This document shows, in pieces, positions 1-56,989 of a stretch of DNA of 56,989 nt (position 1 is the first letter of the stretch; every line of letters starts with the position of its first letter). Origin of the DNA: Thermomicrobiales bacterium (lineage in GTDB: Bacteria > Chloroflexota > Chloroflexia > Thermomicrobiales > CFX8); assembly GCA_023954495.1 (NCBI GenBank), contig JAMLIA010000015.1, positions 1 through 56,989 of the forward strand, in the 5' to 3' direction. The notes under the pieces were generated by a model that was not told the DNA's origin, ran no database searches, and was given only the letters and a program-made list of their open reading frames with translations. A program made the translations under genes and the position numbers.

Positions 1-1
1 G

Positions 2-364
2 GCGATCTTTGGTGGCATCTGGGGCTTGCTGTATGGTGCGATCCTGAATCTGACCGAGTGGCCATGGGCCGCGCCAGGGCTGGATACGCAGGCCGGACTC
101 TACTGGCTGCCCGGGATGGGCATCGGCGAGGCGCTGGCGGCGTATGGACGCTTCTATTTGACCACGTCTCTGGTTTACGATGCGTTCCGGGCAGCCGCCA
201 ATGTCGCACTGGTCGTCGCGCTCGGGCAGCCGCTGGTTCGGCTGCTGGATCGCTATCGTGACCGCTTCACCTGGTATCCATGGGTGGCGGTCGAGGCGGG
301 CGATCTGTTCGATACTGTCGGCGATGCCGACCGGCCGATGATCGGGGATCGCGCACATGGCTGA
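2..364 (+). CDS. ECF transporter S component, C-terminal part (5' end outside window)
   Basis: This reading frame is open from the first bases of the window, so only the C-terminal ~120 residues are seen. They contain hydrophobic segments rich in Gly, Ala and Leu and a motif GLLYGAILNLTEWPW. I associate that motif with the membrane substrate-binding (S) components of energy-coupling-factor vitamin or metal importers. The tail after the last membrane segment is hydrophilic. The stop overlaps the ATG of the histidine kinase at 357 by 8 bases, so the two are probably co-transcribed. Substrate specificity cannot be read from the fragment. The assignment is from motif memory and would change if the missing N-terminus showed another transporter class. 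Confidence 0.55.
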   Translation, partial: AIFGGIWGLLYGAILNLTEWPWAAPGLDTQAGLYWLPGMGIGEALAAYGRFYLTTSLVYDAFRAAANVALVVALGQPLVRLLDRYRDRFTWYPWVAVEAGDLFDTVGDADRPMIGDRAHG

Positions 365-2507
365 TGACGACGTCAGCACATCGTCAACTTCGTTCGCATT
401 GGGCGCGGAGCAGCTGCTGGAGCGCATCGGACAGGCGCTGGTGTTCGAGCCGCGACCGGAGATCGTCGTGCGCTCGGCACTCGATGCGCTCGTCTCCGAG
501 GTGGGTGCGACGAGCGCGGCGGTCTACTTCACCGACACGGAGCGCGGTGTCGCGCATCCTGCCTACACACTGAACTACCCGCCGGAAGTGCTGGCGCGCG
601 TTCATGACATATCTCTCGACGTTCCGGCGATGTCGATCCTGGCAATCGAGACCGGCGAGGTGATCGCCATCGGTTCGCGCGCCGAAGCGCCGCCCGATAT
701 CGGATTCAGCCTGCAGCTTGCGGACGTGATGGGGATTCGAGCGTCGGCAGCCGTGCCACTGATCGCGGGCGGACGCACGCTCGGTGTACTGGTCTTCAAC
801 CTGAGCGAGGAGCACGCGTTCACCGATGACGAGGTGCGACTGCTCCGCCACGTCGGCGATCAGATCGCAGCAGCGGTCGAGCGCGCGCGGCTGGAGGACA
901 AGCTCACCCGCCACGCGCAGGAGATGGATCTGCTGCACTCGATCGCCATCGCTGTTTCAGGCGAGACCGATCTGGACGCCATCCTGAAGGCTACGCTGTC
1001 GCGGCTGGCGTCGCTGATTACGTTCGCCGGTGGAGTGATCGCGCTGGTTGAGGGAGATGACCTCGTCGTGCGCGCTGCGCATGATCCGTTCGCCCCGGCA
1101 TCGGAAGGTCGCCGCCGACCACGCGGCATCGGGCTGGGCTGGATCGTCGTTGAGACGGGAGAGCCGATCCTGAGCAACGATGTTGTGGCCGATCCACGAC
1201 GGGCGCGCTTCGATCCATCGCGCCAGTTGCCCGGCTCCTATATGGCGACGCCGCTGGTCTGGCGTGGCAAACCATTTGGCGTCTTGCAGCTCGCCGCCGA
1301 AGCGCGCGGTGCCTTCCGCCCTGCCGATCTGGCGCTGCTGCAGACGGTTGGCACGCTGATCAGTGGGCCGATTGAGCTGGCGATACGCTATCAGGCCGAG
1401 GTCGCATTGCGCCAGGAGCTCAACCAGACTACTGCCCGGCTGGCGGCGATCCTTGAGCACGCGCCAATGGGTGTCTTCTTCTTCGATCGCGAGCATCGGC
1501 TGGCCTACGCCAATCAGGCGTGCTACGACGTGTTGCAGATCCTCCCGAAGCGTGAGCTGTTGCTGGGTCGATCGTGGGTGGAGCTGGCTGACATGCTGGC
1601 GAGTCGACGCTGGGCTGGCCAGCCGGATCAGCTCGCGGGCCTGATCGCGTCCACTCAGAGCATGCGCGACGATGTCATGGTGGACGACTTCCCGCTGCGC
1701 GAGCCGGACCAGGTGCTGCGCCGCATTGCCGCCCCGGTCTATGAATCCGGTGAGTTCTCCGGCCACCTCATCATCCTGATTGATGCCACTGCCGAGCGAC
1801 TGGCGCTGCGTCAGGCGGAGCAGGCACTAGCGTTGCGCGACCGGTTTATCAGCATCGCCTCGCACGAGCTGAAGACGCCGCTGACCTCGATCAAGGGCAC
1901 CGCCCAACTGCTGCTGAAGCTGCACGGCGCTGGCCACCTCGATCTCCCACGTGCGATGCGCTCGCTGGCGACGATCGACTCGCAGGCGGAGCGCATCGGG
2001 CTGCTGGTCGACGATCTGCTGGATGTCTCGCGCATTCAGGCCGGCCGGATCGAGCTGCGCAAGGAGTCGGTCGATCTCGTCGCAGTCGTCAACAGCGTTG
2101 TCGTTTCGTTGCCGGAAGAGGCCCGCCGCCGCATCCAGCTTGAACTGCCAGCGACGCTGCCGGGCCAGTGGGATCGCCTGCGACTAGAGCAGATCGTGCA
2201 CAACCTGCTGGATAACGCGCTGAAGTACTCGCCTGCTGATGCGGACGTCGTCGCGCGGCTGGTCCGTGATGGCGGTGACGCGGTGCTGACGGTGTCTGAT
2301 CGCGGCGTCGGCATTCCCACCGGCGACCTGCCCGCGCTGTTCCGGCCGTTCGCGCGCGCCTCGAACGCCGCCGATCACGATATCTCCGGCCTCGGGCTGG
2401 GCCTCTACATCACCCGCCAGATCATCGAGGCGCACCGCGGCAGCATCGTCGTCGCCAGCTCCGAGGGCGACGGCTCGACGTTCACCGTGCGCCTGCCGCT
2501 CGCATAG
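357..2507 (+). CDS. GAF-GAF-PAS sensor histidine kinase, soluble
   Basis: A 716-residue cytoplasmic sensor kinase with no signal peptide or membrane segment. Two GAF domains lie at about 15-175 and 190-345, then a PAS domain at about 358-475. The HisKA dimerisation helix carries the phospho-acceptor His503 in SHELKTPLTS. The HATPase domain covers about 595-715, with an N-box (HNLLDNALKYS) and Gly-rich lid boxes (DRGVGIP, GLGLGLYI). It would autophosphorylate on ATP in response to a small ligand or redox state bound by the GAF/PAS modules. No response regulator is adjacent, so it is an orphan kinase here. The start overlaps the 3' end of the transporter gene, which implies translational coupling. 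The input signal is unknown. Confidence 0.93.
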   Translation: MADDDVSTSSTSFALGAEQLLERIGQALVFEPRPEIVVRSALDALVSEVGATSAAVYFTDTERGVAHPAYTLNYPPEVLARVHDISLDVPAMSILAIETGEVIAIGSRAEAPPDIGFSLQLADVMGIRASAAVPLIAGGRTLGVLVFNLSEEHAFTDDEVRLLRHVGDQIAAAVERARLEDKLTRHAQEMDLLHSIAIAVSGETDLDAILKATLSRLASLITFAGGVIALVEGDDLVVRAAHDPFAPASEGRRRPRGIGLGWIVVETGEPILSNDVVADPRRARFDPSRQLPGSYMATPLVWRGKPFGVLQLAAEARGAFRPADLALLQTVGTLISGPIELAIRYQAEVALRQELNQTTARLAAILEHAPMGVFFFDREHRLAYANQACYDVLQILPKRELLLGRSWVELADMLASRRWAGQPDQLAGLIASTQSMRDDVMVDDFPLREPDQVLRRIAAPVYESGEFSGHLIILIDATAERLALRQAEQALALRDRFISIASHELKTPLTSIKGTAQLLLKLHGAGHLDLPRAMRSLATIDSQAERIGLLVDDLLDVSRIQAGRIELRKESVDLVAVVNSVVVSLPEEARRRIQLELPATLPGQWDRLRLEQIVHNLLDNALKYSPADADVVARLVRDGGDAVLTVSDRGVGIPTGDLPALFRPFARASNAADHDISGLGLGLYITRQIIEAHRGSIVVASSEGDGSTFTVRLPLA

Positions 2508-2596
2508 GCAGCCTTTCACTCACTCACCCGCCCGAACCAGATTGCACCGACCGGTGTATAGGAGATAGAACCCGGCGGATATGAGAAGAGGCGCGG

Positions 2597-4831
2597 ATGA
2601 GCACGATCGACCTGCACGACGACACATCATCCCCGATCTCGGACCGTCTCCGCCGCCGGACGCCCTCGCTGCCGCGACGTCTCTGGCTGGTTGTCGCGCT
2701 GGCCGGGCTACTGGCCATCGCCGGCCTGATCGTCTACTTCACGACCGACATCGGCCGCGCGCGACCCACGCAACCTGCGGCGATCGTGCCCGATCTGCTG
2801 TTGTCGCAATCGTGGGATGCGAATTCCGGCGAGATGAGTAGCGTGCATGCGTTCTGGCCCAAAGACCAGACGGTGAGCGCACTGCCGGGCGTGCAATTGC
2901 AGGCTAACCCGATCGTCTCACCAGACGGTCGGCAGGTGGTCATCAGTGGCTGGTTGGTTACTGATGACACGGTATCGACCGTGCTCTATGCGTTCGACAG
3001 CAGCACAATGGCCGAGCAGTGGCATGCGGATCTGCTGAGCGAGCCGGTCGATCCCGACAGCAATCGGACGGTGTCGAAGGTCGCGATCAGCAGCGACCGG
3101 GTCTACGTCGCGAGCCATCGCTGGCAGTCGAGTGACCCGATCGAGTTGACTGTGCTCGACCGGGCAACTGGCGCGCAGGTGGCGCGAGTGGATCTGACGG
3201 TCGCTGATCCGGCCGCGAACCAGCCGAGCGTTTACATCAATCGGGCAGGCACCGAGCTGTATCTGCTATTCGGTCTCTGGAACGGACCGCCGGACGCCCC
3301 CACACCCGGCGGAACCGGGTACGTCCGCTTCGCGCTCCCCGATCTGCAGGAGCTCGATCGTCGGATGCCACTGTCAACCTCGCCACTTGCTGCCACTGGT
3401 TGGGGCGGTCTGCTCGGCACTGATACCCCGGTGCTTTACAGCACCATCAGCGGTGGTGAAACGGTGAGGCCGAGGGTGCGGTTCCTCGATCTGGCGGCCG
3501 GGCAGGAATTGCCGTCGCTAACGATCCCATTTACGAACCCGAGCGGTCTCTTTCAGCAGGGTATCTCACCCGATGGCACACGGCTCTATGTGTTTGATCC
3601 GGTCGCTGAAGAGCTGGCCGTCGTTGATGCTGCGACACGCACCATCGAGCAACATGTCTCCGTCGATATGACCGTTGGCGCGGTCGGCGATGCAACCGCC
3701 CAGCAAACAGCAGCTGGCGGCTACTTCTACTTCGGCGGCAGCCCTCTGCAGCTCTCACCGGACGGTGCCATGCTGTACGCCATCGGTGTGTCAGCAACCA
3801 ACGGCGTGAACGAAACACGTGGGGTACTGGTCATCGACACGCGCACCTGGCAGGTCGTTGATCGCTGGCTGATGGATACTCATCCGTGGCAGATGATCGT
3901 CGGTGGCGACGGGCATTACCTCTACGTGCAGACGGTTAGCTGGGGTGCCGATGGTCGCAACGAGTTCCGCATTGTCGATACGACGACCGGCCAGGACGAT
4001 TTCACGGTCGATCTGCCTTCCGGCACGATCTGGTCACTCGCGGGGCTGTATCAGGACACCTGGGGGCGCGCACCGGCGATCGAAGGGGTCGATCCGAAGA
4101 CAATACGGGAGTCGGCCTCGGGTAAAGTGGTGCCGTTCGCCAGGCTCGATATCGCCGTCAGCAAGGCGAATGTCATTTCCGGTGATCCGGTCACGGTCGA
4201 GGTGCGCTTCCTCGATCCGAAGTCTGGCGAGGTCGTGCGAGACGGGCAGGATGGCGTGCGCTTCGCGCCGCCCGACCACGTCCAGGCGACGTTCAGTCGC
4301 GGAGCTGACCGCTCGAAGGACATGACGATCGTCCTGGCGCAGGCGGAGTACGGCGTCTATCGCGGCGCGGCGCGGCTTCCCGGCGTAGGCGGCTGGTCGC
4401 TGACGGTGACGGCACGGACCTCCGGCGAGCCGCTGCGGCGCATCAACCAGCCGAGTGCCGTCGTCGTGCAACCGGCGGCCATCGGCAGCGACGGCAACCG
4501 CTACGCTCTCCACATCACGACCGACCCGCAGACGCCAGTGCGCGACGAAGAGTTCACCCTGTACGCGGAGTTCGTTGACGTGCACACCGGCGCACCGATT
4601 CCGGCTGGCGTCACGCTGCCGAACGGCGCGCCAGACACGATCGCCATCAGCCTGTTGCCGGCCAACGGCAGCGGTGTGACGACGACGAAGCTTCTGCCGG
4701 ATGGCGACGGCACCTATAGCGGGACAGCGACGGTCTGGCTCGCTGACGTCTGGCAGATCAACGCCAATTACGACGGTGATGGCTCCGATGGCTCGGTGCC
4801 GGTTGTATCGATCAAAGTGGGTGCGCCATGA
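2597..4831 (+). CDS. Membrane-anchored beta-propeller protein with C-terminal Ig-like domains
   Basis: A 744-residue protein beginning with a short basic cytoplasmic tail and one membrane anchor (about 29-52, LWLVVALAGLLAIAGLIVYF). An extracytoplasmic region of repeated blades follows (for example LSPDGAMLYAIGV, ISPDGTRLYVFDP), typical of YVTN/WD40-like propellers, to about residue 500. The last ~240 residues look like two beta-sandwich domains. An AGAGG-type ribosome site sits just ahead of the ATG at 2597. Its stop overlaps an ATG (ATGA) at 4828, and the next gene encodes a lipoprotein that also has a propeller, so the pair probably forms one operon acting at the cell surface. No catalytic residues were recognised. 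The role is probably structural or binding. Confidence 0.75.
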   Translation: MSTIDLHDDTSSPISDRLRRRTPSLPRRLWLVVALAGLLAIAGLIVYFTTDIGRARPTQPAAIVPDLLLSQSWDANSGEMSSVHAFWPKDQTVSALPGVQLQANPIVSPDGRQVVISGWLVTDDTVSTVLYAFDSSTMAEQWHADLLSEPVDPDSNRTVSKVAISSDRVYVASHRWQSSDPIELTVLDRATGAQVARVDLTVADPAANQPSVYINRAGTELYLLFGLWNGPPDAPTPGGTGYVRFALPDLQELDRRMPLSTSPLAATGWGGLLGTDTPVLYSTISGGETVRPRVRFLDLAAGQELPSLTIPFTNPSGLFQQGISPDGTRLYVFDPVAEELAVVDAATRTIEQHVSVDMTVGAVGDATAQQTAAGGYFYFGGSPLQLSPDGAMLYAIGVSATNGVNETRGVLVIDTRTWQVVDRWLMDTHPWQMIVGGDGHYLYVQTVSWGADGRNEFRIVDTTTGQDDFTVDLPSGTIWSLAGLYQDTWGRAPAIEGVDPKTIRESASGKVVPFARLDIAVSKANVISGDPVTVEVRFLDPKSGEVVRDGQDGVRFAPPDHVQATFSRGADRSKDMTIVLAQAEYGVYRGAARLPGVGGWSLTVTARTSGEPLRRINQPSAVVVQPAAIGSDGNRYALHITTDPQTPVRDEEFTLYAEFVDVHTGAPIPAGVTLPNGAPDTIAISLLPANGSGVTTTKLLPDGDGTYSGTATVWLADVWQINANYDGDGSDGSVPVVSIKVGAP

Positions 4832-4854
4832 GACGGGTAGGTGAGGGAGCCAGT

Positions 4855-6816
4855 ATGCGCAGATTCATCTATGTGGTTGTCGCGACGCTGCTGCTGACAG
4901 CCTGCGCCGGTGGCAGCGACGCGACCTCGACGCCGGAGCCGGTGAGTGAGGCGACGGCCGCGCCGACCGCCACCGCCACGACCGCACCCAGCCCGACCGC
5001 GACTGCGACGCAGGCTGCGACACCGACCGCGACCGCCTCGCCGACGGTCGGCCCTCCAACAGCGACCGCCGGACCGACTGCCACTCCGGCACCGCCGCTG
5101 ACCGAGCTGCAGTGCGGCGCTGAGATCGCCACAAGTGTCACGCTGGCCAACGACATGGCCTGCGATCCGATCGCGATCGTCGTGACCGGCGACAACCTCG
5201 TGCTCGATCTGGGCGGGCGGACGATCACCGGGCCCGGGCCGGGTAGCCGCACCTGGCCGATGCCGCGGTTCGACATCGCCGGGGTGATCGTGCGCGGCAG
5301 CGGCGTCACCGTCCGTAACGGCACTGTCTCTTCGAGCGGCATCGGCGTGCTGGTCGATGGCGGTAGCGCGGCGCGGATCGAGCAGGTCCAGACGCTCGGC
5401 AACTACTACGGTATCTATCTGTACGAGGGTGGCGGCAGCACGATCGATGGCAATGTCGTGCGCGACAACGTCTACGGCCTGCATTTGCAGCAGACGACCG
5501 GCAACACGCTGACGAACAACAACCTGTCGAAGCAAACGCACCACTCTCCGGGCGGGTACGGGCTGTATCTCTACAGCTCGTCGGGCAATCGGATCGAGGG
5601 CAACACGATTCAGGAGAACCTCAACTGGGGGCTGTGGTTCTCCGACTCGAACGACAACGTGATCGTCCGTAACAACATCATCGGCAACGACCCGCAGGTT
5701 AGCGACGACTCAGGCGGCAACATCTACTTCGATGAGGCGACCCGCGAGGGCAACTTCTGGTCCGACTACGCCGGGGCGGACAGCAACGGCGACGGCATCG
5801 GCGAGGATCCCTACACGATCGGCGGCCCCGGACGGCTCACCGATCCGTACCCGTTCATGGCGCAGGATGGCTGGCAGGGCCGCACGACCGCGACGCTCGG
5901 CGTGACAGAAGCCGCGCCGCCGTCGGAGAGTCCGCCGCGCGCCTACGTCCAGTTGGAGAACGGCGACATTGCGGCGATTGATTCGGCGAGCGGCACGCTG
6001 ATCGGCTCGTGGTCAGTTGGGGCTGCGCCGCCGAGCATGGCGACAAGCTTCGACGGCACGCGCCTCTACGCCATCGGCGGCGATGGCGAGGCTGCCAACG
6101 TGCTGGCGATCGACACCAGCAGCGGTCAGGTCGTCGAGCGCTGGGAGATCCCCGGCGCGCAGGTGGTCGCGGCGATGTACGACGGTGCACGGGTGCTGGC
6201 CTCCTCGCAGCAGGGGCTAACCGAGATCGTGCTGGAGACCGGCGAGCTTCGCCCGCAGCATGACGGCGCAGACGCGATCGCCATCACGCCGAGCTGGAAG
6301 CACAACCTGGCCACCGTCACCGCCGCAGATGGTGAGGTCAGCGTCGTCTACCTGCCGAATCAGCACGCGCCGTACTCGTTCGCGCTTTCGGGCGCGCCGG
6401 TGCAGGTCGTCGACAACCGACCGGGCACGCGCCTCTTCGCGCTGGTCGATGGCGAGGCGGATGTGCTGGTCGTCGATACCGAGCAGTTCGCCATCACCGA
6501 CCGCATCCCGCTCGGCGACATCGATCCGGCACACGCCCGTATGGCCCCGTCGCCGGACGGCACGCTGCTCTACGTCCTCGACACGGAACATGGCCGCGTC
6601 GTCGCCATCGATCTCGGAACGAAGAAGATCGTGGCGGATGCCGAGATTGATGCTGGGCTGGGCGTCGATATCTCGATCAGCGCCGATGGCGACTGGATCG
6701 CAGTCGCGGTCGCCGATGGCGGCAGCAGCCGGGTGGCTATCTACGACCACTCGCTGGCGCTGTATCACGCCGTCATGCTCGGGCGGGTGCCGGTCGCAAT
6801 CGTGTCGCCGCGATAG
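4855..6816 (+). CDS. Lipoprotein: NosD-like parallel beta-helix fused to a beta-propeller
   Basis: I place the start at ATG 4855 rather than 4828. A GGTGAGGGAG ribosome site precedes 4855, and the 653-residue product then begins with a lipoprotein signal (lipobox LLTAC, Cys17). Residues about 20-85 are a Thr/Pro/Ala-rich linker. The next ~250 residues are a right-handed beta-helix of the NosD / CASH type, with repeats such as GNRIEGNTIQENLNWG and a closing segment GNFWSDYAGADSNGDGIGED characteristic of that family. The C-terminal ~280 residues carry propeller-like repeats (SFDGTRLYAIGG, SPDGTLLYVLD). NosD proteins are periplasmic copper-handling or carbohydrate-binding helices. No nos genes are nearby, so a denitrification role is not supported. 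Surface binding is the safer inference. Confidence 0.8.
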   Translation: MRRFIYVVVATLLLTACAGGSDATSTPEPVSEATAAPTATATTAPSPTATATQAATPTATASPTVGPPTATAGPTATPAPPLTELQCGAEIATSVTLANDMACDPIAIVVTGDNLVLDLGGRTITGPGPGSRTWPMPRFDIAGVIVRGSGVTVRNGTVSSSGIGVLVDGGSAARIEQVQTLGNYYGIYLYEGGGSTIDGNVVRDNVYGLHLQQTTGNTLTNNNLSKQTHHSPGGYGLYLYSSSGNRIEGNTIQENLNWGLWFSDSNDNVIVRNNIIGNDPQVSDDSGGNIYFDEATREGNFWSDYAGADSNGDGIGEDPYTIGGPGRLTDPYPFMAQDGWQGRTTATLGVTEAAPPSESPPRAYVQLENGDIAAIDSASGTLIGSWSVGAAPPSMATSFDGTRLYAIGGDGEAANVLAIDTSSGQVVERWEIPGAQVVAAMYDGARVLASSQQGLTEIVLETGELRPQHDGADAIAITPSWKHNLATVTAADGEVSVVYLPNQHAPYSFALSGAPVQVVDNRPGTRLFALVDGEADVLVVDTEQFAITDRIPLGDIDPAHARMAPSPDGTLLYVLDTEHGRVVAIDLGTKKIVADAEIDAGLGVDISISADGDWIAVAVADGGSSRVAIYDHSLALYHAVMLGRVPVAIVSPR

Positions 6817-6854
6817 GGACGGTGGCTGACGGTGTGACACCTACTGAGGTGGAC

Positions 6855-6890
6855 GTGTGTCTGGCCGGGCGTATGCAATACGCACTTACA
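6855..6890. repeat. Half copy of a MITE-like inverted-repeat element
   Basis: This stretch matches the right arm of the element at 6959-7078 (GTGTGTCTGGCCGGGCG followed by TATGCAATACGC). No matching left arm lies upstream, because the lipoprotein gene ends at 6816. It looks like a truncated or solo end. The gap 6817-7111 holds this half copy and the full copy, and no gene that I can support. Confidence 0.7.
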
Positions 6891-6958
6891 TGATTGATAT
6901 GCGCAACACCAACGGCCTTTTGTAGACAGACGGAATACCAGCAGAGGGCATGCGGTAA

Positions 6959-7078
6959 TGTAGGGGCGTATTGCATACGCCCGTTTGGCCCCCAACCCAT
7001 TCCGATCAGTAGACACGGCGTCCGGCTGCCATGTTGAACAGGCGTGTGTCTGGCCGGGCGAATGCAATGCGTCCTACA
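6959..7078. repeat. 120-bp MITE-like element with terminal inverted repeats
   Basis: The left arm starts TGTAGGGGCGTATTGCATACG and the right arm is its imperfect reverse complement, ending at 7078. The interior is non-coding. A related copy with the same arms and a partly conserved interior (CCATGTTG, then GTGT and GGCCGGGCG) lies at 56483-56604, about 49 kb away. Two full copies plus a half copy in one window suggest a dispersed family, mobile in trans or a structured extragenic repeat. No coding capacity is present. Confidence 0.75.
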
Positions 7079-7111
7079 CGGATAACGTGATCTTCGCCAG
7101 ATACTGCGACG

Positions 7112-7405
7112 TTACGGCTTCATCTCGATCTCGACGAAGACGAATTCGCTGTCGTTGTTGTTGATCACGTCGTGTTCGACGCCCTTGCCGCGCGAGTAGG
7201 ATTGCCCGGCGACGAGGTCGGCGGTCATCTGGCCATCGGGTGTTTCCAGCAGGAGCTGGCCGGTCGTCATCGGGACGACGACGTAGTCGTACTCGTGCTT
7301 GTGCCAGCCGGTGTGCGCGCCGGGGGCGAAGCGCCACTCGGTCACGATCGCGCGCTCGGTATCGAGCTGCCGCGTTGGCACGGCGTCCGGTCGTTCTGCG
7401 GTCAT
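7112..7405 (-). CDS. Small cupin-domain protein
   Basis: A 97-residue single-domain cupin. The start at 7405 has an upstream GGGAGG ribosome site. Longer in-frame extensions are Arg/Ser-rich and not protein-like. The cupin metal-binding pattern is visible as PGAHTGWHKHEYDYVVVP, with a second motif around GVEHDVINNNDSEF. It is the last gene of a minus-strand run behind the amidohydrolase, 91 bases downstream. It may be a small enzyme or a binding protein acting on the same substrate. The metal and substrate are unknown. Confidence 0.82.
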   Translation of the reverse strand: MTAERPDAVPTRQLDTERAIVTEWRFAPGAHTGWHKHEYDYVVVPMTTGQLLLETPDGQMTADLVAGQSYSRGKGVEHDVINNNDSEFVFVEIEMKP

Positions 7406-7496
7406 CTGTGGTCCTCCCTTTCCCGTCAGCACATCGCCATCCGACGGGTATGGCGCGGCCAGCCGAAAGCTCCGGCTGGCCAGCCTCGTGACGATC

Positions 7497-9095
7497 TTAC
7501 CCCTCGTAGACGGTTTCGCCGCCGATGATGGTCTGCGAAACCGGAACCTTGCTGATCTCCTCCGGCGCGACCTCACGCGGGTCGCGCTCCAGTACGACGA
7601 AGTCAGCCAGCATGCCTTCGCGGAGCATGCCCTTCTGGTCTTCCTCGAACGTCGCATACGCGCCGTTGACGGTATAGAGCGGCAGCGCCTCTTCGACGCT
7701 GATCGCTTCCTCCAGCGCGTACGACTGGCCGCTGCCGGTGCGCTCGGTGACCGACACCTCGATGCTCTTCAGCGGCTCGAAGGACGACACAGGGCAGTCG
7801 GACGAGAAGACGACCTTGATGCCCGCGTCGAGCAGGCTGCGGAATGGGTAGGTGAGCTGGACGCGATCCAGCCCCAGATGGCGGATGAAGCCGTCACCGT
7901 ACTCAGTGATGAAGATCGGCTGGGTGACGATCAGCACCTGCATCCTGGCGATGCGCTCGACGATGTCGGGCCGCATGATGCCGCAGTGCTCGATGCGATG
8001 GCGGTGGTTGGCGCGCGGACAGGCCGTCAGCGCCTTCTCGTAGGCGTCGAGGACCATGTCGATACCCCGGTCACCAATCGCATGAACTGCGATCTGGAAG
8101 CCGGCCTTGTGGGCCTGCATGACGTAGTTGTCGAGGTCCTCCTGCGGCATCATCGTCAGCCCCAGGTTGCCATCGACCGGGTCTTCCAGGAACGGCTGGG
8201 TGACGGCGGCTGTGCGGCCGATCAGCGAGCCGTCGATAAACAGCTTGATCGGGCCGATCTTGAGCCGGTCGTTGCCGAAGCCCTGCTGCATGCCCAGCCC
8301 GGTGATGTGCGGCAGGAGCGTCTCGCGGATCATCAGACTCGTGCGCGGCTTGAGCTTGCCCTCGCGCGAGGCGATCTGGAACGCCGCGACCTCTTCCCAC
8401 GTCAGGCTCATCGCATCCTGACTGGAGGTGATACCAGCCGCGACGTAGGCCTGGCTGCAACGCTCCGCTGCCTCGACGTAGTCATCGACGGTCGGCGCTG
8501 GGACGGCGTTGCGAACGGCGTCCTGCGCCGATTCGTGCAGCACGCCGGTCATCTCGCCGTGCTCGTCGCGGACGTAGTGCCCGCCCTGCGGATCGACCGA
8601 GTCGCGGGTCAGGCCGGCGCGTTCCAGCGCCAGCGAGTTGACCGAGCTGAGGTGGCCCGAGCCGTTGACGATCATGACCGGGTGGTTCGGTGCAACGGCA
8701 TCCCAGTCGTGGCGGGTTGGGTGGCGGCGGTCGTCGAGCTTGTTGTCGTCGTAGCCCCAGCCGGTGATCCAGGTGCCCTCTGGCGTCGCAGCGGCACGCT
8801 CGGCAACCAGCGCCTTGATGTCCTCGATCGTGCGGACGTTCGGGTAGCTGGCGTTGATCTGGCCGAGGTTGCGGCCGTAGATCAGCATGTGATTGTGCGC
8901 TTCGTTGAAGCCCGGCATCGCGAAGCGGCCGCTCAGATCGAGTGTGGTGTAGCCGCGCGGCAGCGCCGATTCGACCATTGCGCGGTTGCCGACTGCGACA
9001 ATGCGATCGCCGATCATACCAACTGCCTCGGCCGTCGGCCTCTGCGGGTCCATCGTGGCAATCGTGCCGTTGGTGATCAACCGTGACGTTACCAT
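7497..9095 (-). CDS. Amidohydrolase family 3 (YtcJ-like) metal-dependent hydrolase
   Basis: A 532-residue protein of the amidohydrolase superfamily. A small N-terminal beta-sandwich (about 1-55, LITNGTIATMD) precedes the TIM barrel. The HxH zinc ligands are His67 and His69 (EAHNHM). Later ligands are seen in AVHAIGDRG, RIEHCG and the Asp in VVFSSDCPV. The C-terminal GMLREGMLADFVVLERDP returns to the sandwich domain, as is usual for this family. It would hydrolyse an amide or imide in the cytoplasm. It sits between an M20 peptidase and a cupin in a run that starts with a peptide-type ABC binding protein, so its substrate is probably an imported N-acyl or peptide-like compound. Confidence 0.9.
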   Translation of the reverse strand: MVTSRLITNGTIATMDPQRPTAEAVGMIGDRIVAVGNRAMVESALPRGYTTLDLSGRFAMPGFNEAHNHMLIYGRNLGQINASYPNVRTIEDIKALVAERAAATPEGTWITGWGYDDNKLDDRRHPTRHDWDAVAPNHPVMIVNGSGHLSSVNSLALERAGLTRDSVDPQGGHYVRDEHGEMTGVLHESAQDAVRNAVPAPTVDDYVEAAERCSQAYVAAGITSSQDAMSLTWEEVAAFQIASREGKLKPRTSLMIRETLLPHITGLGMQQGFGNDRLKIGPIKLFIDGSLIGRTAAVTQPFLEDPVDGNLGLTMMPQEDLDNYVMQAHKAGFQIAVHAIGDRGIDMVLDAYEKALTACPRANHRHRIEHCGIMRPDIVERIARMQVLIVTQPIFITEYGDGFIRHLGLDRVQLTYPFRSLLDAGIKVVFSSDCPVSSFEPLKSIEVSVTERTGSGQSYALEEAISVEEALPLYTVNGAYATFEEDQKGMLREGMLADFVVLERDPREVAPEEISKVPVSQTIIGGETVYEG

Positions 9096-9139
9096 TCAGG
9101 CATCGCCTTCCTCGTGAGTATCGAACTGCTCAATCCGGC

Positions 9140-10408
9140 TCAGGACTCGTCAGCGCCGCACCATTCGAGGACGAACGCGCCGAGTACCTTGGCGGCACGG
9201 TTGAGCGATGCCAGATCGAGCCACTCGTCGGCGGCGTGCGCGCCCTCGCCGGATGCGCCGTAGCAGCCGGCCGGCATGCCCTTGAAGTTGAAGTAGCGCA
9301 TGTCATTCACGCCAGTGCCGGAGCGCATCGCCATCTCCTCGCCGGTGACCGTCTTGTGCCACTCGCCGAGGCTGATGACGGATGGCTCGTCGGTCGAGAC
9401 GGTCGAGCCGCTGGTGCGGAAACCGTCGTAGGTGATGACCGGCGGGTTGTCGCGCAGCCACGGGTCGTTATCAACGACAGCCTGGATGGCGCCCTCGACC
9501 TCGGCGCGAATCTCGGCGACGGTGCGGCCGGGGTAGTAGCTCAGGCGGCAGTGCAGTTCGCACTCACCCGGCACGGTGCTGGGCCAGTCGCCGCCCTGAA
9601 TGACGCCGATGTTGAGGTTGATCGGATGATCGAAGTCCGCGAACGCTGGGTGAGATGTCTCGTTCATCCTGGCGTCCAGCGCTTCGAGTGCCTGGATGAT
9701 TGGCACCGTCTTCGAGATCGCGTTGACGCCGCGCGTCGCCCAGGCAGCGTGCGCCGAGCGACCGGACACGAGCACGCGGAACCACATGACGCCGACGTGG
9801 GCGTTCGTGAACTCGCCGTTCGACGGCTCGGTGACGACGACCGCGTCAGCCGTGTAGCGACGGCTGGCGTCGAGCGCGCCGTTGCCGGTGCACTCCTCCT
9901 CGATGACGCTCTGGACAATCAGGTCGCCCTTGAGCGTAATGCCGAGGTCGCGCAGAACGCGCGGTAGGAACATGTTGATGGCGACGCCGCTCTTCATATC
10001 CAGCGCGCCGCGCCCGTACATCTTGCCGTCGACGATCTCAGCGGCCCACGGGTCGTGGGTCCAGTCGGCCAGCGGCTCCGGGCTGACGACGTCGATGTGG
10101 CCGTTCATGATGAGCGAGCGCCAGCCGGCACTGCCCTTGGCGGTTGCCGCGACGTTGGGACGTCCGGCAAATGGCACGCCGCTGTCGCCGGACTCGTCCA
10201 GTTCCTTGAGCGATTCGTCGATCTCCCAGACGTCTGTCTCCATGCCGCTCTCGCGCAGGTAATTGGCGATGAACTCCTGGATCTCGGCTTCCTGCCCGAG
10301 GACGCTGCGGAAATGCACCAGGTCGGCAACGAGCTGGACGAGCTCGTCGTGGCGCTCATCCAGCGCCTTCCACAGGCGCTCGGTAACGGCATTCGGTGCG
10401 GTGGTCAT
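9140..10408 (-). CDS. M20 family metallopeptidase (ArgE/DapE/ACY1-like)
   Basis: A 422-residue zinc peptidase or deacylase. I chose ATG 10408 because it has an AGGGG ribosome site and gives a normal M20 N-terminus; the longer frame adds 30 unlikely residues. Di-zinc ligands and catalytic residues are readable: His104 and Asp106 (NGHIDVVSP), Asp137 (GRGALDMKSG), the Glu pair at 170-172 (VIEEECTG), and a late His in GEGAHAADE. The lid/dimerisation domain lies around 195-310. The family cleaves N-acyl-amino acids or dipeptides in the cytoplasm. It is downstream of two peptide-type permeases and a binding protein, which fits hydrolysis of an imported peptide or N-acyl amino acid. Confidence 0.92.
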   Translation of the reverse strand: MTTAPNAVTERLWKALDERHDELVQLVADLVHFRSVLGQEAEIQEFIANYLRESGMETDVWEIDESLKELDESGDSGVPFAGRPNVAATAKGSAGWRSLIMNGHIDVVSPEPLADWTHDPWAAEIVDGKMYGRGALDMKSGVAINMFLPRVLRDLGITLKGDLIVQSVIEEECTGNGALDASRRYTADAVVVTEPSNGEFTNAHVGVMWFRVLVSGRSAHAAWATRGVNAISKTVPIIQALEALDARMNETSHPAFADFDHPINLNIGVIQGGDWPSTVPGECELHCRLSYYPGRTVAEIRAEVEGAIQAVVDNDPWLRDNPPVITYDGFRTSGSTVSTDEPSVISLGEWHKTVTGEEMAMRSGTGVNDMRYFNFKGMPAGCYGASGEGAHAADEWLDLASLNRAAKVLGAFVLEWCGADES

Positions 10409-10519
10409 TGCATTTCCCCTCACGATAGACAACTTCCATCCGGCGTTACCGTTGGCCGCGGCTATGCCGGTGGTTACACAGAGAAGAGCGGCCGACACGA
10501 TCGTATCGACCGCTGTAGA

Positions 10520-11422
10520 TTAGCGCTGATGCAGACTTGGGTCGAGTGCATCGCGCAGGCCATCACCGAGGATGTTGAAGCACAGGATCACGATGAAGAT
10601 CGCAAAGCCCGGTGCGAGGATGACGTGTGGCGTGTCGGTCATGTAGCGGCGTCCGGCGGCAACCATCGCGCCCCATTCCGGTGTGGGAGGCTGCGGACCC
10701 AGCCCGAGGAAGCTCAGGATCGATGCCGACAGAATCGCCGTCGCCAGCTGGAGCGTCGCGTAGACCAGCACCGGCGCGAACGAATTCGGCAGGATGTGGC
10801 GCATGATGATGCGTGAGTCGCCCGCTCCGACAGCCTGCGCCGCCTCCACGTACGTCTCGGACTTGGTGCCGAGGACCGCGCTTCGGGTAACGCGGGCGAA
10901 GACCGGGATTGAGCCGATACCGACGGCGATCATCACCTCGTAGACGCCCGGTCCGAGCGCGGCGACGATGGCGATGGCCAGCAGGATGCCCGGCAGCGCC
11001 AGCATGATATCCATCACCCGCATGATCGGGTTGTCCAGCTTGCGGAAGTAGGCGGCCAGCAGGCCGAGCGTGCCGCCGATGCCGAGGCCGAGCCCGACCG
11101 CAAGGAAGCCGATCGTCAGCGAGATCCGGCCACCATGCAGGATGCGGCTGAAGACATCGCGCCCCAGCTCATCGGTGCCGAACCAGTGTTCACTGGACGG
11201 CGCGAGCAGCCGCGCGCCGGATTGGGCCTTCTCCGGATCGTACGGCGAGAGCACCGGCGCGAGGATGACGGCGATGATGATCAGCAGCAGGAGGATGCCT
11301 GATGCTGTTGCGAACCGGTCGCGCGCCAGCATGCGATACCACGCACGCGATGCCTGCCGGGGCGGCTCTTCCTGTTGTGTGCGCAGGCTGTCCCGCGTTT
11401 GGTCAGCTGGTGTAGCGGTCAT
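10520..11422 (-). CDS. ABC transporter permease, DppC/OppC type
   Basis: A 300-residue inner-membrane permease of the peptide/nickel importer class. It has a hydrophilic N-terminus, then a membrane segment (ASGILLLLIIIAVILAPVLSPYDP) and the N-terminal OppC-type region with HWFGTDELGRDVFSR. The permease core contains the EAA-type loop (YVEAAQAVGAGDSRIIMRHILPN) that contacts the ATPase. Its start overlaps the stop of the partner permease (ATGA), indicating translational coupling. With its partner and the Tat lipoprotein at 12425 it forms the membrane and binding part of an importer. The ATP-binding subunits are not in this window. Confidence 0.93.
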   Translation of the reverse strand: MTATPADQTRDSLRTQQEEPPRQASRAWYRMLARDRFATASGILLLLIIIAVILAPVLSPYDPEKAQSGARLLAPSSEHWFGTDELGRDVFSRILHGGRISLTIGFLAVGLGLGIGGTLGLLAAYFRKLDNPIMRVMDIMLALPGILLAIAIVAALGPGVYEVMIAVGIGSIPVFARVTRSAVLGTKSETYVEAAQAVGAGDSRIIMRHILPNSFAPVLVYATLQLATAILSASILSFLGLGPQPPTPEWGAMVAAGRRYMTDTPHVILAPGFAIFIVILCFNILGDGLRDALDPSLHQR

Positions 11423-12360
11423 GACAACCTCACTCGCGGGTCAAACAGCCCATACGATACGTCGACGATCAGGTTGATCAGGACGAATGCCGCAGTCAGG
11501 ACGAGGATCGGCCCCTGGACCATCGGGAAGTCGCGATAGTTGATCGCGCCGACGATCATGCGACCCATGCCTGGCCAGGAGAAGATCGTCTCCGTCACAA
11601 CCGCGCCACCGAGCATGAAGCCGAACTGCAAGCCCATGACGGTCATGGCCGGCAACATCGCGTTCTTCAGCGCGTGGCGATAGATCACCACCTGATCGGA
11701 GAGACCCTTTGCTCTTGCGGTGCGCACGTAGTCGCGGCGCAGCACTTCCAGCATGCTGGAGCGCACAACGCGAGCGAGCGCGGCCACCTGGAAGTAGCCG
11801 AGGGTGAACGCCGGCAGGACGATGTGCTTCCAGCCATCTATCGTCCAGAGTGGTCCGCCGCGGCCAGAGATTGGAAACCAGCCGAGCTTGCCACCGAAGA
11901 GCCAGATCAGAATCAGGCCGATAAAGAAGATCGGGAACGAGATACCGAACAGCGCGCCGGCCATCGACAGCTTGTCCCAGATGGTGTTGCGCTTGACTGC
12001 CGCGATGACGCCGAGCGGGATCGCAACGATCGTTGACCAGACCTGAGCGACGAGGACCAGCTCAAGCGTGTTCAGGAATGTGTTGCGGATCTCGGAGTTG
12101 ACCGAACGGCGGCTCACGAGCGAACGCCCCAGGTCGCCCTGGATGACGTTGCGCATGTAGGTGAGGTACTGCACCGGCAACGGTTTGTTCAGACCGAGCT
12201 GTTCGCGGATGTTCTCGACGGTCTCACGCGGTGCAGTCGGACCGGCGATCATCTCAGCCGGATCACCGGGGGCGATGTGGACGATCATGAAGATGATGAT
12301 CGATGCACCGATGAGGACCGGGATCATCATGGCTAGCCGGCGTAGAAGATAGGCTCCCAC
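11419..12360 (-). CDS. ABC transporter permease, DppB/OppB type
   Basis: An inner-membrane permease of 313 residues when started at GTG 12360 (VGAYLLRRLAMMIPVLIGAS), the usual N-terminus of this family. The alternative ATG at 12405 lies inside a strong hairpin and would add a non-conserved leader. Typical DppB features are IAPGDPAEMIAG, GLNKPLPVQYL, and the ATPase-contacting loop DYVRTARAKGLSDQVVIYRHALKN. About six membrane segments are expected. It follows the substrate-binding protein across a stem-loop and overlaps the DppC-type partner by four bases. Substrate: probably peptides or related compounds. Confidence 0.92.
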   Translation of the reverse strand: MGAYLLRRLAMMIPVLIGASIIIFMIVHIAPGDPAEMIAGPTAPRETVENIREQLGLNKPLPVQYLTYMRNVIQGDLGRSLVSRRSVNSEIRNTFLNTLELVLVAQVWSTIVAIPLGVIAAVKRNTIWDKLSMAGALFGISFPIFFIGLILIWLFGGKLGWFPISGRGGPLWTIDGWKHIVLPAFTLGYFQVAALARVVRSSMLEVLRRDYVRTARAKGLSDQVVIYRHALKNAMLPAMTVMGLQFGFMLGGAVVTETIFSWPGMGRMIVGAINYRDFPMVQGPILVLTAAFVLINLIVDVSYGLFDPRVRLS

Positions 12361-12380
12361 GTTTCCGTCCCATCCAGAGA

Positions 12381-12406
12381 GATGCGGCGGCGAGTGCCGC
12401 CGCATC
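12381..12406 (-). terminator. 11-bp stem-loop between binding-protein and permease genes
   Basis: A perfect stem (GATGCGGCGGC / GCCGCCGCATC) with a 4-nt loop lies 19 bases beyond the binding-protein stop and before the permease start. No clean U-tract follows on the minus strand. It is more likely a partial terminator or an mRNA-stabilising hairpin that keeps binding-protein levels above permease levels than a full terminator. Confidence 0.6.
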
Positions 12407-12424
12407 CTTGATGTTTGACGTCGG

Positions 12425-14191
12425 TTAGTCGGTCAAGGAGACGTCGAGGAGCTTCCAGGAACCCATGGAATAGAGGCCATAGTACTGGAATCCCTGAACA
12501 TCGTTCTTGCGCACGCCGACGAGCTGATATGGGTGGAAGAGCGGCATCCAGAAGGCGGTCTCCATGACGCGCTCCTGGATGTTTGCGTACGCCTCCATCC
12601 GGCCCTCGTCGGTCTCTGCTACGCGCTCTTCCTGCAGCCAGCCATCGACATCGGGATCGTCGAAGCCGAAGCGGTTCGGAGCCGGTTGGTTGGTTGAGAG
12701 GAAGTAGAACATCAGGATCTCGTCCGGCGTCGAGTGCGGCATGTTCATCAGCATGATGGTGTGCTCGCCGGCCGCCAGCCGTGCCCAGATGGCCGCCTCT
12801 TCGATCATGACCGACTCGGCCTCGATGCCGACATCAGCCAGGTTGCTGGAGAAGAGCCCCATCATCTCCTGGTTGGTGTCGTTGGCGGTCACGTAGAACG
12901 GGATCGTCAGGCGAACGCCGTCCTTCTCGCGGATGCCGTCGGAGCCTTCCACCCATCCGGCGTCGTCGAGAATCTGCTTGGACTGCTCAGGATCGAACTT
13001 GTAGCCTTTTGCTTCAGCATCGGCCCATGCGCCCTTGATCCACGGGGCAACAGGACCCCAGCCAACCTTGGCGTAGCCGTACAGCAGCTCGTCCACGATC
13101 TGCTCACGGTTGATGGCGTGGAAGACCGCAAGGCGCACATCCTTATCCTGCATGATCTCCTTGCGCAGATTCATACCCAGGTAGGATGTTGAGCCGCCCT
13201 GACCCTCAATGACCTCAATGTCGCTGCTGGACTCAAGGTTCTTGGCGTCGTTCTCCGGCAGCTCCGGCGTGATGTGAATGCCGCCCGACTCGAGCTCGAG
13301 GACGCGGGTGGTGTCCTCCGGGATGATGCGCATGACCAGCTTGTCGATATGAACCGGTCCGGCGTTGTCGTAGGCCGGCGGGCCCCAGGTGTACTTGTCG
13401 AAGCGAGCGAACGTGGCCTCGGCGCGTGGCGTCCAGTTTTCGAACTTGAACGGGCCGGTGCCGTCGACCTTGAGCGTGCCGTAATCGTCGCCAGCCTCCT
13501 CAACAAATCGCTGGTTGAGAATGGCGGCAAAGCCGGTGCCGAGGTTGATCATCAGCTCGTTGTTGCGATTGGCGAGATTCAGCACGAGCGTCGTGTCGTC
13601 CGGCGCGTCAATCGTCTCGATGCCGGCGATGCGGTAGCTCGTCGGCGAGGCGGTCTCCTCGGCGAGCCAGCGCTCGATCGTGTACTTGGCGTCGGCCGAG
13701 GTGAACGGATCACCGCTGTGGAACTCGACGCCCTCCTTCAGCTTGAAGGTGTAGGTCAGGCCGTCGTCGCTGATCTCCCACGAGTCGGCGAGACCCGGGT
13801 CGATCGTCGCCAGGTCGTATCCGACGGTGACGAGCGTGTCCTGAATCTTCAGGATCCAGTCGGTCGCGATGACCGCCGTCACCTTGTGCGGGTCGAGCGA
13901 TTCCGGCTCACGGTCGCGGCCCATGATGAGCGTGCCACCCTTGGTCGCCTCACCACTGCCCGAATCCTCGCTGTCGGATGTGTCGCTGGTTGCCTCACCG
14001 GCCGGCTCAGTGCTGGCACCCGATGAGCTGCCCGAATCGCCGTCATCGTCATCGTCGCCACCGCAGGCGGCCAGCAGGCCACCCAGCACCGGCACGCTGA
14101 CGCCGGCAACCGCCAGGCGCTGCAGCAGGCTCCGCCGCGTAAGTGCGCTGCCCATCGGTAGGACAGATCGCAAGATGACATCATCGTTCAT
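12425..14191 (-). CDS. Peptide-type ABC substrate-binding lipoprotein (SBP family 5), Tat signal
   Basis: A 588-residue extracytoplasmic solute-binding protein. Start 14191 has a GGGAGG ribosome site. The signal carries twin arginines (Arg19-Arg20, LTRRSLLQRLAVAG) and a lipobox LLAAC with Cys43, so it is exported folded by Tat and lipid-anchored. A long Asp/Ser/Glu linker follows (about 46-85). The mature part begins GGTLIMGRDREPESLDPHKVT and includes the family motif LADSWEISDDGLTYTFKLKEGVEFHSG. It would capture peptides or similar ligands for the permeases just downstream. It is led by a recognisable promoter at 14292-14321. Confidence 0.93.
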   Translation of the reverse strand: MNDDVILRSVLPMGSALTRRSLLQRLAVAGVSVPVLGGLLAACGGDDDDDGDSGSSSGASTEPAGEATSDTSDSEDSGSGEATKGGTLIMGRDREPESLDPHKVTAVIATDWILKIQDTLVTVGYDLATIDPGLADSWEISDDGLTYTFKLKEGVEFHSGDPFTSADAKYTIERWLAEETASPTSYRIAGIETIDAPDDTTLVLNLANRNNELMINLGTGFAAILNQRFVEEAGDDYGTLKVDGTGPFKFENWTPRAEATFARFDKYTWGPPAYDNAGPVHIDKLVMRIIPEDTTRVLELESGGIHITPELPENDAKNLESSSDIEVIEGQGGSTSYLGMNLRKEIMQDKDVRLAVFHAINREQIVDELLYGYAKVGWGPVAPWIKGAWADAEAKGYKFDPEQSKQILDDAGWVEGSDGIREKDGVRLTIPFYVTANDTNQEMMGLFSSNLADVGIEAESVMIEEAAIWARLAAGEHTIMLMNMPHSTPDEILMFYFLSTNQPAPNRFGFDDPDVDGWLQEERVAETDEGRMEAYANIQERVMETAFWMPLFHPYQLVGVRKNDVQGFQYYGLYSMGSWKLLDVSLTD

Positions 14192-14291
14192 TACGGATTC
14201 CTCCCCACTCACGACGTTGCTTCCCAAATCTGCGCAACAAAATTGAGCGCAGCGTTCAGGAAACGTTTTCGTCTTTCTCCCACTCCAAGGT

Positions 14292-14321
14292 ATCCTACGA
14301 ACGCTGTGACCAAAATGTCAA
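14292..14321 (-). promoter_or_regulatory. Sigma-70-type promoter for the ABC-importer operon
   Basis: Read on the minus strand there is a perfect TTGACA (-35) at 14321-14316, an 18-bp spacer and TAGGAT (-10) at 14297-14292. It points to the binding-protein gene, giving a leader of roughly 95 bases. A GCTGCGC/GCGCAGC inverted repeat at 14329-14345 sits just upstream of the -35 element and could be an operator. Confidence 0.6.
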
Positions 14322-14468
14322 CGAAGATGCTGCGCGTTGCGCAGCACGCGTTCGGCCCGCGAACGTCCTCAGGTCGATCCGAACCACGATCGATCTGACG
14401 CCATTCGGGACAGTCTGTCACGGTCAGGCGACAATCCTCACTTGCGCACGCGCCAGCAGAGCGATAGA

Positions 14469-14480
14469 GTGTACGTACAC
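14469..14480. promoter_or_regulatory. Palindrome GTGTACGTACAC, possible operator copy 1
   Basis: A perfect 12-bp palindrome in the 638-bp divergent gap between the ABC operon and nrdJ. A near-identical copy (GTGTACGTACAT) lies exactly 200 bp downstream at 14669-14680. Pairing of two such sites around the nrdJ promoter suggests regulator binding. The regulator is unknown. Confidence 0.4.
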
Positions 14481-14509
14481 CCTGCGTGTGATTGACAGGC
14501 AGTCACATC

Positions 14510-14538
14510 TTTACGGCTCTCGTGGGGCGGTGTACACT
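14510..14538 (+). promoter_or_regulatory. Candidate nrdJ core promoter
   Basis: TTTACG (-35, 14510-14515), a 17-bp spacer and TACACT (-10, 14533-14538). The -10 element overlaps the first candidate NrdR box. The leader to the ATG at 14830 would be about 285 bases. I searched that leader for a cobalamin riboswitch and did not find a convincing one. Confidence 0.4.
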
Positions 14539-14578
14539 ACATCTTGCGGTGGTCGCGAACTTGCACTACAAGATGTGC
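14534..14578 (+). promoter_or_regulatory. Candidate pair of NrdR boxes upstream of nrdJ
   Basis: Box 1, ACACTACATCTTGCGG (14534-14549), matches the core of the NrdR consensus acaCwAtATaTwGtgt well. Box 2, GCACTACAAGATGTGC (14563-14578), is a weaker match. The conserved C of each box lies 29 bases apart, close to but not exactly the usual three helical turns. Overlap with the -10 element would allow repression when dATP/ATP-bound NrdR binds. Family knowledge: NrdR controls nrd genes in most bacteria. Confidence 0.5.
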
Positions 14579-14668
14579 CACCGCCGGTCTGTCGCAGCAT
14601 TCAAGCGGCAGATCCCCCGGGACATCTCAAACGGGGCTATCGGCAACGGCAGGGCGCAATCCGGTGAG

Positions 14669-14680
14669 GTGTACGTACAT
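14669..14680. promoter_or_regulatory. Palindrome GTGTACGTACAT, possible operator copy 2
   Basis: Second copy of the palindrome at 14469-14480 with one changed base, located in the presumed nrdJ leader. Apart from these sites, the candidate NrdR boxes and the two promoters, I see nothing else in 14192-14829. Confidence 0.35.
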
Positions 14681-14829
14681 CAGCCGGGAACTGCTGGTCG
14701 GTACCACTGAGGTGAAGCAGGTGTAGTCGAGAACCGGGTGTGCGGGCGAGGCGCAGCCCATTGGAAACGCTCGGCGGCGTGGTCAATCCGTTTTCAGATT
14801 GCTTGCGCTGGTTGTGAGGAGATCGTTGG

Positions 14830-17800
14830 ATGGCTGACTCTATTCGTGATGCTGATACCGGCACTGTGACGACGCATGGCTTCGCGCCGGTTCGTCCGAC
14901 CGCGCACGAGCGGCGTGGCAACGGGTTGCGCGTCGAGCGCGTGTTCACCACTGCGGGAGGCGATCCCTACGACAGTATTGAATGGGCTCGCCGGACATCG
15001 CGCATTGCCAACCCGGACGGTTCGGTCGTCTTCGAAATGGAGGATGCCGAAATCCCGGTCAGCTGGTCGCAGGTCGCGACCGACATCATGGTCTCCAAGT
15101 ACTTCCGCAAGGCGGGCGTGCCGCAGTATGACGCCGAGGGTAACCCGATCCTCGCTGCGGATGGCTCGCCGGTGCTCGGCCCGGAGCGCTCCGCCAAGCA
15201 GGTGATCAACCGCCTGGCTGGCACCTGGCGCTCGTGGGGCGAGGAATATCACTACTTCGCCAGCGAGGCCGACGCGGCGGCGTTCGAGGACGAGTTGCGC
15301 TACATGCTGGTGCACCAGATGGCCGCGCCGAACTCGCCGCAGTGGTTCAACACCGGCCTCAACTGGGCCTACGGCATCACCGGCCCGAGCCAGGGTCATA
15401 CCTACATCGATCCGCTCACCGGCGAGCTGCGCGAGTCCGACGACGCCTACTCACGCCCGACGCCGCACGCCTGCTTCATCCAGTCGGTCGATGACGACCT
15501 CGTCTCCGAGGGCGGCATCTTCGATCTGGTCACGCGTGAGGCGCGCGTCTTCAAGTACGGCTCCGGCACCGGCTCCAACTTCTCCAAGCTGCGTGCCGAA
15601 GGTGAGCCGCTCTCCGGCGGCGGCACCTCGTCCGGCCTGATGAGCTTCCTGAAGGTCTTCGACCGGGCGGCCGGCGCGATCAAGTCGGGCGGCACCACCC
15701 GCCGCGCGGCCAAGATGGTCGTGCTCAACATGGACCACCCCGACATCGAGACCTTCATCAACTGGAAGGTGCTGGAAGAGAAGAAGGTCGCCGCGCTGAT
15801 CGCGGCCGGCTACTCCAGCGACTTCAACGGCGACGCCTACGCGACCGTCTCCGGCCAGAACTCGAACAACTCCGTCCGCGTCACCTCCGAATTCATGAAG
15901 GCGGTGCAGGACGACGCCGACTGGGATCTGACCTGGCGGACGAACGGCAAGGTCGTGCGCACCGTCAAGGCGCGAGACCTCTGGAAGCAGGTGGCCGAGG
16001 CGGCCTGGGCCTGCGCCGATCCGGGCGTGCAGTTCGACACGACGATCAACGACTGGCACACCGCGCTGGGCTCTGGCCGAATCAACGCGTCGAACCCGTG
16101 CTCCGAGTACATGTTCCTCGACGACACGGCCTGCAACCTGGCCTCGCTGAACCTGATGAAGTTCTACGACGCCGACAGCAACACGTTCCGCGTCTCCGAC
16201 TACCTGCACGCGATCCGCGTCTGGACGATCGTGCTGGAGATCAGCGTGTTGATGGCGCAGTTCCCGAGTCCGGAGATCGCCCGCCTCTCCTACATCTTCC
16301 GCACGCTCGGCCTCGGCTACGCCAACCTCGGCTCGCTGCTGATGACGATGGGCCTGCCGTACGATTCCGAAGAGGGCCGCACGATCTCGGCAGCGCTGAC
16401 CGCGATCCTGACCGGCGAGTCCTACGCGACCTCAGCCGAGATGGCCCGCGAGCTGGGCCCGTTCCCCGGCTACGGCGAGAATCGCGAGCACATGCTGCGG
16501 GTGATCCGCAACCATCGCCGCGCCGCCTGGAACGCGCCAGCCGGTGATTACGAGCAGCTCTCGGTGCTGCCGGTCGCGATCAACCCGGAGTTCTGCCCGG
16601 ACGATCTGCTCAAGGCTGCCCGCCACTCGTGGGACCGCGCGCTGCTGCTCGGCACCGAGCACGGCTTCCGCAACGCCCAGGCGACGCTGCTGGCACCGAC
16701 CGGCACGATCGGCCTGCTGATGGACTGCGACACAACCGGCGTCGAGCCGGACTTCGCGCTGGTCAAGTTCAAGAAGCTGTCCGGTGGCGGCTACTTCAAG
16801 ATCGCCAACCAGTCGGTCGCTCCGGCGCTGAAGAACCTCGGCTACAACCCGGCACAAGTGAACGACATCATCCGCTACGTCCTCGGCACGCTCAGCCTCG
16901 ACGGCGCGCCGCACATCAACCGCGACTCGCTGCTGGCCAAGGGGCTCAACGACGCTGACATCGCCAAGATCGAGAAGGCGCTGCCGGGTGTCTTCGAGCT
17001 GCCGTTCGCTTTCAACGTCTGGACGCTTGGCGAGGACGCGCTCGTTCGTCTCGGCCTGACGCAGGAGGAGTGGACGAAGCCGGGCTTCAACCTGCTCCGC
17101 GCGATCGGCTTCAGCCAGCAGCAGATCGACGAAGCCAACGATGTCATCTGCGGCATGCAGACGATCGAGGGTGCGCCGCACCTGAAGGACAAGCACCTGC
17201 CGATCTTCGACTGCGCCAACCGCTGCGGCAAGCATGGCCAGCGTTTCATCCATTACATGGGGCACGTCCGGATGATGGCGGCGACGCAGCCGTTCCTGTC
17301 CGGCGCGATCTCGAAGACAATCAACATGCCGAACGAGGCGACGGTCGCCGACATCGAGAACGCCTACCACGAGTCGTGGAAGCTCGGCATCAAGGCGATG
17401 GCGCTGTACCGCGACGGCTCCAAGCTCTCGCAGCCGCTCTCCAGCAAGTCGGACAAGGAAGCCGAAGCGGAGAAGGACGAGGAGGCCGACGAGCGCGCCG
17501 CCGAGATCGCGGCGCTCAAGGCCGAGCTGGCCGAGATGCAGAAGATCGCTGCCCAGCTCGACCCGGCCCAGGCGGCCAACCCGCGTACCGTCACCACGAA
17601 CTTCCGGCCGACCCGCCGGACGCTGCCGGCCAAGCGCGGCGGCTTCACCCAGGAAGCGCGCGTCGCCAGCCACAAGATCTACCTGCGCACCGGCGAGTAC
17701 GACGACGGCCAGCTCGGCGAGATCTTCGTCGACCTCCACAAGGAGGGCGCGGCGATGCGGTCGCTGATGAACTGCTTCGCCATCGCCGTCTCGAAGGGTC

Positions 17801-18408
17801 TGCAGTATGGTGTGCCACTGCAGGAGTTCGTCGACACCTTCACCTTCACGCGCTTCGAGCCGCAGGGCATGGTTGATGGTCATCCGAACATCAAGATGGC
17901 AACCAGCATCATCGACTACGTCTTCCGCGTCCTCGGACTGGAGTACCTGAACCGCACCGATCTGGTGCAGGTGCCGCCGCAGGAATCGGCGACGAACTTC
18001 GGCGAGATGCTGCCGCCGGAAGCCAAGTCCTCGGCAGCTCCGGTCGCGGCAGCCGCACCGACCCCGACCGCGACACCGGCCATCGCGCCGACGAACGGCA
18101 ACGGGAATGGCAATGGCCGCGCGCACGTGAATGGCAATGGCAACGGCCACAAGAACGGCAACCATGCCGCCCCGAAGGTCGAAGCCCAGCAGGCGCAGGC
18201 TACGACCGCCGCGCCGCAAGCCAGCGTCGCCACCGAACCAGCGCCCGCACCGGTGCTGGATGGCGGCGTCAGCCAGCAGCTCTCCAGCATGATGGGCGAC
18301 GCCCCTTCTGCGACGTCTGCGGCCACATCACCGTCCGCAACGGCGCCATACAAGTGCCTCAACTGCGGAACAGCCTCGGCTGCTCGTGGTGGAAGAGCGG
18401 GCAGATAA
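14830..18408 (+). CDS. nrdJ: Class II (adenosylcobalamin-dependent) ribonucleoside-diphosphate reductase
   Basis: A 1,192-residue reductase that makes deoxyribonucleotides using a B12-generated thiyl radical, so it needs no oxygen. Key residues are visible: first redox Cys215 (PHACFIQS), and the active-site triad in NPCSEYM with Asn422, Cys424 and Glu426. [10 protein letters not shown] and a late [20 protein letters not shown] are typical. After about residue 1,060 comes a low-complexity linker rich in Asn-Gly, then a zinc-ribbon tail. The tail is damaged: KCLNCG is in frame, but the expected preceding FCDVCGHITVRNG is encoded only in another frame, and the last residues (after KCLNCG) are also out of register. 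A GAGGAG ribosome site precedes the ATG. Whether the tail damage is real or a sequence error is open. Confidence 0.95.
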   Translation: [1192 protein letters not shown]

Positions 18409-18460
18409 TTCACCGATGGCAACTAGCGAATTGCTACAGACTAGGTTGTCATCGGTGAAT
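18408..18460. terminator. 16-bp inverted repeat just after nrdJ
   Basis: Arms 18408-18423 (ATTCACCGATGGCAAC) and 18445-18460 (GTTGTCATCGGTGAAT) pair over 16 positions with one G-T. The 21-nt loop itself contains TAGC-GAATT-GCTA. No T-run follows. It overlaps the nrdJ stop codon and marks the border of the AT-richer island, so it may be a terminator or a junction left by an insertion. Confidence 0.5.
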
Positions 18461-18489
18461 CCTCATGTTGTGACTTCGCCATAGCGGAG

Positions 18490-20203
18490 ATGCACGTTGT
18501 CTTACCAATATTTGTTGACGCAACTAACCTGATTCATGGGCGAACCGGCGAGAGGCTCAGAGCCTATTGCCTCGTTGTCTGGCGGGTCGTACCGACTGGG
18601 GCGAGCATCAGTCGAGGAGTTTCGCCCGGCGCGATGGTTTCACCGCTGGATGGGATGGCTTCTGGTCGATACGATTGGCGGAACTGCGTTTGTTCCGGAT
18701 GGCCTCTCTGGCTGGGAAATGGGTACTAATCGTGATCCAAGACGCAAGGCTGAAGACGACTCATCTAAAGCGAGCGCAACAAGCACTTGGTGATGATGCC
18801 TCAGTTATCTGAAATGACCTTTGTATTCGTGACTCCTCGGCGATGGTCATGAAGAAAGATTGGCAGAGGGAGAAGCGCCAAGACAAGATATTCAAGAACG
18901 TAGTTGCCTTCGATGTGATGATCTAGAGACGTGGGCTTGAGCAGGTTCCGGCTGTCTATCTTTGGGTTTCAGAAATAATCGGTACTACTATCGCCGGTTT
19001 GCAAACCATTGATGCGTTTTGGTCTGACTGCAGTGCGACGGAACCAGCCTTTGATTCTCAACTCATCTATTGCTGGACGAGGCGCTGCTCGCGACATTAG
19101 TGAACGACTGGCCGCAAAGTCGTCGACGATCCCATCTGTGGTGATTCACTTGATGAAGCACTCCGCGTTCTTGTCGCAGCCATTCAGTCGCTCCCTCAGT
19201 CGGAATCGGATATTGCGCGAGCGCGATCCGTCATTATTGACGATCCCACTGCGTGGAGGCGGATCTCACTTTCAGCGTCTCCACTCATTCTTATTCCGAC
19301 GTTCTCTAATGTGAATATTGGGACAGCCATAAGACAGGGACATCAAGTTGTTATTCCGCTTGGCAAGGAGGCTGCCTCATACTCAGATACGGTGAATCTG
19401 CCGCGACCAAATCGGCAAGCCGCGAAAGAGGTTGGTTCAACTGGGCCTGCCAGAAGGGCGAGCACGGGATCTTGCTAAGGTCGCGAGGCGGAGTACCCTT
19501 GCATTCCGTCGAAGCATTGCCTCCTTCCGGAACTTCAGCAGCCGCTTTGGGCGTTGCCGGAGTTTGCGGGGCATTAGTGCCTTCATGCTTGCTGGATCTT
19601 GGGATAGGACTAATGTTGCAGACCAAGAAGCGATCGTAGAACTAGGCGGCGTACCGTATCACGACGTAGAGCAAATACTCACCAGATGGGCGAACTCCTC
19701 AGACCCTCCTGTTCGTTGTACTGGATCGACATGGTATGTGGCGGACAGGTTGGACGCTTGGAGATTGCTCCGCCGTTACATTACTCCGACACATGTCGCC
19801 AAGTTTAGACAAACCGCACTTGCTGTCTTGGGAGTGGTTGACCCTGCGCTTGATCTTCCGCCTGATCAACGGTGGGCTGCTAACCTCGAGGCAAAAGACT
19901 TTGGTTCATTCAAGGACGCTTAGGACTGGGAATTTCGGAGACTCGCTCTTATGGTGCTGACTCTCAGATGATCGATAGCCGTCTTTACCAGGGTTTGGCG
20001 GAGACGGTGGTTAATGACTTGCTCAAGGTCGATCGACCGCTAGAAATGTGGCCATCTCTTTCTGACCAGTTACCCCTTCTTGCCGAAGCAGCTCCAGATT
20101 CTTTCTTGGCATGCCTTAACACAGTCATTGAAGAGTCCAAATGGCTGGAACTCATGTTCACTGATTCTGTTGCAAGGTCGACGTTGTTTACTTCTTCGGC
20201 GCA
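18490..20203 (+). pseudogene. 5' half of a large broken gene (nuclease-like + TFVFVTPRRW protein)
   Basis: No single frame is open, but fragments in alternating frames join into one colinear protein: AGWDGF, then GGTAFVPDGLSGWEMGT with DPRRKAEDD, LKRAQQALGDD, EMTFVFVTPRRW, KKDWQREKRQDKIFKNVVAFD, DDLETW, LEQVPAVYLWVSEIIG, SLDEALRVLVAAIQSLPQ, PLILIPTF, LGLPEGRARDLAKVARRS, FMLAGSWDRTNVADQEAI, LLRRYITP, VDPALDLPPDQRW and SLSDQLPLLAEAAPDSF. From memory this order recurs in long (~1,250-residue) bacterial proteins annotated only as hypothetical. The W-E-x-G-T...K pattern resembles a restriction-endonuclease-like core (inference). At least twelve frame breaks occur. Base composition is AT-richer than its neighbours. 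It continues beyond the IS at 21072. Confidence 0.7.
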
Positions 20204-20205
20204 TA

Positions 20206-21069
20206 GAGGGTGTTATGCACTTCCGTCGAGCAGCAGTCGCATGACACGGTGAGCAGCGAGTGTGGAGAATGCGACCAGATGCAGTCCCGCCACCGTCTCA
20301 GGTAAGCGCTCGTAATCCTTGGCCAGACGCTGAAACCGGCTCAACCACGCGAACGAGCGCTCGACCACCCAGCGCCGGGGCAGCAACACGAATCCTCGGT
20401 GCGCCTCCGGCAGCTTGACACTCAACCGGATGCCCCAGCCATCCGCTGCCGCTTCGGCATCTGCTCCGGTACCCCTGATCGACGTAGGCCAGCCCGATCG
20501 TGTCGCCAGTCGCCTCCTGTACCGCTGCCAGTTCCTCGACCTGTGCGCGATCCTCTACCGTTCGCGGGCGTGACCACCAATGCCAGGAACTCCCCCAGCG
20601 TATCGACCGCCAGGTGCAGCTTCGAGCCCTTGCGCTTTCTTGTGCCCGTCGTAGCCGCCTGCGTGCCGTTCTCGATCGATCCTGACAGCGTGCGACTGTC
20701 GAAGATGGCAGCCGTGTGGATCCACCGATTTCCCTTCCCAAGCCGAATCAGGGCCCGCAGGTCGGCCACGATCGCCTCGAAGCAGCCAGCACGGGAACCA
20801 GCGCTGGCTCTGCTGGTAGACGGTGTGCCAGGGTGGAGATCGTTGGGCAGCGTAGCGCCATGGCGAGCCGGTGCGCACGATCCAGCGCAGGCCGCTGAAC
20901 ACCTCACGCAGATCATGGTCACGTTGTGGCGCATCCTCGGTCATCAACGTCAGATACGGAGCAACGAAGTCCCATTCTTCATCGCTGATATCACTCGGGT
21001 ACGGCTTCCGCATGCTGTGTTCTCCATCCCACAAGGGTATCGAGAACTTCTACTCGTGTATAACACCTC
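20206..21069 (-). mobile_element. IS5-family-like insertion sequence, 864 bp, with TA target duplication
   Basis: The ends are inverted repeats: GAGGGTGTTATGCAC at 20206-20220 and GTGTATAACACCTC at 21056-21069 (reverse complement GAGGTGTTATACAC, one indel). TA flanks both sides (20204-20205 and 21070-21071). Deleting the element and one TA joins ...LFTSSAH to TGLLWAVENLLWSP in frame, which proves the insertion point inside the large gene. Size, TA duplication and the multi-frame DDE transposase fit the IS427-type group of the IS5 family (family knowledge; group call tentative). Confidence 0.88.
20213..21013 (-). pseudogene. Transposase of the IS5-type element, in several frames
   Basis: Reading from ATG 21013, the N-terminus MRKPYPSDISDEEWDFVAPY and GLRWIVRTGSPWR are typical of IS5/IS427 transposases. 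The product then changes frame several times: FDSRTL (first catalytic Asp), KGSKLHLAVDTLG, AYVDQGY (second Asp) and [11 protein letters not shown] (catalytic Glu) lie in different frames before the stop near 20213. All three DDE residues survive, but at least three frame changes are needed. One frameshift is normal for the IS427 group; three or more are not. Either the copy is dead or the sequence has indel errors. It cannot be expressed as a whole as given. Confidence 0.85.
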
Positions 21070-21071
21070 TA

Positions 21072-23110
21072 CGGGACTCTTGTGGGCGGTAGAAAATCTG
21101 TTGTGGTCCCCAGGTCACCTGAAGAGCGCCGCGCTTGCATTAGCTCGGTTGGCCCGTCTTGATCCTGGAGGCCAATGGAACAACCGCCCGATCAACACTC
21201 TCACAGATATGTTGCTACCGTGGTATCCGCAAATAGGTAGCGATGTCGATACTGAGCTTATGATCATTGACTTGATTCGATCAAATGAACCGGATGTCGC
21301 ATGGGACCTTATGCTGCGCCTTCTGCCCGGCGAGAGGACTCATGCTGATTTGGTGCATAGACCTGATTGGCGCGACTGGGCGTCTGATCCGGTTAAGAAC
21401 ATGTCGCCTTCCGAACAGACGGTCTTTCTTGAGCATTTGACCAAGAGGATCTTGGCAGATGCAGATGCTTGCCCGCCGAGATTGAAACAACTCATTCCAA
21501 GAATGCGTCGCTTGCCTTTGCAACAGCGAACAACCCTGCTGGAAACCCTCCAGGGCATCGAGATCGAGCGGTATGATGAAACTGATCGTGAGAGCATATG
21601 GCACTCAATCAGGGTGACTTTGAGTCGTCTCCGAATCAACTCCGCGGTTTCCGGCAGGCTTTTTCCAGAGGAACAGGAGATCCTGAAAGAACTGTTTCAC
21701 CATTGGGCTCCTACTGACCCGATAGTACAGCACGCTTGGTTGTTCTCGACTCGACCAGAGTTGCCAGAGCATGACGGTGATTGGGTCAATTACAAACATG
21801 TCGTTTCTGAGTCGCGAGCCAACGCCGTTAGTCAAGTGATGAATAGCGGTGGGATTCTGGCGATCCAATCGCTCGCAAGTCGGAGTGATGATCCATGGCT
21901 CGTCGGCTTCAGTTTTGGCCTGCAGAAGATCCTTGAAACCGAAGATGAAGGCTGGATGGCTAACCTGTTAGGTTCCGACGCTGATAGTGAGCGAAAGCTT
22001 GGAGAAGGTTACGTTGCTGGAAGCTTCGCCGCAAGGGGGTGGGACTGGGCTGAGTCAATTCTCGAGAGCGGAATAGCCCGGTGGTCAGTACGTCAACAGT
22101 CTCTTTTTCTCCTGAGCCTACCATCGGATCCGAGAGTATGGGACTGGACCGCTCGTCTCGGTGATGCTTGTGATGCGGAGTACTGGAAGGCGTGGTCCAA
22201 ATGGGTAGAGCGTCCCTCTGACTGCGAATATGTGATCAAAAAGCTAAATGAGCATAGTCGCCCGAGAGTAGCAATTCGGATTGCAGCTGGACATGTAGGG
22301 CAGGATGGGTTCTTGCTTTCCGCTTCAGACGTGATGTACATGCTTGAATGCGCAACTCTCGGTGAAGGGACGGTTGATTCTGTCTTGCCTTCTAGTTACG
22401 AGATTGAAGTCATCTTCGGATACATTGCCAAGCGCGATATTTTGAGTCAGCATGCGCTAATGCAATTGGAATGGCTATGGATACCGATTTTGACACAAGC
22501 AGATAATTACCATATGCATCTGCACGACGCATTATCCAAAGATCCGCAACTATTTGCAGACATGGTGGCAATGTTATACCCCTCAGTGCATGAGAGAGTT
22601 TGTGCCGCCGATGAGCAATCTAAGATAAATGCAGAGTATGCATATCAGCTTCTGAGCTCTTGGAATGTGGTTCCCGGGTCTGATGCTAGCGGTGTCATTA
22701 GCGAGAAGCTGCTGTCTGATTGGATAGGTGAGGCTCTTGCAATCTTAAGTAGGACTGGCCACTCTGCCGTTGGTGCTCAGCATATTGGTCGAGTACTGAG
22801 ATACGCATCATCAGACGATGACAGTATTTGGCCTCCGGCTGCCCTATATGTTATTGAACATAATAACAACCCAGATATTGAGCGCGGGTTCGAAGATGAA
22901 TTTATTAACAGTAGAGGCATAACGAGTCGTGGGCTGACTGAAGGCGGCGAGCAAGAGCGAAAGCTAGCCGAGAGATACGACTCCCTAGCTATGTCATTGT
23001 CATCAGCCTATCCCCGAGCGTCTGCATTGTTTCGGCGACTCGCGAGCAATTATGAACAATACGCCATGTATGAGGATATCGACGCAGAATTGCTCGAAGA
23101 CATCTTGTAG
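21072..23110 (+). pseudogene. 3' half of the same large gene: clean helical-repeat C-terminal region
   Basis: About 680 codons with no stop or frameshift, continuing the 5' fragment after the IS. Recognisable blocks: GLLWAVENLLWSPGHL, LARLARLDPGGQWNNRP, LPWYPQ, DVAWDLMLRLLPGE, RPDWRDW, EGYVAGSFAARGWDW, and a C-terminal GGEQERKLAERYDSLA. The predicted fold is all-helical with Trp- and Leu-rich repeats, like the sensor arms of large defence ATPases (inference). An uninterrupted frame of 903 codons runs from ATG 20399 in antisense IS sequence into this region, so automated annotation may call 20399-23110. The first ~224 codons of that frame are not part of the native protein. Function unknown. 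Confidence 0.7.
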
Positions 23111-23149
23111 ACGCATGGGTGAAAGAGAGTCTGTACTGGACCTTGACAT

Positions 23150-24175
23150 TCACCGCCCTCCATCCCCCTCATACGGCGCAACCCGCAACGACACCGCACT
23201 CCCCGGCATGCCGCCATAGCCAAGCGCAATGACATCCTCTGGCGCCACCGGCTCGGCACGCATCAGGGGCGGCAGGTAGAGGTCGCCGACGGTGTGGCCG
23301 AGGTACATGCGGGCTGATGCCAGGTTGAGGATCTGCACCGAGCCAGCGCGGGCCAGCCACGACATGCTGCCGCGCGTGGGTGCGCCGGAGTGGACGAGCG
23401 TCGCGCCGATGTCGGCGAGCGCGGCAAGCACCGGGTCGAGCGGGTCGATCGGGTTGCCACCGGCGACGAGCACGACCCCTGCACCGTCAGACAGCGCGGC
23501 GCGAAACGCAGCGGCCACGGCAGTGCGCTCGTGCGGCACGCAGCGGCAGTCGCGCAGTTCTGCGCCGAACCAGGCGACTTTGCGGGACAGTGCGGCCCGC
23601 ACGCGGTCGCGCTGTTCGGCGGACGTCTCGCCAACGAGGATGACGGCGACCGGGCGCGGGACGAACGGCTCCAGCGCGACGAGCGGCCCGGCTGCTGCCC
23701 GGCAAAGCTGCTCGATGGCGGCGACCTTCGCAGTCGTCGTGACAATCGGCGAGACCTTGACGCTGGCGACCGGCGTGTCGGCATCGACCGGCTGCAAGTC
23801 GATGGTCGTGTAGACGGTGATCTCGCCGACGCTGTTGATGGCACGCAGCAGGTCGGCGTCGATGCGGACGAGGCCGCGGCGACGGGCGACGAGGTCCACC
23901 CGGCTCTGGTTCGGCTCGCGGATGGTGAGGTGTTCTCCGCAGATCGCAGTCGCCACCTGTGATGCCGCGTCGTTCTCGTGCAGGTCGCCCGGCTCGCGTT
24001 CGACGAGGTGCAGATCGTGCGTGGCGTGCTCGCGCAGCGTGTCCAGATCGGCGGCAGCGAGGGCCGTGCCTTTCGGCAGGCGGAGCGTGCCGGAGCTATC
24101 GCGGATGTCCTGCGTCAGCACCCAGCCGGTCTGTGCGGCGGTGATGTCAGCCGGGGCGAGTGCGTGCGCTTTCAA
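23150..24175 (-). CDS. Molybdopterin-binding (MoCF/MoeA-like) domain protein
   Basis: A 341-residue cytoplasmic protein. The N-terminal part (about 1-160) resembles a MoeA/SAF-like entry domain (GWVLTQDIRDSSGTLRLPKGTAL). The C-terminal part (about 170-335) resembles the molybdopterin-binding fold, with AVILVGET and a Gly/Asp-rich loop DGAGVVLVAGGNPIDPLDP followed by GAPTRGSMSWLA. Full MoeA would be longer and carry the conserved GDS/T loop, so this is more likely a stand-alone putative molybdopterin-binding protein. It is separated by 34 bases from the GIY-YIG gene upstream on the same strand. No molybdoenzyme is encoded nearby. Confidence 0.75.
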   Translation of the reverse strand: MKAHALAPADITAAQTGWVLTQDIRDSSGTLRLPKGTALAAADLDTLREHATHDLHLVEREPGDLHENDAASQVATAICGEHLTIREPNQSRVDLVARRRGLVRIDADLLRAINSVGEITVYTTIDLQPVDADTPVASVKVSPIVTTTAKVAAIEQLCRAAAGPLVALEPFVPRPVAVILVGETSAEQRDRVRAALSRKVAWFGAELRDCRCVPHERTAVAAAFRAALSDGAGVVLVAGGNPIDPLDPVLAALADIGATLVHSGAPTRGSMSWLARAGSVQILNLASARMYLGHTVGDLYLPPLMRAEPVAPEDVIALGYGGMPGSAVSLRVAPYEGDGGR

Positions 24176-24209
24176 TCTGGCGCTCCTCCTGCCGTGGCCA
24201 CGGACCGGT

Positions 24210-24563
24210 TCAGTACAGCAGCTCGGGGTCCTGCTGCTCGCGGACGATCTCTTCCAGCGCGGCGAGGTCGCTCTGAATATCCTCGCGGGTCATTTCCGGC
24301 CGGATGTCCAGGATTTCGAGGATCTCCAGGTCGAATGCGTCGATGCCGTAGTGGTCAACATCGGCGCGGATGCGATGGTCGAACACGCCGGTTGTGCCGG
24401 TCGAGCGCGCAAACGCGATCTTGTTGCGGATGCTCGGCAGATTCGGCGACGATGCAACCAGTGCCTTGCCCGTCTGCTTGTTGACGATCCGGTAGACGCC
24501 CGCTTCGGTGTGCGTCTCCTTGTATTGATCGCGCAATGCTCGTCGTCGCGATCGATCGGTCAT
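24210..24563 (-). CDS. GIY-YIG nuclease-like domain protein
   Basis: A 117-residue protein started at ATG 24563, which has an AAAGGAG ribosome site; an upstream ATG at 24596 lacks one. The core EAGVYRIVNKQTGKALVASSPNL matches the GIY-YIG pattern in the form GVY...VAS. The rest (GIDAFDLEILEIL, then an acidic helix) matches the small family found in many high-GC bacteria. The catalytic Tyr is present in VYRI, but the second Tyr of the motif is replaced, so nuclease activity is uncertain. It precedes the molybdopterin-binding gene on the same strand; no functional link is evident. Confidence 0.72.
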   Translation of the reverse strand: MTDRSRRRALRDQYKETHTEAGVYRIVNKQTGKALVASSPNLPSIRNKIAFARSTGTTGVFDHRIRADVDHYGIDAFDLEILEILDIRPEMTREDIQSDLAALEEIVREQQDPELLY

Positions 24564-24696
24564 GGGTGCTCCTTTGCGCGGTGCGTCGTTCGGCACGTAC
24601 CGTTTCCTACCACGTCTTCGTGCCGACGCGCTACTCTTCGCATCCTGACCTGTCGATCCCGGGCAGGCGCGATCGTCGTCTGTAAGCGAAGGGCTG

Positions 24697-25098
24697 GTGC
24701 CGGTGTACCGTGACCCACAAGTGAACTTCTACGTGCGTGATGTCGAGACGTCAGTGCGCTTCTACGCCGACCTGTTCGGCTTCGTCGAGACGTTCCGCAC
24801 GCCGGAGTCGGGCCCGCCTGCGCACGTCGAGCTGCGCCTCGGTGGCCTGATCCTCGGCCTCGCCTCCATCGAGGCTGCGCAGAAGGTGCATGCAATCCCG
24901 GCCGGCGAAGGTCCGGCCCGTGCCGAGGTCTGTCTCTGGACGGACGACGTTGACCAGTCGTACGCAGAGTTGCTGGCCAACGGCGCGCAGCCGATGACCG
25001 CCCCGCACGACTTCCTCGAAGGCCGCCTCCGCGCCGCCTGGGTCGTCGATCCGGATGGCAACCCGGTAGAGATTGTGGCGGAGCGGAAGGCGGAGTGA
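24697..25098 (+). CDS. VOC (glyoxalase/bleomycin-resistance) family protein
   Basis: A 133-residue protein beginning at GTG 24697, with GAAGGG a few bases upstream. It has the two beta-alpha-beta-beta-beta units of the vicinal oxygen chelate fold: VNFYVRDVETSVRFYADLFGF at the start and the second half with WTDDVDQSYAELLANG. The closing DPDGNPVEIVAE carries the usual Glu metal ligand. Possible roles include a small-molecule isomerase, dioxygenase or binding protein. It stands alone and is convergent with the creatininase gene beyond a palindrome-rich spacer. Confidence 0.88.
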   Translation: MPVYRDPQVNFYVRDVETSVRFYADLFGFVETFRTPESGPPAHVELRLGGLILGLASIEAAQKVHAIPAGEGPARAEVCLWTDDVDQSYAELLANGAQPMTAPHDFLEGRLRAAWVVDPDGNPVEIVAERKAE

Positions 25099-25164
25099 CG
25101 ATGCTGCGACTGCAACGGCAGCCTGCTCGACGAATCACCTTGACTACTGGTTGATGGGACAGTG

Positions 25165-25214
25165 TCATTTTCATGATTTCACGATCCTATAGGATCGTGA
25201 AATCATGAAAATGA
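25165..25214. repeat. Perfect 50-bp AT-rich palindrome, copy 1
   Basis: The 25 bases from 25165 (TCATTTTCATGATTTCACG...) are exactly reverse-complemented by 25190-25214, with the centre CCTA|TAGG and no loop. It lies between convergent genes ending at 25098 and 25498. Two related but imperfect copies follow at 25272 and 25393. The 25099-25497 spacer contains these palindromes and no gene. Confidence 0.85.
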
Positions 25215-25271
25215 AGTACGACGCGCAGCGATGATGCAGTGCATGACAAAGCAGATACGGCCAAACGTCCA

Positions 25272-25314
25272 AATTCATGATTCACGATCCCTAAGGAATA
25301 TGAAATCGTGAATT
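25272..25314. repeat. Related palindrome, copy 2 (imperfect)
   Basis: Begins AATTCATGATTCACGATCCC and closes with ATGAAATCGTGAATT. The arms pair with several mismatches, and the central CCTAAGG resembles copy 1 (CCTATAGG). Confidence 0.65.
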
Positions 25315-25392
25315 CAGGAATCTCGCCGATCGACCATGCGGCGCTTGCCACAGCTCACGCTCGTGCCAGGAACGTATCAGCGCTATGGAGTG

Positions 25393-25445
25393 AAATTCAT
25401 GATTTCATGATTTCATTTTCCTAAGGGATCGTGAATCATGAATTT
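25393..25445. repeat. Related palindrome, copy 3
   Basis: Outer arms AAATTCATGATT (25393-25404) and AATCATGAATTT (25434-25445) are perfect over 12 bp. The interior holds TTTCATTTTCCTAAGGGATCG, a degenerate version of copy 1 with a partial duplication of TTCATGA. Confidence 0.7.
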
Positions 25446-25497
25446 GTCGATGATCCACGGACGGTTTCAGCGTCCTGCCGATCTGATTGCCCGTCCG

Positions 25498-26289
25498 CTA
25501 CTCGTCGATCCGGCTCATCCAGGTGCCGCGTTTCCAGCCGCGCTTGTCGAGCTCGCGGAGGAAGGGGACGAGGATGGCGACCATCGCTTCAGTCATGGCC
25601 TGACCTTCTTCGGCGGAACCTGCTGCCGCATCGCCGGAGAAGCCCTTTGGCACGGTCCCCTTGAAGCTGTCGATCAGCAGGATCGGCAGATCCACGAACT
25701 GCGTCTGCTCGCTCGTGGCCAGATCGTGGCGCGTCGTTTCGGGATTGCTGTAGAGCACCATCGACATCTCAGTGCGTCCGGCGTGGTCGCCGTCGATGTC
25801 GAAGCGGCCGGCCAGCATCTCCCTGGCCTTGCCCATGACGCCATCGACCAGTGCAACTTTCATGTCGTGCTTCTGCGAGAGCAGTCGCGCCGCCGTCTCG
25901 GCCGGTGCCGGGTTGCCGTCGTGGGCCGGGACGATGATCAGCTTGGTGATGCCGTGGTGCAGCAGCGACTCGCCGATATCGACGATGACGCTGGAGAGCG
26001 TCTCCGGACGTAGCGAGAGGGTCCACGGCCAGGCGAGGTGGTGGTGGCTGACGCCGTAGGCCAGCGTCGGCAGCACGAGCGTGTTGCCCAGTTCCCGCGC
26101 AACCGCCTCCGCCCACGTCTCGGCGGTGAACGTGTCGGTGCCATATGGCAGGTGCGGCCCGTGGTATTCGGTCGCACCCAACCCCAGGATCGCCTTATCG
26201 AACTGACCCTCCTCAACCGGCCCACCCGTCATGCGCTCCAACCGCACTTCAGGTGACGTCGGACGGATTGGTTTGGTCGTGTCAGTCAT
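25498..26289 (-). CDS. Creatininase-family amidohydrolase
   Basis: A 263-residue metal-dependent amidohydrolase started at ATG 26289 behind AAGGAGGAG. Family metal-binding motifs are clear: Glu and His in ATEYHGPHLPYGTDT, then GVSHHHLAWP and the region VPAHDGNPAPAE. The family includes creatininase, mycofactocin peptidase MftE and FAPy deformylase. No mycofactocin or flavin-pathway genes are adjacent, so creatinine-like or cyclic-amide hydrolysis is the broad call. It lies downstream of the carbamoylase on the same strand but is separated by a strong palindrome, so it may be a separate transcript. Confidence 0.88.
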   Translation of the reverse strand: MTDTTKPIRPTSPEVRLERMTGGPVEEGQFDKAILGLGATEYHGPHLPYGTDTFTAETWAEAVARELGNTLVLPTLAYGVSHHHLAWPWTLSLRPETLSSVIVDIGESLLHHGITKLIIVPAHDGNPAPAETAARLLSQKHDMKVALVDGVMGKAREMLAGRFDIDGDHAGRTEMSMVLYSNPETTRHDLATSEQTQFVDLPILLIDSFKGTVPKGFSGDAAAGSAEEGQAMTEAMVAILVPFLRELDKRGWKRGTWMSRIDE

Positions 26290-26363
26290 AGTCTCCTCCT
26301 TCACATAGCTCAACGTCCGCGAAACACATTCAAAACGGCAGCCAACTCATCAGCATCAGGACA

Positions 26364-26391
26364 CCCCCTCTCCCAACGTTGGGAGAGGGGG
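26364..26391 (-). terminator. 28-bp G/C palindrome, likely terminator of the carbamoylase transcript
   Basis: A perfect palindrome (CCCCCTCTCCCAAC/GTTGGGAGAGGGGG) sits 23 bases beyond the carbamoylase stop. It is followed on the plus strand by GCCGGGGGGTGAGGGCCT. The same composite motif recurs at 39252-39291, also hard against a gene end. Minus-strand T-run is absent. Confidence 0.55.
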
Positions 26392-26413
26392 CCGGGGGGT
26401 GAGGGCCTCCCCG

Positions 26414-27655
26414 TCAATACGCCAGCCGATACAGCGCATTCGCCAGCACATTGATCCCCGGCATCATATCCTCGATGCTGGTGAACTCTGCCGGGGTGTG
26501 GCTGCGACCGCCCTGGCTGGGGACGAAGATCATCGCGACCTTGGCCTTCTTCGCCATGCGCTGCGTATCGTGCCCCGCGCCGCTGTGCATCAGCTGATAG
26601 GCGATGCCCTGTGCCTGGGCCGCCTCTTCCAGCGCTGCGACGACGCCGGGATCGGAGATGCACGGGTCGTGGTCGGCGACGACGCGCCAGCTGACGTCGA
26701 TGTCGTGGCGTGCGGCGACCTCCTCGATCGTGCGTTCGTGCTTGGCGAACAGCCGCTTGCGCACCTCGGGATCGGGGTGGCGGGCGTCGATCATGAACGT
26801 GACCTTGTCCGGCACGGCGGCCGGCAGGTTCGGCTCGACCTGCATGTTGCCGATTGTCGTCACGGCTGGACGGCCGAAGCGTAGCGCCGTCGTGATGACG
26901 TCAGTGATGATCTCGGCGGCGGCCGGCATCGGGTCGCGGCGGGTGTCCATCGGGCGTGCGCCGGCGTGGTCGGAGCGACCGGTCAGCTCGACGACGTAGT
27001 GGCGCAGGCCGGTAATCGCGGTGACGATGCCGACCGGCAGCCCCATCTGCTCCAGGATCGGCCCCTGCTCGATGTGCAGCTCGATGAAGGTGTCGATGTC
27101 GCTACGTTTGGCTTCCGGGATCTTCGCCGGGTCGAGGCCGACTTCACGCATGGCTTCCGCCATGGTCTCGCCGGTGAAAGCGATCGTGTTGTCCGGATCA
27201 TTCGGCATGATCCGCCCCGTGATGGCACGTGAGCCCCAGAAGTTGGTCGAGGCGAAGCGGCTGGATTCCTCCTCGCAGAACGACAACACCTCCAGCGGAC
27301 GCTTTGGCTGGCCGAACTGCTCGACCAACGTGCGCACGGCTGACAGGGCCGCGACGACGCCGAGCGCTCCATCGAAGCGTCCGCCTGGCGCTTGCGAGTC
27401 GATGTGCGAGCCGCTGACGACCGACGCGCCGCCCTCGCTGCCGTCGATGCGGCCCCAGACGTTGCCAACGCCGTCCATCCGCGTGTCGAGACCGACCTCG
27501 CGGCACCATTGCTGGACCTGCTCCTGGGCGGCAACCCACTCCGGCGAATAGACCAGCCGCTTGACGCCAGTCTCGCCATACGCGCCGAACTGCGCGAGCG
27601 TCGTCAGGTAGTGCTCGACCATTCCTGGATCGACTGTGATTGACTGCTCCATCAT
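26414..27655 (-). CDS. M20-family amidase/hydantoinase/carbamoylase
   Basis: A 413-residue di-metal hydrolase close to N-carbamoyl-L-amino-acid hydrolases, beta-ureidopropionase and allantoate amidohydrolase. Motifs in order: SGSHIDSQAPGGRFDGALGV (His and Asp ligands), FCEEESSRF (Glu pair), ELHIEQGPILE, GRSDHAGARPMDTRRD, and a C-terminal HSGAGHDTQRMA. It would cleave a carbamoyl or ureido group from an amino acid in the cytoplasm. Two adjacent ATGs (27655 and 27652) follow AAGGGGAG; the second has better spacing. Its start overlaps the end of the DUF3995 gene, so translation is coupled. Neighbouring creatininase and peptidases suggest nitrogen scavenging. Confidence 0.9.
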   Translation of the reverse strand: MMEQSITVDPGMVEHYLTTLAQFGAYGETGVKRLVYSPEWVAAQEQVQQWCREVGLDTRMDGVGNVWGRIDGSEGGASVVSGSHIDSQAPGGRFDGALGVVAALSAVRTLVEQFGQPKRPLEVLSFCEEESSRFASTNFWGSRAITGRIMPNDPDNTIAFTGETMAEAMREVGLDPAKIPEAKRSDIDTFIELHIEQGPILEQMGLPVGIVTAITGLRHYVVELTGRSDHAGARPMDTRRDPMPAAAEIITDVITTALRFGRPAVTTIGNMQVEPNLPAAVPDKVTFMIDARHPDPEVRKRLFAKHERTIEEVAARHDIDVSWRVVADHDPCISDPGVVAALEEAAQAQGIAYQLMHSGAGHDTQRMAKKAKVAMIFVPSQGGRSHTPAEFTSIEDMMPGINVLANALYRLAY

Positions 27656-28137
27656 CTCCCCTTATCACTCGCGTCGTAGGCGCGCGCTGCGGCGGCGAAC
27701 AGGATGCCACCGAGTAGCCAGAACGGGTCCCAGAACCAGAGGTGCCAGCGCAGCTCGCTGGCGCTCAATGAGGCCGCGCGGTCGATCACGCCGGCCGCCA
27801 TCAGCCCATGCTGAATGAGCAGGGCGATGCTGTAGAGTAGCAGCCCGCCGCCGCCGATCCAGGCGAGTGCCCGCATCAGGCGGCGAGGTGCGCGGCGTCC
27901 CCACGGCGAGATCAGCGCCAGCGCAAAGGTGCCAGCGAGCACCTTCAGCAGGCCGGTCACCACGAGCAACGCGATCATACCGGGATCGCGGCGCAACGTC
28001 GGACCGCTGATCGTCTCGCCAATCGTGCCTGCGCCGATCGTCCCACCGGCAGCCCAGTAGAAGCTCATCGCGGCGAAGATCCACGCCCAGGCAGCGGCCG
28101 ACTGTGCTGGCCAGCGATGTGGTGAGGACTGGTTCAG
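27652..28137 (-). CDS. DUF3995-like membrane protein, probable CTG start
   Basis: A small membrane protein of unknown function with the pattern SFYWAAGGT and four hydrophobic segments. The first ATG (28068) would cut off the first helix (WPAQSAAAWAWIFAAMSFYW). The frame is open upstream to a TAG and contains no ATG, GTG or TTG there. A CTG at 28137 has a strong GGAGGGG ribosome site seven bases upstream, giving 161 residues. I therefore propose a CTG start; a conservative annotation would be 27652-28068. Its stop overlaps the carbamoylase start by four bases (ATGA). It is divergent from the M28 peptidase. Confidence 0.65.
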   Translation of the reverse strand: MNQSSPHRWPAQSAAAWAWIFAAMSFYWAAGGTIGAGTIGETISGPTLRRDPGMIALLVVTGLLKVLAGTFALALISPWGRRAPRRLMRALAWIGGGGLLLYSIALLIQHGLMAAGVIDRAASLSASELRWHLWFWDPFWLLGGILFAAAARAYDASDKGR

Positions 28138-28255
28138 ATGCGCACCCCTCCGATCCTGGTATCGATGAGTCTACGTGGCTCCGACGACGTTGACAGCGCG
28201 CCCGACTCCGGCGATGCTGCCGCAACGGCAGAATCGCACGAGTGAGGAGAGTGAC

Positions 28256-29662
28256 ATGGCGGATCAGCCAAACGTTCGCGACATCGAGAAGTATGTGCTG
28301 GGTGAGGTCTGGACCTCGGATGAGATCTACACGAACCTGCGCTATATCTGCGACGATCTCGGCTCGCGCTTCGGTGGCTCGGAGAGCGAGCATAAGGCCG
28401 GTGAGTTCCTGCTGGGCAAGATGAAGGAATATGGCCTGCAGAACGCGCACCTGGAGGAGTTCCCGGTCTACACCTGGGAGCGCGGGACCTGTGAGCTGAC
28501 GATGCTGGAGCCAGTGGAGCGCTCATTCTCGGCGATCTCGATGCCGTTCACCGGCAGTGGCACCGTCGAGGGTGAGATGATCGACATCGGTGAAGGCGAG
28601 ACAGCCGACTTCGAGCGGGCCGGCGAAGCGATCCGCGGCAAGATCGTGCTGACCGCTGCCGAGACGAACAGGCCGGGCGAGGTGACGCTGCACCGCACCG
28701 ACAAGTTCCGCCTCGCGGTCGAGGCTGGCGCGATCGGCTGCATCTTCGTCAACAAGAACCCCGGCATGCTGCACATCACTGGCTCACTCTATGCGCAGAA
28801 TCCAGAGGGCAAGGAGGACGCCGACCACGAGGCGGCCATTCAGGGCATCGGCATCAACCATGAATCCGGCAGCATGATCCGCCGATTGGCCGAGCGCGGC
28901 ACGGTGCGGATGAAGATCCATACCCAGAACAGGACCTACCTGTCACGCTCCTACAATGTCGTCGGCGATATCCCCGGCCAGCACCCGGAGGAGATCGTGC
29001 TGATGGGCGGCCACTACGATGGCCATGATGTCGCCCAGGGCGCGGCGGACGACGGCGCGGGAACGCTCGTTGGACTGGAGGCCGGTCGGGTGCTTGCGCC
29101 GTTTGCCGGTCAGATGCGCCGGACGGTGCGCGTCATCTGCTTCGCGTATGAAGAGTTGGGCCTGGGTGGTAGCTGGGCGCACCACGAGCGCTACCTCGAT
29201 GGCGACGAGAAGCTGATCATCGCGCTCAATCTCGACGGGGCCGGTCGCGAGGGCACGGATCAGATCACCGCTACCGGGGACGAGACGCTGGCCAACTGGT
29301 TCCGCGGACTCTCCGGCACGATGAAGCACAAGATGGAAGTGCGCAACCGGGTCGGCACGCACTCCGACCACTTTCCGTTCTTCCGCGCGGGGTTCCCGAG
29401 TGCGACGCTGAACACCATGGGTTCGACCGCTGGAATGATCGGGCGCGGCTACGGCCACACCGAAGCAGATACGGTCGACAAGGTCACGCTGCGCGGCCTG
29501 CAGGGTGGCGCGGCATCGGCAGCGCGTGTTGCCGCCTATCTCGCCACTGTCGAGCCGTTCCCGGTCGAGCGACGCGGCACGGACGCCGTCATCGCCGAGC
29601 TGGAGAAGGCCGGTCAGGGATACCACGCGCACCACTGGAGCATCGCCAACCGCGTCAAGTAG
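28256..29662 (+). CDS. M28-family zinc aminopeptidase with PA insert
   Basis: A 468-residue peptidase. ATG 28256 follows GTGAGGAGAG, and the longer frame adds 27 unlikely residues. A PA-like insert lies around residues 100-200 (GKIVLTAAE, AGAIGCIFVN). The catalytic di-zinc core has GGHYDGHDVAQGAADDGAGT (His and Asp ligands), CFAYEELGLGGS (Glu pair) and a late GYGHTEADTVD (His). No signal peptide is visible, so it probably works in the cytoplasm. A hairpin terminator follows at 29671. It is divergent from the DUF3995-carbamoylase pair and may contribute to the same peptide or amide utilisation. Confidence 0.92.
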   Translation: MADQPNVRDIEKYVLGEVWTSDEIYTNLRYICDDLGSRFGGSESEHKAGEFLLGKMKEYGLQNAHLEEFPVYTWERGTCELTMLEPVERSFSAISMPFTGSGTVEGEMIDIGEGETADFERAGEAIRGKIVLTAAETNRPGEVTLHRTDKFRLAVEAGAIGCIFVNKNPGMLHITGSLYAQNPEGKEDADHEAAIQGIGINHESGSMIRRLAERGTVRMKIHTQNRTYLSRSYNVVGDIPGQHPEEIVLMGGHYDGHDVAQGAADDGAGTLVGLEAGRVLAPFAGQMRRTVRVICFAYEELGLGGSWAHHERYLDGDEKLIIALNLDGAGREGTDQITATGDETLANWFRGLSGTMKHKMEVRNRVGTHSDHFPFFRAGFPSATLNTMGSTAGMIGRGYGHTEADTVDKVTLRGLQGGAASAARVAAYLATVEPFPVERRGTDAVIAELEKAGQGYHAHHWSIANRVK

Positions 29663-29670
29663 ATCCCGTC

Positions 29671-29697
29671 GCGCCCCGGCCTTCGTGGTCGGGGCGC
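29671..29697 (+). terminator. Hairpin terminator after the M28 peptidase gene
   Basis: GCGCCCCGGCC pairs with GGTCGGGGCGC across a TTCGT loop (11 bp, one G-T), nine bases past the stop codon. Only a weak pyrimidine stretch follows. Confidence 0.65.
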
Positions 29698-29741
29698 TCC
29701 CTGATTCGCTTGCGCCCGAGCGATAGAACGAAGCGTGACAG

Positions 29742-30656
29742 ATGGCTGACTACGGGCACGATCTGCAATTCGGCTATTTCCTGATCCCCGATAACAGCGA
29801 CCCGGCAGCTTTGCTCGACCTGGGTGGTCGGCTGGACGAGCTGGGCTACGATCTGATCGGCATTCAGGATCACCCGTACCAGCGGCGCTACTTCGACACG
29901 ATGGCGCTGATCGCGATGCTACTGGCGCAGACCGAGCGCGTGCGCATCTTCCCCGATGTCGCCAACCTGCCGTTGCGCTTGCCGACGATGCTGGCGAAGG
30001 AGGCTGCGACGCTCGACCAGCTCAGCGGCGGTCGCTTCGAGCTGGGCCTCGGCGCTGGCGCGTTCTGGGATGCGATCGCTGCGATGGGTGGGCCGGTTCG
30101 CACGCCCGGCGAGGCGATCGGGGCGCTCGAAGAGGCGATCGCGATTGTCCGCGCGATGTGGTCTGGCGGACGCGGCCTGCGTCACGATGGCGAGATCTAC
30201 CGCGTCATCGGCGCGCAACCCGGCCCGGCTCCCGCCCACGACATGAGCATCTGGCTCGGCGTGCTTGGGCCGCGTGCGTTGCGGCTGACTGGCCGCGCCG
30301 CGGATGGCTGGGTGCCGTCGATGTCGTATCTGTCGCCCATCGAGAGCCTCGACCGGCAAGCCATCATCGACGATGCCGCGCGCGCAGCCGGTCGCGCACC
30401 GGCGGCTGTCCGGCGCATCTACAACATCAACGGCAGCTTCGCTGATTCCGCGTCTGCGCCATTCAGCGGTGGCGACCGCGAAGTCATCGGAACAGTCGAG
30501 CATTGGGTCTCGGCGTTGACGACGCTGGCGACCGAGTATGGCTTTGGCAGCTTCATCCTCTGGACTGACCCGACGCCGGAAAATCTGCGGCTGTTCATTG
30601 ACGAGGTCGCGCCTGCTGTACGCGAACGAGTCGCCGCGGTCCGCGCCGGGCGCTAG
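29742..30656 (+). CDS. LLM-class (luciferase-like) flavin-dependent oxidoreductase
   Basis: A 304-residue TIM-barrel oxidoreductase using FMN or F420. Family features: DLQFGYFLIPDNSDPAALLDL at the N-terminus, then DLIGIQDHPYQRRYFDTMAL, LPTMLAKEAATLDQLSGGRFELGLGAGAF, and AADGWVPSMSYL near the flavin phosphate. Chloroflexota and actinobacteria have many F420-dependent members, but the cofactor cannot be fixed from sequence. Its 3' end overlaps the convergent cupin gene by four bases. Confidence 0.92.
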   Translation: MADYGHDLQFGYFLIPDNSDPAALLDLGGRLDELGYDLIGIQDHPYQRRYFDTMALIAMLLAQTERVRIFPDVANLPLRLPTMLAKEAATLDQLSGGRFELGLGAGAFWDAIAAMGGPVRTPGEAIGALEEAIAIVRAMWSGGRGLRHDGEIYRVIGAQPGPAPAHDMSIWLGVLGPRALRLTGRAADGWVPSMSYLSPIESLDRQAIIDDAARAAGRAPAAVRRIYNINGSFADSASAPFSGGDREVIGTVEHWVSALTTLATEYGFGSFILWTDPTPENLRLFIDEVAPAVRERVAAVRAGR

Positions 30657-31153
30657 TGGTCCGGTGGTGGCAGGATGTCGACGCCGTAGGCTGCGGCGGT
30701 TCGGATGAAGTGGGCGATATCGGGTGGCCCGTCCGGCATTGGCGGCAGCGTCAGGGATGGCGCCGGCTCACTGAGCGCGCGGAAGAAGCCCTCGAAGCCG
30801 GCCGGCGTGCACATGTTCAGCACTCGCACATGCTCCGACTCCAGCGTGAACCGATGCGGCACTCCGCGTGGCAGGACAACAAGCGTCCCTGCCGGCGCGT
30901 CGACGTTCGCATCACCGATGACGAAGTTCATCCGCCCTTCAAGCACGTAGAACGATTCGTCTTCACGCTGGTGGACGTGCATCGGCGGCTCGGCGCTGAG
31001 CCCCTTCTGCCCGACCTCCTCAACGATGGTGAACGCCCCGCCTGTTTCATCGCCGGTGGCCAGGAATGTCAGCAGATAGCCCGAGTACCAGACAGTGCGG
31101 GAGAGATCGTTGCGGTTCGTCCGAACGAAGTTTGCGTTGAATAGCGCCGCCAC
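30653..31153 (-). CDS. Cupin-domain protein, quercetin-dioxygenase-like
   Basis: A 166-residue cupin. The metal-site motif is MHVHQREDESFYVLEGRMNF (two His and a Glu), with the second motif LPRGVPHRFTLES. It resembles bicupin-like quercetin 2,3-dioxygenase relatives in size but has one cupin core. Transcribed divergently from the MarR gene over an 84-bp gap that contains a 7-bp-arm palindrome, so MarR may repress it. Convergent and overlapping by four bases with the LLM oxidoreductase. Confidence 0.87.
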   Translation of the reverse strand: MAALFNANFVRTNRNDLSRTVWYSGYLLTFLATGDETGGAFTIVEEVGQKGLSAEPPMHVHQREDESFYVLEGRMNFVIGDANVDAPAGTLVVLPRGVPHRFTLESEHVRVLNMCTPAGFEGFFRALSEPAPSLTLPPMPDGPPDIAHFIRTAAAYGVDILPPPDH

Positions 31154-31184
31154 AGCTCACCTCTTGTTCCATCAGCTACGATAT

Positions 31185-31203
31185 TCGTCAGGAACGCTGA
31201 CGA
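31185..31203. promoter_or_regulatory. Palindromic operator candidate between cupin and MarR genes
   Basis: TCGTCAG and CTGACGA flank GAACG, giving a 19-bp dyad in the short divergent gap. Size and location fit a MarR-dimer operator that controls both genes. Confidence 0.5.
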
Positions 31204-31237
31204 TGTGGCTGCGATAAAGTAAGGCAGGCTGTCTATC

Positions 31238-31696
31238 GTGTCAAGCAGGAAGATGATGGATCGCGCAGGCGAGCCGGAACCGATGCTCGGTGCGCTGCTG
31301 CGGGTACCGTTCCAGGCCATCAGCGCACGCATCCTTGCTGACCTGCATGGGGCGGGCTATGCAGATCTCCGACCGTCGCATCTCACCGTATTTCAGCATC
31401 TGGCGTTCGACGGCTCACGCGTAACCGAACTGGCCGAACGCGCGCAGATGACGAAGCAATCGATGGGCGCGCTGGTCGATCATCTCGTCGCTGGTGGCTA
31501 CGTCGAGCGCGTCGCCGATCCGGTCGATGGCCGTGCCAGAATCGTTCGTCGTACCGAGCGCGGCATGCTCGTCGAACGCAGCGCGCGAGCCAGCATCGCC
31601 GCGCTCGAAGCGGAATGGGCGACCGCACTCGGTGCGGATCGGCTCACCGAGTGCCGGGCGTTGCTGGTTGAGCTGGCCGAACTGCTGGATCGCTAG
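31238..31696 (+). CDS. MarR-family transcriptional regulator
   Basis: A 152-residue winged-helix regulator. Recognition helix region: VTELAERAQMTKQSMGALVDHLVAGGYVER, followed by the wing DPVDGRARIVRRTERG. N- and C-terminal helices would form the dimer. The start is uncertain: GTG 31238 gives the full N-terminus, and ATGs at 31253 and 31256 are alternatives with a GCAGGAAG just upstream. Divergent from a cupin gene, with a dyad at 31185-31203. The family senses small, often phenolic, ligands and releases DNA on binding. The ligand here is unknown. Confidence 0.88.
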   Translation: MSSRKMMDRAGEPEPMLGALLRVPFQAISARILADLHGAGYADLRPSHLTVFQHLAFDGSRVTELAERAQMTKQSMGALVDHLVAGGYVERVADPVDGRARIVRRTERGMLVERSARASIAALEAEWATALGADRLTECRALLVELAELLDR

Positions 31697-31703
31697 CCCG
31701 CAG

Positions 31704-32069
31704 CTAGTTATCAACGAACGCCGTCAGCAGCCACGAGACGATGCTGACGATGACACCGCCGAGGAACGCCGCCCAGAACCCGCTAACGTGAAAGCCAGCA
31801 TCGAACCAGTCGGAGGCGATGCCGGACGCCAGCCAGAACGTCAGCGTGTTGATGACCAGCAGGAACAGGCCGAGCGTCACGATGATCAGGCAGCACGAAA
31901 CGGCGGTCAGCACTGGCTTGACCAGCAGGTTCACCACTGCCAGCACCGCTGCCATGATCAGGATCGCCGAGACGCCACGATCGTCGTCGATACGAATGCC
32001 GGGCACGATCCAGGCGGCCACCGCGACGGATGCGGCAATGATGAGCCAGCGAATGATAAAGCCGATCAT
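31704..32069 (-). CDS. Phage-holin-4-superfamily (PF04020-type) membrane protein
   Basis: A 121-residue, four-helix membrane protein beginning MIGFIIRWLIIAASVAVAAWIVPGIRI, with the conserved LAVVNLLVKPVLTAVSC and ending INTLTFWLASG and GGVIVSIVSWLL. The family is chromosomal and widespread; the name does not imply a phage. Function unknown. It is convergent with the MarR gene (7-bp gap) and divergent from mscL across about 200 bp. Confidence 0.87.
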   Translation of the reverse strand: MIGFIIRWLIIAASVAVAAWIVPGIRIDDDRGVSAILIMAAVLAVVNLLVKPVLTAVSCCLIIVTLGLFLLVINTLTFWLASGIASDWFDAGFHVSGFWAAFLGGVIVSIVSWLLTAFVDN

Positions 32070-32094
32070 GAGTTTGGCTCGTCTCTTTCAATTC

Positions 32095-32204
32095 AGGTAC
32101 CGACACCTGCGTATCGCATCAAATCATGTCCATTATTTAATGAACCCGCTATACGACGTGCCACAAAAGTGTTAAAGTACCGACACTAACGTGCGAACGT
32201 TCGC
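32095..32204. promoter_or_regulatory. Direct repeats and palindrome in the mscL upstream region
   Basis: GTACCGACAC occurs at 32097-32107 (within AGGTACCGACACCT) and again at 32177-32187 (AGTACCGACACTA), 80 bp apart. A perfect palindrome GCGAACGTTCGC lies at 32193-32204. These sit between divergent genes and could be regulator sites. No clear -10/-35 pair was chosen. Confidence 0.35.
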
Positions 32205-32271
32205 GCCGTTTGTACGTTTTCGGGTCGCTGTTGGGGTGGCGGCTCGAGTCTGTGATTCGAAGGGGGATATA

Positions 32272-32688
32272 TTGAGATCACTCGCGGATGAGTTTCGCGC
32301 GTTTATCTTGCGCGGGAACGTCCTTGACCTCGCCGTCGCTGTCGTTATCGGCGCAGCGTTCGGTGCCGTTATCACGTCGCTGGTCGAGAATATCCTGACG
32401 CCGTTGATCGCCGCGATCTTCGGCAAGCCGGATTTTTCGAACCTCAGCTTCACGATCAACAACAGCCAGATCATGTACGGCGCATTCCTGAACGCCATCA
32501 TCGCGTTCCTGCTTGTCGCCGCTGCGCTGTTCTTCTTCGTCATCAAGCCGTTCAACCTGCTCATGTCACGGCGCAAGCAGCAGGCTGAGGCGGATCCGAC
32601 CACTCGCGAATGCCCGTACTGCATGACGGTTGTTCCGATTGCAGCAACGCGTTGCCCGGCTTGCACCTCGGACCTTAAGGCTGCCTGA
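32272..32688 (+). CDS. mscL: Large-conductance mechanosensitive channel with C-terminal zinc ribbon
   Basis: A 138-residue channel subunit started at TTG 32272, with AAGGGGG five bases upstream. The longer frame begins 27 residues earlier without a ribosome site. The N-terminal helix and TM1 match MscL (DEFRAFILRGNVLDLAVAVVIGAAFG), followed by the periplasmic loop (NNSQIMYGAF) and TM2 (IIAFLLVAAALFFFVIKPFN). The channel opens under membrane tension to release solutes during hypo-osmotic shock. Unusually, the tail ends in two CxxC pairs (CPYC and CPAC), a zinc-ribbon-like module replacing the usual helical bundle end. A strong bidirectional terminator follows. Confidence 0.93.
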   Translation: MRSLADEFRAFILRGNVLDLAVAVVIGAAFGAVITSLVENILTPLIAAIFGKPDFSNLSFTINNSQIMYGAFLNAIIAFLLVAAALFFFVIKPFNLLMSRRKQQAEADPTTRECPYCMTVVPIAATRCPACTSDLKAA

Positions 32689-32714
32689 CCTCGTCAGGTC
32701 CACACCAGAGCGCG

Positions 32715-32749
32715 AAGTGAACCCCGGCCAGAATGGCCGGGGTTCACTT
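32715..32749. terminator. Bidirectional terminator between mscL and the secreted-protein gene
   Basis: A perfect 15-bp stem, AAGTGAACCCCGGCC / GGCCGGGGTTCACTT, with a 5-nt loop lies between convergent gene ends at 32688 and 32763. The A/T closing pairs give weak U-runs on both strands. Confidence 0.85.
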
Positions 32750-32762
32750 GTCGGTGAGTTGG

Positions 32763-34253
32763 TCAATCGCCGATGCGTGTCCAGGTGCCGCAGGTCTTCG
32801 ACGTGAATGCTGCATCACTTCCGCTAATCGTCACGGTCTGAATGCTGGTTGAGAATTCGTTGGCGATGATGCCGTCCAGGTCGCCGGTGAAGTCAGACTG
32901 GCGCTCCCAGTAGCACCCCTCGCTCGAATCGCTGTTACGCCACGTGCCTGGTCCGACATCGACGCTGACGATCCAGGTGCCGTCGCCGAAATCTGCCGTT
33001 GGGCTCGTGGTGATCGCGGACAGATCGGTAGACCAGGTGCCGCAGCCTTCTGAGAAGAAGCCGGTGTCACTGGCGTCGATGCTGACGACAGCGCGGCCGG
33101 TATTGATGTCATTCGCGATGATGTCATCAATCGTACCGCCGAAGCCGCTCAACCGCTCCCAGTAGCACATGACACCACTGGCGCCACTGCGGTAGGTGCC
33201 GGCCTCGATGTCCTTGCCGACGGTCCACGAGCCGTCGGTGAAGGTCGTGGCGTCCGGGCCGGGTGTTGGCGTCAGGATCGGTGGCTCGGTTGGGTTCGGC
33301 TCGGGCTCAGGGTCAGTGCCCGATGTCAGGCTGGAGCGCCACGCATAGTAGTGCTGCCCGACATTACCCGCCTCGACCTGCCAGCCCGACTGGTTGGCCG
33401 CATTGAAGGTCAGGCAGCGGCGCTCGAAGCACTGCCACAGCACCGTCGTCGGCTCCCCACCGATCATCACCTGCGACCAGTACGCCTCAGTGATCGGATA
33501 GCCCGTGGCGTAGTACGAGTTCTGGAACAGCGGTGCCTCGGTCAGCTCCCCGTTCTCCTGCACCAGTCCCGAGGAGTTCATGAAATCCCAGAAGACCGAC
33601 GCCACCGTGTGGTCGATGCCCTCGACGGTCAGCCGCTCGGCTGCCGTCACGTTCGCTGGTGGATCGGCTGGTGCCGTCGCCATGATGCCGGAGCCATCGA
33701 CCCAGGTCGTGAGTGTCGTGCCGACCGCGGTAGCCGGCTGATCTCGCAGACCGAAGGCGGCGATGTCGGCGTAGGTCGGCTGGCTGCCGGGATCACCAGC
33801 GATGTTGACCGTCGCCGGGTCGTGCGCCTCGAAGTGCGTATCTCCGAGCTGGAGCTGACCGGTCACCATCTCGACGACGAGCAGACCGTTGGTCACATCC
33901 CACGGTTCGGTAGCACCGGACCATGCTGCGTCTTCCATGCGGGACTTGTCGTAGTACTGGACGGTGCGCATGCCACCGGGAGCGTCGTCATACGGTTCCT
34001 GGAGTGCGCCGGTGTTGGCCTGCGGTCCCCACATCCAGGTGCGCAGGACATTGCCGTTGGCGACCGGTTGGTCGGTGCGCGCCCAGGTGCGCTGGAAGGC
34101 GTCGGTCGCCGGAGTCTCGGCTGCGGCGGAGAGAATCGCCAGTTGGGCGACGGCGAGAGTAAGGAGGGCGGTCCCAATTAACGCCCCGGTGATCCAGGTG
34201 GGGCGGCTGGATAAGCGGCCCGTGAATCGGTGTATCGCTGCCATGGGGCACAT
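32763..34253 (-). CDS. Secreted protein with two C-terminal tandem modules, Chloroflexota type
   Basis: A 496-residue exported protein. The signal region is about 15-45 (GALIGTALLTLAVAQLAILSAAA). The N-terminal domain (about 48-320) starts FQRTWARTDQPVANG and contains RTWMWGP and TVQYYDKSRMED, a pattern I associate with Chloroflexota secreted proteins of unknown function. After a Pro/Thr/Glu linker come two ~70-residue repeats, each with a (G)xWxVxxDxxxGTxR start, a CYWERxSxF core and a C-GTW end. Each repeat has a conserved pair of Cys that could form a disulphide. A good promoter lies at 34391-34420. Function unknown; cell-surface binding is a guess. Confidence 0.75.
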   Translation of the reverse strand: MCPMAAIHRFTGRLSSRPTWITGALIGTALLTLAVAQLAILSAAAETPATDAFQRTWARTDQPVANGNVLRTWMWGPQANTGALQEPYDDAPGGMRTVQYYDKSRMEDAAWSGATEPWDVTNGLLVVEMVTGQLQLGDTHFEAHDPATVNIAGDPGSQPTYADIAAFGLRDQPATAVGTTLTTWVDGSGIMATAPADPPANVTAAERLTVEGIDHTVASVFWDFMNSSGLVQENGELTEAPLFQNSYYATGYPITEAYWSQVMIGGEPTTVLWQCFERRCLTFNAANQSGWQVEAGNVGQHYYAWRSSLTSGTDPEPEPNPTEPPILTPTPGPDATTFTDGSWTVGKDIEAGTYRSGASGVMCYWERLSGFGGTIDDIIANDINTGRAVVSIDASDTGFFSEGCGTWSTDLSAITTSPTADFGDGTWIVSVDVGPGTWRNSDSSEGCYWERQSDFTGDLDGIIANEFSTSIQTVTISGSDAAFTSKTCGTWTRIGD

Positions 34254-34390
34254 CGCTTTCTCATAGGATTATTGAGATTCATGCTGTATCGCCAGGGTCA
34301 CGTACCGTCACGGACGGCGGGCGTGATGGCTCCTTTCATTTGCGCATAGATTGCCTGCACGTGACCTGTCGGAAACTGTCTCGTGGGCGC

Positions 34391-34420
34391 AGTATAGGAG
34401 GGTTTCACGGGTTGTGTCAA
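34391..34420 (-). promoter_or_regulatory. Sigma-70-type promoter for the secreted-protein gene
   Basis: On the minus strand TTGACA (34420-34415), an 18-bp spacer and TATACT (34396-34391). The leader to the start at 34253 is about 130 bases. The rest of the 34254-34458 gap shows no gene. Confidence 0.7.
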
Positions 34421-34458
34421 CGACACCGACCGTGATCTGGCCGGGCTGAAACGATGTC

Positions 34459-36000
34459 CTAGAAGCTGCCGCCGGCCGCGCCGCTCCCGGCCGAGGCACC
34501 CGACCCGGCAGCGCCACTGCTGGATGGCGCGACGCTGCTGTTGAACGCAACCCAGTACGGATAGAAGCCGGCAGTATAGGCCGAGCCGGTCTCCGGGCCG
34601 CCCAGCCAGACCGGTAGGTAGCCCGCTTCGCTCGCCTTTTCGAGTCGTTTGTTGAATGCCTGTCCCGATCCGAGCGCCAATGCATAGGGCACGGCGGTGT
34701 CGAGATCGAGGTCCACCTGCGGGTTCTTGCCGGCTGCGCCAAGATAGCGCTTGTAGCCACGCCAGGGAGCAGCAACCTGATCGCCTTCGACGGTCGTGTT
34801 CGGTATCTGAGAAACGAGGATGATCGCGATCGTGCCGACGAATGCCAGCGGAACGAACCCGATCAGCGCCAACGGACTCTTCGCGATGGCAGCGAGAATG
34901 ATGACGATGATCGCCAGGCCGTACAGCAGCGCCGCGAAGATCCAGTACGGTTTGCGCCGCTCGTTCGCATCTGTCGCGAACCAGCCGCGCTCGATCAGCT
35001 CCTGGCGGATCTGCTTGCGCACATCACCCCACGACTTTCGCACCTTACCCATCTGCTTGTCGCTGACGATCCCGTCCGCGTCCGCCTGCTCGGACAGCGC
35101 GCTCCAGATCATCTGCTCGTAGCCGGGCTGCACGTCGCGCTCATCCTGTAGCCGGATGCGGATTTTCTTCTTGCCATCCGGCTCGATGGCGATCGCACCG
35201 CGCGCCGCGAGGTCGAGCAGTGTTGCGCCAATCGCCGTATCGGTGACGTTCCCCGCGACGAGCGATCCGGCCAGCGCCGGTGACAGATCGGTTGGTGGAG
35301 AGACTGCTTGCGTGACCGGTGCCTTCGACGTCATCCGCGTCGGGATGCGCTGCGACAGCAGGAACCCCGCAGCTGCCGCCAGGACGACACCGAGGAAATT
35401 GACGATGCTGAACGCGCCGTCCGCGACCGACCCGGCGAAGCGCTCGGCGGTGCTCGGCTCCGGCGGTGGTGGCGGGCCGAGCGTCAGGTCGCGCTCGATG
35501 CGCTCCAGCGCGAGGATGATGGCACCGGCGATGTCGCCGTCTTCCAGTTGGGGCCGCATGTCGCTGGCGATGCGGTCGAGCTCGTACTGCGGCAGGTTGC
35601 CATCAATCAGCGACTTCCCGGCGATCAGTGCGTAGGTGCCGTGGTCCAGATTATCCGGCTGCAAATTAAGGAAGATGACCACGCCATCGCGCTGATCCGG
35701 TCCGGACTGAATATCCCACGTCTCCATCAGCTCGCGGCCATCAGCAACGGTCTCGTCGTAGTCGGCGTCGCGGGCTGCCAGAAAGACGACCACGGGCGAG
35801 CCGGTCTCTTCGACTGCGGCTGCCTGTGTATCGATGCGAGCGATGTTGTCAGCTGTCAGAGCCCCGGTCTGGTCATAGACACGCTGGCCGGGGACGCGGT
35901 CGCCGAAGTCGGCGGCGAGGGCAATCAGCGGGGCCGACACTGCCAGGAGCAGGACGACCACCATCACGCACCAGGACCATCGGCGTGGGGGCAATGACAT
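34459..36000 (-). CDS. TPM-domain membrane protein with DUF2207-like C-terminus
   Basis: Started at ATG 36000 (AAAGG nine bases upstream), giving 513 residues with a cleavable signal (WCVMVVVLLLAVSAPLIALA). The next ~150 residues are a TPM domain (VYDQTGALTADNIARIDTQAAAVEETGSPVVVFLA, and DGVVIFLNLQP) of the YgcG/PSB32 type, extracytoplasmic. Further membrane segments occur near residues 205-225 and a pair around 355-410. The intervening and later cytoplasmic parts resemble DUF2207 proteins, ending in a Gly/Ser/Ala-rich tail typical of that group. Function unknown. Divergent from the MFS transporter with only ~53 bp between starts. Confidence 0.8.
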   Translation of the reverse strand: MSLPPRRWSWCVMVVVLLLAVSAPLIALAADFGDRVPGQRVYDQTGALTADNIARIDTQAAAVEETGSPVVVFLAARDADYDETVADGRELMETWDIQSGPDQRDGVVIFLNLQPDNLDHGTYALIAGKSLIDGNLPQYELDRIASDMRPQLEDGDIAGAIILALERIERDLTLGPPPPPEPSTAERFAGSVADGAFSIVNFLGVVLAAAAGFLLSQRIPTRMTSKAPVTQAVSPPTDLSPALAGSLVAGNVTDTAIGATLLDLAARGAIAIEPDGKKKIRIRLQDERDVQPGYEQMIWSALSEQADADGIVSDKQMGKVRKSWGDVRKQIRQELIERGWFATDANERRKPYWIFAALLYGLAIIVIILAAIAKSPLALIGFVPLAFVGTIAIILVSQIPNTTVEGDQVAAPWRGYKRYLGAAGKNPQVDLDLDTAVPYALALGSGQAFNKRLEKASEAGYLPVWLGGPETGSAYTAGFYPYWVAFNSSVAPSSSGAAGSGASAGSGAAGGSF

Positions 36001-36053
36001 GTAGCAGGACCTTTCGTTGCTCTCCATACCGAATAACCTACCGCCCACGTATC

Positions 36054-37313
36054 ATGCACGAACGGTACCAGTGGGTGGGAGGGTTCGTGCTGCAATCGAT
36101 CGGGTTGCTCCCGGCGACCGCGTCGTCAGATGCGATGCTGCTGGTCCTCGCGCGTGGCGTGCGTGCATTCGCCGATGGGTTTATCAGCGTGCTGCTGCCG
36201 GTCTATCTGCTGGAGCTGGGCTTCAGCGAGTTCCGCGTTGGCGCGATCTCGACCGCAACGTTGCTCGGCTCGGCCGGCTTGACGATCCTCGTCGGTCTGG
36301 TTGCCTACCGTCTGCGTCGCCGGAGCCTCCTGCTGGCGGCGGCATTCGTCATGGCGGCAACCGGCTTCGCATTCGCAGCGGTCCACACCTTCTGGCCGTT
36401 ACTGCTCATTGCGTTTATCGGGACGCTCAATCCCTCGGCTGGTGACGTCAGCGTCTTCCTGCCGCTTGAGCAGACGCTCCTGCCGCAGACGGTTGACGAC
36501 CGCGAGCGTACGTCTCTGTTCGCGCGCTACGGCCTCGTCGCGTCGCTGGTCGGCGCGGTTGGCGCGCTGGCTGCCGGTCTACCGTCACTGATCGCCCGAT
36601 CCACCGCGCTGAATCTGCAGGATGCGCTCTCACTCATGTTCGTCGCCTACGCACTGCTGGCGCTGATTGCGATGGCGCTCTACCGCCATCTCTCGCCGGC
36701 CATCGAACCCCCGGCAGATGCACCACCGACGCCGCTGCGCGAATCGAAGCGCATCGTCTACACGCTGGCCGCGCTCTTCTCGCTGGATTCATTCGGCGGC
36801 GGCTTCGTCGTGCAGTCACTGTTGGCGCTCTGGCTATTTCAGCGCTTCGACCTGTCGATCGCCACGACCGCCACAATCTTCTTCTGGTCGGGGCTGCTGT
36901 CGGCCATCTCCTATCCGGTGGCAGCCTGGCTGGCGGGTCGGATCGGGCTGGTCAACACGATGGTCTTCAGCCATCTACCGGCAAACATCTTCCTGATTCT
37001 GGTGCCGTTCATGCCGAACCTGTCGCTGGCGATCACGCTCCTCTTCGCACGGAGCCTGCTCTCGCAGATGGACGTGCCGACTCGCAACTCCTACGTCATG
37101 GCAGTGGTCACTCCCGCCGAGCGCCCGGCCGCAGCGAGCCTCACATCGGTGCCACGCAGCCTGGCGTCGGCAGCCAGTCCACTGCTGTCCGGCTGGATGC
37201 TCTCGCTCTCGCCGTTCGGCTGGCCGCTAGTCGTCGCCGGCACGCTGAAAGGTACCTACGATCTGCTGCTGCTAGCGATGTTCAAGTCGGTGCGTCCGCC
37301 GGAAGAACGCTGA
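36054..37313 (+). CDS. Major facilitator superfamily transporter
   Basis: A 419-residue, ~12-helix transporter. I chose ATG 36054; the frame is open upstream to 35826 but that part overlaps the divergent TPM gene and is Arg/Ser-rich. The first helix region LARGVRAFADGFISVLLPVYLLELGFS and the loop between helices 2 and 3 with YRLRRR are MFS-like. A central cytoplasmic loop (about 220-240) separates the two six-helix halves. The export/import direction and substrate cannot be read; the form is like multidrug-type MFS. No strong ribosome site is seen. Confidence 0.87.
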   Translation: MHERYQWVGGFVLQSIGLLPATASSDAMLLVLARGVRAFADGFISVLLPVYLLELGFSEFRVGAISTATLLGSAGLTILVGLVAYRLRRRSLLLAAAFVMAATGFAFAAVHTFWPLLLIAFIGTLNPSAGDVSVFLPLEQTLLPQTVDDRERTSLFARYGLVASLVGAVGALAAGLPSLIARSTALNLQDALSLMFVAYALLALIAMALYRHLSPAIEPPADAPPTPLRESKRIVYTLAALFSLDSFGGGFVVQSLLALWLFQRFDLSIATTATIFFWSGLLSAISYPVAAWLAGRIGLVNTMVFSHLPANIFLILVPFMPNLSLAITLLFARSLLSQMDVPTRNSYVMAVVTPAERPAAASLTSVPRSLASAASPLLSGWMLSLSPFGWPLVVAGTLKGTYDLLLLAMFKSVRPPEER

Positions 37314-37365
37314 GGTTGGTTGTCGGGGGTTGGACGCGGTGGCGATATACCGAGGCCACGCGGGG

Positions 37366-37408
37366 GTGTCGCCTCACGGCGATGACAGCGCGAGCGCTGT
37401 CCCTACGA
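37366..37408. repeat. Dispersed short repeat, core GTCGCCTCACGGCGA
   Basis: GTGTCGCCTCACGGCGATGACAG followed by GCGCGAGCGCTGTCCC, which can fold. The core recurs at 39181 (reverse orientation), 56392, 56709 and 56803, always between genes. Confidence 0.6.
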
Positions 37409-37428
37409 AGGGATCAAAGGCTATTTGC

Positions 37429-37932
37429 TCAGGACGAAGCTGGCGGCCCAATCCGCGTCATTCGTGGGGCGCGGATGACGAGCGTGATGCCGGCCAGTAG
37501 CAGGAGCGCAATGCCGATTGCCACCCACGGCTGCCGCTTCGGGACAGTGCGGTTGAGATGCTCCAGATAGACGCTGGATTCGTCGAGTCGCCCCGTGCCG
37601 GTGCAGGCGTCGGTGTGGATGCGGATCGTGTCCGGCTCATGAATGCCGTAGACCAGATAGTCGACGCCCGACTCAAAGGGGATTCGCTCAGTACCGTCAA
37701 CGGATACCTGCGCGATTGGCGCGACGTCACCCTTCCAGACTTGCTCGACCTTGACCGTGGAGAACCAGGGCGGTTCCTTGTTGGGATCGTCTGTGGAAGT
37801 GACGCGACCGCTGAAGATCACGTCTGCGCGCTCAAAGGCATCGTCAACGGTGAGAATACGGCATGCTCCTGCCGCCTGATCCGGCCAGGCGACCAGCCCA
37901 ACGACGATGACGAGTGCCAATATTCTCCACAT
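37429..37932 (-). CDS. Exported NTR/TIMP-like small protein with C-terminal anchor
   Basis: A 167-residue protein started at ATG 37932 (GGAGAGGG upstream). A signal peptide (MWRILALVIVVGLVAWPDQAAG) is followed by ACRILTVDDAFERADVIFSGRV, the pattern seen in bacterial netrin/TIMP-like domains. Matching Cys occurs near DACTGTG, and VEQVWKGD is typical. The C-terminus has a membrane segment (WVAIGIALLLLAGITLVI) and a short basic tail. The domain is found in exported proteins of unknown role; protease inhibition is not established in bacteria. It lies downstream of htpX on the same strand across a hairpin. Confidence 0.72.
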   Translation of the reverse strand: MWRILALVIVVGLVAWPDQAAGACRILTVDDAFERADVIFSGRVTSTDDPNKEPPWFSTVKVEQVWKGDVAPIAQVSVDGTERIPFESGVDYLVYGIHEPDTIRIHTDACTGTGRLDESSVYLEHLNRTVPKRQPWVAIGIALLLLAGITLVIRAPRMTRIGPPASS

Positions 37933-37999
37933 CGTCGCGACCCTCTCCGCTCGCCGTGCCTCCAATTTACTCGCAACCACCATACCGCGAGGTATGGGC

Positions 38000-38028
38000 A
38001 ACCCCTCGTCCGGGGCGGACGAGGGGTT
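38000..38028 (-). terminator. 13-bp GC hairpin after htpX
   Basis: AACCCCTCGTCCG and CGGACGAGGGGTT pair perfectly over 13 bp around a GGG loop, 25 bases beyond the htpX stop. The minus-strand sequence after the stem begins GCCCATACC, without a U-run. Confidence 0.6.
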
Positions 38029-38052
38029 GGGAAAAGGGGGTAGGGGTAGAAG

Positions 38053-38934
38053 TTATCGAAGATAGGCCGACTGGCTGGGCTGCAATGCCATCTGCTGCAG
38101 TCGGGCGACGCGGTCCGCAGTCGGTGGGTGTGTGCTGAAGAGCTTGCTGACGGTCGCGCCGGCAATCGGGTTCACGATGAACAGGTGCTGTGTCGCCGGG
38201 TTGGTCTGCGCCATCGGGCGTCGCTGGACGCCGGTCTGCAGCTTCTCCAGCGCGCTGGCCAGCGGCAGTGGATCGCCCAGAATCCGTGCGCCGGTCGCGT
38301 CGGCCGAGAACTCGCGCGATCGTGAGATCGCCAACTGGATGATCATTGCGGCGATCGGCGCGAGAATCGCGAGGGCCAGCATGCCGATGATACTGCCGCC
38401 TTCTTCATCGTCGCGACCGAATCCACCGAAGATCGCCGTCCATTGCAGCATGTTCGCAATCCAGGTGATCGCGCCGGCGATGGTCGCGACAACGGCACTG
38501 ATCAGCGTGTCGCGGTTGCGGATGTGCGCCAGCTCGTGGGCCATCACGCCGGCCAGCTCATCCTTGCTCAGCAGGCGCTGGATGCCGGTTGTCACCGCGA
38601 CGGCGGCGTGGTCGGGGTTGCGGCCAGTGGCAAACGCGTTCGGGCTCTCGTTGTCGATGACATAGACGCGCGGCTTCGGCAGGCGGGCCAGCATCGACAG
38701 ATGCTCGACCATGCCGTGCAACTCCGGCTCCTCGGCCTCCGTCACCTCGCGCGCGCCAGACATCCGCAACGCCAGCTTGTCGGAAAACCACCAGGCACCG
38801 AAGTTCAGCACCAGCGCGATGAGCAGGAAGATGGCCGCGCCACTCGGGCCACCTACGAACTGCCCGATCACGACCAGCAGCATCGTGAGCGCGGTTAAGA
38901 GTCCGACAGTCTTGATTGTGTTTCCAGTTGTCAT
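38053..38934 (-). CDS. htpX: HtpX-type M48 membrane zinc metalloprotease
   Basis: A 293-residue protease, the usual HtpX length. Start ATG 38934 has GGAGG ten bases upstream; the longer frame to 39180 is not conserved-looking. Two N-terminal membrane segments (about 9-27 and 32-50) precede the active site HELAH with His133, Glu134 and His137. The third ligand region is REFSADATGARI. Two further hydrophobic segments follow the active site. It degrades misfolded membrane proteins at the cytoplasmic face of the inner membrane. The ~360-bp region upstream contains dispersed repeats and no other gene. Confidence 0.94.
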   Translation of the reverse strand: MTTGNTIKTVGLLTALTMLLVVIGQFVGGPSGAAIFLLIALVLNFGAWWFSDKLALRMSGAREVTEAEEPELHGMVEHLSMLARLPKPRVYVIDNESPNAFATGRNPDHAAVAVTTGIQRLLSKDELAGVMAHELAHIRNRDTLISAVVATIAGAITWIANMLQWTAIFGGFGRDDEEGGSIIGMLALAILAPIAAMIIQLAISRSREFSADATGARILGDPLPLASALEKLQTGVQRRPMAQTNPATQHLFIVNPIAGATVSKLFSTHPPTADRVARLQQMALQPSQSAYLR

Positions 38935-39180
38935 TGCCGGACGACCTCCATGGGTTCGTGAGCGTGAGCGTCGGTAGTCGGTATATGAGTCCGACATATT
39001 GATCATGCGCTGCACGTATGACAAGGGCATGAAGCGTGGGTGAAGGTTTGCGGTTTGGCTCAAAACCGATGAATCGGCGCTATCCTGTCGCAGAGATTGC
39101 GGACGAAGTTGGCATCGCCTCGTCCGCGACGACAGCCGTGCTTTCTCATTCAGGCTCGCACTGGCGGGCAGCCCGGTCAC

Positions 39181-39208
39181 CTACTGTCCTCGCCGTGAGG
39201 CGACGCTC
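39181..39208. repeat. Dispersed short repeat, reverse orientation
   Basis: CTGTCCTCGCCGTGAGGCGAC is the reverse complement of the copy at 56803 over about 20 bases. Confidence 0.55.
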
Positions 39209-39251
39209 CTGCTGGAGTGCAGCACGGCAGCAACCCCCCAGACACAGGACA

Positions 39252-39291
39252 CCCCTCTCCCCGCGGGAGAGGGGGACGGGGGGTGAGGGCC
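39252..39291. repeat. CCCTCTCCC...GGGAGAGGGGG hairpin repeat
   Basis: Hairpin CCCTCTCCC-CGC-GGGAGAGGG followed by GGACGGGGGGTGAGGGCCT. It matches the composite at 26364-26405 and abuts the 3' end of the serine-hydrolase gene, so it may double as its terminator. Confidence 0.6.
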
Positions 39292-39292
39292 T

Positions 39293-40525
39293 CTACCCCA
39301 TCAACTCCTTCGCTATGGCATGGAACCCGGGGATGCAGATATCGTCGGCCTCAGGTTGGTCCGATGTCGGGTAGCTCGATTGCTGAACGATGATGACCTG
39401 CGCGGTCGGGTCGACGTAGAGCCACTGGCCGTTGATGCCGATGCCGGTGAAGGCGTTGTGCGCGTTGTGCGTGTGCCACCAGAATGCGCGGTATGACCAG
39501 CCTTCCCAGAGCGGCCCGGCCTCGCTCAGGCCGCGCGCGAACGCTTCGCGGTCGCCACCAGCCCGGATCGTCGCGACGACCTCCGGCGCGAGGATTTGCT
39601 GGTCGTCCCAGGTGCCGTTCTGCAGGAGCAACTGGCCAAAGCGCGCCAGATCGCGAGCGGCGGCATTTAATCCTGCGCCCGCCATCTCCATGCCGATCCG
39701 ATCCCGGATCATGTAGGCGTCGCGTTCCATCCCCAACTGCGACCAGATGCGCTCGCTGATGACCTGCGAGACTGGCTTGCCGGTGACGCGCGCGATGATC
39801 CAGCCGGCCACCTCGGTATTCGGCGTCACGTAGTGGAACGTCTCGCCGTGGCTGCCTTCCTTCTGGAACTGCGGCAGCAGCTCCTCCAGGTTGCACGGAC
39901 CCTTCCAGCCGTCCGGGATCGGGCTGAAGCCGCTGGCGATGCCGTAGCGAGCGACGTCACCCTCGCCGAAGTCGTAGACCTCGTCGAAGTGGATGCCGGT
40001 CGACATGTCGATCGCGTGGCGGACGGTTGCATCCTGCCAGGCGCTGCCGGCCAGCTCCGGGAGGTAGTCAATGACGGGCGCAGCCTCGTCGATCAGCCCC
40101 TCGTGGGCGAGCTGGAGCGCCAGCGTCCCGATGAATGATTTGGTGACCGACATCATCTGATGCTGGCTGGCCGGCCCCATCCCATTGAAGTAGTGCTCGT
40201 CGATCAGCGCGCCATCGTGCAGGACCACCAGAGAGTCCGCATAGCTCAGTGCCAGCATCTCGGCGACCGTCCGCTCGCTGCCGCTCGCGTCGGTGAACGA
40301 CAGATCGCTGAGATCCCTGCGCTGCGCGGGCAGCTCACTCACCGGCCCGCTGCCGCGCGAGATCTCCGCCGTCGGCATCAGCTCGCGCATGTGCTGAAAC
40401 GCCCAGCGATTATTCGGCGGCTCCATCAGGTTCGCCTGCGTGACGCGCTTATCCGGCGGCGCCGGATAACCTTGCATTAACCCCAGCTCGGCGGCCGTCG
40501 GTGGTGACTTCACCATCTTCTTCAT
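39293..40525 (-). CDS. Class C beta-lactamase-like serine hydrolase
   Basis: A 410-residue protein of the penicillin-binding/beta-lactamase superfamily (S12). The catalytic SxxK is Ser126-Val-Thr-Lys129 (MMSVTKSFIG). The tyrosine region is seen in FHYVTPNTEV, and a late HTHNAHN may be the third motif. No signal peptide is evident, so it is probably a cytoplasmic esterase or peptidase of the family rather than a true beta-lactamase. It stands alone, 71 bases downstream of the histidine-kinase stop. Substrate unknown. Confidence 0.88.
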   Translation of the reverse strand: MKKMVKSPPTAAELGLMQGYPAPPDKRVTQANLMEPPNNRWAFQHMRELMPTAEISRGSGPVSELPAQRRDLSDLSFTDASGSERTVAEMLALSYADSLVVLHDGALIDEHYFNGMGPASQHQMMSVTKSFIGTLALQLAHEGLIDEAAPVIDYLPELAGSAWQDATVRHAIDMSTGIHFDEVYDFGEGDVARYGIASGFSPIPDGWKGPCNLEELLPQFQKEGSHGETFHYVTPNTEVAGWIIARVTGKPVSQVISERIWSQLGMERDAYMIRDRIGMEMAGAGLNAAARDLARFGQLLLQNGTWDDQQILAPEVVATIRAGGDREAFARGLSEAGPLWEGWSYRAFWWHTHNAHNAFTGIGINGQWLYVDPTAQVIIVQQSSYPTSDQPEADDICIPGFHAIAKELMG

Positions 40526-40596
40526 CCCCTTTGCGCATTGCTCGGTCGGGACGCACGATACGTGCGCGGGGTGGTGTGGTCAATGCCGTCTGCCCC

Positions 40597-42015
40597 TCAA
40601 TCCTCACTAATCGGCAACGCCACGGTGAACGTCGAGCCTTCGCCGGGGGTGGAGCGGACGCGGACCTGGCCGCCGTGGGCTTCGGTGATCTGACGGACGA
40701 TCGAGAGGCCGAGGCCGGTTCCGCCGACGGCGCGCGAGCGGCCGGTGTCGGCCCGGTAGAAGCGCTCGAAGATGTGCGGCAAATGCTCGGGGCCGATGCC
40801 GATGCCAGTGTCGGCGACGGTCAGCTCGGCGACCTGCCCGTGACGACGCAGGCTGACCGAGACCGTGCCGCCGGCCGGTGTGTAGCGCAGTGCGTTCTCG
40901 ACCAGGTTCCAGATCAGCTGACGCAGTCGTTCCGCATCACCACGGATGGTCAGTGAATCGTTGGCGGTCAGCTCCAGTGTGCGGACGCCGTCGTCGCGCG
41001 TGGTGATGCGCTGCGCGTCGTCGACGACGTTGGCGACGAGCGCCTCCAGAGGGACGTCATCGTGCTCGATGGCGAGGTCGGCGTCCGCGTCGGCCAGGAA
41101 GAGCAGGTCCTGAACGAGACGGGTCATCCGGTCGACTTCCTCGATCGCGTCGCGGGCGGCGTCGCGCTGCTCCTCGGGCGGCAGTCCGGCAGCAAGCAGC
41201 TCCAGGTTGCCGCGCACGACCATCAGCGGGTTGCGCAGCTCGTGGGACGTGTCGGCGACGAGTGTGCGCTGCCGGTCGAGCATGAGGCTGATGCGATCGA
41301 GCAGGGCGTTGAAGGTCAGCGCCAGGCGTCCGATCTCGTCCGGCTCGTCAGCTTCTGGCACCCGTTCATTGAACTCGCCGGTCTCGGCGATGCGCGCGAC
41401 GCGGTTGGTCAGGTCGGAGACCGGCTGCAGCGCCTGGCGCGTCAGCGACCAGGTGCCGATCAGACCGCCGAGCAGGGCGAGGATGCCGCCGGCCAGCAGG
41501 AGCGTGCGGAACTCGGCGATCGTCTTCATCATCGGGCTGAGCGATTCGGAGAGCTGCACGACAGCGACCGTCTCGCCATTGATCGTGAGCGGGCTGTAGC
41601 GCGAGCGCAAGCGGACACCGCCGATCCGGACAGTCTGGTAGATGTCCTCACCGGAAGCGGCAGCCGCGACGGCCTCGGGATCGAGCGGGACGGTCTCGGC
41701 GGTCAGCGACGAACTGGCCAGAGAGCGACCATCAGTGCCGAGAATATGGATATGGATGTTCTGCGCGCGCAACTCCTGTCCCGGCGTTGGCGGTGAGAGC
41801 ACGAACATCTCGTCGAGCAGGTGCTGGGCGTCGAGGCGGTCGCCACCGCGGATGACAACGGCGCGCTCGATCTGGCCGGCCAGATCGGCCAGCTCATCGT
41901 CGATGCCGGTCGTCAGCGTCTGGCGCAGGATGAGGTAGATGGCGCTGCCCAGGATCGCCAGCGCGATCAGGAACGCGACAGTGTAGATCAGCGCCAGGCG
42001 AAACCGCAGCGACAT
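40597..42015 (-). CDS. Membrane sensor histidine kinase of an OmpR-type two-component system
   Basis: A 472-residue kinase. TM1 is about 7-30, an extracytoplasmic sensor about 31-167, TM2 about 168-190, a HAMP linker about 190-243 and HisKA with His258 (DTSHELRNPL). The HATPase domain follows (NLVENALRYTPAGG as N-box; DTGIGIG and GTGLGLSIV as G-boxes). It phosphorylates the regulator encoded 15 bases upstream (42031-42714), with which it forms an operon. Signal unknown. Confidence 0.95.
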   Translation of the reverse strand: MSLRFRLALIYTVAFLIALAILGSAIYLILRQTLTTGIDDELADLAGQIERAVVIRGGDRLDAQHLLDEMFVLSPPTPGQELRAQNIHIHILGTDGRSLASSSLTAETVPLDPEAVAAAASGEDIYQTVRIGGVRLRSRYSPLTINGETVAVVQLSESLSPMMKTIAEFRTLLLAGGILALLGGLIGTWSLTRQALQPVSDLTNRVARIAETGEFNERVPEADEPDEIGRLALTFNALLDRISLMLDRQRTLVADTSHELRNPLMVVRGNLELLAAGLPPEEQRDAARDAIEEVDRMTRLVQDLLFLADADADLAIEHDDVPLEALVANVVDDAQRITTRDDGVRTLELTANDSLTIRGDAERLRQLIWNLVENALRYTPAGGTVSVSLRRHGQVAELTVADTGIGIGPEHLPHIFERFYRADTGRSRAVGGTGLGLSIVRQITEAHGGQVRVRSTPGEGSTFTVALPISED

Positions 42016-42030
42016 CGAGCAGCCCCGCGT

Positions 42031-42714
42031 CTAGTCGCTCGGCTGACGCAGGCTGTAGCCGACGCCGCGAATGGTCTGAATGATGCGTGGATCGCCCTCC
42101 GACTCCAGTTTCTCGCGCAGCCGCTTGATGTGGACGTCGATGACGTTGGACTCGGGGAAGAAGCTATCGCCCCAGACCGCGTCGTGAATGCGGTCGCGCG
42201 AGAGGACCTGGCGCGGATGGCGCATGAAGTATTCGAGCAGCTGGTATTCGGTCAGTGTCAGGTCGATAGGGCGCTCGCCGCGAACGACTTCATGCGTCGT
42301 GGAGTTGAGGCGCAGGTCGGCGAAGACGAGCGCTTCCTGATGCTCGTCACCGGCGCGTCGCAAGAGCGCGCGGATGCGGGCCAGCAGCTCATCGAACGCG
42401 AACGGCTTGACCAGGTAGTCGTCAGCACCGGCGTCGAGGCCGGCCACGCGGTCGGGAACGCGGTCGCGCGCGGTCAGCAACAGGATCGGCAGGCGTGGCT
42501 CGGCGGCGCGCAGGCGGCGGCAGACCTCCAGCCCGTCGATGCCGGGCAGCATGACATCGATGATGACGAGATCGGGCAGCTCGCCGAGGGTTTTGTCGAG
42601 CGCCTGCTCGCCGGTTTCGGCGAGATCGACCTCGTAGCCGGCGAAGATCAGGCCGCGTCGCATCATGGCGAGAATCTTGGCGTCGTCATCGACGACGAGC
42701 ACTTTGTCAGCCAT
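42031..42714 (-). CDS. OmpR/PhoB-family response regulator
   Basis: A 227-residue regulator. The receiver domain (about 1-120) has the acidic pair Asp10-Asp11, phospho-acceptor Asp53 (IIDVMLPG), and a conserved Lys in YLVKPF. The winged-helix DNA-binding domain (about 130-225) contains [26 protein letters not shown] and [15 protein letters not shown]. Transcribed with the kinase gene that follows, from a likely promoter at 42726-42754. CATATG-type palindromes around the start may be an autoregulatory site. Confidence 0.95.
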
Positions 42715-42725
42715 ATGACTCCATT

Positions 42726-42754
42726 TGCATATGCGCGATTGAATATGTCATCAA
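42726..42754 (-). promoter_or_regulatory. Candidate promoter of the OmpR-type two-component operon
   Basis: TTGATG (42754-42749), a 17-bp spacer and TATGCA (42731-42726) on the minus strand. The promoter is very close to the ATG at 42714, implying a near-leaderless or very short-leader mRNA, or else that the true promoter is further upstream. Confidence 0.35.
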
Positions 42755-43077
42755 ATCTTCATCTTACTGTCATCGGGGCGTCAGGGCTCGTGCGTAACAT
42801 CACAATCGTTCAACGTCTTGCCGGTACCCGAGTCGCATCGTCGCGGCCCAATCTGAGTATAGCGGCACGCACCTTGCGAACGTTGAACCATAGATCGACT
42901 GGACGATAGGCTGGAGCCTCTGGATACCCCGTAATCGATCGACCTCGATCGTGGCGCGAATCAAGCTGTGGTTCGCGGATGCGCAAGGCAGTTACCGTCG
43001 CTGCCAGCGCCCAAAGGCTTTCCGTAGACGGAATCTACAGTTTCCTCTCACTCCAGTCCCTATCGCCGTACAGCGCG

Positions 43078-43104
43078 CGGGGCTCCGGTAACACCGGAGC
43101 CCCG
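43078..43104. terminator. 12-bp hairpin in the gap upstream of 43199
   Basis: CGGGGCTCCGGT and ACCGGAGCCCCG pair perfectly across AAC. It lies in the 42755-43198 gap, which otherwise shows no convincing gene. There is no clear transcript to terminate on the plus strand, so it may instead insulate the downstream gene. Confidence 0.5.
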
Positions 43105-43198
43105 CAGTCGCTTTTGCGGCCCGGGATGACGCCAACCGCCGCGCCCTCTATCATCGTTCAACAGCTGGTCATTCACTGACGCGCGGCACGGAGGGGGC

Positions 43199-43591
43199 GT
43201 GATGCAGGCAGATCATCCGTTGGCGGTCTGGCTCGGATTACTGACACCAGCCGAGCTTGATGAGCTGGCCGCCGAATATGACTGGGTCGAGACGCACCTC
43301 GACTGGCGTGCCCGCCCGGCCATCGCCGCCGTCCTCGAAGCGATCGACGACCTCATCATCGAGCAGCGCCGCCGCGGCACAATCCCGCCTCCCGCGATTG
43401 CGCGCATCGAGCAGACCATGGCGCTGCTCGACCGCCGCGATATTCAGGATCTCTTCCGCTCGTACCGCCGCCTGGCGCGCAATCGCGCTCGCGATGCCAG
43501 CGAGCCGGTGCAGCGCTTCCACGCCGCCGTTGGCGATCTGCTGTCCGCCGCGCTGGTCGCGCGCGAATCCGAACCGGGGAGCTTTCAATGA
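43199..43591 (+). CDS. Hypothetical helical protein
   Basis: I do not recognise this 130-residue protein. It begins at GTG 43199 or the adjacent ATG 43202 behind GGAGGGGGC. It is soluble and mainly helical, with acidic and basic patches (TPAELDELAAEYDWVE, EQRRRGTIPPP, SYRRLARNRARDASEP). Its last codons overlap the start of the YdeI-like gene by four bases (ATGA), so the two are co-translated. Confidence 0.65.
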   Translation: MMQADHPLAVWLGLLTPAELDELAAEYDWVETHLDWRARPAIAAVLEAIDDLIIEQRRRGTIPPPAIARIEQTMALLDRRDIQDLFRSYRRLARNRARDASEPVQRFHAAVGDLLSAALVARESEPGSFQ

Positions 43592-44172
43592 GCCAGCAGC
43601 CTGACCCGATCTACTTCGCCGACGCCGCAGCGCTGCGCGCCTGGCTCGATGAGCATGCCGCGACTGCCTCCGATCTGTGGGTTGGCCTGTACAAGGTCAG
43701 CAGCGGTAAGGCCGGGATGCGCTGGCCGGAACTCGTCGATGAAGTTCTGGCAGTCGGCTGGATCGATGCGACTCGCAAGACGGTTGACGACGAGCGCTAC
43801 GTCATTCGCATCGTCCCGCGCAAGACCGGCAGCCGCTGGAGCCAGGTCAACATCCAACGCGTCGCGGAGCTGACCGTCGTGGGCCGGATGCGCCCGGCTG
43901 GCCTCGCCGCCTTTGAGGCGCGCAAGCAGATCGATGGTGCGGCGTATTCATATGAACGAACCGTCGAGCTGAGCGCCGAGCAGGAGACGGAGTTCCGCGC
44001 GAATCCGGCTGCCTGGACATATTTCAACGCCCAGCCCGCGTCGTATCGCCGGGCGGCCATCTGGTGGGTCGTGGGTGCCAAGCGCGACGACACCCGCGAA
44101 CGACGGCTGGCCGAGTTGATCACCATCTCCGCGCGCGGTGAGCGGCTGCGCCAGTTTCAGCGCAAACGTTAA
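43588..44172 (+). CDS. YdeI/OmpD-associated-type protein
   Basis: A 194-residue protein of the YdeI-like family. Typical sequence: ALRAWLDEHAATASDLWVGLYK, WPELVDEVLAVGWIDATRK, and IVPRKTGSRWSQVNIQRVAELTVVGRM. In E. coli YdeI is linked to antimicrobial peptide tolerance; elsewhere the role is unclear. A C-terminal segment with RRLAELITISARGERLRQF is usual for the family. It starts inside the stop of the preceding small gene. Confidence 0.87.
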   Translation: MSQQPDPIYFADAAALRAWLDEHAATASDLWVGLYKVSSGKAGMRWPELVDEVLAVGWIDATRKTVDDERYVIRIVPRKTGSRWSQVNIQRVAELTVVGRMRPAGLAAFEARKQIDGAAYSYERTVELSAEQETEFRANPAAWTYFNAQPASYRRAAIWWVVGAKRDDTRERRLAELITISARGERLRQFQRKR

Positions 44173-44297
44173 CGCGCCGATTGGCCAAACGGTCAGGTCG
44201 CCGCGTACCGACTGGTCGTGTTTCCGGATTATCGAGGCTGGTAGCCTGAACTTCGTCGCCAGGGTACGGCGACGTGCATACGCTCGAAGACTGACGA

Positions 44298-45914
44298 ATG
44301 GATTTCTTGACGATGACTGCACATCCATCTGCGCTTGATTACGCCAGCGATCAGCCGGAGCCGAACCGTCGCCGCACGAAGGTGATCGGTGGATTTCTCG
44401 TTGGTCTGCTCGCGCTGCTCATTGTCGGCGGCGGGGTAGTACTCGCCTTCCGCATGCTGCTTGGCCACGATGACCGTGCCACAGCGGCCTATGCGCCGCA
44501 GGACAGCGTGATCTACGTGGCAGCGAACACCGACCCCACCAGCAGGGCCTGGCTGAACGCCTGGCAGTTGGCTCGCAACGCCGGCATCGACGACGATCTC
44601 TCGCGGCTCCCGCAAGAGGGACTGGATGACGTCGGCGAAGATCCGTCGCTCTGGGACGACCTGATTCGTCCGGCGATTGGGCGCGAGGTCGGCTTCGCTG
44701 TCTGGCAGCCGGCTGGTCAGGACGGGCCGGACGTGGCGCTCGTCGTGATGATCGCCGACGAGAACGCTGCCGAGCAGGCCATCGCGCGGATTCTCGACGG
44801 CGAGACGCCGGAAACTCGCACCTATCGTGACATAACCTATCAGGTGAAGGACGAACAGACCGCCGTCGGCATTGTTGACGACGCGATGATCGTCGCATCC
44901 GGAAGCGATGCGTTCCAGCACGTCATCGACGCGCGGCGTGATGGCGCGCTCAACGACATCGAGCAATTCACCAGCGCCGCCGATCGTGCAGCCGATGATC
45001 CGCTGCTCTTCAGCTATGTCGACGGCCCGGCCATCACCGCGCTGGCGCGGACACATCCGGACGCCGCGCAGGCCTACGGTTTCGATGCCAGCGCGATGCA
45101 GACCTGGAGCGGTGCCGGGGCGATGACCTTCACGGTCAAGGCGTCCGGTGACACGTTGCGCTTCGCGACGCTGACCGGCGGTCGCCCGGCAGACTTCCCG
45201 ACGACTGCGACCGACGGGATTGCGGCCGATGATCTGCCCGCATCGACCATCTTCGCGGTCGCTGGCGTCGATTTGTACGAGTCATTCCTGAAGCCGACCA
45301 TCGGTCAGGCTACCGCGCTGGACGCCCCGCTGTCCGACGGCTCCGATGCGGCCGATGCAATCGCCGGTCTCGCCATGGATGACGATCTGCTCTCGCACCT
45401 GGTCGGCTCGTACTCCTTCAGCTTCGCCGCGCTGACTGACAGTTCCAGCCCGTTCGGGTTCAGTGGTGCGGCTCGCTTCCAGAGTGATGTCGATGACACT
45501 TCCGCCGTGACCAGCCTCGTGAACGACGTCGCCGATTCGCTGGCTGACATCGGTGTGCCGATGACGCGGACGGACACCGGCTTCAGCATCTCCGGCTCCG
45601 GCGTGCCGGTCTTCGGCGATGTCGCGGTGGATGACAATCTCACGGTCGGCTTCCATCTGGGCGATGGTGTCGGTGATGGCACGCTGGCGGACGATTCGCA
45701 GTTCGCTGATCTGATGGACGCGCTGCAGGACGACTCGACGATGATCGGGTATCTTGCGCTGGATCGACTGATTGGGCTGATCCCGGAGGACGAGTGGCGT
45801 GACGTCTCGCCGCAGACGCGGGCGGCGCTGGAGTCGCTTAGCGGGATGGGCTGGTCGGTCGCACCGGACGGCGACGGACTGAGCGCAGAGTTGTTGCTGA
45901 CCGTCACGAAGTAG
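44298..45914 (+). CDS. DUF3352-type membrane-anchored protein
   Basis: A 538-residue protein with one N-terminal membrane anchor (about 35-55, VIGGFLVGLLALLIVGGGVVLAF) and a large extracytoplasmic part. The start of that part, YAPQDSVIYVAANTDPTS, and GREVGFAVW, VMIADENAAEQAI are typical of DUF3352. The region is rich in Asp and low in Cys. Function unknown. Start alternatives are ATG 44298 and ATG 44313; neither has a strong ribosome site. The next gene (lipocalin-like) begins 21 bases downstream and may share the transcript. Confidence 0.83.
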   Translation: MDFLTMTAHPSALDYASDQPEPNRRRTKVIGGFLVGLLALLIVGGGVVLAFRMLLGHDDRATAAYAPQDSVIYVAANTDPTSRAWLNAWQLARNAGIDDDLSRLPQEGLDDVGEDPSLWDDLIRPAIGREVGFAVWQPAGQDGPDVALVVMIADENAAEQAIARILDGETPETRTYRDITYQVKDEQTAVGIVDDAMIVASGSDAFQHVIDARRDGALNDIEQFTSAADRAADDPLLFSYVDGPAITALARTHPDAAQAYGFDASAMQTWSGAGAMTFTVKASGDTLRFATLTGGRPADFPTTATDGIAADDLPASTIFAVAGVDLYESFLKPTIGQATALDAPLSDGSDAADAIAGLAMDDDLLSHLVGSYSFSFAALTDSSSPFGFSGAARFQSDVDDTSAVTSLVNDVADSLADIGVPMTRTDTGFSISGSGVPVFGDVAVDDNLTVGFHLGDGVGDGTLADDSQFADLMDALQDDSTMIGYLALDRLIGLIPEDEWRDVSPQTRAALESLSGMGWSVAPDGDGLSAELLLTVTK

Positions 45915-45934
45915 GGCACATGGGAGGACAGGCA

Positions 45935-46279
45935 ATGGCGAACACGGACATCGTCGGCATCTGGCGACTGGTCGCCATCGAACGGCCGACCGCAGACGGC
46001 AGCGTCGCGCGCGACGACGCGCCGCACGGCTTCCTGCTCTACGACGCGAGCGGCTGGTTCGCTGAGTCGTTCTCAACCCATGGACCGGACGGCAACGTCC
46101 TCACCGTCCTGTACTGCGGCACCTGGGAGACCGACGGCGACAGCGTCTTCCACATCCCGGCCATGCACGCCGACCCGGCCAACATCGGCAAGCGCCTGCA
46201 GCGCCAGTTCGTTGTCGATGGCGACCGCTTCACGCTGATCTCCGGGCCGGTTCGGCTGCACGGCGAGCGCCTGCGCTAG
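45935..46279 (+). CDS. Lipocalin-like domain protein
   Basis: A 114-residue protein started at ATG 45935, seven bases after GGGAGG. It carries the lipocalin-type start VGIWRLVAIERPTADG, a central GFLLYDASGWFAESFS, and YCGTWETDGDSVFH. The family (lipocalin-like 5 type) binds or converts small hydrophobic molecules; some members are cyclases in polyketide pathways, but no such pathway is nearby. Its 3' end overlaps the convergent oxidoreductase by four bases. Confidence 0.83.
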   Translation: MANTDIVGIWRLVAIERPTADGSVARDDAPHGFLLYDASGWFAESFSTHGPDGNVLTVLYCGTWETDGDSVFHIPAMHADPANIGKRLQRQFVVDGDRFTLISGPVRLHGERLR

Positions 46280-47322
46280 CCCTGCTCGACCTGTTCCCAC
46301 TGGTTCGTCTGCCCGGCGCGAAGGGCGGCATCGAGCAGCGCCTGGGCCGCGATGCCGTCCGCAAAGGTCGGTTCCGGCGACGGGCCACCGCTGCGGATGG
46401 CGTCGACGAACAGCCCGGCGATGGTGGTGCGCGGGTTCACCGCGTCCGGCTGCTCGATCGGCTGCGGTCGCTCATCGCCGGGGCCAGCCATAAGCAGCTC
46501 GGTGCCGGCCACAATCAGAGAGCCCTTTTCGCCGTGTAACGACATATCCCATTCGCCACCATTGTAGGCTACGGGCACGCCGCGAATGGTCAGCAGCGCA
46601 CCGCTCGCGTAACGTCCGAGGACGACGAAGCCGTCGTCCGCATCGACACCCTGCAGGGCGTCGCGATCGGCCAGCGGGATCTCAGTTCGCGAGGTGATCG
46701 TCTGGGCGGCGACGTCGACGACCGGACCGCCGATCCAGAGCATCAGGTCGGCCAGATGCGGCCCGACCGAGCTGGCCAGCAGGCCGCCCGACTGCGCCGC
46801 GTTGCTGAACCAGGCTGCCTTCGAGCTGCTCCAGAGCGGTGAGGCGAGGTATCTCTCCGGGTTCATCGTCACGCGTATGTCGGCGGCGACCAGTCGGCCG
46901 ATCTGCCCCGCGGCCACAATGTCGTGCGCCCGTCGCCAGTGGGCCATGAAGCGCTGATGGAAATTGATCATCGCTACGACGCCGGCAGCCTCGGCTGTAT
47001 CGCGCATTGCGCGCGTCTCGGCCACCGTCGATGCCATCGGCTTCTCGCAGAACAGATGGACGCCGGCTGCGGCTGCTTCCCGAACCATGTCGGCGTGCAG
47101 CGCCGGTGGACTGGCGATGATAATGGCGTCGACATTCGGCAGCAGTTCCCGATAGTCCCCCGTCGCCTGCGGGATGTTGAAGCGCTCCGCCAGCGCGTCC
47201 GCGCGCTCCGGTTGCGCTGACGCAACCCCGGCGACCTCGACATCCTTCAGCTGCTGCAGTACCTCGACATGGTGCGCACCGAATCCGGTGCCGATCACCC
47301 CGACCCGCACGACCTCACTCAT
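46276..47322 (-). CDS. Gfo/Idh/MocA-family NAD(P)-dependent oxidoreductase
   Basis: A 348-residue enzyme started at ATG 47322 (GAGGGGGG upstream). The Rossmann domain opens with VRVGVIGTGFGAHHVEVL, followed by FCEKPMASTVAETRAM containing the conserved EKP. The C-terminal alpha/beta domain includes GGLLASSVGPHLADLMLWIGG with the usual catalytic His. It would oxidise or reduce a sugar, inositol or related alcohol in the cytoplasm. No sugar transporter is adjacent. It faces the lipocalin-like gene convergently. Confidence 0.9.
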   Translation of the reverse strand: MSEVVRVGVIGTGFGAHHVEVLQQLKDVEVAGVASAQPERADALAERFNIPQATGDYRELLPNVDAIIIASPPALHADMVREAAAAGVHLFCEKPMASTVAETRAMRDTAEAAGVVAMINFHQRFMAHWRRAHDIVAAGQIGRLVAADIRVTMNPERYLASPLWSSSKAAWFSNAAQSGGLLASSVGPHLADLMLWIGGPVVDVAAQTITSRTEIPLADRDALQGVDADDGFVVLGRYASGALLTIRGVPVAYNGGEWDMSLHGEKGSLIVAGTELLMAGPGDERPQPIEQPDAVNPRTTIAGLFVDAIRSGGPSPEPTFADGIAAQALLDAALRAGQTNQWEQVEQG

Positions 47323-47486
47323 CGCTTCGCCCCCCTCTGCGTCAAACAACGGCATGGTATCGCGTCGACGCCGATCGGGATACGTTCCCGGTCGAATCGG
47401 GAATCTGTCTGACGACACGGGCTGTGGTGCTGCATAGGCTGGTGACAGTGATCGTTGCTACCGTCATTGTTGAGAGGATCTCTCCC

Positions 47487-47870
47487 ATGTCGACACAGGC
47501 CCACGCTCTTACACGAACCGATCGACCGACCTCAGTACGCTGGGCTGTCATCATCACAATCGTTGGGCTGATCGCGGGCATCCCGTTCTATTTCGCACCG
47601 GGTTTCGATGATGTCCCGATCGGAGCGACCGTGTTCTCGATCGTCGCAACCATCGTCACGCTGGTTGTATTGCGATCGCTGTGGGACGGTCGGCGCTGGG
47701 CAGCGATAGCCTTCTTCGCGATCACGCTGCTGAACGCGCTGTCAAGCGTCCCGGGTCTCTTCGACCCACCAAGTGGCTGGGTGACGGCCGCGATTGTGGT
47801 CGGTCTTGTCTTCACTGCCCCTGTCCTGGTCTTGATCGCCCTGCCGGAGTCGCGTCGCTCCTACCACTGA
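47487..47870 (+). CDS. Small four-helix membrane protein, hypothetical
   Basis: A 127-residue membrane protein from ATG 47487 (GAGAGG ten bases upstream). Four hydrophobic segments: WAVIITIVGLIAGIPFYF, ATVFSIVATIVTLVVL, WAAIAFFAITLLNALS and TAAIVVGLVFTAPVLVLIAL. It resembles small integral-membrane proteins found next to transporters or two-component systems, but I do not recognise a family. A terminator hairpin follows at 47886, so it is not co-transcribed with the histidine kinase. Confidence 0.68.
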   Translation: MSTQAHALTRTDRPTSVRWAVIITIVGLIAGIPFYFAPGFDDVPIGATVFSIVATIVTLVVLRSLWDGRRWAAIAFFAITLLNALSSVPGLFDPPSGWVTAAIVVGLVFTAPVLVLIALPESRRSYH

Positions 47871-47885
47871 TCCCACGGCTCCGCT

Positions 47886-47918
47886 GTCTGCTCCGCCGGT
47901 TCGTCCGGTGGGGCAGAC
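47886..47918 (+). terminator. Hairpin terminator after the small membrane protein gene
   Basis: GTCTGCTCCGCCGG pairs with CCGGTGGGGCAGAC (14 bp, two G-U) across TTCGT, and TGTTGCTC follows. Confidence 0.65.
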
Positions 47919-47972
47919 TGTTGCTCAGCCAACTACAATACGAGTACGTGACATAGCAACCGGAGACTCGTC

Positions 47973-50114
47973 GTGCAGGCAACCAACGCTGTGGCGCCCG
48001 CGGTGCCGATTTCGCCATCCGTCCCGACCCTGCGCCAGCCAGTAACGCTTGCCTCGCGCTGGATCTGGCCTGCGCGGCTCCTCATTGTGCTGTTAGCAAT
48101 AGTGGCGATTGCGGTCGCGCAACCGTGGACGAATCTGCCAGACACGTCGTTTGTGGAGAACAGTGTGCCCGGCTTCCCGCGTGGCGAGGTCGTACAGGAG
48201 GGTTTGGGTCAGCTTGGCATTGCACCCCGCACACTCGTCTGGGGGCTCACTGCGCTTAGTCTTGCCGAGGTACTGCTCGCCATCGGCATTGCCGGTCTAT
48301 TGCTTTGGCGCTGCGCGCGCGAGGCGACGTCACTACTGATCTGCATCTTCCTGATCACCAGTAGCTGGGCGACCTATCCGCCGGACCTTGCCACGATGGC
48401 AGAGACCGAGCCGACCCGGGCGCTGCTCGACGGGATCGTTACCACTCTCTTCCCCACGTCACTCGTGCTGCTGCTGTTCATGTTCCCCGATGGCCGTTTC
48501 ACGCCGCGCTGGACTGCCCTGCCGGTCGGCGTCATCCTGCTGGGCTGGATGTATGAGTTCTTTCTCCATCCAGCTTCCGCCATGACGACCAATGTCGCGT
48601 TGGACATTGCTTCCCTGGCCGTCGTGCTCGTGCTCGCCGTTTTCGCGCAGATCTATCGATACCGACGTGTATCCGGGCCAATCGCGCGTCGGCAGTCGAA
48701 GTGGTTCGCCGTTGGCATCTCGATGGCATTCGGGTTGTTCGTAGTGGCCAACGTCATCCTTGAAGCGACCGACATTGATCAGCCTGATACTGCGCCGGTA
48801 CGGGCACTGCTACTTGGGCTGCTCGCACTCATCCTGATGTCGCTCATCAGCGTCGTCGTGCCGGTGACACTCGCCATCTCGCTGCTGCGCTTCCAGCTCT
48901 TCGATATCGACCTCGTCATCAATCGCACACTGGTCTACAGTGGGCTGACGGCAGCCATTGTCGGGCTCTATATCGCCATTGTCGGCGGGCTGAGCGTACG
49001 GCTGCACACCGGCCGCAGCCTCCTCGTCTCGCTGATTGCCACCGGCATCGTTGCGGTCATTTTTCAGCCGCTGCGGGATTGGCTGCAGCGCTCCGTCAAC
49101 CACCTCCTGTATGGTCAGCGCGACGAGCCGTATGCCGTGCTGACCCGTCTCGGCCGCAACCTCGGCGGCACGCTTGCGCCGGCTGCCGTTGCGCCGACGA
49201 TCGTGGTAACCGTGACGGACGCGCTGCACTTGCCCTATGCCGCCATTGCGCTGCGAGCGCACGGTCAGGAGGAGATCGTCGCCGAGGTTGGCTCACCGGG
49301 TGCCATCGTGGCGCTGCCCCTTGTCTATCAGGGCGAAACGCTCGGCGACCTGCAAGTTTCGCCCCGCGCCGGTGAGTCGCTCGGACGTGAAGACCGCCGT
49401 CTGCTGGAAGACCTGACTCGCCAGATCGGCCCGGCGCTGCATGCCGCCCAACTGACGAGCGATCTTCAGCGCTCGCGTGAGCGGCTGGTGCTGGCGCGGG
49501 AGGAGGAGCGCCGCCGATTGCGGCGCGACCTGCACGACGGCCTCGGACCACGATTGGCCGGGCTGACTCTGCGGCTGGAGGTCGCCCGTGACCGGCTGCA
49601 TCACGATCCGCTGGCCGGTGAACTGCTCGACGATCTGTCGGAGCGCACGCGTGTGGCTGTTGACGACATCCGACGGTTGGTCGACGGACTGCGACCGCCG
49701 GCACTCGATGACCTCGGGCTGGTTGGCGCGCTGCGCCAGACCGTCCAGCCCTACGAGTCGGCCAGCCTGACCATCGCCGTCGATGTGCCCGACGCGCTGC
49801 CGGCTCTCCCGGCTGCGGTCGAGGTGGCAGCCTTCCGCATCGCTGAGGAGGCGTTGACCAACGTCGTTCGTCACGCTGATGCCCGGCGCTGCCTGGTTAG
49901 TCTGACGCATGCAGGTGGCAATCTCATCGTCCTCGTTGAGGACGACGGTCATGGCATACCGGCAAATCGAACATCCGGCGTCGGCCTCGTCTCGCTGCGT
50001 GAGCGTGCCGCAGAGCTTGGCGGCTCCTGCGTCATCGAGTCGCGCCCCGACGGCGGGACCCGCGTGCACGCATTGCTGCCCTGCCGAACAGACGAAGGGC
50101 AGGATGATGGATAG
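47973..50114 (+). CDS. Multi-helix sensor histidine kinase, NarL-partner type (HisKA_3)
   Basis: A 713-residue kinase started at GTG 47973 (CGGAGA upstream). The N-terminal ~375 residues hold about nine membrane segments with little extracytoplasmic loop. A GAF-like domain covers about 385-490. The HisKA_3 helix has His521 (RRDLHDGLGPRLAG), the hallmark of NarL-partner kinases. The HATPase part includes EEALTNVVRHADA and a Gly box GHGIPANRTSGVGLVSL. It is followed by, and overlaps, its response regulator. Signal is likely sensed in the membrane. Confidence 0.93.
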   Translation: MQATNAVAPAVPISPSVPTLRQPVTLASRWIWPARLLIVLLAIVAIAVAQPWTNLPDTSFVENSVPGFPRGEVVQEGLGQLGIAPRTLVWGLTALSLAEVLLAIGIAGLLLWRCAREATSLLICIFLITSSWATYPPDLATMAETEPTRALLDGIVTTLFPTSLVLLLFMFPDGRFTPRWTALPVGVILLGWMYEFFLHPASAMTTNVALDIASLAVVLVLAVFAQIYRYRRVSGPIARRQSKWFAVGISMAFGLFVVANVILEATDIDQPDTAPVRALLLGLLALILMSLISVVVPVTLAISLLRFQLFDIDLVINRTLVYSGLTAAIVGLYIAIVGGLSVRLHTGRSLLVSLIATGIVAVIFQPLRDWLQRSVNHLLYGQRDEPYAVLTRLGRNLGGTLAPAAVAPTIVVTVTDALHLPYAAIALRAHGQEEIVAEVGSPGAIVALPLVYQGETLGDLQVSPRAGESLGREDRRLLEDLTRQIGPALHAAQLTSDLQRSRERLVLAREEERRRLRRDLHDGLGPRLAGLTLRLEVARDRLHHDPLAGELLDDLSERTRVAVDDIRRLVDGLRPPALDDLGLVGALRQTVQPYESASLTIAVDVPDALPALPAAVEVAAFRIAEEALTNVVRHADARRCLVSLTHAGGNLIVLVEDDGHGIPANRTSGVGLVSLRERAAELGGSCVIESRPDGGTRVHALLPCRTDEGQDDG

Positions 50115-50769
50115 TCAGCCGGTCGATATCCTGATCGCTGATGACAGCCTCGAATTCCGCGAGGGCTTGCGCCAACTGCTGGAAGCCCAGCCGGATCTGC
50201 GCGTGGCGGGCGAGGCGACGGATGGTGAGCAGGCGATCGATCTCAGCGCGCGTCTGCAGCCGGATGTCGTGCTGATGGATCTGCAGATGCCGGGGCTGAA
50301 TGGCATCGACGCGACCCGCCGCCTCGTCTCCGCGCAGCCGCACGTCGGCGTGCTGGTCGTCACAATGTTCGAGGATGACGATTCGGTGTTCGCCGCGATG
50401 CGTGCCGGAGCGCGTGGTTACCTGCTGAAAGGCGCGCGGAAGGCCGAAACGCTGCGGGCGATTCGCGCTGTCGCCAACGGCGAGGCGATCTTTAGTCCGG
50501 CGATCGCGCGGCGCATGATGGGGTTCTTCGCCATCAGCCGACCCGTGCAGGCAACGAGTCTCTTTCCGGAGCTGACCGATCGCGAGCGCGAAGTCTTGAA
50601 CCTGATCGCCCAGGGCCGCACCAATGCCGAGATCGCGGACGGCCTCTATCTCTCACTGAAGACCGTGCGCAACCATGTTTCCAACATCTTCGCCAAGCTA
50701 CAGGTGGCCGATCGCGCCCAGGCGGCGATCCGAGCGCGGGAGGCCGGGCTGGGCAACCAGGAGAGCTGA
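50104..50769 (+). CDS. NarL/FixJ-family response regulator
   Basis: A 221-residue regulator with paired ATGs at 50104 and 50107 overlapping the kinase stop (50114). Receiver: Asp13-Asp14, phospho-acceptor Asp59 (LMDLQMPG), and Lys in GYLLKGA. The LuxR-type HTH at the C-terminus reads LTDREREVLNLIAQGRTNAEIADGLY followed by VRNHVSNIFAKLQ. It forms the second two-component pair of the window. No target site was identified. Confidence 0.94.
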   Translation: MMDSQPVDILIADDSLEFREGLRQLLEAQPDLRVAGEATDGEQAIDLSARLQPDVVLMDLQMPGLNGIDATRRLVSAQPHVGVLVVTMFEDDDSVFAAMRAGARGYLLKGARKAETLRAIRAVANGEAIFSPAIARRMMGFFAISRPVQATSLFPELTDREREVLNLIAQGRTNAEIADGLYLSLKTVRNHVSNIFAKLQVADRAQAAIRAREAGLGNQES

Positions 50770-50777
50770 GCCGATAC

Positions 50778-51671
50778 TCAGACGACGAGTGTCCCGCCCG
50801 CCTGCCGGATCGCCGCGACGAATGCCTCGGCGACGGACGACAGCGGCTCGTCGCTCGTGGCGCGAGCCAGCGCGGTACGTCGCTCGAACGGCGGCGCGTC
50901 GGTGACGGCGATCTCGGCGAGGTAGCCATCCAGCAGGTCGTCGGCGACAAGATCCTCGGTCAGGAACGCGACACCACCACGCCTCCGTAGCAGACGCCGC
51001 GCTGTGCCGAACGGCGCTTCAATGACGGCACCGGACCCGTGGGGGATTGCGCGGACGGCGTCAACGAACGCCGCATCCCAGCCGATCAGCACGAACGGGT
51101 TCGCCGATGCGATGACATCGGTGAATGCGACCGCACCTCCGCGCGCCAGCGGGTGCGCGGGCGACGCCACCGGCACCAGCCGCTCGCGGAATTCGATCAG
51201 CGCCTGTAATCCGGTTGGCGGCGGCGTCCAGCCAATGATGCCGAGCGTCAGCACGCCGTCGCGCAGCAGCTCGGCGAGATCGTCGCTACTTCCTGCACGC
51301 ACGTCGATATCGACGGCGGGATGCTCGTCGCGGAACGCAGCGATGGCGCGCGCAGCGAAGCCACCCGCCAGCGAATCGAGCAGCCCGAGTGCCAGGGTGC
51401 CTTGCTCGCCCGCCGCCGTTGCCCGCGCGGCAGCGATGCCTTCATCCAGCACCTCCAGCGCCCGCCGTGCGAACGGCAAGAACGCCTGCCCCATCTCGCT
51501 CAGCGCGATCGAGCGACCCATCCGCACGAACAGCTCGCCGCCGACCTCCTGCTCCAGCACCCGCATGCGCGCGCTGATCGTCCCCTGAGCAATGCCCAGA
51601 TCCGCCGCAGCCCGACTGAAGCTGCCGACCCGCACAATCCGCTCGAATGCTAGAAGCTGGTCGCGATCCAA
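50778..51671 (-). CDS. LysR-family transcriptional regulator
   Basis: A 297-residue LysR regulator. The start is TTG 51671 (AGGGGG about ten bases upstream), giving the usual LysR N-terminus with DRDQLLAFERIVRVGSFSRAAADLGIAQGTISARMRVLEQEVGG split across the HTH. The longer frame to 51722 adds 17 non-conserved residues. The effector-binding domain spans about 90-290 (SGGELFVRMGRS and LALGLLDSLAGGF). Adjacent to the PHP phosphatase upstream on the same strand, 16 bases from its stop. Ligand and targets unknown. Confidence 0.88.
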   Translation of the reverse strand: MDRDQLLAFERIVRVGSFSRAAADLGIAQGTISARMRVLEQEVGGELFVRMGRSIALSEMGQAFLPFARRALEVLDEGIAAARATAAGEQGTLALGLLDSLAGGFAARAIAAFRDEHPAVDIDVRAGSSDDLAELLRDGVLTLGIIGWTPPPTGLQALIEFRERLVPVASPAHPLARGGAVAFTDVIASANPFVLIGWDAAFVDAVRAIPHGSGAVIEAPFGTARRLLRRRGGVAFLTEDLVADDLLDGYLAEIAVTDAPPFERRTALARATSDEPLSSVAEAFVAAIRQAGGTLVV

Positions 51672-51687
51672 TGGACGGCTGCCCCCT

Positions 51688-52491
51688 CTACAAATCCACA
51701 AACACCGGCTTGCGTGCCTCAAAGCACGTCACCGCCGTGAAGCCTGCCGCATCCAACAGGTCGCGGGCAGTGTCGAAGTGGTAGCCGATGTGTTCGGGGC
51801 GGTGGGCGTCGGAGCCGACGGTGATGATCTCGCCGCCCAGCTCGCGATACCACTGCAGCACCGGCAGATCGGGCGACGGGATGCCGACCGGGCGGCGGGC
51901 CGTGCCGGTGTTGATTTCGATGCCGATGCCGTGCTCGATTGCGGAGCGCAGGATGGCGCGCAGCGGCTCCTCGTAGTCGGTGCTGTCGTAGCCACCGTGG
52001 ACGCTGAATCCTGCCCGCTTCGGCACGTCGATGTGGCCGATGACATCGAAGCCACCGGCCGCGACGACATCCAGCATCTCACGGTAGTACGCCTCGTAGG
52101 CGGCGCGCGCATCCCAGCCTTCGAAGTAGTCCGGAGTCAGCGTCATCCGTCCAGTGACCCAGTGCAGCGAGCCGAGTACGAAGTCATATGGATAGGTCGT
52201 GAGGAGTTGGTGGGCTTCGCTGCCGAAGCGATGCGCCTCGCCAATCTCGACACCAGCGCGGATCGTCAGCCGATCCCCGTAGCGCTCACGACAGGTCGCC
52301 AGCTCGGCGAAGTAGGCGTCCGGCTGATAGTAGCCGGTGCAATCGTCGAGCGGTTCCCAGTCGGCGTGCTCGGTGATCGAGATTTCACGCAGGCCGAGCG
52401 CGATAGCCGCCTCGCACTGGCCGGTCATCGCCGCCTGCGAATCGCAGGAGAGCGCAGTGTGCATGTGATAGTCGTGCGGGATCCTGGCCAC
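51688..52491 (-). CDS. PHP-domain phosphatase (histidinol-phosphatase-like)
   Basis: A 267-residue PHP phosphatase. Metal ligands: His9 and His11 (YHMHTALS), SITEHADW, AGVEIGE, LGSLHW, IGHIDVPKR and VGSDAHRPEHIG. These match HisK-type histidinol phosphatases of the PHP superfamily. No his genes are present here, so the substrate may be another phosphate ester. It is followed closely by the LysR gene. Confidence 0.88.
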   Translation of the reverse strand: MARIPHDYHMHTALSCDSQAAMTGQCEAAIALGLREISITEHADWEPLDDCTGYYQPDAYFAELATCRERYGDRLTIRAGVEIGEAHRFGSEAHQLLTTYPYDFVLGSLHWVTGRMTLTPDYFEGWDARAAYEAYYREMLDVVAAGGFDVIGHIDVPKRAGFSVHGGYDSTDYEEPLRAILRSAIEHGIGIEINTGTARRPVGIPSPDLPVLQWYRELGGEIITVGSDAHRPEHIGYHFDTARDLLDAAGFTAVTCFEARKPVFVDL

Positions 52492-52523
52492 CGGTGTTGA
52501 CCTCCTCGATGGACGGCGCTGGC

Positions 52524-54986
52524 TTACTCCATCGCCGCCGCGAACAGCGCATTGAACAGCAGACGGTAGGTGCCACGGGCCTGGGCGCGGAACTGTGGGC
52601 GGAAGCCGAAGAGCACGGCGCGGCCTTTGTCGACTGGAACCTCAAGCAAGGCACCCTTGCCGCGCAGATGCTCACCGCCGAGCATCCAGCCGGAGAGTAG
52701 CTGGTTCTGTAGCGGGTAGCGTCCGACGACGGACACCTCGCCTTGCGGCGCGGCGACCTCAAACGCCGGTGAGTTGACGAACAGGATCGATGCTTCGCGG
52801 TCGTAGCCCCAGGCGATTGGATGCGTCGGATCGAGCAGCAGCCGCAGCAGCGATCCGGGATTGTAGAACGTCTCGGGGCGCGCCCCCTCCAGCGCGTTCG
52901 TGACCGGCAGGTAGAGCTGCTTGATCGCGACATCGCAGGCGCTGTCGAGCGTGATGAGCGTCCCGCCGCCCTCGACGAAACGGCGCAGGTTCATGATGCC
53001 CAGCTCTCCGAGACCACCCGCGTACTCGGCTGGATAGTCAGAGATCGGGTTGCCCTCCAGGATTTCGCGGGCCGGCTGCTGTGGCAGGAGGATGACGTCG
53101 AAGCGCTCGGCCAGGCCGCCCTGGCGGAGGTCGCGGTCGCGGATCGTCTCGAAACGCTGGTCGTAGTGTTCGAAGATGAAGCGCGTCCAGCCTTCGTCGA
53201 TGCCGTTTGGCCGCCAGGAGCGGTAAAGCCCGATCCGTGGCGCAGCGAGGCGGGCCAGACTGCCGTTCAGGTCGGCGCTGCTGGTGGCGTTGGCGATGAC
53301 GTGCGTCGTCCGCGCGACCTGCTCGACCGTCTCGCGGGCCAGACCATCGACGACCCAGGTGCCGAGCGGCAGGGACGCGCCGGGCGATGCGACGCGCGAG
53401 ACACTCCCTCCGGCGGCCAGCAGCAGGTTGACGGCACGGACGCTGGCGTTCACTCGTGGGTCGAGCGCGAAAACGTTTCCCGCGCCGACCACGCCGCCCT
53501 CCGGCAGCGCGACCTCGTTGACCGGCTCCAGCTTGGCCTCGAACGCGTGCTCGACCGGCGTCGTGCTGACGCCCATCTGGATCGGCAGCGAGTGAGCGGT
53601 GATGTCGTACGGCGGCTTCGGCGGTCCACCCGGGTAAAGTCGCAGGTCTGGGTAGCGCTGCGTCTCCAGCATCGTCTTGGCGAAGCGGCCAGCCGGCTGA
53701 CTGGTCATGATGACGTGCGATCCGGCTGGGAACTCGACCCCGTCGGCGGTCAGCGGCTCGGTGGCGCGCTGCACCTCGACGCCGCCAGTGCGCAGGACAT
53801 CCAGCATCTCGGCGGCCCTGACCGGGTCGGACTGGTCGGAGGGGACGACGAAGGCGTACGGCGTCGATCCCTCGACGGCGTGGCGCTGAATGCTCAGGAA
53901 GTTGCGCACCCAGCGATCGCGCCAGGCCGCAGCGGTGTTCAGCGCCGCCCAGCTGGCGATCGTGTTGTAGTCAACGATGTCGCGCAACGTCCAGTCGCCA
54001 CCCGTCCAGGGCAGCGGATGGTTCCAGGTGGCAACCAGCGGGTCGAACCCACGCCGCTCGGCCAGCTGGGAGCGGGTCAGGTGGATCGGCGAGGCGATCC
54101 GCACGCTGGCCGCCTCGGAGAGAATGCGGACGCCGCCGTGGTAGTGCTGGTAGGCGCGGGAGGGTGAGTAGGCGTCGAAGATGATGTTCGTCGCCACACC
54201 GGCCTTGCCGGCCGCCGTCAGGTCGGCCGCCATCGACTGGCCCATCAGCGCGACTTGCGAGCGCAGGATCGGATCAACGTTCGGATCGTACGGATCGATG
54301 AACGGCGGCAGGACATAGCGCGCTCCGTCCTGCATCATCTGGTGCTGATCGAAGACGATGTGCGGATGCCAGACGTTGTGGATCTTCTCGATCGCCAGCC
54401 GCGTCTCGGCCTGAGTGAACATAAACCAGTCGCGGTTGTTATCGTGGCCGGTGTAGGTGTGGTAGAGCGTCGGTGGCTGCGAGCCCTCGTGCGGCGTGCC
54501 GAGCGACTGCTCGTACCAGTCGGCGACCAGCTCCATGCCGTCCGGATTGAGCGACGGCACCAGCAGCAGGATCACCTCATCGAGAATGCGCTGCACCTCG
54601 GGGTCGTCGCGTGTGGCGAGATCGTAGACCAGCTCCGGCGTCATCTGCACCGCGCCAACCTCGGTCGCATGGATCGAGCAGGTGAGCAGCAGAATGGTGC
54701 GGCCATCTGCGAGGAGCGGTTCTGCCTCCTCATCCGAGAGCCCACGCGGATCGAACAGGCGCTGCTGGACCTGGCGCAGGTGATCGATGCGGGCGAGGTT
54801 GTCGGGCGACGAGATGGTCAGCAGCACGAATGGCTGCCCCTCGGTCGCCGTCCCAAGCTGCTCGAATTGCACCCGGTCGCTTTCGGCGGCGATGTCCTGG
54901 AAGTAGGCCAGCATAGCGGGCCAGCGCACCAGTTTGCGATCGCTGCCCATCCGAAAGCCGAACCGATCCTCGGGACGCTGGAACAT
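52524..54986 (-). CDS. M14-family zinc carboxypeptidase with GATase1-like C-terminus
   Basis: An 820-residue protein started at ATG 54986 (GGAGGG eight bases upstream). The M14 catalytic domain lies at about 20-350: zinc ligands in SIHATEVG (His106, Glu109), a later His in [10 protein letters not shown], and [23 protein letters not shown] central region covers about 350-600. The C-terminal ~220 residues include [14 protein letters not shown] and [18 protein letters not shown], resembling class I glutamine-amidotransferase-like domains. No signal peptide is evident. Divergent from the propeller lipoprotein. It probably cleaves peptides, but the precise substrate is unknown. Confidence 0.88.
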
Positions 54987-55077
54987 GATCTTTCCCTCCT
55001 CCACGAAACAACGGGTCGATAGTAACCGATGCCGGTACAATGCGGGTTGACGTAGATGAAGTAAGGGCACGCAACGG

Positions 55078-56208
55078 ATGCTGACGATCTCGAACAGACC
55101 GCGCAGCTGTGCTTCGCGCACGCGCGTGCGCGTGAAGCGTCTTGCGTTTGTGGTTGTCGTGCTGTCGCTCATGCTGCTGATGGCTGCCTGTGATGTGGAC
55201 GGTGCGCCGGCGGCAACGCCGGTGCCGGGCGCCAGCCCGACCGGCACGCTCACCCCGGCCGGCGATGTCCTGCGGATCGATGGCGTGCCCGTGCGTCAGG
55301 TCGTGATCCCATCGCCGGATACCGGGCCGGTCTACGCGCTGGCCGGCGACCGCCTCTTCCGCATGAAAAACGAGGCATGGATCGAAATCGGCATCGACCG
55401 CTATGTGCGCCGCTATCTCGTTGACTCCGAAGAGCTTGACCGCATCTTTCGCGGTCGGCACCGTGTATGCGGCTCCAGTCCGCCTGAAGACGACATCCCG
55501 ATGGAGGTGTCGAGCGACGGCGGGGCGCATTGGCGGCAGCTCACGCTCGGATCGAACATCGAGCCGATCATGTTCGATCCGACCGACCACGATGTCATCT
55601 ATGGTGCGGATTGCAGCAGCCTGGTGATCACGACCAACGCCGGGAACACCTGGAATCGCATCCGTGCGCTGCCCGGCTACTCCGTCGTCGATGTGCGAAT
55701 GACAGGCACACGGCTGCTCGTGCTGGGCGTCAACCCGACCGGCAACAGCGCGCTGACCACCGTCGATGTCACCGATCCGCATTCGCCGGAGGTCGGCGAC
55801 ATGCTGCTGATCGCCGACGGCATCACCCGGATGGACGCCAACCATGAGCAGATCGTTGTCGCCGGTGGCGGCATCATCCACATCTCGGTCGATGGTGGGC
55901 AGACCTGGACCCAGTCGGTCGCGACGATCGAGGAGGATTCGCTCGAAACGCCGGGCAGCGATGCGACCCCGGCGCGGATGCCGCTCGGCAATGTCCTGTC
56001 GCTGCTGATCGGTGCGCAGGGCACGATCAAACGTCTCTACGCCGGCACGCCGAACGGTCTGCTCGTCTCGCAGGACGACGGCCTGACCTGGGTGCGCTAC
56101 GACGAAATCCCGCCCGACGCCATCGTCACCCAGATCCAGTACGGCCTGGCCAATGCTGACCTCTACGTCACGACAAACCCCGGCGTGGTGATGGTGCCTG
56201 CTCCGTGA
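55078..56208 (+). CDS. Lipoprotein with Asp-box beta-propeller repeats
   Basis: A 376-residue lipoprotein. The signal has lipobox MAAC (Cys38) after [13 protein letters not shown]. The preceding ~20 residues are unusually basic, so a downstream GTG start is possible. The mature part contains Asp-box-like repeats ([47 protein letters not shown]), typical of sialidase-like beta-propellers. No catalytic residues of sialidase are visible. It is divergent from the M14 peptidase. A surface-binding or sensing role is inferred. Confidence 0.8.
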
Positions 56209-56323
56209 GCGCGAGCAATGCCGCACCGCGTGGTTCATCGCTCCTTGGCTGCGCGAGAATCCGCATCGCGACGAGCGCGATGGCTGGCAGCAGAAGCCCG
56301 GCGAAGCGGATGACGAAGCGCAC
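56168..56323 (-). CDS. Possible 51-residue membrane protein, hypothetical
   Basis: A small frame starting at GTG 56323 (or TTG 56326) with AGAGGGG five bases upstream. It encodes a basic start, one membrane segment (FVIRFAGLLLPAIALVAMRIL) and a short polar tail. It overlaps the 3' end of the convergent lipoprotein by 41 bases. I do not recognise it. The ribosome site and hydrophobic core argue for it; short length argues against. Confidence 0.3.
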   Translation of the reverse strand: MRFVIRFAGLLLPAIALVAMRILAQPRSDEPRGAALLALTEQAPSPRRGLS

Positions 56324-56391
56324 CAATCCCCTCTCAGATGCATCATGCCTGCAACACCATTGATAGTAGCGATTCTGCATTACTTCCGTAC

Positions 56392-56427
56392 GGACAGGAC
56401 CCGGCCTGTCCTCGTCGTGAGACGACC
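56392..56427. repeat. Degenerate dispersed repeat with hairpin
   Basis: GGACAGG-ACC-CGGCCTGTCC folds, then CTCGTCGTGAGACGACC resembles the CGCCTCACGGCGA repeat in reverse orientation with changes. Confidence 0.4.
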
Positions 56428-56482
56428 ATCTCGTCCTGGATGACGGCGGACTCGGCATTTCGCCACCACAGCGGTTCCGATT

Positions 56483-56604
56483 TGTAGGGGCGTATCGCAT
56501 ACGCCCATTTTGACCGTGATCAGTTCCGACCGACAGCCACGGTGTTCGGGTGCCCATGTTGGACGGTCGTGTTTGCGGCCGGGCGTATGCGATACGCACC
56601 TGCA
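56483..56604. repeat. MITE-like element, second full copy (122 bp)
   Basis: The left arm TGTAGGGGCGTATCGCATACG and right arm GGGCGTATGCGATACGCACC match the copy at 6959-7078, with a compensating T-to-C / A-to-G pair in both arms. The preserved pairing suggests selection on, or recent origin of, the fold. Confidence 0.75.
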
Positions 56605-56708
56605 TAATCGTGTTCCCAACGCGCGTGGGTGATACGTGCGTGCCCGACGAAAGTTGTTAGGTATGCCGACACGGGAGTTGCATGTCCAGATCGCGGTTAT
56701 CTGCGCGG

Positions 56709-56738
56709 GTGTGTCGCCTCAGGACGATGACACAGCAA
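56709..56738. repeat. Dispersed short repeat, variant
   Basis: GTGTCGCCTCAGGACGATGACA is a variant of the copy at 37366 with CACGGCG replaced by CAGGACG. Confidence 0.4.
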
Positions 56739-56802
56739 TACAGTGTGAGCGAAGCCTTTGCGCTCGATCATTCGTCGGCGTGCTGCACGGGTGGCGGGAG
56801 AC

Positions 56803-56834
56803 CGTCGCCTCACGGCGAGGACAGGCCAGGTCCC
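56803..56834. repeat. Dispersed short repeat, full core
   Basis: CGTCGCCTCACGGCGAGGACAG followed by GCCAGGTCCC; near-identical in reverse orientation at 39181. The 56324-56859 stretch holds these repeats and no gene that I can support. Confidence 0.6.
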
Positions 56835-56859
56835 AACGTTGTCGCATTAAAAAAGAGAT

Positions 56860-56910
56860 GGCTCCGGATAGACTGATGGTGTCGAGCCGATCGGTCTATC
56901 AAGCGGAGCC
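56860..56910. repeat. Long hairpin immediately before the last ORF
   Basis: GGCTCCGGATAGACTG pairs with CGGTCTATC-AAG-CGGAGCC: about 16 bp with one wobble and a 3-nt bulge, preceded by a run of A. The flanks also match (GATGG and CCATC). It may be a mobile-element end or a 5'-UTR structure. Confidence 0.5.
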
Positions 56911-56916
56911 ACCATC

Positions 56917-56989
56917 ATGCTATCAAGCCAGCCAGTCATCCACCAGCGCCAGTTCCGTCGGTTCCTCGCCCCACTCGTCGAGGCCGCCG
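56917..56989 (+). CDS. Start of an unidentified gene (3' end outside window)
   Basis: ATG 56917 follows GGAG by nine bases and the frame is open to the end of the window (24 codons, MLSSQPVIHQRQFRRFLAP...). The basic, Gln/Arg-rich start and the hairpin just upstream would suit a transposase, but this is only a guess. Confidence 0.4.
   Translation, partial: MLSSQPVIHQRQFRRFLAPLVEAA

Follow-up and report, generated by a model that had tools for sequence, protein, structure and literature searches.

Three related palindromes between two convergent genes of a Thermomicrobiales bacterium might be orphan copies, carried in the chromosome, of an origin-type module belonging to replicons that encode an AAA_25 (RepA-like) helicase, an explanation to which we give about an even chance. 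The arm of these palindromes is common to a helicase-linked cluster (C8) elsewhere in the same genome, and across many lineages such modules are strongly associated with the 3' ends of AAA_25 genes. The replicons that bear the module appear to be phages, prophages and integrated elements, and we infer an origin role for the module from its architecture: unit arrays in inverted sets, a symmetric centre and the position together make up what we read as the layout of initiator-bound origins. No rep gene was found near the copies described here, so these are most likely relics or transposed copies.

The window, by which we mean the whole stretch of DNA that was analysed (56,989 nucleotides), is contig C15 of a 3.36-Mb genome in 152 contigs (G000). 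Its three palindromes form a cluster at positions 25165-25446, within a 399-bp gap between convergent genes:

24697-25098, plus strand: flanking gene of the glyoxalase family, from ORF and Pfam (context only).
25099-25497, no strand: intergenic region with the cluster, 29% of it covered by 8-mers that are both direct and inverted (unit score 0.288, against an average of 0.011 over 2189 control windows taken from the viral and bacterial loci).
25165-25214, no strand: palindrome 1, a perfect 50-mer with two TTCAYGAT-type units per arm and the centre CCTATAGG (inverted-repeat search; RNA fold -34.5 kcal/mol, z -10.4).
25271-25323, minus strand: palindrome 2, imperfect, in reverse orientation, with the minus-strand centre CCTTAGGG (covariance model R1, E 2e-13, itself among the sequences of the model).
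25393-25446, plus strand: palindrome 3, also imperfect; its left arm contains an additional TTCATGAT unit and its centre is CCTAAGGG (model R1, E 5e-15, likewise a member of the model's own sequences).
25498-26313, minus strand: flanking convergent gene of the creatininase family, from ORF and Pfam (context only).

Inverted-repeat and ORF analysis confirmed what an earlier note on this DNA had reported, namely three related palindromes between convergent genes, one of them a perfect 50-mer. Palindrome 1, whose two 25-nt arms are 100% paired with a spacer of 0, is the longest inverted repeat reported in the 57-kb window by a search at the setting used. The AT-richness that the note saw against high-GC surroundings is also real, with 68% A+T in palindrome 1 and about 59-67% G+C in the neighbouring kilobases. 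The spacing, put at about 107 and 121 bp, needs a small correction, since palindrome starts lie 106 bp (1 to 2) and 122 bp (2 to 3) apart. The claim of a shared arm layout stands in so far as the elements are related, but palindromes 2 and 3 are imperfect, with an extra TTCAYGAT-type unit in one arm each, and in palindrome 3 CACGATCC sits on the right arm, as GGATCGTG, the left arm being without it. Over 55 nt these two palindromes are 89% mutually complementary, and so lie in opposite orientation. In the alignment of elements, copies of the 8-bp unit TTCAYGAT form inverted sets about CCTATAGG or CCCTAAGGG, with two in each arm or three in one of them. The 18-mer arm TTCATGATTTCACGATCC, searched with up to three mismatches, has four matches in the window, all within the cluster, compared with 0.02 in shuffled sequence. 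Chance origin of the cluster is excluded by the shuffles.

By Pfam comparison, none of the six window proteins near the cluster is a replication protein. A search of the genome at E<=1e-5 found no relative of the C8 helicase in the window, and there is no Prim-Pol match in the window or in the whole G000 genome. The two neighbouring genes, glyoxalase and creatininase, are metabolic, which argues against the toxin-antitoxin or partition operator that had been suggested for the site. BLASTN of the cluster against phages gave no match, and the exact two-arm pattern was found 0 times in bacterial genome contigs and 0 times in viral contigs. The sole Rfam match to palindrome 1, a microRNA family far under the cut-off, is meaningless.

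A covariance model built from five copies was used to scan the genome at E<=10, and all 20 matches are inside four clusters, located on C15 (the window), C8, C10 and C69. With each place counted once, the genome-wide number of copies, which the earlier note had proposed to count, is 11 palindromes in these four clusters: three in the window and eight in the other three (two in C8, two in C10 and four in C69). Clusters C8 and C15 have in common the exact 18-mer arm and the unit TTCAYGAT, and the arms in C10 and C69 are of the TTCCYGAT or TTCCCTGAT type around a similar centre. Arm sequence varies between clusters while pairing is kept, and 8 of 14 predicted pairs have changes on both sides in an alignment of 16 elements. 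Outside the C15 and C8 clusters, the word TTCATGATT was found at 8 places and TTCACGATCC at 18 places, with no palindrome by eye at any of them.

The spacers of C15 and C8 have no convincing likeness. At C10, the gap downstream of nrdR holds two palindromes and exceeds by about 609 bp its syntenic counterpart in G001, a genome of the same genus (the aligned ends are about 724 bp apart in G000 versus 115 in G001), so either G000 gained the DNA with the palindromes or G001 lost it. Given the lack of a helicase or Prim-Pol match in the window, the differing C15 and C8 spacers and the gain or loss at C10, the window array is best called an orphan copy. It has no physical linkage to an AAA_25 gene, and its tie to one runs only through the 18-mer common to C8.

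These same observations would also suit a self-spreading palindromic repeat (REP-like, MITE-like or Rickettsia-type) that inserts between genes and occasionally within them. The tie to helicases would then arise from carriers that are mobile elements, or from tolerance of insertions in replication genes. We consider this reading possible but doubtful. It draws support from the presence of four clusters in a single genome, their spacers being unrelated, from the intergenic location of the majority of G000 copies (judged by eye), from the additional 609 bp downstream of nrdR and from the crowding of the same intergenic gaps by other repeat families. Copies that lie in-frame in a protein linker in G026, a genome of another family described below, also favour it.

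Like REP elements, the palindromes are short and multi-copy, and some lie inside replication genes, as many intragenic REPs are described to do for replication and repair genes (PMC3733652). Unlike REP elements, they have no GTAG tag, much longer stems (16-25 bp) and a low copy number. None of the 11 G000 palindromes has GTAG within 10 bp of either end, which speaks against the self-spreading repeat. Because the REP paper also describes CGTC-tagged REPs, with 8-9 bp stems, 4-5 base loops and no known transposase (PMC3733652), we examined that tag as well. Five of the 11 G000 palindromes have CGTC no more than 10 bp from an end, a borderline excess in favour of the repeat (chance 0.197 each, about 2 expected, P 0.047); however, its distance from the end varies, and stems of 16-25 bp contrast with the 8-9 bp of CGTC-tagged REPs (PMC3733652). 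This type of REP is less cleanly excluded than the RAYT type, and its tag position and stem length do not fit. One Y1_Tnp gene (PF01797, RAYT) is above the cut-off in the order member G018, a point in favour of mobility, but none was found in G026 or G001, and G000 has one 60-position match under the cut-off. RAYT-driven REP mobility is disfavoured.

Among 61 genomes of the order, the exact unit pair TTCAYGATTTCAYGAT is present in G000 alone, and the broader centre pattern CCTWWRGGATCGNGAA has matches in six. Three of these six have palindromes, namely G000 itself, G001 (one palindrome) and G026 (two clusters in 2.9 Mb). In G005 and G012 the 16-mer matches are in coding-looking sequence with no palindrome by eye, and G014 carries the same 16-mer. 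An exact 19-mer is common to C69 and G026. The 15-mer TTCCTGATTCCCGAT common to C10 and G026 is not decisive alone, because 300 random segment pairs reached a longest shared word of 16 (mean 9). The earlier note had raised the prospect of a unique occurrence with no conservation in relatives. This is not the case, yet the exact arm was found in G000 alone among the genomes searched.

The same note had named an assembly fold-back as a concern. A fold-back can yield a perfect palindrome, and the assembly has 152 contigs, but the flanks differ on both sides, the sister copies are imperfect, and copies are located on four contigs and in other genomes. We thus regard this explanation as extremely remote. 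The other suggestion in the note, of a replication-type site or mobile-element footprint, is probably right, as the same arm is found at the end of the C8 AAA_25 gene and the type is tied to phage helicases.

The first palindrome of C8 overlaps the stop codon of a gene for a 431-aa AAA_25 (RepA-like) helicase (Pfam E 1.5e-29). At E<=1e-5 the protein has no other relative in G000, and it has matches in 5 of the 61 order genomes. In the wide sense, Pfam AAA_25 has matches in 14 of 14 control genomes, and therefore cellular ATPases of the AAA_25 fold exist. One of the G026 clusters lies inside an 873-aa Prim-Pol/PriCT_1/AAA_25 ORF, in the linker ahead of AAA_25. G018 encodes an AAA_25 protein about 50% identical to that of C8, and a TTCATC-type palindrome, TTCATCACTTCAC...GTGAAGTGATGAA, is found at the 3' end of its gene; a second palindrome, TTCATCATTTCACTCCCCTTAAGGGAGAGTGAAAATGAA, lies in the 5' region of that gene (by eye). 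The units are TTCATC in G018 and TTCATG in C8; thus closer helicases have similar units and the more distant one has different units. Weak C-terminal HTH matches in the G018 AAA_25 protein, under Pfam cut-offs, suggest a domain that could read the units. The linked helicases that were scanned match AAA_25, with no SF3 family among their Pfam matches. A tblastn search of plasmids with the C8 AAA_25 protein gave no match. Since the window arm recurs at a helicase gene in C8, and G026 and G018 have palindromes in or at such genes too, helicase relatives in viral and bacterial contigs were tested.

The G026 clusters (L086 8519-8707 and L087 9356-9675) are about 80% identical across palindromes and spacer, unlike C8 and C15. 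Further Prim-Pol matches in G026 are located at C4:4931-5437 and C2:6517-7024; the one at C2 is divided between two frames and contains a stop, and one of the two further matches is some 12 kb away from the C4 palindromes, an orphan cluster.

The first set of helicase relatives consisted of 52 loci from viral contigs and at least 32 from bacterial genome contigs. Among these 84 loci, which are matches listed by the searches, 13 palindromes were found within the ORF +-200 bp (179 kb) versus 9 in 465 kb of flanks; three of the 13 are one sequence (L128, L129 and L133). Hairpins with an MFE <= -35 are present at 20 of 73 helicase 3' ends and at 20 of 409 other 3' ends (p 9e-8; 73 of 77 loci, four being too short), again among the matches listed. 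A centre rule written from the first-set loci calls for a CC-TWWA-GG type centre and an arm score of at least 7. In the discovery set, the 37.5 kb between -150 and +350 of the helicase stop contain 11 centre palindromes and the remaining 559 kb contain 0, with 11 of 77 loci carrying one and 66 of 77 lacking it, among the matches listed. These 77 loci remain of the 84 after near-duplicate or truncated loci were left out (L129, L133, L157, L159, L173, L189 and L195), which add one palindrome near the stop, in the L194-related locus L195, and none far from it. Three similar pairs, L123/L127, L150/L184 and L191/L193, were kept in the discovery count.

With the rule frozen, new loci gave 8 centre palindromes near the helicase stop (36.0 kb) and 0 in 502 kb elsewhere; 8 of 72 loci have one near the stop and 64 of 72 do not, among the matches listed. 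New loci were drawn from the best 80 of 92 and the best 80 of 97 matches. Of the resulting 160 rows, 94 were used, with previously sampled contigs, repeated entries for one contig and matches to prim-pol alone left out, and removal of 4 that were too short and 18 duplicates left 72. The count retains relatives, in that L204, L219 and L251 are one apparent family and L293 and L298 another. Locus L323, outside the new set, has no centre palindrome anywhere. The centre and unit measures were both devised after the discovery set had been viewed, and the re-test on new loci covers the centre rule only. Over 1.06 Mb of viral and bacterial loci there are 0 centre palindromes away from a helicase 3' end, which also speaks against a self-spreading repeat.

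The window has the unit-and-centre anatomy, with a cluster score of 0.288 and a palindrome 1 that passes the frozen centre rule with a score of 23. The strict rule is also passed by three C69 copies and three G026 copies, and is failed by window palindromes 2 and 3, by both C8 palindromes, and by those of C10, G001 and G018.

The location between convergent genes and the strong RNA folding could indicate bidirectional terminators or mRNA-stabilising hairpins. However, no T-run of at least four nucleotides follows the window palindromes on either strand by eye, and none is found on either side of the 19 centre palindromes of the wider family (0/19). The stems are AT-rich, three copies about 100 bp apart would be unneeded, and copies lie inside or overlap coding frames in G026, G018, L180 and L266. 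We therefore consider this function very improbable, in agreement with the earlier view, based on AT-rich stems, that these are not ordinary terminators.

We used as a unit score the share of a region made up of 8-mers that occur there in both direct and inverted copies, with a cut at 10%. Among the matches listed, after length and duplicate filters, 42 of 139 helicase 3' ends reach this score versus 2 of 760 other gene 3' ends (Fisher 1.7e-34), and 20 of the 2189 other windows do so. The remaining 97 of 139 helicase 3' ends, about 70%, are under 10%. The centre motif is found at 30 of 139 helicase 3' ends versus 22 of 760 other 3' ends. Examples of units in both orientations at helicase 3' regions are GTGTCCG, GTTACGG, TGCGCTGCA and ATGTCATC. 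Beside the score of the window, those of C8 (0.17), C10 (0.10), G026 (0.285 and 0.40) and Wolbachia phage WO (0.25) can be set. Among 14 longer viral records, the highest-scoring window falls at the helicase 3' end in 8 and elsewhere in 6, two of which score 0 at that end; the 14 were chosen from 22, most of which had been picked for earlier-scoring loci. GC skew is a weak test for an origin here (Fisher p 0.012 detrended, 0.16 raw).

In phage WO (KX522565), a palindrome directly follows the ATPase gene gwv_1128 (AAA_25 by Pfam), and after it come AAGWTGGC units around CCTATATAGAGG (CCTCCTATATAGAGG). At the threshold used for WO, no palindrome was found after the AAA_25 match in phage WOVitA2. 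Phages MW202627 and MW202444 were matched via the prim-pol end of the query alone (residues 2-264 and 16-257). No palindrome of the centre type was found in MW202627, and the single rule match in MW202444 is far from the repA gene. Among prim-pol-only viral ORFs, 1 of 7 that could be tested has a unit score (10 were given, 3 being too short). The origin passages of a phage WO genomics paper concern the Wolbachia chromosome (PMC9203015). No description of the module at AAA_25 genes was found among the matches listed from the open-access literature, subscription papers being outside that search.

Several known origins resemble the module. The PICI origin is described as lying immediately 3' of rep, with two iteron sets that flank an AT-rich region, and its authors state that this layout is common to no other known bacterial element (PMC6092414). 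As in PICI and SaPI elements, the module is found immediately 3' of an initiator or helicase gene and seems to have two sets of short iteron-like units around a centre (PMC6092414, PMC7581432). It differs in that the helicase is AAA_25 (RepA-like) and found in phage and prophage loci, in that the centre is a short CCTWWAGG hairpin with no long AT-rich stretch, and in that the window copies are without rep. The position directly 3' of a helicase gene is seen for the C8 cluster and the wider family and is not seen for the window copies, which have inverted 8-bp unit arrays around CCTATAGG without a long AT-rich core. SGI1 is also reported to have an iteron origin downstream of rep (PMC7433901).

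Plasmid pRN1 carries a stem-loop of about 100 nt that starts 54 bp after its prim-pol/helicase gene and is required for replication, and in stem-loops of this type the structure is described as conserved and the sequence as not (PMC4234260). The module is like those of pRN1 and BIP-1-like phages in that a stem-loop, whose integrity is required there, lies just downstream of a prim-pol/helicase gene (PMC4234260). It is unlike pRN1, which has an SF3 helicase and one stem-loop of about 100 nt with a large loop, in having an AAA_25 helicase and small palindromes of repeated units. RSF1010 RepA is described as unwinding DNA and so exposing short stem-loops where primers form (PMC4234260). By description, the paired hairpins of RSF1010 oriV (ssiA/ssiB, with the RepA helicase) are similar, whereas its iterons are bound by a separate protein, RepC. 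Palindrome clusters are also found on mobile elements such as the Wolbachia plasmid pWCP, whose extragenic palindromes are stated to have an unclear role, and the Rickettsia plasmid pRM, both compared by description only (PMC6401122).

On the model of an origin-type module, short iteron-like units (here TTCAYGAT, 8 bp) would form inverted arrays around a CCTWWAGG-type centre, normally located at the 3' terminus of the helicase gene or shortly beyond it. The C-terminal winged-helix domain of the helicase might bind the units and the centre might open or be extruded. The helicase would then load at the centre and replication would be primed, as has been proposed for PICI/SaPI and pRN1 origins. 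The window copies could act in this way only if a matching Rep were supplied in trans.

Bacteria perform template-switch correction between palindrome arms. The palindromes might be functionless relics of decayed integrated elements whose palindromy is kept by such arm-to-arm correction. No rep gene was found nearby and a perfect palindrome stands beside imperfect ones of the same family, which favours this reading. However, a decaying prophage would be expected to leave some other genes, and none was seen around the three orphan clusters, where part of the ORFs were checked against family libraries. We judge it unlikely as a full explanation, and it is compatible with the origin-type module as an account of the present state of the window copies.

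A broader proposal, which we hold to be quite improbable, is that AAA_25 replicons, phage WO included, use an undescribed class of origin, and that rep-less arrays bind incoming Rep as decoys or passive origins. As a decoy, a rep-less array would starve an invader of initiator; as a passive origin, it would fire on the entry of a helper element. If the more general reading as an origin-type module is right, one simple rule, unit arrays and a CCTWWAGG palindrome after a RepA-like AAA_25 gene, would predict the origin of many phages and integrated elements, and the prediction would cover phage WO and become testable. An origin layout regarded in the PICI paper as exclusive to PICIs would then extend to AAA_25 elements, and orphan origin copies would be shown to persist in bacterial chromosomes.

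Other repeats and unusual regions were also noticed. In C69, a GmrSD_N (DUF262) gene lies together with a second ORF between two oppositely oriented palindromes (L069 5133-7390), and a cassette-like insertion is possible; further palindromes flank an acetyltransferase-like gene (4232-4895). Palindromes of the GTAGGGGCGTATTGCATACGCCC type, which are GTAG-tagged and which we take to be REP-like, are located at L048 10420-10640 and at about L069 4975, beside the C8 and C69 clusters. In the window, a region of low G+C (0.49-0.60) at 18400-23110, which contains an ORF of up to 903 aa without a Pfam match, has a foreign appearance. A perfect CCCCCTCTCCCAACGTTGGGAGAGGGGG palindrome is found at 26364-26391, and the akin hairpins CCCTCTCCCAACGTTGGGAG and CCCTCTCCCCACGGGAGAGGG, at about L069 4185 and at L048 10729-10757, represent another repeat family. 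Window positions 32715-32749 form a perfect hairpin with 16-bp arms, AAGTGAACCCCGGCCA and TGGCCGGGGTTCACTT, and a loop of 3.
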